From Isoetes taiwanensis (lineage: Eukaryota > Streptophyta > Lycopodiopsida > Isoetales > Isoetaceae), in assembly GCA_021234155.1 (NCBI GenBank), contig JAJEKV010000002.1, forward strand, positions 28,820,262-28,884,261: a stretch of 64,000 nucleotides of DNA, read 5' to 3'. A program made the position numbers and the translations under genes. Shown here in pieces: positions 1 to 64,000 of this stretch; the stretch's first letter is position 1; every line of letters starts with the position of its first letter. A model generated the notes under the pieces. The model saw only the letters and a program-made list of their open reading frames with translations, did no database searches and was not told the DNA's origin.

Positions 1-888
1 AATTGATGTGACATTTATCTGTTCTTGCTAGGAGTTGATTCTACAACATAGGTAGGGGAGACAAAGGTTATGTTCGTCGTTCTTAGCATATCATGCAGTT
101 ATTATTTCCAAAACTTATCTTACCCAAGATGGAGAATTTGCTTACCTTGAATGTGGTTATTGTGGTTTATCATGCATGGTGTTCATTTGGGAGAAAGCCT
201 TATGAATCCCGCCACCAGCCTCAGTCTAGCTCGCAGCCCAATTCAAAGAAGAAGAACGGATGATAGACTCGCCCAAAAAGAAAAAGATAGGCAAAATCTG
301 AGGCAACACAAACAAAAAGGGTCTGCAAAAACACAGCACCATCATGTTAGAGCCAAGATTCGCAAAACGTGCATTGGCCTAAATCTATGAATCCTGTAAA
401 GAAAGAAAAGATGGGATCACCTTGCACAATAAGGCCAATCTTTTCCTGAGAAACTGAATTTACTCCTGTTTGCAAAAGAATGTCAAGAAGAAGAGTGATG
501 ATTCTGCATTCACAACGATGAAATCTCTTGGAACCTTGATGTATTTAAGAATATAAATTAGCAGGTATACTTTACATCTACGATGTTGTCTGTGATGTTG
601 CCCTTGTTGGCAGGAAAAAATCAACGACCCCAAGCTGCGAATGAATGGGTCCTGCATGTTTAAGGTCAGATCCAACAAAAGAAAAAAAATATTGAAAAGA
701 AGAGAAGGCTCAACCTTAGCGAAATGCAAGACCCGGATGGCAAGCTCCATTGTTGAATAGCAGCTCTAGGTAGCGAAGCAACTCCAGGCCCGCTGTTCCT
801 GCTGTAAAGAAGGCACTGAAGAATGAATATAGAGTAGGCCATTCGCTGGGTATCCATCGAACCTGTGCCTTTGGCTTTGAACAAAACC
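1..888. other. Unrecognised sequence at the left edge
   Basis: I recognise no gene here. A basic, glutamine- and lysine-rich frame of 79 codons lies at 151-390 (+), and overlapping short frames lie at 460-884 (-). None shows a known domain. The minus-strand sequence from about 884 down to 715 could be a small first exon ending at a GTTGAG donor-like site, reading away from the telo-box region to its right, but support is weak. Confidence 0.4.
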
Positions 889-1181
889 CTAGATTAGTTT
901 AATGGCCATAGCCATAGCAAGAGATGCGGCTGCCGGATCCATTCTTTTTTGAGCACTTAAACCCTAAAGAAAAGAAAAAACCGCAAATTTACTTTCTTTC
1001 ATTTCTTAGCTCTTCGAAATGCATCCAGCCAAGGCCGCCTTGAACATCTGCTTGAACCGCCTCGAAAACATCTGCTTGCACCATTTCGTTTTACAGGAGC
1101 TGTGGCCGTGGCTGGATATCTCAGAACATGTAAATCCAAAAACCCTACACATGCCCTAAATGTCGATTAGGGTTAGGGTTT
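884..1181. promoter_or_regulatory. Telo-box cluster, possible host promoter region
   Basis: Plant telo-box motifs (AAACCCTA and its complement) occur at 884-891, 959-967 and 1140-1147, and a doubled TTAGGGTTAGGGTTT occurs at 1167-1181. In plants such motifs are typical of promoters and 5' leaders of translation-related genes. They may therefore mark a host promoter interrupted by the neighbouring transposase-like sequence. They could also be short interstitial telomere-like repeats. The motifs are seen directly; the role is inferred. Confidence 0.35.
1019..1159 (+). CDS. Small ORF, possible first exon of a host gene
   Basis: An ATG at 1019 opens 46 codons and follows a pyrimidine-rich leader with a telo-box. 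The peptide repeats a short motif (LNICLNRL then ENICLHHF), then reads LWPWLDISEH. A donor-like CAT|GTAAAT lies at 1130, so the frame could be an exon cut short there. No downstream exon is recognisable, because a transposase-like pseudogene on the other strand begins at 1239. I do not recognise a family; this may be chance. Confidence 0.25.
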   Translation: MHPAKAALNICLNRLENICLHHFVLQELWPWLDISEHVNPKTLHMP

Positions 1182-1238
1182 CGTTGACGACATACTTACC
1201 CAATAACACTATAATAGAAGATATTCTCTCATCATGTG

Positions 1239-3539
1239 CTAGTGGCCATCAGTGGCTTCTTCTCCTTCATCATGTACTTCTTCTTCAACAATAGCTTTGA
1301 TGGGTTTTACCACAACTAGTTCAAACTTCTTAGTATATGATACATTGGGGCAAGATTCCCAATTCAAATCTAAACAATATGTGCAAAAGCAAGAGAGGTT
1401 TCTGACCTGTAAATGTGTCATGTGATTTGAACACCCATGGAAACAATGAAGGTTTCTAGATCCTTCAATAGGATGTGCTTCCCACTGATTTTTTCTGTCC
1501 ATTTATCCTATTTCAACCTCCCAAAAAGTTCTACTTACAGTTTGAATCTTCTTTTTATATGTTGTGGGTGCTGCTGTTGACATGTACTGCTTTAGCCATT
1601 CCACTACCTCGTATGCATTGGTCATCTTGTTGCCCTTCAACTGTGCTGCTCTCAAAGCCCTCTTTATTACTGCTCCTGCACCATCATGTTCTCCCTTCCC
1701 ATGGCCAGAGCACCAAAAGTTCCACATCATGTCTAAACCTGTTAAAGATTTGAATCTAGCATCAAAATAAAATGATTTTTTACCTTTGAATTGTGAGGCT
1801 ACACCATCTGAGAAGACATAATGCTTCTTCAAAGTGATTTCCTTCTCTTGCATCCAATGATTGTGTAAGAGAAAGCAATGGTGCACAAACAAAGAATCAT
1901 GTTTTCTGTCATCAGATATATAAAAATCTTCTTCCTTGATCATTTCTTGTGTCTCAGGATCCCTTCTATATGTGAGGTGCACAAGAATAGTGATCAGCTC
2001 ATTATGCCAATGATTGGACTGGACTTCATTCTGCTCATTGAAAGAGTACTTCTCTGCAAAGTCAACCACTGATACAATAATATCATCAGCAAACCTGTTC
2101 AATAGTTGTCTAAACATGGCTTGCTGCCATTTATACCTGAAATTATGTGTCACAAACTCCTTTGCTTTAGATCTGAAGGTTTCCATCAAAACATTGGGTG
2201 AAGTCTGTAAATATTGATGCTCAATTCTTTTTTTGGGTTTGCCATTTTTATCCTTACCAATTTCAATGTAGTCTATGTTCTCCCAAGTGATTTTTGAGGT
2301 ACTGTCCTTTGTTTCTTCTTCTGGACACCTTTCCATTTTGTCCACACCACATTTGCTGCAGGTTCCTGATAAGCATGCTTCATTGTGCCACTCCTCACCT
2401 TCAGGCTTTGGGCAAACCATGCTTCTCCACATGTCACTGTTAGACTGTCAAACATGTCTTGCTGCATTGCACCCTACTTGGCGTGCTGTGTGGTCATATA
2501 TCTTGCACTCACAGGTGCAATCTGCACCGTGCACCATGGACTTTTTCCTCATGTTCTTCACCCCTTCCCTCATCATTGACATCCTCTCATGATAGACGCA
2601 ACAACAGGCATTGAATTCAGATAGCTTTACAACAAAGTAAGGCTTTAATTTCTCGAAGGCTCTCTGCTTAATTTGAACATCTGGATTGTCTTGCTTGAAA
2701 CTAGTGAAGAATTCTGTCTGCAGAATAAGAATAGAAAACTACTTAGTAAATGCTAATGCTAATACCACTAGAAAAAACAACTGCTAATGAATAGCAACTT
2801 AGAACTAATTACTGATTCCATTAGCATTACAACATAACCCTTAGCAAACCAAACCACTAACCAGTGCTAGGACATTGAGATGAAAGCATTGCTAATATGT
2901 AGTGGTAGGTGGTGCTTCACTAACTACAGATTAAGTTAATTACTAACAGTGGAACAACATTAACGAAATTAGTAATCTTAGCACTGTTATTTACAAAATC
3001 ACTAACAGTGGCACTAACATCAACACAATTACTAAACGTGGCACCAACATTATAAAGGTGAGAAACCTTAGCACTATATCAAAAAATGATCCATTATCAA
3101 CCATCAATAGCACTAAGACTTGCTACCACGAGAAGAACGTGCAGATTAATTCCATTAGCAGATCATATTAGAATCAATACTTCAAAACTTATAAAAAATA
3201 TTAGTATTAGTAAACGTGAAAAAGACTTAGTAAAAAATTGATCTACAGATAGTATACCTGGCTCACATCAAGATAATGTGTTAGATGCTTAGGATGTTTT
3301 CCTCTACCAGATCTGACGTCCTTGAAGTTAGGCGAAACTCTGGTGTAGTTTGTCCAATAATCCACAACTTTTTCAATCACTTCTTGGCTCAGGGAATCCT
3401 TTCTCTTCTTCCTTCCCCCAAGAGCCCATAATACGTTTTTATTACTAATTGCAACACGGTGCTTCTTAGCTCTGGAACAATTCCTTGGATGAATTTCTAA
3501 AGTCTTGACAGCTAATCTTTTGCTTCCATGCCTGACCCA
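1239..3539 (-). pseudogene. DDE-type transposase-like gene, two exons, two nonsense codons
   Basis: Read on the minus strand, exon 1 (3539-3258) encodes a basic N-terminal region with WALGGRKKRKDSLSQEV and YTRVSPNFKDV. A GT-AG intron (3257-2718) joins in phase to exon 2 (2717-1239). Exon 2 carries a Cys-rich stretch (CTCECKIYDH, then CLSGTCSKCG). It then shows three motifs I take for the catalytic acidic residues of an RNase-H-fold transposase: VVDFAE, FSDGVASQFK and HGKGEHDGAGAVIKR. A C-terminal Cys cluster (LSCFCTYCL...WESCPN) ends at 1239. The frame runs through both exons but is broken by TGA (2448-2450) and TAA (1503-1505), and no start ATG is visible before an upstream TAA at 3540-3542. 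The family occurs in animal and plant genomes as unnamed proteins. I am confident of the gene structure and less so of the transposase role. Confidence 0.65.
2718..3257 (-). other. Intron with short degenerate repeats
   Basis: This is the GT-AG intron of the transposase-like pseudogene. Its donor reads CAG|GTATAC and its acceptor CTGCAG|ACA on the minus strand. On the plus strand it holds loose repeats of ACTAACAGTGGCACTAACAT type near 2940, 3000 and 3030, with many isolated GCTAAT and CACTAA words. Joining the flanking exons keeps the protein frame open, which is the main support. Confidence 0.6.
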
Positions 3540-3757
3540 TTAAGTGATTTCTATCAAAGGATTTAGAAATCTGCCCCCAAAGACAGACATTTCAAGAAGA
3601 CATATGTCCAAAAAAAAAAAAAAAAAACCATTTCAGAGGAAAAAGAACAGCTGTAAAAGCAAAGGAATTAATACGAGGAAGTTCCCTTTGTAGAGAACAT
3701 CCTCCCAGTTAAAAACATATTGTGTTGGCAGTCATAGTGAAGAAATAACTTGTTATA
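3540..3757. other. Spacer with an A18 tract
   Basis: An uninterrupted run of 18 A residues lies at 3610-3627. It could be the tail of a decayed retroposed sequence, but nothing to its left resembles a LINE or SINE. A 9-bp CTTGTTATA at 3749-3757 is matched by one at 10094-10102, just past the LINE poly-A tail, and may be a target-site duplication. Confidence 0.35.
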
Positions 3758-3815
3758 ATGTAGCAAATTTGGCTTAACCACTCAATTAGTCAAGAAGAAG
3801 ACCTAAAGCAAGCAT

Positions 3816-4391
3816 ATGAGATTAGTAGGCAACATGGAATTAGTACAGGATCATGCCGCTATGATGCCACATGGTGGCCCAAATCCAAGAGCATTGGATG
3901 TTGTGGAAGGCAGCCAGAACTTACCAGTGTCCCCTAAAGAGAATGAGCTGAAGAAGGTGCTCTTCTTACAAGATAGATATCAGGTTGCGGTCAGGGCGGC
4001 TATAGACTCTCATAAGGCTCTGGGGGAAGATCCCAAGGATTCTACTGTGTCTAGCCCCAAGTTGGCTGAGTCCAGCCCCTGTGGTTCCTCTGTTGCTGAG
4101 AAGCAAACTGGGCTGTCGTTGGAAGCAAACCATTCATGCTCTAGTGGTCTGGCTGCGCCATCTCTGGAGGAGAACCATCCTTATGTTAGTGGCTCTGATG
4201 GCTTGCCTTCTGCTGAAGGCTTGTCTACTCAGGTTCCGAAGGACTTCGAATCACTTAACCCTTATGTGATGATTGACAATAAGAAGAAAAAGAAAGGAAA
4301 TGGTAAGAAACTTAACAAACATGTCTTTGAATCGGCGGTGGCAAAGATTTTTCATGACCACTCTTTGGCTGAAGGCTTCACAGCAATCTGA
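3816..4391 (+). CDS. LINE 5' ORF, unknown (possible ORF1 part)
   Basis: A 191-codon ATG-initiated frame near the inferred 5' end of the LINE. The protein is rich in Ser, Pro and Gly in its middle (residues about 80-145). It has a KKKKKGNGKK lysine run near residue 157 followed by a short helical-looking tail. There is no Cys zinc knuckle and no recognisable RNA-binding domain, so assignment as ORF1 rests on position only. The following 200 bases contain stops in all useful frames, so the ORF may be truncated. A basic low-complexity protein would suit nucleic-acid binding, but that is inference. Confidence 0.4.
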   Translation: MRLVGNMELVQDHAAMMPHGGPNPRALDVVEGSQNLPVSPKENELKKVLFLQDRYQVAVRAAIDSHKALGEDPKDSTVSSPKLAESSPCGSSVAEKQTGLSLEANHSCSSGLAAPSLEENHPYVSGSDGLPSAEGLSTQVPKDFESLNPYVMIDNKKKKKGNGKKLNKHVFESAVAKIFHDHSLAEGFTAI

Positions 4392-4632
4392 TTTGGTAAT
4401 GGGCTCAAGCATAAGGCTTTGGCTGGAGCTCAGGAAGGTGTTTAGTAAGGAACAGGGCGCCATGTTTTCAGAATGGGTCTTTAAGGTTGCTAGGATAAAA
4501 TCGGCATTGATTTGGGGAGACAAAGTAACGGCTGGAAGGTTTGGTCCGGCCTATCTTTTTATGTTTTTGTAAGGGCTCAGTCCCTAAGCGAATTTAGTGT
4601 GTGATGGCTCTGAACCGTTTTCAGCTGGTTGG

Positions 4633-5577
4633 ATGACCAAACCACAATTTTGTATAATGATAACAGTAATACAAGCTCCCGAAATTTATAGTTACATCCT
4701 CCTCTGTGTACAATCACTTTGCATGGCCCACAGTTCAGCTAGCAAATTGGAAACTAAGTGTACCTACGAGCAATTTGAAGACTTATGCACACTTGATCTC
4801 GACATAAAGACTAGCACAGTGGTTGGAGGAGGTGGTTTTGGTCTGGTTTTTGGGTCTGTCTATGTGATTTGCTATGCTCAAAGCAAGTCCACTCCAGTGA
4901 TGATTATTCAATGTTTGATCATTGTCTGGATGGTCCTTGTCCTTCAACCATCCAACGTGAGGACAAGGATAGTTGAGGCTACTCAAAAAGCTCGGATGAC
5001 ATTCTGGTGGTCTCTGGGGAAGCTGTGGACCTATAAAATTGTGCCCTTTAGACTGTTTGTGGAGTACCTCTCCAGAATGGGACCTCCAAAACTTAAGGTT
5101 GGATTTGGTGGGCCCCCTGGAAAGTCAAGGTATGCAGGTGACAAAGGTGATTTGTGTCTTACAGTTGAAGACAAGATGAGGTGGGGGAGATGGCCCTCTG
5201 CACTTTGTCTAGATAGGCACAAGTTTGGCATAGTTGGGACGACCTATTGGATCCTCTCATCTGGAATCTATGGTGGTCTCTACTTTTTGGGCAACAAAGG
5301 GCCAACTTACAATTATGGGGGAATCTATGGTGTCCTCTACTTTTTGGCCAAGAAAGGGACAACTTACAATGATGGGTACAATTATGGGTGCCTTATCTCA
5401 TATGAGAACAATGGAGTTTGGCCTACCCACAAATCTGGAAGATTGGGTTCATTCAGTTTCGGGTGGAGGCTACCAATAAGAATGCTTCATAATGATGGGT
5501 ATTCTTGGTATGTTGGATGGAACAAAGGTGGCACTCTTGGGCCGGGCTATGCCATCTGGGGGGATTGGGTAGGATAA
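4633..5577 (+). CDS. Gly/Tyr-rich ORF in LINE 5' region, unknown
   Basis: An open frame of about 314 codons from the first ATG (4633) to 5577. The N-terminal half has hydrophobic stretches (SVYVICYAQ, MIIQCLIIVWMVLVLQ). The C-terminal half is Gly-, Tyr- and Trp-rich and contains a duplicated block: GIYGGLYFLGNKGPTYNYG is followed by GIYGVLYFLAKKGTTYNDG, from a tandem duplication of about 63 bp near 5265-5390. No domain is recognised. It may be an ORF1 component, or untranslated leader that happens to be open, because repeats often create long open frames. Confidence 0.3.
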   Translation: MTKPQFCIMITVIQAPEIYSYILLCVQSLCMAHSSASKLETKCTYEQFEDLCTLDLDIKTSTVVGGGGFGLVFGSVYVICYAQSKSTPVMIIQCLIIVWMVLVLQPSNVRTRIVEATQKARMTFWWSLGKLWTYKIVPFRLFVEYLSRMGPPKLKVGFGGPPGKSRYAGDKGDLCLTVEDKMRWGRWPSALCLDRHKFGIVGTTYWILSSGIYGGLYFLGNKGPTYNYGGIYGVLYFLAKKGTTYNDGYNYGCLISYENNGVWPTHKSGRLGSFSFGWRLPIRMLHNDGYSWYVGWNKGGTLGPGYAIWGDWVG

Positions 5578-6031
5578 TTTGGATCTTGGGAACTTTGGGA
5601 ATCCTTCAATTCTCAAGGTCCGTGCAAACTCTCCAAAGTCAACACTTGGTTTTGGTATACAAAAGGGACATTACAATAGTTGGATATTATGAGCCCCTAA
5701 GGAAGTTAAGGGATTATAAAGTGGCTATCATGTTTATGTGGTGTATATTGTTGTATTTGATGGCATTTGGTATTTTGGATGAATGGCTCATGTACTCAGG
5801 TGCGCGTTGGAAGTTGGCGCAGTTCAGTGGTCTGTTGCAACTATGGCCTAGGTACTCTTGGAAGCGGACCATGGTACCTTTTTCAGTTAGGGGATTATTT
5901 CACCCTTTCTCGACTGCCCCAAAGGTGGGCCTTGTCAGAGGAGACCCATACTCATTGTCAGAACTGCTGAGCGATATCTTTATCATAGGAGAAGGGTGCA
6001 CTTGTACAATGTCAGCTTTATACCTTCTTAT

Positions 6032-9000
6032 ATGAAAATAGTCTCTTGGAACCTTCGTGGAATAAAAGGTGTTCTAAAACGTGGAAGAGTTTTAGCTGCT
6101 ATAAGATCTTTGAAGGCTGATATTGTGCTCATTTAGGAGCATCGCCTTCCAGATTTTGAGGCGAGATCAATTGGTAGTTGGGTAGGTAACGACTACTCCT
6201 CATTTAGCTGTGTGGCCAGGGGAACCAAAGGGGGCACTAGTATTCTCTGGAAAAGTCAAATAAAACGCTCGCAATACGCAGGTAGGGATGGTCGCTGGCA
6301 AGCAATCATATTTGAAACTAGTGAATGCATGTGGGGATTGGTTAATGTATATGCATCAAACAAGCCGGCTGAAAGAGCAGTCATGTGGAAAGAAATTGAA
6401 AGCTGGATTAGTCAACAGAGGGATGCTATTGACAATTGCCTGGGGGGTGATTTAAATATGACTGATGTGTGGGGTCAGAAGATCGGATTGCATCGAAATC
6501 TTCTAGAAGCTGAAGAAGCTATTTGGAATTCATTGCTAAACACAGTCGGGCTTGCCCTTGTCCCACCTTCAAACGACACTTTCTCCTGGTCGAATAAGCA
6601 AAAGGGACAAGATCGGGTCTACTGCTTGCTGGACAGATTCTATATGGCCAATAGATTAGCGCGTTTCATGGAGAAATGTTATGTGGAAGGGGGGCTTGCT
6701 TTCTCTCATTCCGACCATGTTCCCCAAAGTCTGATCTTTGAAAACATCCCTACTGCTAGGAAGAGTGGGAATGTGCCCTTCAAATTCAACACCTTGTGGT
6801 TGGGGAAGAAGGCATTCTGCAGGCCTTTTAGGCAGTATATCATCTCTCTCAATGGTGCTAAAAATAGTCCCAGTATGAATGCATGGGTTAAAAAGCTCAC
6901 TTTGATGAAAAATTGGGTAAAAAGGTGGGGTAGGAATCGAGCTCTAGAATTCAAAAGAGAGAAGAACGAGGTGTATAATCAGTTGAGACTGATTAAGCAG
7001 GAACTACTAGTACATCCACATGACATTGACATGCAGTTGCTGGAGGAAGAATTGGAAGGGAAGGCTAAGGCAATTGAAGAAGTTGAAGCCAGAGGTGCAG
7101 CGGTTCGTTCCAAAACCAAGTGGTATGCAGAGGCGGATCATGAAAACTCAAAATGCTTTTTCAGGATGGCCGAGGCGAGATTATCAGGTAATAGCATTTC
7201 TTCAATCAAGGATGATAATTCAAAAACATTGGAAGACCCCCAAAAGATCTCGTCCTATATTAGAGGAAGCTTTGAGAAGCAATTTCAGGAAGACCCCCTT
7301 CCCTCTTCATACCATTCAGAGATTGCTTCTTGGATGACCAGAATTGACTGGAGTGACTTAGTCACTAGAGAAGAGAATTAGCTTCTACTCCGCACCCCTG
7401 GGGGAGATGAGATCCATAAAACCCTTTGTTCACTGGCAACTGGAAAGTCCCCCGGAGGCTTCCCTCCAGAATTCTTTGTTGAGTTCTGGGATGTGCTTGG
7501 ATATGACTTCAGTCGAGCTGTCCGAGGGGCTTGGACCTCTAGTTCTCTACACCCAACGCTTGCAGCTGGATTTATCCCAAAAGTCTCCAGACCTCAGGTC
7601 CTTGGTGAGTGGAGACCTATTGCGCTCACAAACAGTCTGTACAAAGTGGTTATGAAGGTCATTGCTAATTGTCTTAAGCCCGTTCTCAATAGAGTTATTG
7701 GGAAAGAACAGTCTGCGTTCTTGCCAGGCAGATACATTTTGGACAATTTTTTGGCAGCTAGAGAAGGAATGCATTGGTGTCGTGCCTCTAAGCAAAACTG
7801 TGTCCTTATCAAAATGGATTTCAGGAAAGCATATGATTCTTTGAGATGGGAGGGGTTGCAAGAAGTAATGAGTCATATGGGTTTTGATACCCAGTTTGTG
7901 CGACTGGCTATGGGGATGAATAATCAAGCATCTGCTTCTGTGCTAGTCAATGGTCAGCCTACAGGAATTTTTGATCTTAGGAAGGGTATCAGGCAAGCTT
8001 GCCCATTGGCACCGTACCTATTTCTTATTATGGCAAATTAGCGAATTTCGCTCGGCTGAAGATGCTAGATGGGAACTTGGAAGGGCTGGCCTTCCCTGAA
8101 GGCACAGAGAAGCTGACAATTATGCAGTATGCTGACGATACCTTTATGTTCCTCAGGTATGACGATAATAGTTTTCAGTCATTTCGTCATATCCTGCTCT
8201 CTTTTGAGGTCATTTCAGGAATAGGCCTCAATGCCAATAAATGTTCAGTCCTCTGGCCATTGGATACTGATATTGATCCGAGAGCCAGAGGGTTGGGGTT
8301 TTCTGTGGTGGCAAATGGAGAGTCAGTTAAGCTCCTCAGACTCCCCCTTGTTCTTTCTAATAGTAAGAAGGGCTTATGGGCCCCTATCTTGGACAAGCTC
8401 TGGAAAAAGGTGGGAATGTGGTCTTCCAAGACCTTGGCTACATCTGGGAGAGTTACAGTAGCCAATGCGGTTCTAGCTGCCTCGTATATCTACTATTCAT
8501 CTGTCATGGTGGCCCAAAAAGGTATATATAGCCAAATGCAAGTTATAATCCGGAAATTCATTTGGGGGGGTATGGCCAAGGTGGCTTGGTCCGAGCTATG
8601 TCGAGACAAGAAGGATGGAGGCTTGGGTTGCAAAGATCCCTTTGTACAAGCCCAGGCTCTGGCAGCTAAATTTGTCTGGAGAGCTCTTCAGAATGAGTCA
8701 TCTCTGGCCCTGAGGTTCGTGTCCTACTGGCTGAAGCAAGGTAAGCTACTAGGCAAGCCCTCTCTCCCTAGGGATGAGCTTGGAGCCTTGTACTATAGCT
8801 TTAAGCTGGCTCCTGGGACATCTCCTGTCATGAGAAGGGTTCTGCAAGCATGGATGGAAGTGCAGCATGCTTTTACCCCTATGATCCCTCCAAGGGAAGC
8901 AGGAGGGTTTAGTATCTTTTGGAACACTAACATTTGGGATAGAGATGGACTCCCCTTAGCTCTCTCTCATCCTCATATCTTCATTAAATGGAAGAGATTA

Positions 9001-9859
9001 GGAATCACACAGTTGCAACACTTATGGGAGAATGGCAGGTGGATTAGTTGGACCAAGTTCAAGAATAGAGTCCACTCGACTGGGGAAGGGGACAAGGCAG
9101 TTCTTAGAGAGATCATCTTGAGAGTCAGGAATGTGTCAGGGGTCATTTGGACCGCAAGAAAATTGGCTACTTGATGGACACGTGATCTATAATGTGGCTA
9201 GGATCTATCGATCTCTTTGTAAGGATACGCCTCTGAAGGCAGAGATAAGGCTTAGTTTGGGTCATGTGATGACAAAAGAAATCCTAGCTAACTCTTGGAA
9301 TTCTATCTGTTCTAAGAAGATTCAGTTCTTTAGATGGCTAGCCCTGCACGGTGGGTTGAGTACAAATGAGAACCTCTACATTAGACATATGACTGGTGAT
9401 GATAAATGCCCACTTGGATGTCAGGTGCGGGAGTTGGTTGGACACCTTTTCTTCTGTCCATCGATTGCAGAGTTCTGGCATTGGATAAGCCCCATTATTG
9501 GTATATTTATGCATCAACTAGTATGGCCTGATTTGGTAATAGCATTGGATAGAAACTGCATGGAAGCCTCGCTACTTAACGTTGCACTCCGGGTGATCTG
9601 GAAGCACCGCTGTGATATAGCTATTGGGGGGTCATCGATCTGCATAACAAGACTGAAAAACTATTTCAATCTGGAAGTTGCATTGATGGCTCTGTCACAT
9701 CATCGACAGAAAGGTGTAAGATATAACAGAGAGCTAGACAGACTAGGGACACTGGAAGGGTTCTATTCCTTCTTTAGATGTCATTGGCTCAACAGAAATA
9801 CTATGGATGCAACTGATGCCAATAATGTAGTGGCAGGTGTCTTAGCTATACTGAGCTAA
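6032..9859 (+). pseudogene. LINE ORF2: endonuclease, reverse transcriptase, zinc region
   Basis: ORF2 begins at ATG 6032 (MKIVSWNLRGIKG). It has an APE-type endonuclease with SWNLRG, a glutamic acid just after the first stop (EHRL), GGDLNMTD and FSHSDHV. The RT follows: WRPIALTNSLYKV, then EQSAFLPGRYILDN, KMDFRKAYDSLRWE (motif A, about 7814), GIRQACPLAPYLF (motif B) and QYADDTFMF (motif C, 8122-8148). The C-terminal zf-RVT-like stretch at about 9280-9480 reads KKIQFFRWLALHGGLST...CPLGC...GHLFFCPSIAEFW. The frame is interrupted by TAG at 6134-6136, TAG at 7379-7381, a frameshift with some missing residues near 8035, and a frameshift near 9170. The two TAGs fall where Gln would be expected, consistent with C-to-T decay. 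Target-primed reverse transcription is the family's known mechanism. Confidence 0.9.
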
Positions 9860-10075
9860 GTGTTGTGGGGTTCCAGATGTGGAAAAGGAGTGAAGTCACT
9901 CTGTAGTACCCACTATATGGTGAAGACAGGTGATCTCCCTTATAGTACCCACATGGTGGGGAAGAAGAGGTGATATTACCTTGAGTACACAATATCTGGC
10001 TATACTCTTTCTTCCCTTATATGGGGATATGATGTACTTTATCTTATATATTAATACATACACACTCTTACCCTC

Positions 10076-10091
10076 AAAAAAAAAAAAAAAA
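10076..10091 (+). other. LINE poly-A tail (A16)
   Basis: A run of 16 A residues directly after a 3' UTR ending ...ACCCTC. It is followed by CCTTGTTATATT, whose CTTGTTATA matches 3749-3757. This marks the 3' end of the LINE. Confidence 0.85.
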
Positions 10092-10174
10092 GCCTTGTTA
10101 TATTAAGAAATAAACGTTACAATAATGTTGCAGAGCTATATCTGCAACTCATAAGTAGGGTTTCAAAAATGTCT

Positions 10175-11498
10175 TTAGGAGGCCTTTTCCTCACGTTGAT
10201 CTTCCCAGTCAACTGGGCTTTCGTAACCTGTTTTTGTTTCTTGAGATGACACAACGCCTGAAATTCCTACACCTTCGACAGCAACCTCAGTTTCTACCTT
10301 AGGGCATTCTGCTTCTACTGGTTCGAGGTCGACAAATTCGACCTCATCATCACGTCTGTCTGTGATTGGAGGCTGAACTTCTGTGAAGGTGCCCTTAACT
10401 TCACCTGCTGAGCTTTTTACTCCTAGCTCCTCATTCTCATCAGGAAAGGACTCGACAGAGCTTATTCTTGTCCTTATGAACCCTATCTTATCTGCATCTA
10501 TGTCTACTGAGACGACATTTTGGCCTTGCTTTAAGGCACACACAACTATGGTGCCAATTCCAGAGAAGGCGTCAAGGATCCAGTCTCCTGGGCGGGAGAG
10601 CCACTGTATTAAATTGTTAATGAGCCTCTGAGGCTTTTGATAATGTGACACTACTACACCCTGACGCTGGGGATCCCTTAACTTTTGAAGGACAGCTGGA
10701 AACTGGAAAGCATTGCAGGGTGGGCTCTTCTCTTCTCTTGTGTTGAAGTGGACCATGGTCTTCTTTGCATCAGCTCTGAAATATCCAATGTGGAAGTGCT
10801 CAAAGCAGCTCACCAACCTTGCGCTACCACCATGTCCCTTAACATTTGTCTTCAACCTGGAGGAAACAAAGTTAGTATGGAAGTGTGATGGTATAAATTT
10901 ATACCGTAAGGTTCAAGATGTCACCAGATGCAGTTCTCGAACCCAGCATTGCACACAAGGTCCATAGGCCTCAGAACTGACATGGACTGCAAGTCGGAAT
11001 GAAAAATAATACATCTCCAATTAGAAGACAAGGTTATGTCTTTGAAGCCATCCAAAAACGCCTTCACTTGTAGTTGTCTGAAGGCCTCATCATCGAAAAG
11101 ACTATCCTTGATCTTAAAGCCATATGAAATGTCTGCATAACCAATGTAAAATTTTGCTTCTCCACCAGAGGTTGAAGCTTGGTGCAGTCACCGTGCAATA
11201 CCTTATACAGACAATCCTGACCAAAAATGGTGAACCTCTCATAGTTGCTCTCGGAACTGGTTGTAGCAGCTTCCTTTCCCTCTTGAATGGCCTTAAGCCT
11301 GTGCCTTTCTTCTTTTGCCTGGCGTACTAGACCTTGGGACATGGTATATAGCAGCTCATGTTGCTGAACAAAAAATTGAGGCCACCATAAGATGTCTGCT
11401 TCTCCAAAATGGTTAGGGCATGATAGGATGCTCTTTTCAATGCAATCCAATGACTTGTTTGAGTCAAATGCTCTTCCTTCTTTTCTACCCTTTGCAAT
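10175..11498 (-). pseudogene. Beta-class N4/N6 amino-DNA-methyltransferase-like gene, broken
   Basis: On the minus strand, a coiled, charged N-terminal part (QAKEERHRLKAIQEGKE) leads to HGDCTKLQPLVEKQN and then, after a frameshift near 11145, YADISYGF, where the catalytic DPPY-type motif IV belongs. A segment with NWRCIIFHSDLQ follows. Then, past an in-frame TGA (10921-10923) and a short insertion or intron (about 10857-10905), come QKPQRLINNLIQWLSRPGDW and the SAM-binding ILDAFSGIGTIVVCAL. The last 100 residues are acidic. Motif IV before the FxGxG motif is the beta-class order, used by N4-cytosine and some N6-adenine methyltransferases. SY in place of PY is unusual and may alter or abolish activity. 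No start ATG was found, so an upstream exon is possible. Specificity cannot be read from the sequence. Confidence 0.7.
10857..10905 (-). other. Short intron or insertion carrying one palindrome copy
   Basis: The methyltransferase reading is interrupted by 49 bases that start GGTATAAATTTATACC and end TTTCCTCCAG on the minus strand. This looks like a GT-AG intron, but the codon phase across it does not fit, and the copy is already frameshifted. The first part is the 18-bp palindrome (10889-10906) found ten times in the nearby array. Confidence 0.45.
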
Positions 11499-11540
11499 TT
11501 ACTTCAAGCCTCGGTATTTCCTTCAATTTCCTTCAATTTA

Positions 11541-11831
11541 CATTTATACCGTCCTAGGCCTCGGTATAAATTTATACCGTCCTCCGCCTCGGTATAAATT
11601 TATACCGCCCTAGGTCTTGGTATAAATTTATACCGTCCTCTGCCGCGGTATAAATTTATACCGTCCCGGGCCATGGTATAAATTTATACCGTCCTGGGCC
11701 TCTGTATAAATAATACCGTCCTAGACCTCGGTATAAATTTATATCGTTCTAGGCCTCAGTATAAATTTATACCGTCCTCTGCCGCGTGTATAAATTTATA
11801 CTATCCTAGGCCGCGGTATAAATTTATATCG
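11541..11831. repeat. Array of ten 18-bp palindromes, 28-bp period
   Basis: Copies of CGGTATAAATTTATACCG start at 11562, 11590, 11618, 11646, 11674, 11702, 11729, 11757, 11786 and 11814, preceded by a half copy at 11541. The period is 28 bp in nearly every step. The 10-bp spacers are similar to one another and often palindromic themselves (CCTAGG, CCGCGG, CCCGGG, CCATGG). Each palindrome places TATAAA on both strands between CGG and CCG. The array fills the gap between the start of the methyltransferase frame (-) and the first ATG of the next gene (+, 11948). Confidence 0.9.
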
Positions 11832-11947
11832 CGGCCTCGTCTGCTGAGCATTTCTAACATTCTTTCTTTGACAGGTTTGGGAGTTGCAAGAAAGAATTTT
11901 TTGCATGTTTGAGGAAGGTGAGTTAAATAAAAGAACAAGCTGGCAAC

Positions 11948-12983
11948 ATGACCAAGAAGTCCAAAAAAAGTGGCGAGAGCATTGTGCCGTGGACTCAGCT
12001 GCAAGGTTTGAAGAGTAAGGACATTGTGGTGCGACTTTTAGAGAAGGTGGTATCCAAAGGATTTAAACTTGAAGAAATGGCTAAAGAAGCCAAGACGTGA
12101 GTTATATTATTTCTTTGCGTATCTTTATCTCTGTAACAAAACTTAATATTTCTTATTGCATGCAGACAAAAGGACATAGTCACCTGCCAGTCAGAACTCA
12201 TGAAGCAATTAAAACTGGAAGAATAGAAAAACTGTAGGCAACTATATCCATCCAGTACTACTGATTGCAAAATTCGAGAATACGATGTGAACTTCAGTGG
12301 CTGGGTAAGTCTTTTTTTAGCTATGCATTTTCTTGCTTCATTACTAACAAATAGCTTTACAGAACAAAAAAAAAAGGATTACCAGCTAGCGGAACACCTA
12401 TTATTTTCAACTGGCCAGATACATACACTGTGCCAGCACAAGATGAAAATCAAGTTGAACATGTGCAACTTGCGCCTAGCTCAGATGAAGATGAAAGAGT
12501 GATGTATACGGGCCCTAGATGCACAGCACAACAAGTTGCCCGGGTCTCTGGATCTGTCACTGAGATTCAGAAAGGAGTGCTTGTTGTTGTCCTTGGAGGA
12601 TGTTTGGCACAAAGCAAAATGTCTTAAACTTGACTGTAGTTCTTGTGGCAATAGAAAACTTAAAAGCTGTCCGAGGGAGAAGAGTGTTCTTTGAATAATC
12701 GATTGGAAGAACCTTGAAAAGGTAAGAGATTATATTCTTTGTGCTTTCAATTGTTAACAAATGTTTTGGAGGTTCTGAAATTAATTTACAGGTTAAAGAG
12801 ACAATAAAGAAATTTGTGGGAAAGGATGGAAAAGTCAAAGAGAAGACCAAACATTTTCCAAACATTTCCAAAAGGTACTATGATTTCTGTTATATTTGTG
12901 GTGTTCGATTTGTGGTCTTGGAGACCTTTGTGAAGCAAATGAAAAGACTTTTAATAGTATTAGTGAACTATGGAGGTCACTGA
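11948..12983 (+). pseudogene. Spliced unknown gene, four candidate exons
   Basis: Exon 1 (11948-12096) opens with ATG and encodes a short basic and then helical region (MTKKSKKSGESIVPW, KDIVVRLLEKVVSKGF, LEEMAKEAK), ending at a GTGAGT donor. Exon 2 (12166-12304) joins in phase and ends at GTAAGT, but contains a TAG at 12224-12226. Exon 3 (12363-12721) includes FNWPDTYTVPAQDENQVEH and an acidic SSDEDE run, ending at GTAAGA. Exon 4 (from 12792) reads VKETIKKFVGKDGKVKEK and ends by 12983. Strong splice consensus sites make a real gene likely, but I recognise no domain. It diverges from the methyltransferase gene across the palindrome array, so the two may be co-regulated or belong to one element. 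Confidence 0.5.
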
Positions 12984-13021
12984 TTTGTAATAAGGCAGAT
13001 TGCTTTCTAAGCTAGGCCCTT

Positions 13022-13260
13022 CAAAACAAAAAACGCAGGTCTAAAGCCCTTTCCCGATCGCGAGTTGACAAAAGCAGTTCAAAGTGAAAAATGCAGTTCT
13101 GAGGCCGTTTAAAATGAAAACGGAGGCTCGAGGCCCTTTCCGGACTCACAAGTCGAGAAAGGCAGCTCAGAGTAAAAAACACTGAGGGCCTTTCTCGACT
13201 CGCGAGTCGAGGCCACTTAGAGTGAAAAACGCAGATTTGAGGCCTAAGAAATGAAAGTCT
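13022..13260. repeat. Degenerate minisatellite with an 18-bp palindrome
   Basis: About four loose copies of a unit of roughly 55-65 bp, built from GAGGCCCTTTC, CGACTCGCGAGTCGAG and AGTGAAAAACGCAG words. One copy holds the perfect palindrome CTCGACTCGCGAGTCGAG (13194-13211). The block lies just past the spliced gene, so the gene pair has palindromic repeats both at its centre and at its right side. Confidence 0.6.
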
Positions 13261-13261
13261 G

Positions 13262-14191
13262 AGGAGGTCAAAACTGAATAACTTTCAAACATCATATCGT
13301 ATTGCTATTATCTTTGTTCACATATGATCAAACATGCAACAAGTGTCGCGAACCTACTTGCCTACAAACATGATTTCTACCTCCAGTATCATGGAGCGCA
13401 AATGATGACTAATTGCACCATATCTTTTGTATTTCTAATGCACACCATACCTATGCATTTTCTATGTATACGTACACGAAAAAATAGACCCTCCCCCCTT
13501 TTTAATATATCAATGTTTTCTAATAACCACAGTATCATATCCTATATATTTTCTAATAAACACAATATCCTATGTATTTGATACCATATCTTAGGTAATT
13601 TCCATGAAAAGTAGACTCTCCCCATGTACTTTCTATATATTCTCTATGAAAAAACAGACCCTCCCAATATATTTTCTAATTGACACAATATTTTATGTAT
13701 TTTCTAGCTATACATATATGAAAAAAGTAGACCTTCCAAATTCTTAGACTTGGGATTTTTTAATTTATTAATGCTACCCCGCTTTTCTTCCGACTATGCT
13801 CGAAATTTGAAATTTGGTACATACCTTTGGGACTGCTCATTTCGGGCATGGCTCGAATCCTGCTCCCGAAGACGGCATCGTGCATACCCATCACTGCAAT
13901 TCTCCGTAGCTAAGGTTGAATCGTCCAATCTTGTACAGTAACCATATCTCCAAGATCCACTAAAAAAAAAAGCTAAGAAACGGCAAATCAGGGCAATTTC
14001 AAGCAAGCGGATTATTGCAAACATGGCCAACCCTTCAACCTCTGCGGCTATGGCCTGGCACGACTCTGCTATGGACGGCTGTGGTATTAGAGGATATGAT
14101 TTCAGTCACATGAAGACAAATGGACGTGGGGAATCTTCAACTGCTTTTGCATGTCTCCTTCCAAAAATAGACATGACCGTTTAGGGCTTTG
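13262..14191. other. Non-coding spacer with degenerate repeats
   Basis: Between about 13440 and 13740 a loose unit of roughly 90-110 bp recurs three times (words TATTTTCTA, CACAATAT, ATGAAAAAAGTAGACCCTCCC). The rest shows no supported gene; short frames at 13750-14030 have no recognisable domain. Confidence 0.45.
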
Positions 14192-14223
14192 AACCATCAT
14201 TCAATTAAATTGGGATTATGTCT
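14192..14223 (+). repeat. Left 32-bp inverted repeat
   Basis: Matches the reverse complement of 26213-26244 at all 32 positions. A GGCTTTG word lies a few bases outside both copies, hinting that similarity extends outward with a small gap. Confidence 0.85.
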
Positions 14224-14441
14224 TAATTTTGGGATAAATTTTATATTGCACTTTTTTAGTAACTTTGTTAAATTCACTTTTTTAGTAACTTTGTTGCCCT
14301 TAGACTAGAATAGACGTTAACATATAATCACACACGGGAATATAAATTCACACCTTAACTTCAAATTACAAAATCATATATCATGAAACTCAAGTAGTAC
14401 ACAACTTTTATTAAAAGTGATTGATACATAGTAACTGTTTA

Positions 14442-17420
14442 TCATTTTTCCACCAACATCCCCAAGGATATGAGAACCTTATTCCTTACATCCTGAGGTA
14501 TTGTAACTCTCATTTGTTTTACTAGGAATAGTTTTGGAGTCCATGAGTACAATACGGTTTCAATGTCTAGCCAAAGATCGGGATCACTAGGATTTCTCCT
14601 CCACCTCTTTGTCCAACAATGAATATCTTTCTTTATCGGTGACATTACTCAACCGATGTCTTGGACACCACCATTCCACGCCACCTTATTGAAGTTAACA
14701 TCACCTTCTTCTTTGCAAATGTCGAGATAGTCCATCCCAACCACACCGGATAGGTCTCTAGATCTGGCTGGTTTTACTACTACAAATTGGTGGCACTCCA
14801 CGTCAGTAGAAGGTTCATAACAATCCATGCCTAGATATTTTGGCCTATCCTTCTTAGGACCAACATAGTGTTTATCAGATTGAGGAGGAGCATATGCCTT
14901 CACAATGCTACTAATGGTACCATCATCTTCGTCAGCACCAGCTAATGTTTTCCACTTACTTTTAGGGAACCACCCTTCCAGCAGCTGTTCTGAGGATGTG
15001 TCTACCTCATCCAACAAGTTGATCACCTTCTTCCAATAATCTATCAATGCACGATTAGTCTCATCTGAATTAGTTTGCCAATGCTTGATGTAGTCATTGA
15101 TGCCATCCTTAGTCAAGCCCAATTGCTTGACTTCTTGATTGGTTTTAGAGCTTTTGGTTGACCGGGAGGTATCATAGGCTTGCCATTTGCATCCCGGCAG
15201 GCCAAATTTCTGCCCCACCTCTCCCACTTCTCCTCTCAAGGTCTCATTTTCCATTGCATGATTGGAATCCTTCTCTCACCCAAAAAAAGTGAATTGAAGA
15301 GGTCTAGAATGACCTTCCATGTCGAGAGCATAACCATCCACAAAACTCTTCCAATCGGGCACTTCTTCTATGATAGATCCTATAGGAGATGGATTTGTAC
15401 ATCCATGAAATATTTCCAATAGCACGGGAAAGTTGGTAGCTTGTCTGTTGTCTCAATACATGACTATATTTTCCAAACAATGCATCCACATCCTCATGAG
15501 TATGTCAGGGCATTAGGAACCCCAAATTGACTCTTTCAAAAAATACCCACAATTTGTTAAGTAGGATAGGAAAGAAAACATCCACCTATTCTTATTTTGA
15601 CCAAAGACAATTATCTAGTTGCAAGAGGAGCTTTCGGGGCAGATCTCGAGGTTTAGCACGAGATGTTGAAGCTCCAACATGTTCATTAGGTCCATTCCTC
15701 CTAAATCTTGCCTTGCTAAACTTTTCAATACTATTAGGGGTTCCATCCAACAACGCACTATGTAGTGCCCGGCTAGTCAGTAGGATCTGTAGGTGACCAT
15801 TGTAACCCTTCTCATAGTTTCTTAAACACCTCATGATACTCCCAATGTGAAAATCTGGACCATCACTCCACAACTCTAAACTGAAATGGCCATAATAGGT
15901 CCGAGGCGCCCATGCAATATTGCCCCAGATCATTGAAATCGCAAAGGGTATGATCTTCCACATGACTTAGGAATGTACTTGAATTGTGGAAGACAAGTCT
16001 TTGTTGGTCCATTTTATCATGTATAATACATAGATAGTTATTAGGTTCCATTGCAGTATAAGGTCCTCCACATCCAATAAGTTGATCTACATGATAGTTG
16101 ATCTGTCATATGGTCCTTCATATGTTCCCTTATCTTTGCCCTTAGACTTGGTTGCACGGTCTTATCTAGTGTCTCCTTCAGCTTAGCACATAAATTGCAC
16201 TTGGCAAAGTTGTTTGAAGTTGCTATGGTCACATGCTTGAAATGCTTATTCCATAGCCTACTAAAAACTGGGCTGGGATATAGAGGCCACCCAAGTTCGA
16301 AGCAATGCATTTATTTCCTCTAATATGCTCTTTCATCGTGTACAATGGGATGGCAATCTCTTTTCAACAATAACTCTACCCCTGTTCATCCTTCTTACTC
16401 TTATGTGGCATGTTTTACGCATTGAAATCCACATATCTTTCAAATATTTCCTTTTCGGCTATAGTTCTGAGGTAGGCCTTACCCGGGCCGTTGTTCCCAT
16501 GCAATGCAATTTTACTACCATTTTCATGTCTCTTTTGCCGCTTGTGCCAAGAAGAGGTTGGAATTCCATGTATAGCCATCCATGCTTTTGAACATATCCA
16601 CTTTCCATTCAATGGGAATCTTTTCTTCTTTGATCTTTCATCCCGAATTGCATAGCCAAATATGGTGTACATGAAATTCCTCCCGCTATCACACTTATGT
16701 TCCCGATATGTAGCTCTTGCTCCCACCAACTCCTCTATTGTGAACATTCTAACACAAGAAGCCCAACAACATTCACCTCCTCTAACCTTCATCATAGCTT
16801 CGGAGAACAATCATAATCGACTTGCATCTTTTGGTGGGATAATGTTTGAAAGTTGGAAGTGGCCTCTTGCTACACTGCGTGTGAACATTGTTGACAATGG
16901 TTCTACATCTATAGGAAACGTGTAGTTCCCCTCCGGTTGAATATCGTCCCTAGGCCATGCAACAATAGTTGGAACCTCTAGTTGCTTCACACAAGCTAGG
17001 CATTCTTGTTTGCCCGAACCCTTTTCCTTCCAATTGTCATATAATTTTGAGATTGCCACACCTAACCTGTCCTCCCTAATCTTTCATCATTCACTTTGCA
17101 TTGATAGGATCCGCTAGAACAATAATCCCTTCTCCCTCACTGCCTCTACGTTTGCATGCATGCGGGATCTTGACCTTTTTGTTTTCCAATCGACCCGAGT
17201 ATAAAGTACAATTTCCTTTCCTTTGCATCATCCTTTTCATTTGAGGCCTTTTCCTTTCCTTTGCCATCATCAACATCATTTGGAGTCTTTTCCTTTCCTT
17301 TGCCATCATGAACATCATTTGAGGTATTTTTTCCTTTCCTTGGCCATCATGTTCATTAGTTGGGGATTTTTCCTTGCCTTGATCAGCATCATTAGGGGCT
17401 TTATTTTTAGCATTTTGCAT
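14442..17420 (-). pseudogene. DUF7869-like transposase relic
   Basis: Read on the minus strand from 17420. An N-terminal block of about 18-residue repeats rich in GKGKEK comes from a 54-bp tandem repeat at 17225-17400. Then come a C-rich segment (GKQECLACVKQ), a domain ending GKWICSKAWMAIHGIPTSS, and FSRLWNKHFKHVTIATSNNF with KCNLCAKLKE. The core has YLCIIHDKMDQ, then YYGHFSLELW, LPRKLLLQLDNC (about 15605-15640), NKNRWMFSFLSYL and HTHEDVDALFGKYSHVL (HTHEDVD at 15484-15504). The order MDQ, LQLDNC, (G)HTHEDVD is the signature I know from DUF7869 proteins. The three acidic positions suggest a DDE/D RNase-H-like core, which is inference. Frames change at least six times, and a TGA (15505-15507) replaces the usual Gly. 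The N-terminal limit is approximate. Confidence 0.65.
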
Positions 17421-17639
17421 GCCATTGACCTAGAATGCATAAAAATATATAGTAAGTTAGCATATCCAAATAACCTCTCAATAACATGTTCATAAATGAA
17501 AGCCTCATATGTCTTATTCTATTTGATCATTCTATTTATATAATGGGATTCCCCAAGTTATTTTCCTCAACATTATATATAAATAAAACCCTCTACTTAT
17601 TAGCCTTATAACTTGTATCCTATAATAACCTTTGTAATA

Positions 17640-17829
17640 AATTTTAACCTTGTAAAAGGGATAACCCTTATGAGGGTTAACCTTAAAAGGTTAACTTAAC
17701 CATTAAAGGGATAACCTTGGTATCCTATAATAACCCTTATAATAAATTTAACCTTATTATTACAAGGGATAACCTTGGTATCCTATAATAACCCTTATAA
17801 TAAATTTAACATTGTTATTACAAGGGATA
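17640..17829. repeat. 58-bp tandem repeat
   Basis: A 58-bp unit beginning AACCTTGGTATCCTATAATA occurs twice almost perfectly (from 17713 and from 17771). Diverged partial copies lie upstream from about 17622, rich in AGGGATAACC and GGTTAACC words. No coding content is seen. Confidence 0.75.
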
Positions 17830-19088
17830 AAATCGCGGTCCTTAAAACAATTAACCCGTGCAATAAATTTTCGCGGAAGTTATAATGGCGCGGTACGAAA
17901 TTTTGAAAGCAGTTATTATTTCAAGTTAGCATTCGTTTTCGAACTTTTCTCTCTCACTTTTCGCTTCCAATTCCAGGCATTCCAGGCGCTTCCAATTTCT
18001 CGCTTTCTGCTTCCAATTTCTTCTCGGCTTCTATTTGCTTCAATCTGCTTCTCGGCTTCTATTATCTGCTTCAAACTTGGCTTCTGCTTCAATCTCGGCT
18101 TCTCGGCGTCTATCTGCTTTGAACTCGGCTTCTATCTGCTTTTTATCTGTTTTTATCTGCGCTTTCGGCTTCTACAATCTGTTTTTATCTGTTTTTATCT
18201 GCGCTTTCGAGTTTTTCTGCTTCTACAATCTTCTGCTTTAGGGTTTTCGGCTCAAAGGTTTTTTCGGCTAAAAGGTTTCTACTCGGCTTTTCTGCTTTTC
18301 TGCTTTAAACTCGGCTTCTATATGCTTTTCGGCTTCTATATGCTTTTTCGGCTCAATACAAGGTTCTATACAAGGTTTGTAGGCTCTATACAAGGTTTTC
18401 TGGTTTTTTTGGCTTTTCTGACTTTGAATAACTTTGGTTTTTTGTGTTAAAGCTTCTACATTTTATTGCTTTTTTCTCCAAATTAGCTGCTATTGCTTTT
18501 CTCTTCTTAAGGCTTCTCGAATCACTTCTTAAGGTTTCTCGGGTTAGTATTTACTGTTATTTACATAAAGTAGTTATTTTCCATAAAGCATGTTATTTAC
18601 TTTTACATGCATCAGTTCTATTTCATATCATATCTGTTCTCTATCATATCATATTACTCTATCTGTTCTATTTCATATCTGATCTATGATCTTGCTCTAT
18701 GATCTAGATCATAGATCATAGATCATAGATCTTCACTAGCTCTTCCTCTATCTGTTCTAAATAATGAACTAAAACAATGAACTAAATATTGAACTAAACA
18801 AGGAGTATTATTATTATATATCTGCTCTAACTGGCTTTATATTTTGAATTAGATTCGTGCATTCTAGATTCTCGCATTCCGTGATTATGCATTTTGTTAG
18901 AATAATATGTTGAATGGGAGAAATCGCTTGGCGCATTTCTATTTTTGGGTTACGTTTTCCACTAGGTTAATCAAATCGCGCCAGCGCGGTTTTTAGTTTG
19001 GCATTTCAATTTCATACGGCTCTATACAAATCGCGCCAGGCGCGTGTGAAATAGATCTGTGCTAATTACTTTCTCTCGTTCTAGTGCC
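17830..19088. other. Pyrimidine-rich centre between the divergent genes
   Basis: From about 17930 to 18440 the plus strand is a C/T-rich mosaic of CTTCTATCTGCTTTT and GCTTTCGGCTTCTA words. Its long open frame is a by-product of low complexity. At 18670-18735 GATC/ATGATC words form a palindromic cluster, including the perfect 20-mer TCTATGATCTAGATCATAGA at 18696-18715. CGCGCCAGCGC at 18977 and CGCGCCAGGCGCG at 19032 begin the motif family seen through the rest of the block. The region would suit a shared promoter for the two flanking genes. Confidence 0.5.
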
Positions 19089-19487
19089 ATGGATTTTCCT
19101 TATGCATGGACACTGGCTGGTTCAAATACACTGGCTGGTTCTAGTTCCCTGGACGACCATCAACTCTGGACCCTGTACAAGATATTACTTGAGTGTGCTG
19201 TTCAAAACGTTCAAAGAGAGTTGGAGAATCCATTAGACAGCCTGTATCAGGGGCCATGGGTACACTTCCATCGCATCTATGGACATATCAGACTCCTCAT
19301 GCTCTTAGTAAGGCTCATGCCAACAAATAAGTACAAGGATTTGATTTATAGTATCGGGGATCGATACAACACTGGTTTGGAGACTCGACATCCTCGGAAA
19401 GATGAGGATCCCGTCATATCGTGGTGGTTCGGTGGGACTTCTTTATGGATTGGGCGGATGAAGTGGGCCCGTCTCGACATATTGTAG
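19089..19487 (+). CDS. Unknown 132-residue ORF
   Basis: The ATG at 19089 follows a splice-acceptor-like TTCTAG. The protein contains a short duplicated LAGSNT/LAGSSS stretch, then helical segments (WTLYKILLECAVQNVQRELEN, VHFHRIYGHIRLLMLLVRLM) and a Trp-rich end (VISWWFGGTSLWIGRMKW). I recognise no domain and see no transmembrane signature. It lies in the (+) half of the inverted-repeat block, about 1 kb before the next (+) gene, and is followed by a GCGCTGGCGC motif at 19503. It may be a separate accessory protein or an upstream exon. Confidence 0.45.
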   Translation: MDFPYAWTLAGSNTLAGSSSLDDHQLWTLYKILLECAVQNVQRELENPLDSLYQGPWVHFHRIYGHIRLLMLLVRLMPTNKYKDLIYSIGDRYNTGLETRHPRKDEDPVISWWFGGTSLWIGRMKWARLDIL

Positions 19488-20559
19488 AGATAGAAAGAAT
19501 TGGCGCTGGCGCATTTTTGCAGAAGAAGAAATGTACATAACTTTTTTTGAATATGAATACAAACTACCGGGCGCAATTTTGCACTATACTTTTCTCGTCA
19601 TTAGTTTATTTTTTTTTTATATGCAATGTCGAAAACATTGAATCTCGTGATGCCCTCCAAATAAGATGACCAACCCCAAGAAACTACATATTTTCATTAA
19701 TGTGTAGTTTCATGGGGTTGATATGATCGCAAAAAGAGCATCAAAGAATACAAAAGTTCACAACATCACGCAGATGATATGATATATTCTTTTTTTTTTT
19801 GAATATCCAAATATACATACCTTTTTCGACGTTCTTTTTGGCCATGCTACAAATGTGCCCACGCTTTCACCAACTATATCGCCACGGGGATGTCTTCTTG
19901 GAAGAGCCTCATCTTCATAATTGCGTTTTAGAATAGAAATCTTACGTAAACTTGTTCCAAGAGGAACACCATGACACATAGAACTTGGATTCAAATCTTC
20001 GATTTTACACAATCCTACTCCTAGGCTTCAAGTTTGTTGTTAAAAGATAGCATTCTTCTCCGATTAATCGATAAAGAACCGTAATGCATTGTAAAAATAG
20101 AGGACGAAAAAAAATTGAGAACAAGAGAATGCATTCAATTCACCATAGTTCGCCAGACATCGAATGGGAATTGAAGGCGGCTCGATCGAATGGATTGAAG
20201 GCGGCTCGATCGATCGAATGGGATCGAACGGATCTTGGGCGCCTCGATAGTCGATTGTTCTTGGGGCCTGATACTAGGAATGATCTTGGGCGCTCTGATA
20301 GTAGGTGGCCGATTAGGTGGTAGTAGATTGCCACATATGCGTTTCTTGAAATTAATAATTAATTGTTATCTTGAAATTGCACTAAAAAGAAAAACACAAT
20401 TTAAATTTGTAAATGAGCGGGACGGGCGGTTAATTAAGGCGGTATAAATTTAAAGGGCGAATTTGAATTTGGTTGTAAATCGACGGCCTAGATTATGAAC
20501 GATACATATAAGTTTAAACCAAAACCCCCAGCCTCATACTATCCAAGACTTGCAGTTCT
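19488..20559. other. Spacer with short tandem repeats and a TATA-type promoter motif
   Basis: At 20160-20310, two kinds of short repeats occur: GGATTGAAGGCGGCTCGATC-type twice, then two copies of a unit of about 54 bp starting GATCTTGGGCGC. CGGTATAAATTTA at 20440-20452 is the same core as in the palindrome array at 11.5 kb and lies about 108 bp before the ATG at 20560, so it could be a TATA box. No supported gene is present. Confidence 0.45.
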
Positions 20560-23500
20560 ATGGCGCCTAGAGGATCTCGGGTCACCGAGGCGCGGTAGAG
20601 GTGGGCGACAGACCAAAGCACAAATCCCAAGCCCTGGAGGTGGCGAACAAGCGTAAAGTTTTGATCCAACAAGCGCCTCAGGTAATTGATCTGTTTTTGT
20701 TTTGTAATTGATTTCTGTGTCCTCTTTTATTGTTAGGTTTCTAGGATGTTTTTCAACCTGTGTATTTTTACGCGGTATGCGTGTCTCATGGTATTGTCTA
20801 CCTTTCATATTGTTTACGTGTGTCATTTCTAATTGCTTTTACTACCTTGTTTTGTGTGTTTTTGTTATAATCTTCTCCTTTACTCCGATATGTTTTTGTT
20901 GGAACAATTCTCCATTTTGTATAATGTAGACCGTGTAAGTCTTTACTTCTCAGATTCTCCAGTTCTTTTGACAAGTCTTTTTGTAGCCTAGTATGTCTCT
21001 TTAAAAAAGAGAAGTGTCTCAGGGTCCCTCTTAAGAACGCTGGCTTCGGCGTGATTTATAATTATGAGTGGTTTTGGTTGTCTCTCGCTACTTTCCCCGT
21101 GGTACAATTTATGTTTTGAATGCATATGCTTATGAAAAACGCGGCTTAGCGATTTCATTACTCACCACATGATTGTAACTTCAGGATCTTCTAAAAATGT
21201 GAAAGAAAAGCAAAGCTCGCAAGCAGGTCCGTGGACATCCGCACGTAAAAAAACCAAGAACGGATGAAGATGTATCATTTGTCGATTTGGCACACGCCAG
21301 GACCATTGACGATACGATTTAAATAATGAAGGCTCGTAGAGCCTCCATGTCCGTAAGAAGATCTACCAGAGGGCTCAATGGTATGTGGAGATCTTCAAGA
21401 CTAGCGGAAAGACAGATCTGATTTTCATGTCTAGAGTTAAGGAAACAGATCAAATGAAGAAACAAGGTATTCTCGATCACATGCGAAGAACAGGACGATT
21501 CTTACGTTCCAGATATTTTGAAGCCGGTCAGAAAAAAATAAAAAGTATTGAAGAAGTTAAATTATCGCAGTGCTAGTTCCTTTAAAAGAGACCGCCCTAA
21601 GAACGGATGAGGCCGCAGATAACCTCTTCAAATTTATCGGGTCGTGGTGATCTATTGACACCAAAAAAAATATGTGAAGGTCTCTCACCGTGAGAAGAGC
21701 AATCAAGACAAGGCCGTCAGCTGTCCGTACCTACAAGCTTTAAAAGAGAAGGAAGATGCAAGTTCTAGAGAGCAAAGGGAAACACCCGACGCTCTAGGCA
21801 TTACAGTGATATGACTAGTGATGATGACAAGGCGAGATGCTTAGAGGCCATGAGCAAACTCAAGAAATATGTCGACAAGTATCCACTTTGGCCTTAGCTT
21901 CACGAGATCCTATCCATGTCGACAGGCTTTTCGTGTCCATTTAAGGCTATGTTTGTCGCCAGAAGATTTGACAAGCAAGACGCTAATGGAAATAGTCGAC
22001 AAAGATGATAGAAAACCCCGTGATGTGCCAATGCCAAGCAGATGTGGTGCCTTTGATATGAAGACTAAGAAGGTGTTGATGTGGAATAAACTTGAAGATT
22101 TAACCGGCAACCTCGATATTCACTTCATGATAATAGATGGCCAGCATTCGCTGGAGGCTTGTAAGTTTTGATCACCAAGCACAAAAAAACGGAAATCGCT
22201 ATTCTATAGATCAGATTCAAATTAAATTGCCATTCCTCGCTGGCTCCACAATAACAAAGAAGAATTAGCTTAAATCAGCTTACTGAATGACATGGGAAAG
22301 ACATTCGCATAAAAAGGTATTTTATGTTCCACATAACGTTTAAATGGGCCAGCGCTGCGTTTAATCACGTGATGAGCAAGAACGCCCCCGCGCGACATTT
22401 CTTCATATGGCTGCGATTTTCTAAATACGTGATTAGCAAAACGCTACCGGGCGATTTTATGTTGTTATTTGTGTGACGGATGAGCAAGAAAACGCCGGGC
22501 GCGAATTCTTCATCATGAAGAAATCGCGCCAGCGCCGCTTTTGTAAATACGTGATTAACTAAAAACCGGGCGCTGCTTATATTGTTACTTACTTAATTGC
22601 TTATTTTTTTATCTAACGCCCATATTTTGCAGTCCAGTTATGGAGCGATTGCGGCGCGCCAGAACCAATGGATCGAATATGGAAAACCAATGCCGACCTC
22701 GCATAAGGGCAACCCAAGAGTGCCGAATTCAAATTACTAGAAAGGACACTTTGTGCCAAACCATAATACAGACAAGAACAAGGCCACTAGATCAAAGAAG
22801 AAAAAGGGAATGTACGCTGGGCACAGAAGAGCAAACGGTGCCAAAGGATGCCTGCAAGATTGTTTTTTCTTCTGACCAGGTATGGGAAAAGTGGAACGAA
22901 TTTTGGGACGCCAATTCGGAAAAGAAGTTGCCAGATTCGTATGGCAGGTTTCCTCCGCAAGATACGTCTATTTTTGATATAGGTATCGTAAATGAGAAAG
23001 GCACAAGGATTGATGATGCAGAATTAATCTGTTTCTAGATAGTTGCATCGAAAGGAAGTTATCTACAAGAAAACGTCTGCAAAGAAAGCACTTGACATCT
23101 TTCAAGATGCACGCGTGAATCGATAAAGAATATGAAAGTCCCGAAAAAAGTGTTGGTGAAGAACCGCAAAGGCTCTCGGGGAGACATGATGTTATCAGAG
23201 ATAGGCTTAATGCAAAAAGTACAACGATCTAATGATGACATTAAGAAATATGTATTTTGGTCAAAAGATTTTGTGAAGCTGACAAAGGCGAAGAATGTGG
23301 CAACTCTTAAGGGGATTCACACCAAAGTTGCGTCGACCTAAAAGAAAAAGTTGCTTTGGTGAAGAAGACGGCAGTAGATTCGCAGTCTCCTTTTTTCTAT
23401 AAGGTGTCCACTTGGTTATAAGTGTGCCATGCCGAGGTAGGTGAAGGGCCAACCGACATCACTCTATTTGTTCTTGATAGCCGTAAGTAACGAGATGGAC

Positions 23501-24200
23501 ACAGGATGATTCTGACACTTCTTCAACACATGCGTTGGTTTGACGATCGAGATGCATTATACTATCGATGGGGCGGTTGCCACTCCGACATTTCCTACGA
23601 TATGCACTAGCTGCTGCAAATGATGTCTAATGCATTAAAGTGATGAGGCAAAGAATGATAGATGAAAACAAAGATAGTGAGTTTAGTACCCGAAGTAAGA
23701 TCTCACACTTGCTGTAGATCCTTATGATAGCCATTATGGATGATAAAGAATATGAAAGACTCAAGGGGAAACCAAGGTGAGAGAAGATTTGCTTGGCATT
23801 GCTATCGGCTAGATGAACCCCTATTGAAGAATGTTTTTTATGTCGAATCCAATTCACGAAGACAAAGGGAAAGATTGCGGAGATGTGGATGTGGACCGGA
23901 CGAAGAGGAAGAGAAGAGGAAGAAGAAAATCGGTTCGACCTGCCCCTTAATTCACCAATCAAGTATGAAGCTACCGACCCGCGCATAAGGGGAGGCTGGA
24001 ATAAGTGCGGGTTTTCTTTGGCCCTTTCGAGTTTTCTGATTGAAGCCTTCTGCCGTTAGAGTCTAATACGTGTTGGGAGTTTCATTTGGAGGTTATGTGT
24101 TCGGGGCCCTCGAAGCTAGCTAGGAAATGCCAAAGTGTGGTCTCGATGGTCAAGCCAAAGGACTTCCTCGATTTTTTTTAGAAAGTGCTAGAGGTGGCAC
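20560..24200 (+). pseudogene. Multi-exon gene with DGQHS motif, heavily frameshifted
   Basis: Exon 1 (20560-20681) starts MAPRGSRVTE and, after a frameshift, reads KSQALEVANKRKVLIQQAPQ before a GTAATT donor. Exon 2 (21185-22160) includes YFEAGQKKIKSIEEV and ends with CGAFDMKTKKVLMWNKLEDL and FMIIDGQHSLEA before GTAAGT. Exon 3 starts after TTTTGCAG at 22633 and includes WEKWNEFWDANSEKKLPDS. Farther on come SPFFYKVSTWL, then DDRDALYYRWGGCHSDISYDM (about 23540-23610) and a GGYVFGALEAS stretch near 24090. IIDGQHS resembles the GxHR-type motif of ParB/sulfiredoxin-fold proteins. I have seen such chains in unnamed plant and protist proteins but cannot name the family. More than ten frame changes or stops show decay or poor base calling. 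Function is unknown. Confidence 0.45.
22325..22590. repeat. Intron minisatellite, units of about 55-70 bp
   Basis: About four units inside the intron between 22161 and 22632. Each carries a TAAATACGTGATTAGCAA-like segment followed by CGCCGGGCGC or GCGCCAGCGC. The first unit has the palindrome ATCACGTGAT near 22358, and CGCGCCAGCGCC lies at 22525-22536. Confidence 0.6.
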
Positions 24201-24699
24201 CTAGGGGTCCGCTTAGGTAGTGCAAAAATAAAGCTTCCAGCTCTAAGTCAGCTTACGGGCAGATCGGCTGCAGGCCGGAAGAAATGAGAAAGCATATAGA
24301 GGGGCATAAAGAAGAATATCGACAATACAACGAGCAACTATGCGGCCGGGCGTGCCTATCCTTCAATCACATTGGAAAATCCGGCGAGAAGTGGATGGAG
24401 TAGCATAAGCCGAAAGAAGACAAAATCCTAGATGTCTGATGGATTTGGGCCTTTCGAGTCGAGTTAGCATAAAGTAATGAAGTATCAACCATAGTTCAAA
24501 CACTAAAGTGATGTGGGTGACATACAGCGAGACCGAAGAATGACGAGGAAATAAGCTCATCATTGCGGATGTTGAGCGGGGAACGAGGTATGTTATTCAA
24601 ACGAAATGAAAATGCGTGAAGCGTTTCAATTCTTCAAAGCGAAATTGAAAATGGCGCGGTAGCGTTCAAATTAACGAAATTGAAAATCAGCGCCAGCGA

Positions 24700-25350
24700 T
24701 TTCAATTCTTTCCTTGTCTCACAAGTGTGTGCTTTATTATTGGACCTAATCGGTTTCCTCAAAATTAAATTATTCGATTTGAATGGAGTGCTCGCAAGAA
24801 AAGAACACCTAAAGCACAATTTCCTTTATCATGGTATGCACATAAACCATTTTGAGACATATCTGAGAAATGGGTATATCGCGGCCCGTGTATCACGAAG
24901 GAGATGTTAGACCAAGCTTTCTTTTTATTTAAGTTGTGCAATTTGGTAAATTCGATGGAGAATAGAAATATCACGGGGAAGTTTTGAGAATTTCACGAGT
25001 TACATAGAGATTGGGTATTGTTTGGGATCGAGCAAATGTAAGTCATTCAATAACCCAAAGTCCCTCACAATTAAAAAATATTTGTGGAAATGCTTGGCGA
25101 CATGATGGATGACTTGGTTCGAGGAGAAGGAAGACATCATTATAGTTGATGATGGCCTTGAAGTGTTACTTCAATCGATCCGCGATCACTAAATCCACCA
25201 TCCTATCATCACGAGGATTTTGAAAAAGATGACTTCTGCTTGAACGTAATCTTACCCGCAGAAATAACTCTGAGGAAAAAGGTCGAAGAGATACAAACAC
25301 TATACCGCAACTTAATGCGGACCGAGTGTGAGGGGACCTAGAAGATCGTT
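24700..25350 (+). pseudogene. FCP1/HAD-like phosphatase domain, broken
   Basis: The frame at 24680-24910 contains KLFDLNGVLARKEHLK, matching the DxDx(T/V)-type motif I of FCP1-like HAD phosphatases, with Asn in place of the second Asp, as in some plant paralogues. After frame changes the region reads NPKSLTIKKYLWK, then EDIIIVDDGLEVLL (25134-25175), which fits the VDD motif near the end of the fold. HEDFEKDDFCLNVILP and KKVEEIQTLYRNL follow. The HAD fold normally hydrolyses phosphoesters. The Asn substitution makes activity doubtful. It lies just after the DGQHS gene and on the same strand, so it may be its C-terminal part. Confidence 0.5.
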
Positions 25351-26212
25351 CTAGAAAGGAACTTTTGATATATATATATATGTATCACAGGGAAATACAC
25401 TTTCAAAAAGTTTGAATATAGAAATATACTTTACACCAAACTCTTTGAATATATATTGTGTTCTTATATGGCATTATTGGTTACATTATGCGATATTGTT
25501 CTTTATATTCGTGTATGGTTTTGCTATACTTGCAATAATTTGTATGTATATACGTCAATAATTTAGGTGTCTATAAATCGTATGCATGAAATTGGCAAAC
25601 CATCGGCCGACTGTATTACAGCACATTATTATGGCACATTCTATTACACCCGGATGAACCCACGCGGAGACCTCTGCGGTCTTGTGAGCTAGAAATAGAA
25701 CCGGGGCGGCTTGATGTGGTTGCTATGAATCCCGTCCTTCTATCTGATCCCTTTGATGTTGTAATCCATCTTATATGGAATCGAGCATGGTTTTGTTCAT
25801 GATCCGAAAGGATCTCGGCACCGCCTGCGGCTGTCGTGATGATTGGATTAGTTTTTAAAGTTTATATTTCCCACTATAATCCCGTTATTTGCTGGGAATA
25901 AAATCCGCCAGCGATTTGACCCTTGAAAATCTACGTGCAGCAACGCTAGCTGTTATTTATTCGTAAACACTACAGAGTTTCAATGTTTGAATTTAGTTGT
26001 AAATTAGGTGATTGTACGAATTAATAAGCAATTTCCTACTTTTATATTGCCAACATTCTTTCATAATATGGGTCATTTGGACCGAATATTTGGATGCCCT
26101 TGCATTTCAACATAAAATGCATCTTCCTAGCCGAAAATGAACTCGGTGCAAAGTGTGGTTAATTCAATATAATGGTCAATAAATAAAGAAAACATAGAGC
26201 GATTTTTGGAAT
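25351..26212. other. AT-rich region, right part of the inverted-repeat block
   Basis: No supported coding sequence. It holds a short TATATATATATATG run near 25369 and CGCCAGCGATTT at 25906-25917, the last member of the motif family confined to this block. Confidence 0.45.
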
Positions 26213-26244
26213 AGACATAATCCCAATTTAATTGAATGATGGTT
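26213..26244 (-). repeat. Right 32-bp inverted repeat
   Basis: Perfect inverse of 14192-14223. About 160 bp to its right the poly-T end of a second LINE begins. Confidence 0.85.
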
Positions 26245-26404
26245 TTGCTCCGCAAAGCCAGTGATCCATTTGTTTCTTCGCCGGTGAGGCGATTCTCATC
26301 AGTCTCTTTCTTGTTGTGTTTTCTTGTTTTCTCTTTACGTTTATGCGCATCGCGGTATTTGTAGTCTTCTCTTTTTATCAATCAAATGTCTTTCTAGTTA
26401 TCCC

Positions 26405-29400
26405 TTTTTTTTTTTTTTGAGGCAAGGTTGTTTTATATTTCATTTAATAAAATACATCATGAAAAGGATGCCGGTACCCGGACTTATAGCTTCCATTAGC
26501 ACGGGGCACATAAGCCTCCACATTAGAGGCAGAGACGTTGAGCAGGACGAGCAAAGGCTTTGCCGATGTTACCACCGGGGGTGCCATTGAGGATGAATGT
26601 CATGCCCTCGGATCGCCCGGCGTTTACCCACTTATCAAAAGAAGCGGTATGTTCGATTACTAGTGCATGCCGTTACATAAGTTATTGAATCTGGCGTCGA
26701 TTAGGTTTGTTGGGGTTATACCTCGGGGAGTTATGGATGCATGGACTTCGATTCGTCTTCGGAGTTGATTATTGGTATCCTACACCTCCTACACAATTAT
26801 GCAGTATGCCCCGTGGACTATTCACTTTGCTAAGGTTTTCCCTCGAAAACCGCCGGAGGCCGGGGGTTTTTAATCACAGCCGATGTAAACTGCTTTGCTC
26901 TCTTTGTTTGGGTCCATAAAGCCACGATCGGTCTAGTGGGCGCTAAAACTATTTTAGTCTATTCTATTCTTGATCCATGGGGATCTCCCTGAATCAGGCT
27001 GTCACCTGTACCTAGAGTACTAGTGTATAACATAATAAGAATAAGTCTACTGATCTTATAATGATCAGTCTTAATCCAAAATTTTAGGGCCATTAAGAGA
27101 AAAAGCCAAATTGTTGTTTGAAAATTGAAGCAATTGACAAATCAAGAAACATCTACTAGATCCTGGATAGTAAGATCCTCCACCTTTGAGTTTCGAGAGA
27201 TCTGACGACATCAGTTCTTTGCCTTTGAGAAATCGTGTAATCCATCAACAACATGACACGAGCTTCTCGTTTCAGCTACCATTTGTAAAAGAGATTAAGG
27301 AAAATCTGCTTCAGTCCATTAAATCTCCTTACATTTGGCTAGCCATGGCATGGATCATTTCAAATAGTCTCATTGGAACCCCGGCAATTTCTCTTCGATG
27401 AGCTGGTGTCATCAAAGTCCGGTTAAAGCGATGATAAAAGCTGGAAACAAACCATTAAACTTCCCAATCCTATCCCAAGCTTTATCATATTTCTTCCCTT
27501 TGAGAAGCTTGTGAGCCATGGCAGTAATTGCCAAGATATCCAAGAGTGCTCTTTTAAGAGAGATAATGTTTGGTTTCCTGCCTTTCATGACCATCTCATT
27601 TCTGTGTTTCCATATGACCCATAGACACAGATTTCTAGTGGTTAAGATTATCCCGTTATTATTGTTTAGGAACTCCAATGGAACGCGATCCTTTGGTTTG
27701 GTTGTGATGTCCGGACCAAAATCCTCCAACCGGGCAAGGAATACGCATGATGAGAGCTTTCGCTTTTGATACATCTAAGAATGACATCATCAAAATTTAG
27801 TTATCATATTTATATCGGCGGCTTGTTGTATGTGAGCTTTGATGTAGGACCAGCCATCACGAAAATTTTAATTTCTTGGCTTCATAACCTTTTCAACTGC
27901 TATGGCATGTTTGGCCAAGGCTATCCTGCAACCCCAAAGTTTGCTTGCCTTGGAATCGAGGGTATCGAGGAGAAAGAGCATTATAAATGTCCTTGACCAT
28001 GGATTTTTCTTTGTTCTTTAAAAGCGTCCACTTGTTTGATTATTTGCTAGGTCTCCAAACATCTTCACCATGCACTGTCACTCTGCGGTGGAATTTTTCC
28101 TATCAAATTTGGACCAGCCGTCTTGACACCTTGCTTTGCCTCCCAAGACATCCGGCCTTCTTTGTCGGTGGTCTTCAATCTTTTGTAGGCTAGCATTGAA
28201 CCATTGCATATATTTAAAGGGTGAGTGAGGGCGGTGATCGTGCAGTTACGATTAAAGCCAAAGATGGATGCCAAAAGAAATGGATCTCCTTACATCTAGC
28301 ATCCAACTCAGGAGGCTTAAAACAAAGGAGAGCTTGATTCCAGGCTTGTAATAGTCTTCGTGGAGAATGAATCAAATTTAGGGTGTCTGGAAGAAATGGG
28401 TTAGGCGATATTTAAGGGTGTGACTCCCACGGGATAAGACTGGTACAGGTAATGGACCGGTTTAATCTTTGGAGAAGAACGTGACTATGGTGCCCTCCAT
28501 ACCATTTTCCCTGCCAAAGCTTGAGCTTGAAGGAAAAGGTCTTTACATCCAAGCCCTCCTTTGAATTTTGGTTTGACTACATCAGCCCATGCAACTTTAT
28601 GAGGACCTTGCCAGATGAATCCCCTTATAACACTCTCAATGCTATTATATGATGCTCGATCTGCAACTATAGCTGAAGAGAAATATGCATGTAGCTGCAG
28701 TGCGGAGGTTGCCACTTCTCACTTGCCGAGTAGAAGAGGAAGAAGGTGAGAGCATAAGGTTTTCTTAGTCTGTTCATCAAGGCTCCCAGACCCATGTAAG
28801 GTCTTGTTTAAGGCCGAGGGAGACCAAGAAGTTTGGTGGCCTTATTCTTTCAATCCTTTTTTATACCCAATATAATACTTGTTTTAGTCCTTTATCAATT
28901 ACAATGGAGCATTTGTCTTTGAATCCTTAGAATTTGAATTTTTCGGTGCTATCACAGATGGAATGCAGTTTTGTAACCATTTATGCGTAATTAGGAGCGG
29001 ATATGGTGCCAGTGGAATGTGTCTAACTCCCTTCTACATTCAAATAGCGGTAGAATTACCATTGATAATTATTCTTTGATGAAGCGATGGCGTTATCCTG
29101 TTGGTTATAGATATTGTCTAAGAATTCCAAATGACTCATGGCTTTCTTTAGGAAATCCCAATTGATAATATCATAGCCTCTTCTGAAATCTAACTTCAAA
29201 AGCATACACTTCTACCCAGATAACTTGTTACAATGTAAGCCTTCACTTGCCCCAATGAAATTGTCTAAAATATTCCTGTTAGGAAGAAATGGCAGACTGA
29301 CAAGGGCTTATTATATCTTGGAGGATAGGTTTTAACCTGTTGGCCAAAATTTTAGCAATAGTTTTGTATGCGACATTGGGGTCAAAGTGATAGGTCTCCA

Positions 29401-31000
29401 GTCTCCAAAAGTAACATGGTTTTCAACTTTAGGAACAAGGGATATCTGACCTGCATTAATTGTTGGGCTCATGAAATTAGCTTTCCAAACCTCTTGGAAG
29501 AAATTGACTAAATCCTCTTTCATAATATTCCAAAATTCACAAATTAAAACTTCGGGTTGGAGATCCATCAGAATTTAAACTTTCTCGGAATCCATAGATT
29601 TAATGGTGTCCTGTATCTCCTTCTCTTGAGGAACATCGAATTTCCTTCTCATTGAAATTAATCACTTTTTAGAGTGCATCAAAGCTATATCTGCTATCAC
29701 ATGCGATTTAGGCAAAGAGATCTGCATATGCATCTAAAAAAGAATGCTTCCATATCCTCTTGTTTTTGTCAAAGGTCTTCGATTGCTTGTTTTAACTTTA
29801 GCAATCCCATTATTTAGTAACTTGCTTTCTTAGCGAATCTGAAGAAGAAAGCATAGCTGCTTTTGTCCATTTCATTAATATATAGCACCTACTCTTTCTT
29901 TGCTTCAAGGTTCTGGCTTCATTCTCCTCAATAATTTTGACCCTTCTTTCGGATCCTCTTCACGAGCTTGTAATTCAGTTATCTTTGTCCTTGAACAGAT
30001 TCTTCTCTAATCTTTACACGTGCTATATACCTCCTATTTTTCTTTTCTTTTGGTGCATTCCACTTCTTTCCCAGTTTTTGATCCATCCTTTGACCAGCTT
30101 CATTTTATCAAGAACAATTGGATTGAAGCTGTTTTCTCTACCTTATCGCGAGAAGGAATTATAATATTCTTTGAATTAAGTCTGGAAGGTCTTATTCTTC
30201 GAAATTTCGATATTGAATTTAAATGGCACATTGGCACCTCCCTTCCTTCCTGCATTGGATTTGCAATATCTGTGGGAAATGGTCGAGAGATGGAATTCGA
30301 TTATCACTCGTGATTGTCACATTATCAGTGATTGAGCGATGCGAGTCTTTATATAAAATCTATCCAATAGGCAGAAGACTCTGTCAGCCCCTTTCCTTTG
30401 TTGACCCGAGGGAATAAATATTAAAGAGGAGGGAGGAATATAACATAAGTCTAAGATTAAAGATTCAGTGGATCTTTCACTTCTAAACATGTTAACTTCT
30501 TCCCAAGTTTTTGTTCCCATGCAGGAGTGTTGTTAAAATCACCAGCTATTATAATATTCACAAAGTTCTTGAGCTAACCATTGCCATTTTATACCCATTG
30601 TTTCTCTCTTTACTTGAGGTTAGGTGGAGGCATACGTGACCCGCGACCAAAGGTTCACCATCAACCCTCCAAAGAAACTGGACCATCTTCCTTTGGAGTG
30701 GCAAAGGAATCTAGTTTTTAAAACCCTACCACATTGTACATATACCCCTTTGGTGCCATCGGTGACAGTCTACAGCTTCGCATTTGAAATACTTGACTTT
30801 TGATCAAGTAGCTCAAAGATTGGCAATCTATGTTTCTTGAACAAGAATAATATCATCTTTATATCTCTAAGGGCAATTATAGCTCTTTTCCTCTTGAGGC
30901 CCCTTAATTTCCCATGTTCGGGTATACACTTCATTGAAATTTTGGGTATGTTTTTCCCTGCTTCGAACTCTCAAGTTTAGGCATGCATGGAAAAACTTTC
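26405..31000 (-). mobile_element. Second L1-type LINE, decayed
   Basis: A minus-strand LINE whose T14 run (26405-26418) is the poly-A tail. Its 3' end (CCTCAAAA) matches the LINE at 10.09 kb, and a GACAGGTGA-like 3' UTR motif is shared (rc near 27000). Protein pieces of ORF2 run in order from about 30934 to 27412. The 5' end is not defined; a copia-type gag/pol relic on the same strand begins within about 200 bp of the endonuclease start, so the LINE probably inserted next to or into it. Confidence 0.75.
27412..30934 (-). pseudogene. LINE ORF2 relic: endonuclease, RT, C-terminal region
   Basis: Recognisable pieces on the minus strand: an endonuclease start at about 30934 (GLKRKRAIIALRDIK); QQRKGADRVFCLLDRFY near 30350-30410, matching the first LINE's KGQDRVYCLLDRFY; RT start FGDWRPITLTP (about 29390); LLKLDFRRGYDIINWDFL (motif A, about 29150-29200); GGLGCKDLFLQAQALAGKMVWRA (28490-28560); and a C-terminal VIWKHRNEMVMKGRKPN (27590-27640). 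Motif C was not found. Many frameshifts and stops separate the pieces, so it is non-functional. It is the same lineage as the first LINE but an older copy. Confidence 0.75.
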
Positions 31001-31149
31001 TTCTACTTTGGTGGTAGCAGAATTATAGAAGACTTCTTTATTCGGTGTCCGAGGGAAGCGGAGAGTCCTCCTCTTCTATGTTGCTAAATCTCGGTTCCTC
31101 GGTGCGCAGAGTATCATCTAAGTTTGCTTACCAATTAAAGTATTGCTTC

Positions 31150-32620
31150 ACATCTTGGAAAACTGGTATTTACTTTGAATTTACGAAATCTCGAACCATC
31201 TTCAGAATGGGCAATATGTCCCAATTGTAAGTGCCATTGATAAACTATCATTGGGAATTAATTGGTCATTTGCATTGGCCAGTATTGAGGCATTAGAAGC
31301 GGAAATCTATAGAGACTTCCTTCATGTATGCCTTGAGCAAGGTTTGCATCCATTGGGACCCTTGGGGTTGGCATCGGTGAAGTGCCAAATTAATACTTTT
31401 AAAAGCGTCATAAATCTTATGGCCGAGAGCAAGTTCTTGAGGTCAAATGGAATACATATAATACTAGCATGTATTGTTTAGTCGATCCATCGGGCATTTG
31501 CACGAAACTTTGCCTTATCCTTGATCACGGAAGGGACTATCATCTTTTAAGAGAGCGAGTCACGCTAGCGGCATCTTCATTATGTATTAAATGAATCACA
31601 TTGTGAAATCGCTATGAAGCGGTGCATGCTGAATCCCACAAAACCAGCAGCTAGAATGGTTAGTCCGAGGAGAACGCATGAAACTGTGAGATACCTGCCT
31701 TTTTGATGATCATTGATGATCACGTTTGCCTTATTCACGGCTCTTTTTGCAAATTCGTGCTTAACAATCTTTGGTGAGAATGGTTTGGTTTTGCCACAAT
31801 AATTGCATGCTAGTTTGCGATTCATGGGCTTCTTGTTGGAAGCCTTTGCTTGCATCATCTTTGTTGAATGGTTGATTATTGAAGGGCCGAACCGGATGCA
31901 TTGAATTGGGTCGAAAATTGAGCTTTATCTCCATAGGTTTGACCCTTATTTGGCGAAAATTATAAAGCAACAACCCCATCGCCTAAAGTATTCAATGACT
32001 TTCTTACCTGGATTTCTTCTTGAAGAAGCATAATATTAGAGAGCCTGACGTGATAGATCACATTGCTTAAGCACCTATAGATTATATAAAGTATCGCCAG
32101 TAGGCAGAAGCTTCCTGGGTCGTAGCGCATGGAATCTTAGTTGGAGAATATTATGATGAGTTGCTCAAAGTGTTTTTGGAATTTATTGATGGAATTGGTA
32201 TGCTGATTTTTCCACCATTTTGGAGATTTATAAAATGCGTTTTCTTAGAAAAGTTGAACATCTTGTGGTTTCCTTAATGCAACTGAGATGTTCTAGAAAG
32301 CTTCTCTAGACATTTTAGGCGCTCTTTGACATGAGTCACCGGTATCCTTGATTGAGGAGTATGATAGCGTGAGAGTGCTCTACAATCTGAGCCTCCCATT
32401 GGCCTCCTCTTAGACGGTGGTTGTGCCGAACCATCAACTATTTGCCATAAATCTTTTTCTAGAAGTAGCATCTTCATTTTAAGTTTAGGTGATGGAAACC
32501 AACACCATCGAGATCTTTCTATAGAGGCGATGTGTGTTTCGGTTAAAGTAGAAACCATAATTATGATTTGATTATAAAAATCAATCGGGAGGGGTAAGAA
32601 AAGTCGAGGAGAATTCCTAC
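31150..32620 (-). pseudogene. Ty1/copia gag and start of pol, relic
   Basis: The minus strand reads a gag-like LKMKMLLLEKDLWQIVDGSA (about 32490-32430), the usual copia gag start after an FHH/W segment. It then gives RKLACNYCGK with a TKDC tail in the next frame, which looks like a broken CCHC zinc knuckle (about 31800-31755). Farther along, QWHLQLGHIAHSEDGSRF (about 31245-31190) matches the GAG-pre-integrase WHxRLGH motif. No protease, integrase core, RT or LTR was found, and the second LINE begins just beyond. Frames change several times. These are remains of a copia element truncated or interrupted by the LINE. Confidence 0.6.
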
Positions 32621-32629
32621 TGACCTCAA

Positions 32630-35313
32630 GAATCGCAGCTTCTTCTGATGCGCCATTTCTTCGTCTTTACCCAATCTCTAATTTACTTTGAATATTGCCT
32701 TCCTTATTCTTGGTTTGTCTCTACATTGTGTGATTAAACTATTGATCTGAGAAATAGCCTGTTGGATTCTTGATTTCTTGGCCATTGCTTGGATGTTGGA
32801 GACCGCCGCTTGAGGTTAATTTAATTCGAAATATAAAAAATATGGCCAGTTATGTGGCATTTGAGAAATATGAAGGAAGGATGTGAGGCATATCTCTTGG
32901 GAAAGGGACATGGCTATTGGAAAAAGCATCTATTAGGAGACATGGATCAATGAGATGGACTATTGCATTATGGCAACTATAGGTGACCTTGTAGCATTAT
33001 AAGGTGATGGCCCGGAATGCATGGCGATTTCACGGGGATCTGATTAACTTTCGCGGAATCGATGTTCTGGCAGTGAGGAATGGAGAAAGTAGGGCTAATA
33101 CGCAGGATCAAATTACAGGAATTGAAGACACATTGTATGGGGAAATAGGTAAAGCCAGTTATTATTTACATGGAGCAGCGACCATTTATTTTCAGCCAGG
33201 CGGGGAGAAGTGGTAGCGTGCGGTGCCTCTTAAGAGGCATAATAGGTAGATGCACGAAGGAACTCAAAAATCAAATTTGAAGAACATCAATATCCTGCAG
33301 TAGAACGCATAGGATGAAGGACCATGTGAATCTTTTTCTCCTATTGAGGGCAAGCTTTATGATAGTATTAAGAGATCATTATGGTAGCCATGTTCTTTGT
33401 TGGTAGACAAATAAAGAACTTGATTTTAAAATGCCACACATAGACAGCGGACATTTACTTTTGGATCATTTATTTACTTGAGGGCATGAGGAAGTGGTAG
33501 CTTTCATTTGTGCTAGGAGAAGCTGGAAGGCCTTAAAATCCATCTTTGGAAAGCATCAAATATCTCGGCGGACCAGAGGATGAAAGGAGAGTGTGAAAGG
33601 TTTTGCTTTTTAGATGAGATAATTGCTAGCATTGATGGACACATTAATATAGACACATTAACATTCTCTTAATGTTTGATTATAGACGTTAACATTCTCT
33701 TTTACGTTTTGCATCTTATACTGCCCAGGCATTGCTTCCCAATAGAGTCTCTAGGGTTTAATGCACGTATTGCAGGAGAAAACATTCCCATGGAACTCTG
33801 CATTATGATGATCCATACTCCAAGAAAAATGTATCTTTTTTTCTACCGACAAATACATTTGGAGATCTAATTAAACATCCGGAAAACATGTAAACTTTGT
33901 AACCAAAACTATCAGACCTTGTTGGTAATATGCGGAGTCTTTTTAGCGTCTATGATTCAGCAACAAGCTCTGTAGCATGTCTGGTAATGTCACTATTTAG
34001 TTTTTCTTTCTTTACATGATATGCTATTTCGTGGGGAAAGATTCTCATGTTGAATAACCCTATGTAGGTAAAGAGAGAAGTCAATTGAAGGCACTTGAAG
34101 GCTCAAGGAGCTGCTAAAGACAAGAAGAGAAGAAAAAGAAGCAAGGAAAAGAAAGAACCCACGATTGAATCCTTTGGAAATAAGCAAAGGAGAGAATTTA
34201 CAACAACAAGATAAAACTTAGGCGGGAGGATTTAAAAAATAAAGTCTACTTGGTGTGCATGGCAAAACCGGTTGGTAGGTTCTTATCGACGTGGGTCCTA
34301 CTTGCCACCAAAAAGGATGGTGGAAGTGAAGCACCTCCTCCGCCATACTAGGCGGTAGCCCACTCTGCGCGGACCAAGGCTGCAACTACGGCAAAGGAAT
34401 TGAAGCGGGGCTGCCCCCTCAGCAGAGAGCCCACCATCCTCACCCTCTTCACCAACAAAACCTACTCTGAGGCTTTGATGGCTACAATAGTGGCACAATA
34501 ATCCCTCTCCCCTTGACTGGCTCCGGAGGTGTTTGCTTCCCTTGTTCTTAATGCAAGCTGGCGAGTATCATCCACGGCACCACATTGAGGCTGCGTATTT
34601 ATCATCACAGGGAAATTAAGGGAAATTTTCAAAGCGCTATTTTCATGAAAAGTAAAGCGTTTTTTGTTAGAACTCCTTTCTTGGAAAAAATTGATGGAGA
34701 TCATCAATTCTCCCGATTGAAGGGAAGTCGTTTGGAATTATCATACACCCTTATGGGGAGGGCTAGCATTTAGGATATAATGGCTTCACCGTAGATTAAA
34801 ATTTTCCACAATTATTGCTTGCAGGCCGAGGAGTCCGAGGGGCTCACGGTTTCCTAAGAAGATTCGAGCTCAGGTGGCTAAATTCACAATCAGTATTTCG
34901 AGCTTTTATAATGAGAATGCTCGCCTTTCTGAGTAGCATTGAATTTGAAACTGAAATTGTTGTCTTAGTTGGAAGAATTTGTTGGACACAAGAACATTTC
35001 AGCCACAGGTATATTTCGGGTGTTCAAAGACAATTCGGATACTAGGATCATAGTCAAGGTGTATTGGGTGAATTTTAAAACTAATCTGAAACGCGAATTA
35101 AATGTTTGTTATTGCAATTATGGAGGCAAAAATCGTGGAGTAGAAGTTAGCGGATTCTCATCTTTTCTTTTCAGTTAACGTTAGTTTGCCTTAAATTTAT
35201 ATTTCCTCATTTATTTTGCTCCCTTTTTCCTCTGCTTTTGTCTTTCTATTGTTTAGCCCTGACCTTTTTCGTTATGGCTACAATTTCATTAATCCAAAAT
35301 TGCCAAAAAAATT
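32630..35313. other. Unrecognised accessory sequence
   Basis: No supported gene. An ATG frame at 33007-33216 (+, 69 codons) and frames at 33676-33870, 34815-35045 and 34969-35178 (+) show no known domain. No copia LTR or primer-binding site was identified, although this is where the 5' LTR of the adjacent copia relic would be expected. Confidence 0.4.
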
Positions 35314-35703
35314 TTGAATACTTCAAAAACCCTAAATGTTAATTCCCTCATTTTTCTTCACAAGTTCATGCTTCTATCTCCTCCCGACCGATCCCAGTTA
35401 AGTACTTATCACCAAAAACCTTCAATGGTTCTTAAATTTGGTGATTTTGCTGATTTGGATTTTGTTTCCAAAGATATACATCATTTTTCCTCAGATGTTC
35501 CTATTTGGAATAATCTTTCCAAGGATTCGGGCCGAAATGCCATTGTCCCAACTTTAAATGCAAATGGTGTTCCTATCCCCTATGGCAACCCGAGACCAGC
35601 TCAACCTGTCTTATCTGATCAAGAATTGGCTGAGGAGCTAAACAATCTTCAGTTCTTTAAAGGTATTAAGCTCATCACTGCCATTTGCTTCCCGAGGAAT
35701 TAA
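35314..35703 (+). CDS. Unknown 129-residue ORF, possible LINE ORF1 start
   Basis: The frame encodes KFGDFADLDFVSKDIHHFSS, then GVPIPYGNPRPAQPVLSDQELAEELNNLQFFK. Composition looks protein-like (acidic helix near the end), and a region continuing to about 35940 in other frames may extend it. I do not recognise the family. A downstream Ser/Lys/Gln-rich frame at 36720-36989 could be the tail of the same protein, which would resemble a LINE ORF1 in layout, but no zinc knuckle is visible. Confidence 0.3.
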   Translation: MNTSKTLNVNSLIFLHKFMLLSPPDRSQLSTYHQKPSMVLKFGDFADLDFVSKDIHHFSSDVPIWNNLSKDSGRNAIVPTLNANGVPIPYGNPRPAQPVLSDQELAEELNNLQFFKGIKLITAICFPRN

Positions 35704-37275
35704 CTCTCTTTCTACTGCTGTATTATCATTTGTGGATAAAGTTTGGTCAGTGTCAAAAGCGTGGGAGATGTTTGTAAAATTATACAAAGGATCGCTATTA
35801 GAGTTTCTAATTTATTGGTTTAAAAATGTCCCTACCTTCTTGTGTTGCTACCAGCTCTGGGTGCTTCAATTTCTTTGTAAAAAGCTTATTCCGAATCAAC
35901 ATTTGATACCGGTATTTTCTCCGAGTGAGCCCTTTAATTTCCCTTAAATAAATTTGGGAGAATTCACATTGCCCATAAAAGGCAATTGAGAAACCCCAAT
36001 CCATATCAGGAATGAAGATTGGTCACCAGGCCATCTTTGGCTGACCCGAACCCACATCTCCTCATAGAATAATTTCACGTATAAAATGCACAATTTTTAT
36101 TAGATTGGACATCTCTAAGACTATACCTACTTCCATTCCTTTCTTAGTTTCTTTGATGAATTGATCTTTTGGTGAGATGGGTTGGGATTCACCACTTTTT
36201 GTCAAGATTGCAATTCGGACACTTTTCTCAGAGTTTTAATGCAATTGTAATATTCAAAGTAAAGTGAATAGTATGCCTATTGAAGAAGATTTCACAGACT
36301 ATCACTACGCCGAATCAATAGGAATATGAAATCAAAATATACATCACTAGTCAGAATCATGGATTACCTCTGGAAGATTCCAAAGTTAACTTTCGGTCTC
36401 AAGGACCAAGATGGACTAAAATTAATGGCTGACAAGAAGAATTCAAAAAAAAAGAGGAGCAGAGGCAAATTACGTTGAGAGGGATGATCATTGATATTAC
36501 ACCTCTGGGAAATTCTCCATTATCAAATATCTGCTGCTTTCGACCTCACAGTGCGGAGTTAAAGGAGTGTTAAACAAGGTGAGGTATCCTTATCTTCACA
36601 CAACTAAATCGTGACGGCACGGTACAAATATCGGAGATAATTCTTTGAAAAATAAGGGGAGACCATAAAAAGATGATCAAGGAGCAAGTCTCCTGTTTCG
36701 ATCTACATGAACTCACAGAATGATACATATACAAGACTCTAAGGATAATGCAACTTCAAATCAAGAAAAGGCTACATCCAAATCCTCAAAAGACTTTGGT
36801 AGAAGCAATCAGCTTACTATTAAAATTAATCCTCCAAGGATCAATACTCAATCATCTCAATCAATTCAATCAGACCGAGTAGGAGAGAATGAAGGATCAT
36901 CACTTATGGAAAATAAGAGCAATAAAAAGAAACAGATGGAAGCTCATATGTCCCCAACCTCAAAAATTAGGGTTCTCGAAAAAATCTAGGATAGTAGCCA
37001 AATGAAACATTGTTTCAAATATCAACTCGTGATACGATTTTTGTAATAATGAGTTTCAAGTTTTAGATGATATAAATGTTGAGTTAAATTACCAAATCTT
37101 GAAGGAGCCAATAATTCTCTCTCAAATCATGCTTACTTTGGAACAGCACGCAAATACCAAAAGTCGCTAGAGCTCTTCCCTTATTGGTTGTGCAGTCATC
37201 CTCCAGCTCCTCAAGAATGTCGGCTCTATTTTTGCATTTGCAATGCAGCTTCACGAGGAGTTACAAATTTGAATC
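35704..37275. other. Unrecognised sequence with a low-complexity ORF
   Basis: The only notable frame is 36720-36989 (+), 89 codons rich in Ser, Asn, Lys and Gln (for example SNQEKATSKSSKDFGRSNQ). Otherwise nothing is supported. Confidence 0.35.
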
Positions 37276-38445
37276 TCAGCAGACAAAAGTGCTTGAATCT
37301 GAGAGAAATGAATCTGAGAAATGGGAAATAAATATGGAGCCAAATTGTGAGACAAATTTTATGGAAAGTACGACAGGAAGAGAAGAGAATGAGAATATTT
37401 TAAGTGTGGTTTTAAGACAATTTCTGAATGCAGACATACGATCAGCAACTGATAACCTAGTATATAGTACATCTAAGTTGTTAAGCATGTACTATATGGC
37501 CTGATCAAACCAGATCATGTTATCATCACATTCTTTGGATTGTTTACCCTTTGCCCTGTTATCACAAATGCATTTGAAGTAAGGGCACATAGTATGCCAG
37601 ATATGCTTCAAGTAAAAGTCATCCCTTGTGATATTAGAATATGCCATGTGGTCTTTCTGACATAATATCATCAGATCACTTTTATTACATTTTTTATCAA
37701 AGAACTTGGTATCTACAACAAGCCTGACCTTTGTCCTTTTCATTCTTATCATCCAAAAAGCAGCGGCCAATTTTTAGTTTTCCAAATGGCCTGGTTGCAC
37801 AACAGCCCATGGTTTTCTACCAGTCTATCAGGTATAATAGGAAATCTTAAGCAATTTCTCAATGCAAATTTGAAGTCGACCACGTTTTTACTTTTACTCT
37901 TGTTTGTAGTAGGTTGTAGGACTGCGTTATCTGCCTCAGTGAGCAAATCATCCCCAAATAAGTCATCAGACATATCAGTAGCCATAGTGGAAATCATGGA
38001 TTTGTCTAGCCTTATCTACTCCTCCTCTTTGGACAGCGTATTCTTAATCTCATTAACATTCTCAAGTACAGTGACCCCAAGAATGAATTCACTGGCAAGC
38101 TCATCCTCAGCTTTAGTCCAGTTATAGACCTTTTGTGGTAGGCTATCATATAAGCTATATAAAAATGGGAACACATCCTCTTCTTTATTAGAGCTTTGTT
38201 AATATGTGGCAAAAGCATGAGCCACTCACTAAAGCCAAGATGTGTAACAGCTGAGATCTGTTCAGGAGTTCTAATAGCTTCTCTTTCTAGAATGATCTCA
38301 TAGAATTTCATATTTTTAATACAACACAGAATAGTCTGTACAACAGTGTTGGGACATTCAATTCTGTTTTTATCAAATCCGATTTCAATAAGTTGATCAT
38401 TCCATGTTGGAGGTATTACATCATATTCGACATCCTCATCTGGAG
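37276..38445 (-). pseudogene. Inverted relic of the Penelope-like ORF1
   Basis: The minus strand gives, in order, CPNTVVQTILCCI (38390-38330), ISAVTHLGFSEWLMLLP, LRNCLRFPIIPDRLVENHG, NQAIWKTKNWPLL, DDFYLKHIWHTMCPYFKC, NMIWFDQAI and MLNNLD. Each aligns in the same order with the (+) ORF1 at 42372-43738: TVQTILACI, SAITHMGMSNFL, FFNCQRFPIMTQREVESHG, KQALWKSKNLGIL, HDFYIKMYQSTIRPFIKC, TIIWLDHAVW and MNNLD. Frames change at least twice. This is an older, strongly diverged copy lying head to head with the (+) element. Confidence 0.75.
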
Positions 38446-39040
38446 CACCCTACATTTAGCATGTGAACCCAAATGTCCATTGTCAAGTTAGTCAATAATC
38501 AGCAAACAAACTCAAATGCAAACATCCAATATATTTCTCAAGTTGCAGCTTGGGATCATATAACTACTCAAACAAATAGAAAATAGGTACAAGACAACAC
38601 CAGATGTCTCCAGTGTGATGAAGTATCTAAGAAAAAATCCCAGCCTGAACTAGCATCACTAGACCAGACATACACTTGTAGGGTCAATCCCTTATGATAT
38701 TATCACCCTGATTCTGTTCCAAGATTTGTATCCTAGATTGATTATCTTTTTATCTATTGGACTCATCCTATCTTTAACATGTTACCATCTGTTTTTAACT
38801 CATAAACATCTTATACCATGTGTCTATCATACAAGTATTCTAGCACTTATCCTCTGCTCCATGAATCAGAGTACGTAGGTCGCTGCCATAATGCTATTTG
38901 TAATGCATTCTAGAATCCATATCTTAACCCGACAGAATTGTGCGGACTACTAAAAATGGAAGGTACATGGAAATTCTGACTTTTAGAATACTTACAGATA
39001 TGGATGATTTGATATCTATTAACATCCATTTATCAGAAAC
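38446..39040. other. Spacer between inverted element remnants
   Basis: AT-rich sequence without a supported gene. It separates the minus-strand ORF1 relic from the plus-strand RT tail. Confidence 0.4.
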
Positions 39041-39480
39041 TTTTTAGGATTGGGGGATGATAATGGGATGGTAATCTACAACCTAAAGCATTTAGCAATA
39101 AAAGATGAAGCTGTTTATTAGGTAAATGATACTACTAGAGGTATTAGGAAGGTGGATTTCCTAAACATGACAATAGAGTCATTGTACCACGTTTGGATTA
39201 TATACTACATATAGGTACGACAAAGGAAGAAGTTACCATTTAAGGTGTCTAAATTGTGCATGCTGGGATTCGCGGTATATTTGATGGCATGCAATGTAAT
39301 TATCTCCCAAATCATGCCATTTCTATATCATGATGATCCCATTAAATGACTTATGATATATTGGATCACGATAGCGGCTTCATAAGTAAAGAGGGTTTGT
39401 TAAGAAGGATATACGGTATGAATTAACAAAGTTTTACGAATGAGGTTTTCGAGGTCTAAGGTGTGATATAAAGATACATT
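39041..39480 (+). pseudogene. 3' end relic of a Penelope-like RT gene
   Basis: The nucleotide sequence at 39155-39190 (GTGGATTTCCTAAACATGAC) aligns with the RT gene at 45970 (GTCAACTTCCTCAACATGAC), which encodes VNFLNMTI. The match continues weakly through the part corresponding to the RDHLPF region, the NVPSxVMPYI region and the end of the thumb at about 39460. It is thus the 3' tail of another element copy, in the same orientation as the intact one and about 6.8 kb upstream of it. It is too damaged to translate. Confidence 0.65.
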
Positions 39481-39593
39481 TTTGAGCTTAGCTAGAACAA
39501 ATAGCTCTTAGATATGGCAGGGGGTCCTTATGTTAATAAGACCCCAACCTTTTGCTATAATCATATGGACTCTCCCACCTTGGGGTAGGAGAT

Positions 39594-42185
39594 AGTGTAT
39601 ATATACATATACATATATCCAAGGTTGATAAAGGGCATATGAGTAAGATGACTACATGAGTATGATTTCTAAATTGCACCTAATTCATGGGTATAGACAC
39701 ATGATGGTAATTTGACAAGAAATGAAGTGCTTAGGTTAACCATATCTTAAATACATGATCCCGAGAGAAAATTAAGATTGGTGAGGGCCTTAGAGATGGA
39801 CCCATATAGGACCCGGGATAAAATGATAAGTTGAATAAGATAGAATGAGTAGGTACGACAAAGGCGGGGATATATCTTTACACAAAACCTTAGCACATAG
39901 GAACAAGTTATTGTGAGTGCGTGGTGAAACCCGGGGAAATAAAGACCAAGGAAGGTAATAACTTTGTGAACCAAATAAGATAAAGTGTTCTAATAAGACA
40001 TGGTTATAAAAAGCAAAGGTAGGTCATGTATGGACATACTAAATAGGAATAGAGAAATATAATGACAATGGGGAAGACGCATTATGGAGTGTACATATTC
40101 TTGGAGATCTATGCAAAAAACAATAAAAGGACCTAATATAGGGTAATGGAATAAGCTGTGACCATGAGGATGGGATTTAGTCAAATATTGTATTTAGTAA
40201 AGGGCAAAGATATGGTTGGTAGAGGCATTATGAATTATCTGAAATCTAAAACCAGGATGGGGACATTTAAGTATATATCAAAGTTTAGGGTTCCAGTTTT
40301 GGGCATTAACAGCAGCCTTGCTGGCCACAGAGAAACACATCACAGTATAGATGATTACTTCAACGGATGCTTACGATATGATATAGTGCGATTGAAAACA
40401 TTTTTAGAGCATGTAGTTTTCCCATGTAGCATGTGGTTTGGCAATAAGATTTAATGTAAGTGAGCTAGAAAGTTTAGCCTATAGAGATGATTATTCACGA
40501 GCAAAAGCGGAAGAGGTTGAGGGAATTTATTCAAGCGGTGAATGCGTTGGGCATTTGGAGATCCATTAGACCTTATAGCGGTATAGTTTGAGATAACATT
40601 GTTTCCGGTAGTGAACTTCTTGGCTGAATCTTCAAGCAGGTTCAAGATCATGAAGAAATACGAAGCCCGAGAGTTCGAGGCAATCTCAAAGCCCACAAAG
40701 CCAGGCATTATCCGAGATGCTAAGAGAAAAAGATTATCAATTCGGGAATGATGGATCACGCCACAAAAAAATGTCTTTGGAAGGAATGGCAAAAGATCTT
40801 TGGGAATCGACGGTATGCAAATAAGAGGGCAATGAGCATGGGTAGAGACTGGTTCGGCATTGAAGCTTATGTAAGCAACCATACATGGAAAAGGCAAAAG
40901 AACATCACGAGCAATGTGAAACAAAGAGTAAACATAGGCTGGAGTTAGAACAAGCTGGAGGGATGATCAAATGCCACTAAATCGAGGTTTCTTTTTGGTT
41001 CTTTAATATGGGAATATATTAAAAAAGGAGTTTTACAATGAATTCTGAGTCCAGGTTGATCTTTTACATTAAATAATGCATTAGGGCATGATTAATTATT
41101 TGTTTGGTATATGATTGGTTTTGGAAGAATAAGAGTATTGCATTTCTTGATGTAAGAGGAGAAGGTATGCGGGTTAAGGTAGGTGACTCACAGGGAATAG
41201 GTAAGTAAGGCATAATCACGGAATATATTTCAATCCATGGGCGCCAAAGCAACAAGGAGGAGTTACGATTTAGGTCTCCAGGATACTCGATTACATAAGC
41301 ATAAAGTTATGGTGGCCATCAAGCGAGGAAGTTAAATCACCTACCTCTAAATGGTTTCTACTTAAGATTGTATAGGTTAAGGGCTAATATGCCATGAAAT
41401 TCCATGGCCTGCTAGCCATATCATTACCCTTCTTAGGCTAAATTCTTGCGGTTTAACTGGCTCGCGGGGTAGCAGGAGGGGCCTCTTTACCCTACTCCTT
41501 ACAGTCAATGGATTGATTTTGCTAGGCAGGCTTCCAAAGATTATGAGGATGGCGATTACACGCAACTATGGGATGTCTTGCATGATTCTCTTATGTTGTA
41601 GTCAAAGATATCATCAATAATGGTGCATAGGTAAGGCTGGGATTGGGGATCCTTACAAGGTCCACGTATTTTAACTCTATTTTTTGAGATGGTTATTCTG
41701 TGAAAGTTAATATGTGATAGAAGTGTTAAGAAATTTGACCCAAGCGGTAACTATAGTTATGATGAAACAATGCTACTTTATCTTTGAATTAAAAGTATTT
41801 CGTTTTTCTCAAGGTGTTATAGATTTGGGAGTTTAATAAGCGAGAATCGAGAGATCGGTTGCTTATCACATGGAGTACTTGATCATAAGGTTACATAATA
41901 CTTGACTTAAAAGCGATGAGAGGAAAGATCAATAGAGTAAAAGACTTAAAGAAGACTATGAATAAAGATAAAATTATGGACGAGAGATGCTTAAATTTTG
42001 TGAGCCGCGTAAACTAAGGGCATGGTATGGAATGCTACATGTAAAAAGAAATTTTGGAAGCATAGTTATAAGGTTGTCCCAATATAAAAGCGGGAGGTGA
42101 TAAGTCTAGTTTCAGCCTTGGTTTGCCATGTAAGTTAAGCTAGATGTCACGGAACGGAATCAACTGAGATTAGGCTTTATATATT
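39594..42185 (+). repeat. Long direct repeat, copy A (pseudo-LTR-like)
   Basis: Matches 46482-49130 over its whole length, at an offset of about 6.9 kb. Anchors: GATTTCTAAATTGCAC (39668; 46559), GTTCTAATAAGACATGGTTA (39987; 46898), TAGATGATTACTTCAACGGA (40347; 47265) and GCTAGATGTCACGGAACGGA (42138; 49090). The copies differ by many small indels. No conserved coding frame runs through it. It begins at a TA-rich stretch. Together with copy B it brackets the ORF1-RT unit. Confidence 0.85.
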
Positions 42186-42371
42186 AGGCTTCGGCTTATT
42201 GGTTAAACCAATAGGGATCTTATGGAACATGACTCCAGCCTAATTACAGTAGTAAGTTTAAGCTTATAGACATAAACTGTTGAACATAATGAATGGTAGC
42301 TGAAAGCATATAGTATGAACCTGATTTGTTTACAGTATCTAATAAACAGTGGCTTTTCCTAGGAAGGATCG

Positions 42372-43738
42372 ATGAACACTATACAACGCAATCTGACATC
42401 TACCAGTAACAATGGCGTAGCTTATCAATACGAATGGATTCCAGAACTCATGGACTATGGTTATGCTCTCATAGGAAGACCAGCACCAAATTATACTGTA
42501 CAGACAATTCTGGCATGCATCATTAGAAGAGAGTTGCATCAGTATATCATCAACATGGAAAATACAGTGACTAACAACGACAATTCAGCAATCACTCACA
42601 TGGGCATGAGCAATTTTCTTACCATGGTATCTAGCTTCGGGAAAGTTGGGTATGATCTTGATTCATGTAAAGGCATCATTGACAACAGATACGCAAGGCT
42701 CCCTCTAGCACAGTTCAATGCCACAGAAAAGGAGGCAGCGAATTTAAAGACATTTGTCAAGGGACTTACTGCACTTGAAAGGGCAAACGGTGTAAAATTT
42801 ACATTCCCTGTTAACCGACGAACAAAAGCAAAGGCACCAGTTACGCAGGTCAAAGTGATTCCCAATGCAGTCTATAACAACTGTTTGTTCAATGTGGAGA
42901 TGTTACCTGATGAATACAAAGCTGCATTTTGTGCAAAGCATGAAAATGACAATGATGGAATCAATAATGACAATACTGAAGATGAGGAGAAGGTACCTAT
43001 CAGCATGTTAAACTTCTTCAATTGCCAAAGGTTTCCTATCATGACACAAAGGGAGGTTGAATCTCATGGCACTCAGTATAAACAAGCACTCTGGAAGAGT
43101 AAGAATCTCGGGATACTGGCACCTATCAGTCTGGAAGCATGGAAGCAATTAGCTAACCTGGATGATAATGATCTAAGAGAGGCCTGCAACGAAGTGGATA
43201 ATTGCATACGAAAGGTTGACAAAGTTGATGTTACACTTCCCTTTGCTGCCAAGTACTTCGGCCTGGAATGCAGCAATAGCAAGACTATATCCATCGGTCA
43301 AAAAGGTCATCAAGCAAGGGTCGATGAGAGAAGACATGATTTCTATATCAAAATGTACCAGAGCACTATACGCCCATTTATCAAATGCACGTAATGGTAA
43401 AATTGCCAAAAGGAAATGGAGATACTTACGATACTATCATCTGGCTGGACCATGCGGTATGGTTTCTAATGAACAATTTGGACAAAAGGCTTGGCGGAAA
43501 CTTGACCTACTATGGTGAGTTTGCCTTTTCGACTCAATACTTTCCTGAACCTCTTAAGGCCGACCATTCGCATTATGTTGGCTACATCGGAGACCTTGAG
43601 GATATTATGGTCAAAATGACAATAATGTTTGCTGATAATCCCAACAGTGATCTTAATAAGGAGTTTGGAGGCACTAAATTGACTGATGTGCTGGAAAAAA
43701 CCATCAAGCCAATTAAGTTCTTGATTGCAAAACAGTAG
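42372..43738 (+). pseudogene. Penelope-like element ORF1, unknown family, one frameshift
   Basis: ATG at 42372 opens 340 codons to 43394. The protein then continues in another frame (to 43738) after a single frameshift near 43392. The total is about 455 residues, soluble, with an acidic low-complexity insert (ENDNDGINNDNTEDEE, residues about 197-212). The same protein is conserved in the inverted relic at 37.3-38.4 kb across the whole length, including past the frameshift, so this is one coding unit and the frameshift is secondary. No known domain is visible: no zinc knuckle, GIY-YIG or coiled coil. It precedes the RT gene on the same strand by about 0.5 kb. It is probably an element-encoded accessory protein; its role is unknown. 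Confidence 0.65.
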
Positions 43739-43816
43739 GAGGGAAATATTTATAGCCAAAGTGAACACAACAGAAAAAGACAAAGTGAACCGGACAGCCC
43801 AGACTGCTCGATCATA

Positions 43817-44040
43817 ATGCCACCAAAGTTGTATAAGAGACCAGAGTCGGCAAGCTCCAATGTTGGGGCAAGTTCCAATATTACTGAGATTGGAAACAAC
43901 AGTATCATTGAGATCGATGATACAAATAGTAAGAAGGCTGGATCGGTCCCACAAAAACCACGGCTACTAAAAGTCGCAGTGAGATCCTTCACGACATAGC
44001 TGAAACCGAGATTTTTATTATATAAAGACCCACCGTGGAG
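43817..44040 (+). CDS. Small upstream exon of the RT gene, candidate
   Basis: ATG at 43817 encodes MPPKLYKRPESASSNVGASS, followed by an acidic IIEIDDTNSKK stretch. The open frame ends at a TAG (43997-43999), but a neighbouring frame continues KSRSEILHDIAETEIF close to a strong donor GAG|GTAAGAAA at 44040/44041. A GT-AG intron (44041-44257) would place this ahead of the RT exon. Whether the TAG is decay or an error is not known. Confidence 0.4.
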
Positions 44041-44257
44041 GTAAGAAACTATCTCAGTTACATGTTTACAGTTTGATTAAGTACTATTCTATAATGATTG
44101 ATGAAGGTTTCTGTAATAAGTAGAGCATGTAACAGTAGTAAAGGGAATGCACGGGTTTTTAACAAAAAACAAAAAAAAGAATCATAGTTCCAATGCCTAC
44201 TTAGGCATTACTTTAAAAGAAATGATCTTTTGATCAAACAATATATACGTTTACAGA
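44041..44257 (+). other. Candidate intron in the Penelope-like element
   Basis: A GTAAGAAA donor at 44041 and an acceptor TATATACGTTTACAG ending at 44257. The RT frame has no ATG near its start; the first in-frame codon after a stop is TTG at 44230, so splicing would explain how translation enters it. Introns are known in Penelope-like elements. Confidence 0.5.
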
Positions 44258-46336
44258 TCAAGACCAGAAAGTTGACATTGAAGGCAGATGGGGATTGGGT
44301 ACTAACGCTTATCAAGGATAAAATAAAGAAAAAATATGTACACTTCGGCTTCTTTTCTAAATTTGTCAGCCGAATCAAATTTACTGAGATTTTCAAGCAT
44401 CAGCTGGTCAAACATTTTAAAGAAAAAGGGCTGCAAATTTATGAGACGACAGTATTTGGATGGAAATATAGTATGAATTTGAAGGCTATGTTTTATAAGC
44501 CTAGAATGGTGTTTGCACAAAAGGAACAAATGAGATGCCCATGTGGTAGTCCTACACTACAAAAATTCATAGACAAGAAGGTGGGACATATCAGGACTAC
44601 GGACATAAAGATTGTGCACCAGCCTACTCTTAGAAAATGGTTCAGCTTTGGCCTTAGCCATATACCTGATTCACCATTTACTCTACAGCAGTTCAAAGTG
44701 GAAATTGGCAATACAGCAGATCAATTCTTCAAAGTACATAACTACTCTTTCAACAGAGATGAAGTGGAGGAAGTACGAAAATGTAAAAAAGAAATTCTAT
44801 ATGAAGCAAAGAAAATGGCTAAAAGAGTAATTAGCAGCAATGATTTGCAGAAAACTAAGTTCTGGATTAAAGATGATGAAGTAATAAAGAACATGAGGTG
44901 GCTTAAGGACAATTTCTATATATCAGGAATTGATAAAGCTGCTAACAATCCGGCCTTCATATGTCCGAAGCATATAAGGGATGAAGCCTACAAGAGACTT
45001 GGTAGTTCTGATTTTGAGGAAATTAGCATGAAGCCTGAAAATATAATAGAAATAATCATGAAACAGACTAAGGAAATCTCAGATGACATGTCTTTCTGTA
45101 GCAATGATCTACCTTATCTCCTAGGAATTTATAAAGCACATAAAGGAGAATATCGATGGATCACTAACGCTCATGAAACTATATACTCTAATATTGCATC
45201 TCTAACAGCAGCAGCTCTAAATACAGTACTAGAAATATGGCCTAGGATATGTCACGAACAATGTGCTAAATTCAATATGTTCAGCAAACATAAGATCAAA
45301 GCGTCATGGGTGATAAATTCAATCTACGATTTGGTGTGTAACCTGCCTGGAAAAATTGAGGATCTTTTTGTATGTGATATCACGAAATGTTATGAAAACA
45401 TCCCGCTTGAGGGCAGTGAAGGGATCATATCTGTTATGAACAAAATATGTGATATGGCTTGGTATAGTCAGAAAGTACAGAACCGCAACTATAAACTTTG
45501 GTACTGTTTTAATGAAAACGGAACAGTAGAAGTAAAATGGAAAAATGTGACACCAAAAGGCAATAAGTGGAGTCTGATGGAGCATGGAAAATTTAGTAAG
45601 ATCAATACCTGGCTTCTAAGCAACTGTTTTTTACAAATGGGGGACAGAATTTGGAAACAAGCCAAGGGAATCCCAATGGGCTTCCCATGCAGCCCAGCAT
45701 GGTGTAATCTATATCTAGCCTTTTTTGAACTGAAATTTATTATTGGCTTAGCGAAGGAAGGAAGGATGGATGAAGCATCTACTTTCAAAGGTGCACATAG
45801 ATACATTGATGATCTGATAGGTATAAATTGTCATTATATGAGGAAATATCTTGGGCTGGAAAATGGTGCAGATGTGAACTGCACAATCTATGATCTTAAC
45901 ATTTTGAAAATTAAGGATGAGACTGAGTATTGGCCATGTGAGGAAGGAAATACATACATTGGTAGGAAAGTCAACTTCCTCAACATGACCATTGAGATCT
46001 TGAATAGGTACCATGGCACATATTGTACCTACAGATATGATAAAAGGGATCATTTACCTTTTCTGGAAGCCTTGTGCAAAATGATTTATATCTATAGCTT
46101 ATAATGTAATAATGTCCCAAGTCATGCCTTACATTTATGTACACAGCAACCCATTTAATGCTACAAATGAGTTACACGAGCTGGCCAGAATCTTTACATG
46201 TAAAGGTTTCAAGGATACGGACGTATGGAGAGCAATCAACAAAGTTCTTAGGGAAGGTAGCTTTCCTGGTCTGCAGTACGACATCGGTACTTTAGTTCAC
46301 GAACTCAAAAGTTACAGGTATGTACTTTGTGATTGA
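44258..46336 (+). CDS. Penelope-like reverse transcriptase, nearly intact
   Basis: A single frame of about 615 codons to 46104. Counting from 44230, residues include CPCGSP (103-108), GHIRTTDIKIV (119-129), DKAANNPAF (235-243), YKAHKGEYRWITN (301-313), motif A DITKCYENIP (383-392), motif B QAKGIPMGFPCSPAWCNL (477-494), motif C RYIDD (524-528), VNFLNMTI (581-588) and RYDKRDHLPF (602-611). After a frameshift near 46104-46112 the thumb continues to 46336 (LHELARIFTCKGFKDTDVW). The motif chain is that of Penelope-like RTs of the type common in cnidarians, molluscs and fish. No GIY-YIG endonuclease is seen on either side, so an endonuclease-lacking type is likely. All catalytic Asp residues are present. 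Both strands around it are repeats of the element. Confidence 0.8.
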
Positions 46337-46481
46337 AGTTAGGAAATTAATTAGGGGATATAGTAAGAATTGGTAAAACATAGGGTGTGAGGTGGGTCCC
46401 TAAGTATATAGGGATCCACTCGCATCCCTATATACGCAAAACTGGGACTCTACCTCACTCCCCGGAGGAGGTAGGAAAAAA

Positions 46482-49130
46482 TATATCTATATATATATAC
46501 ATATACATATATATCCAAAAGGTTGATAGGGCATATGGTAGATGACTACACTTAGTATGATTTCTAAATTGCACTGATTCATGGAGGTACATTATAGACA
46601 CATGATGGTAATTTGACAAGAAATGAAGTGCTTAAGGGTCCTTCCTTATCTTAAATACATGATGTTGGAAAATTAGGGTGAAACGAGGCCTTAGGGGTGA
46701 GACCATATAGGACCAGGATAAAATGATAGTAAGTTGAATAAAAGAATTAGAATGATGGTGACAAAGTAGGGATATATCTCACAAAAACCTTAGCATAGGG
46801 GAACAAGTTATTTTAGTAGTGCATTAATTGGGGAAACCGGGGAAACCAAGACCAAGGAAGGTGTAATAACTTGTAGTTTCAAAATAAGATAAAAAGTGTT
46901 CTAATAAGACATGGTTATAAAAAGACAAAGGTAAGGTCATATTATGGACATACTAAATAGAGAGAGACCAAATAGCAGCAATGGGCAGAAGACAAGTATG
47001 GGTGTACACATATTCTTGGAGATCTAGCAAAAAGCAATAAAAAGGACCTAATATAGGGTAATGGAATAAGCTGACAGGATAGGATTTAGTCAAATATTGT
47101 ATTTAGTAGGCAAGGAATATGGTTGGTAGAGAGGCACATTATGAGTATCTGAGGAATCTAAAAAACTTAAGGATCGGGACATTTTAAGTATTATATCAAA
47201 GTTTAGGGTTCAGTTTTGGAGGCGTGGCAGCAGCGCCCTTGTACAAAAGGCTTTTATCACGAGCATAGATGATTACTTCAACGGATGCTTAGAGTAGCGA
47301 TTTGATATGAATGCGTTGAAAACATTTTGAAGCATGTAGTTTTCCGCTTATAGCATGGTTTGGCAATAAGATTTAATGTAAGAGTAGAGCTGAAAGTTTA
47401 GCCTATATAAGAGATGATTATTCGAGCAAGCGGAAGAGGAGTTTGAGAATTTATTCAAGCTGATGAATGGATTGAGCATTTAGGAGATCATTGAACCTTA
47501 TAAAGCGAGGGCATAGTTTGGATAGCATTGTTTCTAGTAGTGAACTTGCACGAATCTTAAGCAGTTCAAGATCATGACCGGGCCGGAAGGTTGAGGAGCA
47601 ATCCTCAAACCCACAAAGCCAAAGGCATTATCCCGGAATGCTAAGAGAAAAAGGTGTCACGAATTTAGGGGCTGATGGATCACTTAAAAATACGTCTTTG
47701 GAAGGAATGGCAAAGATCTTTGGAATCGACATTTATACAAATAAGAGGGGCAATAGGCATGGGTAGAGACACGGATTCCAGCATTGGAAGCTTATTATGG
47801 CAACCATACATGGAAAAGGGGCAAAGAACATCACGAGCAATCTGTGAAACAGAATCAACATAGGCTGGAGTTGAAGACAACAGTGGAGAGTTAGTCGATA
47901 CCACTAAATCAGGTTTCTTTTGGTTCTTTTAATATGAGAATATATTAAAAAAGGGGTTTACAATGATTCTGAGAATCGGGTTAAATCTTGTTAAATAATG
48001 CATTAGAGGGCATGATTAATTATTTGTTTAATTATATATGATTGGTTTTGGAAGGGCCAGTATTGCATTTCGCGATGTAAGAGGGGAGAGGTATGCGAGG
48101 GTTAAGGTAGGTGACTCCACGGAATATGAGTAGTAGACATAATCTTGGAATATATTTCAATCATGGGCCTTAACAACAAAGGAGGAATTCACGATTTGAT
48201 TATCCGGTCTCCGGTACATAGCGGCACAAAAGTTATGAAGTAATATCAAAGCGAGGAAGTTAAAATCTCACCCTACCTCTAAATGATTTCACCATAAGAT
48301 TGTATAGGTTAAAAGGGCTAATGTACCATGAGGGGTGCAAAGCTTACGCAGCCATTTCTGCATTACCCTTCTTAGGCTAATTGCTGATTTGTTTGAGTAC
48401 TGCAGTGCCAAGGAATTTCTTTTACCTACTCCTTTTTAGTCAATGGATTGATTTTTGCTAGGTAGTATGAGCTTCAAAGATTATGAGATAGCGTTACACA
48501 ACTATGGGATGTCTTGCATGATTACACTCTTATAGGCTGTAGTCAAAGATATCATCAATAATAGTTATAGTAAAGGCTGCGGATTGAGATCATACGAGGA
48601 GTCCGTATTTTAACTCTATTTTTGAGATGGTTGTTCTTGTGAGAAAGTTAATATGTGATAGAAGTGTAAAATTTCGACTTAAAGCGTGTAACTTATAGTT
48701 ATGATGAAACAATGCTACTTTATCTTTGAATTAAAAGAGTATTTCTCGTTTTTCTCAAAGGTATTTATAGATTTGGGAGTTTAATAGCGAGAATCCCGAA
48801 GTCGAGTTACTTATATATCGTAGATGCTTGATCATAAAAAAGGGTTATATAATACTTATTAAAACTTGTTAAGAGGAAAAGATCAATAGGTAAAGACTTA
48901 AGAAGACTATGAATAAAAGGGAATAAAAAATTATGAGACAAGATGCTTAAATTTGTAGGCACGTAAATAGGGGCACATGGTATGGAATACTACATGTAAA
49001 GAATTTTGGAGGCTGATTTATAAGAGTTGTCCCAGCCCAATATAAAGCTGGGGCTGATAAAGTCTAGTTTACATGGTTTGCCATGAATTGGCTAGATGTC
49101 ACGGAACGGATCAGCAGTCACAAGGCTTTT
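46482..49130 (+). repeat. Long direct repeat, copy B (pseudo-LTR-like)
   Basis: Downstream copy of 39594-42185, starting in a TA-rich stretch and ending at a long (TA)n tract. It follows the RT stop by about 150 bp. Short insertions and deletions every 10-40 bases distinguish it from copy A, while base substitutions are fewer. A small plus-strand frame at 47675-47863 corresponds to 40748-40948 in copy A (WKEWQ...TWKRQK), but both are disrupted. Confidence 0.85.
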
Positions 49131-49154
49131 TATATATATATATATATATATATA

Positions 49155-49246
<92 letters not shown>

Positions 49247-49248
49247 TT
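49131..49248. repeat. (TA)n microsatellite, about 118 bp
   Basis: Almost pure alternating T and A, with one CCATA interruption near 49156. It sits exactly at the right edge of direct repeat B. Frames encoding alternating Tyr and Ile across it are artefacts. Confidence 0.95.
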
Positions 49249-51958
49249 TCATACCCTTTGGGATCCTAATCTAGCCTAAACCTTCTGCTCCACATGACCA
49301 CTCATTCGAGAGCAGGGGGTGTTCTGCTTCTTTTCTGAAGCCTACAAGCTCTCTACAACTAAGGTAAGTCTAATGGGGATCAAGTATTTGATTCCAAGGC
49401 AAACTTATCTTTTTTGTCATAGAAAGCCAAAGCATGAAGTTTATATGATAATACCTTTGAATAAGCCATGTATATAGAATATCATGACAGTTAAATTATC
49501 ACCATGGAAATTACTAATGCTAAAGCCGACCAAAATTCGGAGTTATGCATGTAAGTTTGCAATCACCTTCATAAGCATCACATGCCAAAGCGATTAAAAT
49601 CTAAACTTTGTTTTATGGTCCAAGTAGGAAAATGCTCGACTTTCACTTTAAGCCTCCTTCCACAACTATCAAATTCTAGTTCAAAGGGATAACACAATAA
49701 GATGTGAATTTAAACCAAGAAACACAAATGTGCATCTATTACTCTCATTGCATATGTCATTGTGTTCATGCTCAAAATCGAACCAAGAAACACACTTTAT
49801 GGTCGCGGGGACTGTTATATAGAGAAGAGTATTTAAGCACACCAACTTCATGTTCATGCTATAGATCCTAAAGATACTCTTGACCATGCCTATGTTATTT
49901 TTAGATTGCATATAGCAACTATTTCTTTTAACAAGTAAGCCCAAGAAGGCAAATCTTCTAGATTTTGTGTTCCAACTAGATTTTAGATGAATTAAGAACA
50001 ACCAATGTCTTTGCTCATGTATGTAAAAACTAGTTAGACATGATTTCTGAGATTTTTCTCCACGATAAATAATGCGCAGAGAGACCGCAGTCAGATTGCA
50101 ACTTCGAACTTGTACATCCGAGAAGTTTCTTTGCCAATTAACATGGCATCCCGGAAGGTGGAGTCTAGCATGTTGCAGCAAACCCAATGTAAATTAGCCT
50201 TAATCGGGGTAAAGTACAAAGCCACTAAGCGAATTAATGAAGCAAAACTCTGTTTTTATCCGTTTCCTTTTCGTGTTTAAGATCCATCCTCATGAATGAC
50301 TACTTTTCAGCAAATGTCCCGGACTTGAAATGTGCGTAACATCATAAAATGTGCCAATAAAAGGCACATGAAACATTTAACTTAACCTCTTCCGGTCAAG
50401 TTTTTATGGTATATAAAGAAAGGAACTAATAAAATTACCCCGTTGTCAAAGGACTTCACATTTCCACAATAAGATCACGATTCCGATGCTACATATAGGC
50501 ATCTTATCCAGGTGCTTGAGAAATAGATGCGGGCTGCTCTAAATTTTGATGGCATATAACAATCGCGAAAATCAAAATTGCAACAATCAAAGTCATGTAG
50601 GGCTCACGAAAATCACGGGGTTACAATAATAAAATTCAGCAAAGCTCATTTCTTTGTCCGCGAGAGAAGTTGGCGAAAACCTAAAGAGACAACGTTGTTC
50701 AGAAGTAAAATCTACAAAGGAAACTCCCTTTATGTACATATCCCAGCTACTATTCACTTAAAATTGATAAGCTCATTGAAACAAGGCGGACACCTAATAC
50801 GAGCTTAGTCGGTTCTCCTTCATAAAGGATTTGGAGTAATGTTCTAGATAAAAATGCAATAAGAAAATTACCAAAAGCACGATTTAGGAACGCTCCTTAA
50901 AATGATTGGAAACTCGAAGTCCATAGCGGATGCCTTTACATCAGCAAAGAGAGCAATGGCACGTTTGCCAATCTAGATTTCTAATTTTCCGGTTAAAAGC
51001 CCCATCATTTGCTTGAGATTTATTCTTGAATACGGGTATGCTGGAAAAGCTAAATACCTAGAGGTATGAAATTGCTTGAGCTAAAAAAGGTGGATGCCCT
51101 GATAAAGCAATGCGCCATGCATGCTTCAAAAGCGGCCATATAGTGCGAGGAAGATCAGCGGCCTAGCACTCACGGAAGGTACAAAGAGGCGGAGATGGCG
51201 GCTTATGCGGACCAAGGCTAAAAACCTTTTTCAATCTACGAGGATATTCATTGGCGACTTCATTGGCGGCCTTTTTCTGTCTCAAGAATATCAATTACCA
51301 ATTATTTTTGTGGACACATCGACCAAAATAACCACTAATATAATAATTTTGACTTAAGCTTTTTCAAAGAAGCGTCCACAAGGACCCATCCATGGCATGG
51401 CTTTTGTAAAACAATAAAGGTAGTCCTGCTGCAACGTGAATGGTAAAGGTACTTTATGGAAAGGAGGCTTCCTTAAGAACTTAGCAAATTTGCATCTTGC
51501 GTACTAGAAAGTGCATCTTTTTTAAAAGTAAAAGCTAGATAGAACCTTATTTAAAGAAATCGTCTTGCATAGTGAACATTCAATAAGCCAAATAGAGCTA
51601 TCGACTTGCTTGAAATGTCTCTTTATTTCATGTTGGACACAACAATTTGGCGAAGCAAAAGAAGAATGCTATAGCAATATAAAATAAGCACATACCTCAA
51701 AAATGAAATTGTTTACGGAAATGATTGTGTGCCTTTTGCAAAATGAAAGCCATCCAAACCTAGTATAATAAAAGATGTGTCCAAGTGCCCTTTTATTTTA
51801 GGCAATCTAGAAAGAGCAGATGTCACAAGTTAACTAGCATGGATTCTTGGTGCCATTAATGCTATGTCATCACGCCCTCAAAATAGCAAAATTAGAGCTA
51901 GCAAAATGGTCCCATTTTCTGAGCTAAGTTGATCAGATCCAACCAATAAGCAACCTTG
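49249..51958. other. Unrecognised region
   Basis: The longest frame (49681-50187, -, 168 codons, Ser/Leu/Cys-rich) shows no domain I can name; a faint resemblance to copia integrase or RT flanks was not convincing. Frames at 50578-50808 and 51121-51357 (+) are likewise unassigned. The region lies between two (TA)n tracts. Confidence 0.4.
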
Positions 51959-51977
51959 ATATATATAGATATATGTA

Positions 51978-52005
<28 letters not shown>
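51959..52005. repeat. (TA)n-rich tract
   Basis: Alternating TA with a few G interruptions, directly at the left edge of the first copy of the next large direct repeat. A shorter tract (59171-59190) marks the same position before the second copy. Confidence 0.85.
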
Positions 52006-52008
<3 letters not shown>

Positions 52009-53192
52009 GAGTTTTAATCCCGATCCTATGGTGCATGTTCCTATTTTGTCCATGTTCATGAAAGTTCTGTAGATTTCTTTAAATTTGTAAAGGATTCCCC
52101 TTAGATTAGATCCAAAGTTATGATTTGAACTTCTATTTTAGAATTAGGTGCTTATCAGGTGCTTGTTGATTAGTCAAAGCTCATCCCACAGAACTTAAAT
52201 TCTCCTAAGATTAGAAGCTTAGAGTTTATGGGGTTTCCTCGGGCCGCTTAGGGTTTTATGAGGGTTTCCCTCGATTAAGCCTAGGAGTTTATGAGGTTCC
52301 CTCAGTTTTATATGAAGATTCCACTTACATTTCTAAATAGATTCACCCAAAATTACTATTTTTATGGATTTTTTATTATTTACTATTCTTACTTAACTTT
52401 TATTTTTAGGTTGAGATGTATACATGCTAGTTGACTAATCAAGACTCATTCTGGACTTTCTAGAGATAATCTCTTAGGTTTTATCATATTCCATTAGATA
52501 AAATATACTATTTTTTAACTTAGCGTGTATTTTAAAAGGTTAGGTGCTTATTGATGCTAGTTGACTAATTAAAACTTCTCATTCTAGAACTTTCTAGAGC
52601 GTTCCTTAGATTTTATGACATTCCTTTAGATTTCTAGCATAGGGTTGATTATCCTTAGCGGGAATTTTTTAACATGAGAATGAAATGATGTAAAAGTTCA
52701 CAATTAGAGATGCTCTAGAAGGCTGCTAGATGGAATGTTTATATAGTGGGTTTAGTCTGCGGGCCCACAGGAGAGGGATGGAGAGCTGACATGAAGAAGG
52801 ACATGCATATTACATACATTACGCTTTAAATATACTCACATATCACGATTTAATTTATAATGCATTATTTGTGTTGTGCTTATCATATATAGTGGGTAAG
52901 TTCATGCTAGAGCAATCTATGCATGGCATATTCAATATAATTTACCATGTTTTTATTGCGACACATTTGTTTTTGTTCAATCAATATGACATCATAATCG
53001 TTAACATATATTTGCTTTTAAAGAGTATTAGGTTTACAAGTAATTATACTTAGCGAATCAATGCTTGGACTGGCCCTTCACCTAAGAAAACACTTAGAAT
53101 GGTTGTTTAACATTTGTATTAGATCGTCTAGAGTTGCATTTAAACTTCCTAAAGTACTTGCTCTCTCTTGTTGCAATATGTAGCATAATATG
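52006..53192 (+). repeat. Large direct repeat C1, left part
   Basis: Aligns with 59191-60350. Both begin GATCCTATGGTGCATGTTC and share CAAAAGTTATGATTTGAACT-like, GCTAGTTGACTAAT and CATGCTAGAGCAATCTAT words in order. Inside, a loose unit of about 110-130 bp recurs (TAGTTGACTAATC...TTCTAGA...). No protein-coding sequence is supported. The match breaks off at about 53192. Confidence 0.8.
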
Positions 53193-55956
53193 AGGGGGTT
53201 ACTTTTACATGATACATGCAGCTTTTCACTAAGGTTTTGCTATGATTTTTGTGAGGTATTATTTCAAGGGTGTGAGAGTGTACTAATCATTACACATCTA
53301 GAGTGCTCCATTTCATTATTTTTTATGGCACTTGGGCAATGGTTTGACTCCTTGAAAAAGAAACTTTTGTAATATAGCATGCAAGGCTTGAGAGGCTGTC
53401 ACTTTAGAGTTCTCTAGAAGTAGGGTGCCGGATTAGATCCTTTGGGTGAGATGAAGCGGGTTTTGGATTAGAAATGAGATCAAGCAAGCCTTGACTCAGC
53501 ACTGGGAAGTTCTGAAATATTCTGGCTTCCGAGGGAGCTCCATGGCGATTCGCAATGGCGAGAACCATGGAGAGTTGGGCGGCTACTTGAGAATTTAGAG
53601 GTTTGCGGGGGCATCTTTATATACATTTTTTCTGGCGCAGCTACATCTCTTATTATTATTATAGGGCAAGGGTTTGGGGTTATGGCCTCGGTGGCATTAC
53701 TATCGGTCGCGACCTATAATCAGGCTTAGTAGGGCTTACATTGTTCAAAGGCTGGTGTTAGGTAGGAGAATTAAGCTCAACGGAGACACGAGTTCGAGGA
53801 GCTCTTGGAAGATGAGGTTTATTCTTTCCTTTGCCTTAGAAGAGAGCAAGCTAAATTATTTAACGATGTTCTTTGTAGGAAATCTCTTTTTTAGATTCCG
53901 GATGCAATTAAATGAGCTCTTTTGAAGAAGGCTGCGGATACAAACTCACGAGGCTTTTACCTTACTTTAAATTCGAGAGAGGTCAAAATGGCCAGATGAA
54001 TTGAACTCCGCAGTTGAAATTGCCTTTGCGGGACTATATATAAGCTCTCTGGGTATGTCACGGCCGTCATGTTCTTTTTGTAAAGCTTTTACTTCTGCTT
54101 TGGGAAGTTAAGCCCTCGAGTTAACTTCTCCTAATCAACTTACTTATTCATCGAAAGACTTCAAAGCGAGCTCTTAGAAGAGCTCCACATCCCTGCTAAA
54201 GTGGTGAGTATAGCTGCGGCTACTAGTATTATTCATTTAGTTTCTAAGTTTATCCAAAGTGATGGATTATAATGGATCACATGTGTCAATACTTGAGAGA
54301 TAATATGAAATGCTCCCTAATTACGTCTTTTATTATGCAGGAAGTATGGGAGAAAAACGAGTCTGTGATAAGCCTTCAAGTTCTTGGTACGAGAAGTTCA
54401 CACATGTAGGCTGCGGTGCATAGCATTGCACCCGCAGACTATGTGAAGCTTGATTGTATTCTGCAATATTCCACGGGTTTACGAGTCCGCGATTGACCAT
54501 TGATGACCCAGCCACGGAATGCGACATTCCAGGAGTCTTTAATAACCTCTTAATTTGTCATGGAGCCACATTGATGGGTAGGGAGAATGGCCGCTTCTTG
54601 AAACAAATAGCTTTCCATCTTTTTGGTATTGCGGGTACGAGGTACATGCGAATTAAGTTCCATGAATGCATGTTCCCAGAGCTCTAAATACCTTGGTGCC
54701 ATACTACCTTTAGCTGATTAATATAATTGATAGAAGAGATAAGAGGCTACAAGCTGGAATTGGAGCAATAACAAATGAATAGAGAATGGTATGAGTTACC
54801 CTTTTATTTTTATTTATGTACATAGATCATGTTCTTTGCTTTGGATTTGCATAGATTCACAAAAGCTGATTTCAACTTCTTTGCTTTCGGCCATTAAGCA
54901 TTAGCATATCAAGCAAGGTTTAACTCTTCGTTATTTTTAAACTGTGTTCATGGTAAAACACATGTATATCAAGAAATAAAAATCTTTGTTCTTCATTTTG
55001 TGGATATATTACGCTGGCTCAACCGACAAACATTGTTTATTTAAAAGCTTCACCATATATAAGTGATTTGCAATATCAATTTGTGTAGTACACATGCTTA
55101 TTTATCCTTATTTGATGGGGAATAAAAGGCGGTATGGTTTGGCAAGATTTAAGCACTACTATTTTAAGGATGCATTGGGTTCAAGTCCTATTTGCTCTTT
55201 AAACATCAAATTTGGAAGCTTCTGTGGTTGCAATATGGTGGTTGCAATATCAATTCCTATGGTCCTATGGTATCTCATCCTTATTTGCCGACATATAGGT
55301 GGTATAGTTTTGACAAGATATAGGCACTATGGTTTTGCAAGAAGCCCCATATTCTAAAGTTGCTATTCATTACCGACGAACAAATTTGCACTTCTCTTGT
55401 ATTTCCGTTAAACTATGTTTGATATGTCACCAATATATTGTACTTATCTCTTTATTTTCTTAGGGCGAAAGGGTAAAATTTTAATACAACAACCAACATA
55501 CAACTACCATTAACATTAATTAGCAAGCCATTGCATCCTAACATTTATAGATTACAATCCCCACAGAAACCCCCTTTGGTTTGGGTGCATATTCTACGAG
55601 GGGGTTCACATTAGAGCGTGAGAGCCCTAAGAACTTACAATACATGTACAAAATTAACACCGTAAGTACATTCCCTCAAATCTTATAGTATTTTGACACT
55701 CAATATATAGTATACAAAGGCAATACGGGCTACCCCATAAGCGAGGATAAGCTATGTATGTGGGTCGGATCAGGAATAAAGGGCAAATATACTTACATCA
55801 GAAGCGGCTCGGTGCGGAGTAACCCCAGGTGTGAATATGCACCCAAACCAAAGGGGTTTGGGGGATTGTAATCTATAAATGTGATGCAATGGTTTGAATT
55901 AATTAATGTTAATGGTAGTTGTATGTTGGTTGTTGTATTAAATTATATTTGTATGA
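53193..55956. other. 2.8-kb segment present in C1 but absent from C2
   Basis: The repeat partner at 60350 lacks this stretch: its sequence jumps from the word matching 53185 to the one matching 55957. It ends with an inverted-repeat element (55479-55942). A frame at 54454-54687 (+, 77 codons; NNLLICHGATLMGRENGRFL) looks protein-like but is unassigned, and 53190-53925 and 55094-55357 are weaker. It is either an insertion into C1 or a deletion from C2. Confidence 0.55.
55479..55942. mobile_element. MITE-like element with inverted repeats of about 110 bp
   Basis: 55479-55595 and 55833-55942 are inverted repeats of each other with a few small differences. They start TTTAATACAACAACCAACAT, include GATTACAATCCCC and end near GGTTTGGGTGCATATTC. 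The central 240 bases are unique. No ORF is present, so it would be non-autonomous. Target-site duplication is not clear (both edges are AT-rich). The long terminal repeats could form a large hairpin. Confidence 0.8.
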
Positions 55957-57765
55957 ATAAATTTTTAACATTAGAAGGACCATAGCAAGCTTGGTCATGT
56001 TCTAGAAAGCATGAATCTCTTTTGCAATGAAGATATCTAGCACAAATAAGCTCAAGTGGGCAATCAATAATTGCATTAAACGTAATGCAAAAGAAGACAA
56101 TAGTAAATAGAAAACTAAAAGAAATCCTGGTGTACCCACATTGTTCAAAAAGATTGTGAATATAGTGTAAATTTAAATTTGGAACATCACTTTCGGGCTA
56201 TTAAATAGTACATTACATAATGTAGGCGTAGGTTTCTTGCAGCAGCCATGTATCGAAAACAAACATATTACTTGTTTGCTTACTTCTCTTAAGTTATCTA
56301 AAGAATGTGTTGTTACTTTAGTGAAATGCACAACTTGTTGAAGCTTTTTCTTTACAGATTGTGTGTGGTGCATTGCTGGCCTATGAACATCCCAGAGAAT
56401 CACCCCATTACATTTCACCGCGCCGGGCAGTCAGAAAATCTTTATTGATGCTCTAAATGCAATAGTTAAGGAGAACGCACTCTCAGAACATCTCGAAAGG
56501 CCCAAGCTCATACCTTCAAAAAAACTCGCTAAAACGGGAGGGAAACTGATGAATCTTTATAGAATCTATGCCTTCATATAATTTACTTAAAATCTAGGAG
56601 CATCTCAAGATAGAATCTTGAGAAATCTAAACTAATCTTCAAATAATGTTTGAAAATCTTAGGGAATTTTATAGAACCTTAAGAATCTAGGGGATCTTTT
56701 AGGAATCTTATGGAATCGCTGAGATCCCGAGGGATCTAGGGGAATCTTTGACACTAGGTGTGTCTTCTACGTGGGAATCTTCATAGAATCCAGGGAATAT
56801 AGAAGAGTCTGGCTACGAAATCTTGGAGAATCTAGCTTAATCTTGGGATAATGTTCTAGGAATCTCAAGAGAATATTAAGGACTCTGGAAAAGGAATCTA
56901 AGGGAATCTAGGAGGAATCTTGGGATAACCATTGGAAATCAAGGACATAACAAGAGAATTCAAGGAATCTATAAGAATCAAAAAGATTATAGGGGAATCT
57001 AAGAATTTTCAAAAAATGTTCGAGAATCTAGGAATGTTAATGGAATCTTTAAAGAATCTAGTGGAATGTTCATAGAATCTTAGGGAATCTAGGAGAATCT
57101 ACATAGAATAATATTGAGGAATCTGAAAGGAATCTTCAAATAATCTTTGAAAAATCTAGTGTGAATCTTTGTAGATAATATTTGAAAATCTAGGGAATCT
57201 TTTTAGATGTTTATGTAATCTAGAGAAGTTAGGGGAATCCAAGGATCTAGGGGAATCTTTACGAGGTGTGTTTTACGTGAATCTTCATAGGATCTCTAAG
57301 GGAACCTAGAAGAATCTACATGGAATCTTAGGATAATTTTTGGTAATATAGGGGTATCCCAAGATAATCTTTAAGAATCTAAAGGAATCTAAGGGAATCT
57401 TCATAAAATCTTTGAGTATCTAGAGAATCTTGCTGGAATATTGAGAACTTCATCACATGACTTTAAATTTGACTTCTAGTCGACCAGATAATCCCCTCAA
57501 GGAATCATCCGCTGATCTTGGGGAATATGTTTAACATTGATGGAATTCATAGAATCTAGGGAAATCATTCTAGAGTCTCTGAGAATGTAGGAGGAATCCC
57601 TTTATAGGATCTTGGATATAATCTTTGGAGAATAGGGGAACCTTCATAGAACTGGAGAATCTAGGAGAATCTACATAGAATATTGCAAAATTTAAAGGAC
57701 TCTTGGCGCTTAATCTTCAAAAATCTAGGGAATCTTTTAATGTTGGGTGTGTTTTGAAGGGTCGG
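55957..57765 (+). repeat. Large direct repeat C1, right part (GAATCT-rich)
   Basis: Aligns with 60358-62142, from TTTTTAACATT...GAAGGACCAT to GTTGGGTGTGTTTTGAAGGG. From about 56450 it is a dense mosaic of GAATCTAGGGGAATCTT and CATAGAATCTTAGG words, an irregular minisatellite with a unit of roughly 15-30 bp. No coding sequence is supported. Confidence 0.8.
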
Positions 57766-58380
57766 CTTCATGCAAATTCCTCATATTGTATAAAACTCTG
57801 TATATATATATCTGATATATATATGTTCTTATGTTTGTCCTCCCAACTGACATCAAGGATCCGAGATCCTACCACACGGAGCTTTGGGATTCATCTCTAC
57901 TCTACTGTGATGGCTTTGGGAGTTTGTGTATAGACTATATGTAATGAACTTACTACCCGTGCTGATTTGATCCCATCGGCCGGGTCCGGAGATCCCACGG
58001 CTCACATTGCTTGGGACACATCCCTACCTGCAATACGGCTTTGGGAATTATATGTAATCGATCCTATGGTCCGTGTTGTTCTTGATCTTGATCGCCGATC
58101 TAGATCCCACGGCCATGTTGCTTTAGATTTTGTTGACATGGCACTTATCTCGCCCCTTGATCGGGTCCAAGATCGTAGATGGCTCCACGTTGAATGCTCA
58201 TCCTTTAAGAAAGAAGCTTTTAAAATTTTATGTTGTGTGTGGGGATTTGGAACTCTGGTCATTGACCCCCAAACTCATCTTAAACTCACAGACCAAGCAT
58301 TAATTCCGTATGGAACAAATTCATGTTTCAAAATATACTTAAGGGTAACAATCCATTTAAGATAAAATGGAGCATAACAT
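57766..58380. repeat. Degenerate tandem units with a short ORF
   Basis: Three loose units start near 57869, 57988 and 58101 (GAGATCCYACGG..., then GGCTTTGGGA...TATATGTAAT...). A frame of 132 codons at 57967-58365 (+) runs through units two and three (VVLDLDRRSRSHGHVALDF). It has no recognisable domain and probably reflects the repeat. Confidence 0.45.
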
Positions 58381-58700
58381 TCTAACTAGTTCAAAAGAGT
58401 TTTAGAATGTTCCGAAGGTTTCTAGGAAAAGTTCCTAGAATCTTCTAGAAAGTTCCAAAATATCTCTAGGAAAGCTCTAGAACATAATCCGAGGGAATCT
58501 ATGAAATTCTTCCGTAGTTTTCAAATTGTTCTAATAGGTTCTAGAATGTTCGAAATGCAGGGAATCCATGGAAGGTAAGAACTTTAGGAAATGCTTCCTT
58601 AAAAGTTCTAGGATATTTTGGAAAGTCCTAATGTTCCAAAGTCTTAGAACGTTCCAAAAGCCTTTAGAATGTTCTAAAAGGTTCTAGAATGTAAAGGAAT
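58381..58700. repeat. TTCTAGAA-rich block with heat-shock-element-like sites
   Basis: Repeats of TTCTAGAATGTTC type. At 58438-58455, GAATCTTCTAGAAAGTTC fits four perfectly alternating GAA/TTC units with 2-base gaps. At 58539-58551 there are three units (TTCTAGAATGTTC). Several two-unit sites follow (near 58647, 58667). Whether a heat-shock factor binds is unknown; the palindromic repeat by itself generates such matches. Confidence 0.5.
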
Positions 58701-59190
58701 CCGCAGGTTCAACGGAATCTAAGAAAAATCCTTTACAAAATGTGAGAGAATCTAGGAAAATGTTGATGTAAGGAATCTCTAAAATCTAGGGGATCTAAGG
58801 AATCTTCATAAAACCTAAGGCACCAGGGAAAATGTTGATGAAATCTCGAGCATCTAAGGGAATCTTTATAAAATCTCTTGAATCTCATGTAATGTAAGGG
58901 AACCTAGAGAACGTATCTAAGGAATTTAAGGGATCGCCATAGAATCTTGGAGAATCTACTGAAATCTAATGGAATTCTATAGGGAATCTATAAAAATTCT
59001 AGAGGAATTTCCACTAAAACCTCCAAGAGAACCTTGGTAGAATCTTTTAGAGAATCTATGAATTTAGAGTATTCTCAAGCACATTCTTTTAGAACGTAGG
59101 GCACTCCACAAGAACTTAAAGATAGAACATGTTAGGTCTCTAACATGCACCGTGAGACGATAGTCTCTTTGTATATATATATATATATAT
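58701..59190. repeat. GAATCT-rich minisatellite and short (TA)n
   Basis: A mosaic of GAATCTAAGGGAATCT-type words to about 59100, then AACATGTTAGG and a 20-bp TA tract (59171-59190) leading into repeat C2. Not coding. Confidence 0.6.
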
Positions 59191-62142
59191 GCCTTTAACG
59201 ATCCTATGGTGCATGTTCTATTTTGTCCATGTTCCAGCTTTGTATATGTTCATGAAGATTCTCCCTTAGATTTCCTTTTAAATTTTATGATTCCCTAGAT
59301 TCGATCCAAAAGTTATGATTTGAACTTCTATTTTAAAATTGAGGTAAGTGCTTTTATCCTAAGCTTGTTGATAATGCTCATCCTAGAACTTAAATTCTCC
59401 TAAGATTCAGCTTTAGAGTTTGGTGAGGTTTCCCTGACCGCTTTAGGGTTTATGGCGGTTTCCTCACATTCTTAGGGTTTATGAGGTTCCCCGATTTATG
59501 GAAGATTCCTTACATTCTATTAGATTCCACCCAAAATTACTATTTTATGGATTTTTATTATTTACACTCTTAGCAACTTTTATTTCTGTGGTTGAGATGC
59601 TTAACCATGCTAGTTGACTAATCAAGACCTTTCATTCTAGGACTTCTAGAATAATTCTTAGGTTTTATCATATTCCATTAGATAAAATATACTATTTTAG
59701 CAACGGTATTTTAAGGTTAGGTGCTTATTACGCTAGTTGACTAATTAAACCCCATTCTAGAACTTTCTAGAACGCTCCTTAGATTTTATGACATTCCTTT
59801 AGGATTCTAGCATAGAGGTTCTGACATCACTCAAGGGAATTTTTTAACATGAGAAATGAAATGATGTAAAAGTTACAAGAGAATGCCTCTAGAAGCTGCT
59901 AGATGGAATGTTTATAGTGGGTTTGGTGCAGCCCCTCGTGAGAGGGATGGAGACGATGAAGAAGGACATGCATATTATACACACTACCGCTTTAAATTGA
60001 TAATCTCTATGCGATTTGGCATAAATACTATTTGTGCTTGTGCTTATCATATATCGTGGGTAAGTTCATGCTAGAGCAATCTATTGCATGGCATGTTCAA
60101 TATAATTTACCATGTTTTTATTAAGCACACATTGCATTTTGTTCAATCAATATGACATCATAATCAAGCAATATATTGTCTGTGATTCAAATTTCTTTTA
60201 CCAAGTAATATAATTTTAAAAGATCAATGCTTGGACTAATGCTTCACCTAAGAAACACTTAGAATGGTCGTTTTAATTTAATAGATGCGCACAGCCAGCA
60301 TTTAAACTTCCTAAAGTACTTGCCTCTTTGCTGCATTATGATACAATATAAGACCATTTTTTAACATTTTCGAAGGACCATGGTCAGTCATGTCTCTAGA
60401 AAGCATGAATCGATTTTGCAATGAAGATATCCTAGCACAAATAAGCTCAAGAAGTGGGCAATCAATAATTGCATTAAAAACACATCAATATATTGCAAAG
60501 AAGACACAGTAAATAGAAAAACTAAAGAAATCGTCCTAGTGTACCCTTTCACATTGTTCAAAAAGGTGAATATAGTGTAAATTTGGAACACTACTCGTGG
60601 CTATTAAATAAGCTGTTACATATGCTTGAACCGGCTAGGTTTTCTTACCGTACCATGTATCAACAAACATGTTCCCTCTCGCTTTGCTTACTTTGAAGTT
60701 ATCCTAAAGAATGCTTGTTACTTGGTAATGCTACAACATTTAGAAGCTTTTTCTTACTGTGATTGTGTGGCATTGCTGGCCTATGAACATCCCCTTAGAA
60801 CCATGTTCATGTTGCAACGTAGAAATCTTTTATTGATGCTCTAAATGCAATAGTTATGAGAACTAATTCTTAACATCCTAAAAGGCCCAAGTCATACCTT
60901 CAAGAACCTGCTTAAAATCGAGGGAAACTGATGGAATCTTAGAGAATCTAAGGGCTGCCTTTCATATAATTTACTTAAAATCTAGGAGACCGTGATAGAA
61001 TCTTGAGAAATCTAAACGACCTTCAAATAATGTTTGAAAATCTAGGGAATCTTTATAGAACCTTAAGAATCTAGGGGACCTTGTGGAATCTTATGGAATC
61101 GCTGAGATCCCAGGATCTATGGGAATCTTTGACACTAGGTGTGTTCTATTGTGGGGAATCTTCATAGAATCCGTGGGGAATATAGAAGGTCTACATTTTG
61201 TCCTTGGAGAATCTTAGCTAATCTTCGGGATAATGTTCTAGGGAATCTCAAGAGAATATTAAGGACTCCTAAAGGAATCTAAGGGAATCTAGAGGAATCT
61301 TTGGGATAACCATTGGAAATCAAGGACATAACAAGAGAATCTCAAGGAATCTATATGAACCAAAAAGATTATAGGGGAATCTAAGAGAATTTTCAAAAAA
61401 ATGTTCGGCGAATCTAGGGAATGTTACTGAAATCTTAGGAGAATCTAGTGGAATCTTCATAGAATCTTAGGAATCTAGAGAATCTACACAGAATATTGAG
61501 GAATCTAGCGAATCTTCAAATAATCTTTGAAAATCTAGGGAATCTCTTTGTAGATACATTTGAAAATCTAGGGAATCTTTTTAGGGATGCTTCTTATAGA
61601 ATCTTAGAGAAGTTAGGGGAACTAAGTGATCTAGGGAATCTTTACAAAAGAGGGTGTGTTTACGTGGGAATCTTCATAGGATCAAGGAACCTAGAAGAAT
61701 CTACATGAATCTTAGGATAATTTTTGGCAATATAGGGGGCATCCCAAGATACCTTTAAGAATCTAAAGGAATCTAAGGAATCTTCATAAAATCTTTTGAG
61801 TATCTAGAGAATCTTACCGAATATTGGAGAACTTCATCACATGACTTTAAATTTGACTTAGTCGACTCCGTGACAATCCCTCAAGGAATCATCCGCTGAT
61901 CTTGGGGAATATAAGCTAACATTGATGGAATCTCAGAATCTAGGGAAATCATTCTAGAGTCTTGGAGAATGTAGGAGAATCTTTTATAGGATCTTGATAT
62001 AATCTTGGAGAATCTAAGGAACCTTCATAGAACTGCGGAGAATCTAGGCACCCATAGAATATTGCAAAATTTAAAGGACTCTGGCGCTTAATCTTCAAAA
62101 AATCTAGGGGAATCTTTAATGTTGGGTGTGTTTTGAAGGGTG
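59191..62142 (+). repeat. Large direct repeat C2
   Basis: Second copy of the C1 sequence, uninterrupted at about 2.95 kb. It includes the TAGTTGACTAAT-rich left half and the GAATCT-rich right half. It diverges from C1 mainly by short indels. The match to C1 stops at TTGAAGGGTGGCTT (62135-62148), after which the two flanks differ. Confidence 0.8.
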
Positions 62143-64000
62143 GCTTTTATTTCGAAGGTGTTGGGTTCCGGTACAAAGCGAACGCCGCGATCTTACCGCA
62201 AGCCCTTCACTTTGCATCTTCCCTTTGCGACGCAGTCGGCTTAAATTGGAATGCCCAGATCTCGAAGAAGGCAGCGCCGTAATTGAATGTTACGTATCGG
62301 CAAATTTGAATCGCTTCTAAGGCCTATAATGAAATTGCTCCTCCAACTCTTCTTGAGCCACTCTCATTTCCGAACCTCGCCTCTCATTTCCTGAAAGGTG
62401 ATATTCGTCCATTTCGCTTTCCTTTCTTCCATGCTTCCATGCGTTCGAAGTTGTTGCCATGCTTACGTGTCGATTCTCTCGTGGAACGCGGAACTATTCT
62501 TCCATTTTCTTCGTGATTTAGTATTCACGGTTTGAGTTCATTGTGTTTCTTCCTCGAGCCATTTCTTCCGGAGTTGGGTTTCGGATTCTCGGCTCGATTT
62601 CTCACGCTTGGGTTTGATTCATGACCATTTAGTTTGATTCATCGCGAACTATGTGTATTGCACGCTTGTTCCATGAAAATTCATTCCATTTTATCAACCA
62701 CTCCATCAGAGCAAGAATGATGTCGTAAGTTCAAGTGTGAAACCGGAAAATGTAGAAATCAGATGTTAATGCCATCATGATGATGCGCGCTTCTAAAGCT
62801 AACTATTAATACCTTTGAATGATGCGTCCACATACCGCTTTTGCTTTATCCCAATCAAATTATGAAAGCAAATTTTTTGGAGCATCCAAGCTATCCCGCA
62901 TAAATTATTTGCCCTTAGATACCACTCGGCCACCCTTCAGATCCTTCTTACATACAACCAGACGTAATGAAATATACCGCTTCTTCGAGAGTCTCATAAA
63001 TGCTTAAGAGTCGATCTGGTTGTTGAATTATGCCTTTGGTAAAGGATCACCACTGCCAAACGTATTACATTCTCGCTAGCCTAGGAAATTCAAGGATATG
63101 TTAGGAATATATCCCTTTAAACTATATGTCCAGTCTCCTTCTCTTTTCTTTCTTTTCTCACGCTTTGCAACCTGTAGTTCTCGTATCTCGAAGGCCTTCT
63201 AACTTGATTTCATTGTTTGTTGCGCTTTTAGGAGCCCACATATACTTAGCAACCTCCTCAAGCTTCAACCAAGCAAAGTTCGTAAAATAATGCAACCAGA
63301 TACTCTTAGCTTTACATTGTCGCATTAGTCTACCCAAGTCAACTAGGGCAGTATTTGTGGGACTCATACGTAAAAGATGGCACTTACATATTTGTTGCTT
63401 CCTACAAACGGTAAAAGGGTAGAAAGAATCAGCTAGTTTAAGTGTCACCTTCCTTCGCTTTGGTCCAAATGTTTTGGCCTTCTATGAAGTTGGTCCATTT
63501 GCAAATTTTTCATCTCTCATTCTTATTTAGAAATGTATTGCAGTATAATTTAAGGATATAAGCCCAAGATTATCGACTTAGGCCGTCAAAATTAGGTGCA
63601 TACCATCCTCCAAGGTTAGGTACGTAAAAAAGATAAATAGAACCAACCGTATCCAACGTAATTTTACGCATTCCTCTTTTGGCTTCCCAAACCCGGTAGA
63701 ATGCCTCCGTGATCCCATGTCATCAAACTTTGGCTCCTCAGAAATGGCCAATATAATTTACAAATTGAAGACACAATTCGCTAAAATGTACTTTCTAAGA
63801 ATAATTACACTTGACCTCTTTGACCAGCAACAAATTGATAATCATTATCGGGTTACATATAGACAAGATCTGCTATAATTTGCCCTCTCAAAGTAGCTTC
63901 CGTGTTGATTTCACTACTGGCCTTAGGTTCTGGTTACGTACAAATGCTTCTATCTCTGCTATACCAAGGCACGATTTGACCTAATGTTTTAAATACCAAT
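62143..64000. other. Unrecognised right-edge sequence
   Basis: No supported gene. A 96-codon minus frame (63158-63448; LVDLGRLMRQCKAKSIWLHYFTNF and a Cys-rich start) is protein-like but unassigned. The stretch 62160-62700 is GC-richer than its surroundings with several CTCTCATTTCC words, and could be 5' leader sequence of a gene. The frames at 62126-62320 and 62819-63007 show nothing recognisable. Confidence 0.35.

Follow-up and report, generated by a model that had tools for sequence, protein, structure and literature searches.

Anatomy and putative TA-microsatellite association of an endonuclease-deficient Penelope-like retroelement family in Isoetes taiwanensis

The entry of endonuclease-lacking retroelements into chromosomes is usually explained by attachment to telomeres. 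A 64,000-nucleotide stretch of the genome of the lycophyte Isoetes taiwanensis (the window) raises the question of whether this account holds for a reverse transcriptase (RT) gene that follows a second open reading frame (ORF1), and of whether the two belong together. The initial annotation placed a Penelope-like element (PLE) at 42372-46336 in what it took for a plant-type genome, which is correct, and raised telomere association. The element is real, but that span is too narrow, since with its terminal direct repeats (pLTRs) it covers ~39.6-49.1 kb (Table 1). Judged by comparison of sequences, the region appears to be part of a decayed copy of an endonuclease-deficient PLE family that is abundant and under selection in this species. 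We hold with high confidence that this is a PLE family with a real ORF1 and introns. To what had been described, the comparison adds the partial-tandem layout pLTR-ORF1-RT-pLTR and two RNA structures with covariation, together with two predicted features, a second short intron and a pLTR exon upstream of ORF1.

Table 1. Features of the element and its surroundings, in window positions (a caret marks a predicted exon boundary)
Feature	Position	Strand	Evidence and remarks
Older ORF1 remnant in inverted orientation, from a related copy	37471-38404	-	three colinear pieces, E 1.6e-22; short fourth, E 0.005
RT remnant	39029-39340	+	tblastn, 42% to RT, E 9.6e-6; upstream of decayed R2
Decayed R2-type RNA of upstream 5'-truncated tandem copy	39508-39596	+	cmsearch 24.5 bits, E 0.0072
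5' pLTR	39598-42184	+	78% identity with the 3' pLTR over 2.6 kb
Decayed SAP-like first exon in 5' pLTR	40650-40986	+	degenerate donor at end; limits by eye against intact exons
Decayed pLTR hairpin (R1 type)	41376-41465	+	cmsearch 21.2 bits, E 0.037, weak
Putative ORF1 exon	42363-44040	+	acceptor CCTAG^GAAGG, phase 0; stop near 43997
Putative intron 1	44041-44256	+	donor GTAAG, acceptor TTTACAG; conserved AATGCC..GGCATT hairpin; compared across copies
Putative RT exon	44257-46317	+	frameshift near 46.09 kb; RT coding reaches 46336
Putative intron 2, 66 nt	46318-46383	+	donor AG^GTATGT, acceptor TAG^G (by eye); stop codon directly after
3' structured RNA (R2), then TA-rich tract	46384-46475	+	cmsearch 99.7 bits; window copy among the 28 model sequences
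3' pLTR	46492-49135	+	holds decayed SAP-like exon 47574-47912, limits by eye
(TA)n microsatellite at outer 3' end	49131-49246		24- and 88-bp tracts

Coding regions and family

The RT frame (44188-46104) has 638 aa from stop to stop, and its C-terminus resumes one frame over at 46085-46336. It contains all of the motifs first listed for it (DITKCYENIP, GIPMGFPCSPAW, RYIDD and DKRDHLPF), which we take to fit those of Penelope-type RTs; these motifs and the partial-tandem anatomy together point to the Penelope-type assignment. Pfam finds RVT_1 in the window RT at E 9.7e-5, under its cut-off, and RVT_1 alone in three intact RTs, and a PDB search with the RT gives no match to an RT. The lack of a visible GIY-YIG nuclease, also remarked at the outset, is confirmed by Pfam in the window RT and the three intact RTs, and by a scan for the GIY-YIG string on the plus strand downstream of the RT in seven loci; on the same two grounds, a nuclease in a hidden 3' exon was rejected.

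ORF1 is read from 42363 to 43394, then through a frameshift near 43.39 kb into 43340-43738, where an in-frame TAG (43736-43738) is followed by a conserved tail to ~43996. Its proposed status as a genuine part of the element is upheld, as it adjoins the RT in 29 of the 30 genome copies fetched. The second ORF1 copy noted at 37.3-38.4 kb is also real, but it sits on the minus strand. For ORF1, as for the pLTR exon described below, the leads from Pfam and PDB did not rise above chance and were discarded. The window copy is degraded, with two frameshifts, one TAG and pLTRs just 78% alike. Searches of the same genome scored 71 matches to the RT (4428 candidates; 50-79% identity apart from self) and 119 to ORF1 (2912 candidates; 33-87% identity apart from self), and no close relatives were found in the viral, phage or prokaryotic collections searched. 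Purifying selection is indicated both for ORF1 (median dN/dS 0.084; 20 usable pairs, 25 exons) and for the RT (median 0.10; 19 usable of 351 pairs, 27 intact exons).

By comparison of copies, the unit begins with a 2.6-kb pLTR, continues with the exons for ORF1 and the RT, each followed by an intron, and closes with the structured RNA and a second pLTR. The repeat unit measures ~6.9-7.1 kb; the tandem repeat of locus L035 has a period of 7.05 kb. Partial-tandem copies that yield pLTRs, a mark of PLEs, are found in the window and in loci L026, L029 and L035. The two pLTRs within L026 and within L029 are 98.2% and 98.5% identical, respectively, in the same layout as in the window. The upstream tandem copy of the window also matches the RT C-terminus (tblastn, 55% over 20 residues, E 0.003). 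As in other PLEs, introns appear to be retained in genomic copies, in the form of two intron-like stretches with conserved sites.

Predicted splicing, the pLTR exon and structured RNAs

Splice sites are predicted throughout from comparison of the copies, and it is this comparison that supports the intron proposed earlier at 44041-44257. A phase-0 acceptor stands at the RT start in 29 of 30 copies by script, and by eye in the 30th. The GT donor of intron 1 follows the ORF1 stop by 41 nt in the window and by 4-15 nt in the other copies read, and AG^GTAY is present at the RT exon end in 27/30 copies. Fusion of ORF1 to the RT through a frameshift at the ORF1 stop was rejected because the distance from stop to junction, read by eye, is not constant modulo 3.

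Four of the five full ORF1 frames begin with E directly at the acceptor; in the fifth (L070), a stretch of open intron precedes EG. Seven pLTR exons that end in frame in this way were found when AA(T/C)CAGGT was searched for; the exon terminates in phase 0 at AA(T/C)CAG^GT, with the reading frame continuing past it. The pLTR exon end, the ORF1 start and the RT start are all phase 0, and the ORF1 and RT exons each begin after an acceptor. A pattern M-x-R-x-EG...PTKA is common to six of the seven aligned pLTR exons. Their dN/dS, computable for 10 of 15 pairs and with high dS, is 0.10-0.31. The pLTR exon would be a missed upstream exon that would supply a start codon, and its splicing to ORF1 is quite probable. 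By eye only, the exon resembles SAP; Pfam matches up to E 5 include no SAP or HeH, and nothing relevant came from a profile search of the PDB.

Covariation characterizes both structured RNAs. In R2, 95.1% of cells are paired and 20 cells are changed on both sides, values that none of 500 shuffles reach; in R1, the corresponding values are 96.1% and nine cells (0/500 shuffles). For R2, the fold with a long outer stem chosen by RNAalifold was preferred to a simple hairpin, and single-sequence folds are split between both. A tRNA-like origin of R1 was rejected (ARAGORN negative). Hammerheads are found in the pLTRs of many PLEs and are not required of all; no Rfam hammerhead was found in the window, in the 20 of 30 copies scanned or in five downstream regions. 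Other known ribozymes were likewise rejected, with none at Rfam gathering scores and no ribozymes among weak matches up to E 10 and E 5. A scan of 36-51 kb for CTGANGA gave seven sites, two with GAAA in range (one within ORF1 and one on the minus strand at 37674).

Telomere repeats and TA microsatellites at the outer ends

The suggested telomere association is not sustained, and TA microsatellites are indicated instead. No (TTTAGGG)2 occurs in the 30 loci or in five downstream regions. The window contains three telomere-like matches with one or two mismatches, none at the element (0.71 expected; 5/100 shuffles have as many). For the 26 loci on larger scaffolds (4/30 left out), positions along the scaffolds are compatible with a uniform distribution (KS p 0.32); five lie within 5% of a scaffold end against 1.3 expected, scaffold ends not being proven telomeres.

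Among 26 loci examined for this purpose, 19 outer 3' ends were located, of which 17 abut at least six perfect TA units and two abut five. The longest perfect TA runs beginning at most 35 nt from these ends have 96, 73, 62, 58, 57, 52, 42, 39, 38, 25, 22, 19, 10, 10, 7, 6, 5 and 5 units, in addition to the window. Inner tandem copies of the same 3' end have exactly three TA units in 6/6 cases, against an outer median near 38. As background, the 64-kb window has six such tracts, three of which lie within the element or at its end, and 37.9 kb of L001-L009 (eight being other retroelement loci) have none; insertions are flanked by (TA)n well above this background at the located 3' ends. The 5' ends of L026 and L029 both lie within (TA)n. 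By eye, the same host repeats abut diverged copies (L011 and L014; L018 and L020; L025 and L033; the 3' side of L026 and the 5' side of L029).

The TA-rich outer ends, set against inner copies with three units, suggest that the element targets (TA)n microsatellites for insertion. We consider this likely, with confidence reduced because the rule used to locate 3' ends requires three TA units, so that TA-free ends would fall among the four of 26 loci that gave no locatable 3' end. An empty-site comparison at the right flank of L029 met a high-copy repeat, two other copies of which, as read, have poly-T and no TA tract; that side may therefore be a later insertion. TA tracts can also expand by slippage.

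Relation to known elements, proposed mechanism and alternatives

Coprina is, beside Athena, a name among endonuclease-deficient telomere-associated PLEs. Such elements occur in Selaginella moellendorffii, fungi and bdelloid rotifers (Gladyshev and Arkhipova 2007, as cited in the parts of PMC12477314 and PMC6431247 used here), and the former source also reports PLEs associated with telomeres in Selaginella, a lycophyte (PMC12477314). PLEs that have two ORFs and lack an endonuclease are already described (PMC6431247, in part), so that this kind of element is not new as such, and the present family is a variant of them. With Athena, Coprina and Selaginella PLEs, so far as these sources describe them, it shares the lack of a detected endonuclease, ORF1 upstream in a two-ORF layout and tandem arrays, and with Selaginella also the lycophyte host. 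It differs from them in having no telomere repeats, no Rfam hammerhead, scaffold-wide copies, located ends in (TA)n and a long pLTR with a coding exon, and its ~6.9-7.1 kb unit exceeds the 4-6 kb given in the relevant part of PMC6431247. Terminons, as outlined in the same source, also combine an RT lacking an endonuclease with accessory ORFs and head-to-tail copies, and carry at the RNA 3' end a sequence that complements the target repeat, which would apply to the Isoetes element too; their units can pass 40 kb and they use telomere repeats next to a hammerhead (PMC6431247), whereas the Isoetes element would use (TA)n next to another RNA fold.

The pLTR-ORF-pLTR partial tandem is that of canonical Penelope/Poseidon elements, such as PAc of Anolis, and in both PAc and the present family genomic insertions end near the pLTR-ORF junction, fitting internal initiation of reverse transcription (PMC11167929, passages used here). 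The Isoetes element differs from PAc, which possesses a GIY-YIG nuclease and a hammerhead and has a single ORF; the PAc start site is not homologous to its target, whereas the presumed start here is TA-rich and target-like (PMC11167929). MuTAnT Mutator-like elements of Medicago also target TA microsatellites in a plant, but are DNA transposons with an unrelated enzyme (PMC4486113, in part). A literature search of limited coverage found no study of Isoetes PLEs and no PLE targeting TA repeats.

TA microsatellites are break-prone sequences. In the mechanism that we propose, the nuclease-free RT would take ready-made 3' ends at breaks in such microsatellites, and UA-rich RNA sites (behind the R2 fold, and a fixed UAUAUAU near the pLTR-ORF1 junction) would anneal to the TA strand, priming cDNA synthesis. 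The priming logic would be that of telomere-attached PLEs, with TA repeats replacing telomere repeats. The pLTR exon would give a common start codon, joined to ORF1 (ORF1 included) or to the RT (ORF1 skipped), and ORF1, perhaps with a SAP-like DNA-binding head, would coat the element RNA. As a cassette exon, ORF1 would allow splicing to set the ORF1:RT ratio, a model we put forward tentatively. An endonuclease-free PLE with a shared pLTR exon and priming at TA breaks is the best explanation of the whole, to which we give about even chances. Somewhat more speculative than the cassette-exon model is the full scenario, in which a lycophyte PLE lineage swapped chromosome ends for TA microsatellites, its RNA fold and UA repeats priming in the fashion of telomerase at broken (TA)n, with the pLTR exon alternatively spliced to ORF1 or RT for protein dosage.

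The TA tracts might instead be a product of insertion, if an ordinary Athena/Coprina-like telomere-type PLE inserted at any break and its own short TA end expanded later. The element does carry TA tracts of its own, behind R2 and as TATATAT at the pLTR end, and the inner tract of L026 behind R2 is long where that of L029 is short. This reading is unlikely in view of the invariant three units at inner tandem ends beside the long outer tracts, the two 5' ends read in (TA)n, the recurrence by eye of host repeats with TA tracts beside diverged copies, and the absence of (TTTAGGG)2. Slightly less unlikely is that the pLTR exon forms a separate ORF (ORF3 or ORF0), expressed from an mRNA of its own and not spliced to ORF1 or the RT, with ORF1 and RT starting internally, at a non-AUG codon or by reinitiation. 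An early Met is present in 20/30 RT exons (10/30 have none in the first 12 residues) and in some ORF1 exons (residue 4 in the window, residue 7 in L042), so that neither need depend on the pLTR exon, and L011 has an in-frame ATG just ahead of the splice junction; the five full ORF1 exons, on the other side, have no common early Met, and the pLTR exon ends at a donor-like site with its frame running on, in the phase shared by all three exons.

An endonuclease with AT-rich cleavage preference, supplied in trans by a GIY-YIG PLE or another element of the genome, is improbable: a canonical PLE protein does cut AT-rich DNA and start reverse transcription at an internal site close to the pLTR-ORF junction (PMC11167929, passages used here), but a rotifer study saw, in the portion drawn on, no sign of cross-mobilisation (PMC3846280). 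Domesticated host genes, to which long open frames under purifying selection might point, are an extremely improbable source of a family with many dispersed copies, pLTRs and partial tandem copies, two members of which, on different contigs, are 98% alike and both stop at (TA)n.

BARE-type LTR retrotransposons produce Gag from spliced RNA, a parallel in that splicing tunes the ratio of structural protein to polymerase; the class differs, and the cassette exon of the Isoetes element is a predicted one. If the reading of an endonuclease-free PLE primed at TA breaks holds, it would be a case of a PLE in which a shared pLTR exon coordinates two proteins, with R1 and R2 as two structured RNAs usable in binding tests. 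A large conserved family in TA microsatellites would offer a second natural entry route for endonuclease-free retroelements, and would allow priming in the manner of telomerase to be tested directly at internal repeats.

Coding exons and predicted introns

Frame reading bears out the RT frame and ORF1 where the initial annotation had placed them, and the second ORF1 copy that it had reported is present, lying on the minus strand. The RT matches RVT_1 only, and weakly, in Pfam and nothing in the PDB. In the Isoetes taiwanensis genome (an assembly of 1658.30 Mb in 204 scaffolds and 909 contigs, as excerpts of PMC8566536 give it), at least 71 RT matches were scored among 4428 candidates, with 50–79% identity excluding self and an open frame of ≥690 aa in 58 of the 71, and at least 119 ORF1 matches among 2912 candidates, the open frame often being 530–550 aa long. 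The median dN/dS of the RT is 0.10 (19 usable pairs out of 351, 3/30 RT exons being excluded owing to internal stops). Because ORF1 adjoins the RT on its upstream side in 29 of the 30 RT loci retrieved (the window's own counted) and has a low dN/dS (0.084; 20 usable pairs, 25 exons), it is, judged by sequence, a conserved functional part of the element. Its C-terminal tail, e.g. in copies L019 and L020, carries a conserved SEPDSP..SIIMPP plus an acidic IIEIED/VIDLDD stretch, the latter resembling a SUMO-interacting motif.

The predicted intron between ORF1 and RT (intron 1), also part of the initial annotation, keeps splice-site-like ends across copies. An in-frame AG directly precedes the RT exon in 29/30 loci by script and in L033 by eye, and the donor lies 41 nt past the ORF1 stop in the window but only 4–15 nt past it in the rest of the copies read (anchor present in 24/30 loci). 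Intron 1 also contains a conserved GGG(A/T)TGCACGGG and an AATGCC..GGCATT hairpin in the copies compared. The RT exon closes with AG|GTAY in 27 of 30 copies, its terminal arginine codon being AGG in 25/25 copies listed, and the intron 2 acceptor TAG|G follows ~60–150 nt past the exon end, with a stop shortly downstream (by eye).

A 108–109-codon stretch lies in the pLTR, 1.1–1.5 kb past the RT, in the five copies read further, and, since copies are partial tandems, also ~1.2–1.6 kb upstream of ORF1. Its consensus is M-(T/P)-R-x-EG..PTKA(D/E)I..LKE(K/R)GI..PLNQ, ending AA(T/C)CAG|GT, an ending that itself served as the search string in part of this comparison. Both pLTRs of L026 carry it; in L029 the version in the 3' pLTR is in frame, and the 5' version opens out of frame. 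In four of five full ORF1 frames the first residue, E, comes directly after the acceptor, and the fifth continues open upstream; an early Met occurs in some frames (residue 4 in the window, residue 7 in L042) and is not common to all. The pLTR stretch is likely a first exon, because phase 0 holds on all sides. Its dN/dS is 0.10–0.31 with high dS (10/15 pairs computable), and by eye it looks like a SAP/HeH fold, for which Pfam gives no support.

Features in and around the element (window positions)
Feature	Position	Strand	Basis
28-bp tandem repeat array, TAAATTTATACCGTCCTNNGCCNCGGTA-like	11511-11817		
Second ORF1	38404-37471	-	
Decayed pLTR exon	40650-40986		by eye
ORF1	42363-44040	+	
Intron 1 (predicted)	44041-44256	+	
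Intron 1 conserved motif and hairpin	~44190-44212		
RT exon	44257-46317	+	
Intron 2 (predicted)	46318-46383	+	
R2	46384-46475		
Decayed pLTR exon	47574-47912		by eye
Decayed R1-type hairpin	50164-50266	-	29.3 bits, E 0.0006

Structured RNAs R1 and R2

R2, directly 3' of intron 2, is found in 30/30 copies, and R1 is a pLTR hairpin between the pLTR exon and ORF1. The outer stem of R2 covaries (28 rows, with two near-duplicates among the 30 copies set aside; 95.1% pairing with 20 double-changed cells, reached by 0/500 shuffles), as does R1 (6 rows; 96.1% paired, 9 cells, 0/500 shuffles), the folds having been drawn from the same alignments, which favours them. Sliding the partner lowers R2 pairing to ≤66%; further pair types in R1 give a weaker statistic (30/500 shuffles). 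The R1 model also matches L026, L029 and two more places outside its own rows, and neither RNA matched an Rfam family. One R1 arm is CUUACCUG and the other CUGCAGGUAA, and a 5' splice-site sequence is therefore paired. The decayed hairpin right of the element suggests another old inverted PLE copy.

Element ends and (TA)n

Copies L026 and L029 come from different contigs and match at 98% across 9.6 kb (pLTR, internal part, pLTR), with TA runs at both ends of both. By the rule of a conserved pLTR motif followed by ≥3 TA units, the outer 3' end is located in 19 of 26 loci (window, L011, L013, L014, L015, L017, L018, L020, L022, L024, L025, L026, L028, L029, L030, L031, L033, L036, L039), with ≥6 perfect TA units in 17/19 and five in 2/19. 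L012, L019 and L035 instead continue into the next tandem ORF1. No outer 3' end was located in L027, L034, L037 and L038 (4/26), among which any TA-less end would therefore fall, as the rule requires ≥3 units.

Slippage of TA runs is real and counts against (TA)n as the insertion target. Inner copies of the same end sequence have exactly three TA units in 6/6 cases (window, L026, L029, L012, L019, L035). As background, the 64-kb window has six tracts of ≥6 units, three lying within the element or at its end, and 37.9 kb of L001–L009 (eight being other retroelement loci) has none. Diverged copies share host repeats at their TA edge (by eye). The one empty-site attempt, at the L029 right flank, yielded no clean empty site: a high-copy repeat starts there (at least 42 matches listed, 2969 candidates), and two other copies read start with poly-T, as expected of a retroposon tail.

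The first host bases beyond the TA run are CAAG in 5/19 outer ends (L013, L015, L017, L026, L028), perhaps another repeat family also using TA runs. At its left flank, L026 shares one TA run with an inverted, head-to-head copy of a different PLE subfamily (L045 877-979, minus strand); the pLTR start of that copy resembles that of L033 (by eye). It seems that PLEs insert next to the TA ends of one another.

Possible insertion route and placement

For telomere-attached PLEs, the RNA is described as carrying 3'-terminal C-rich repeats that pair with G-rich overhangs (excerpts of PMC12477314, PMC6431247), and in a canonical PLE cDNA synthesis starts internally near the pLTR-ORF junction, where genomic insertions end (excerpt of PMC11167929). 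In the present family a TATATAT 0.2–0.3 kb upstream of ORF1 marks the fixed outer end, and another TA tract lies 3' of R2, where L021 appears to end (by eye). The TATATAT end site and the post-R2 tract might pair with broken (TA)n, which we infer would be the simplest route for a nuclease-less enzyme.

By its motifs, pLTRs and introns, the element is filed as a putative endonuclease-deficient PLE variant. Unlike Athena/Coprina-type elements, the family does not show their telomere feature. Of 26 loci, 5 sit no further than 5% from a scaffold end vs 1.3 expected, but the overall spread along scaffolds fits uniform (KS p 0.32). Endonuclease-deficient PLEs are already known as a kind; if borne out, the choice of site and the arrangement of exons would be novel.
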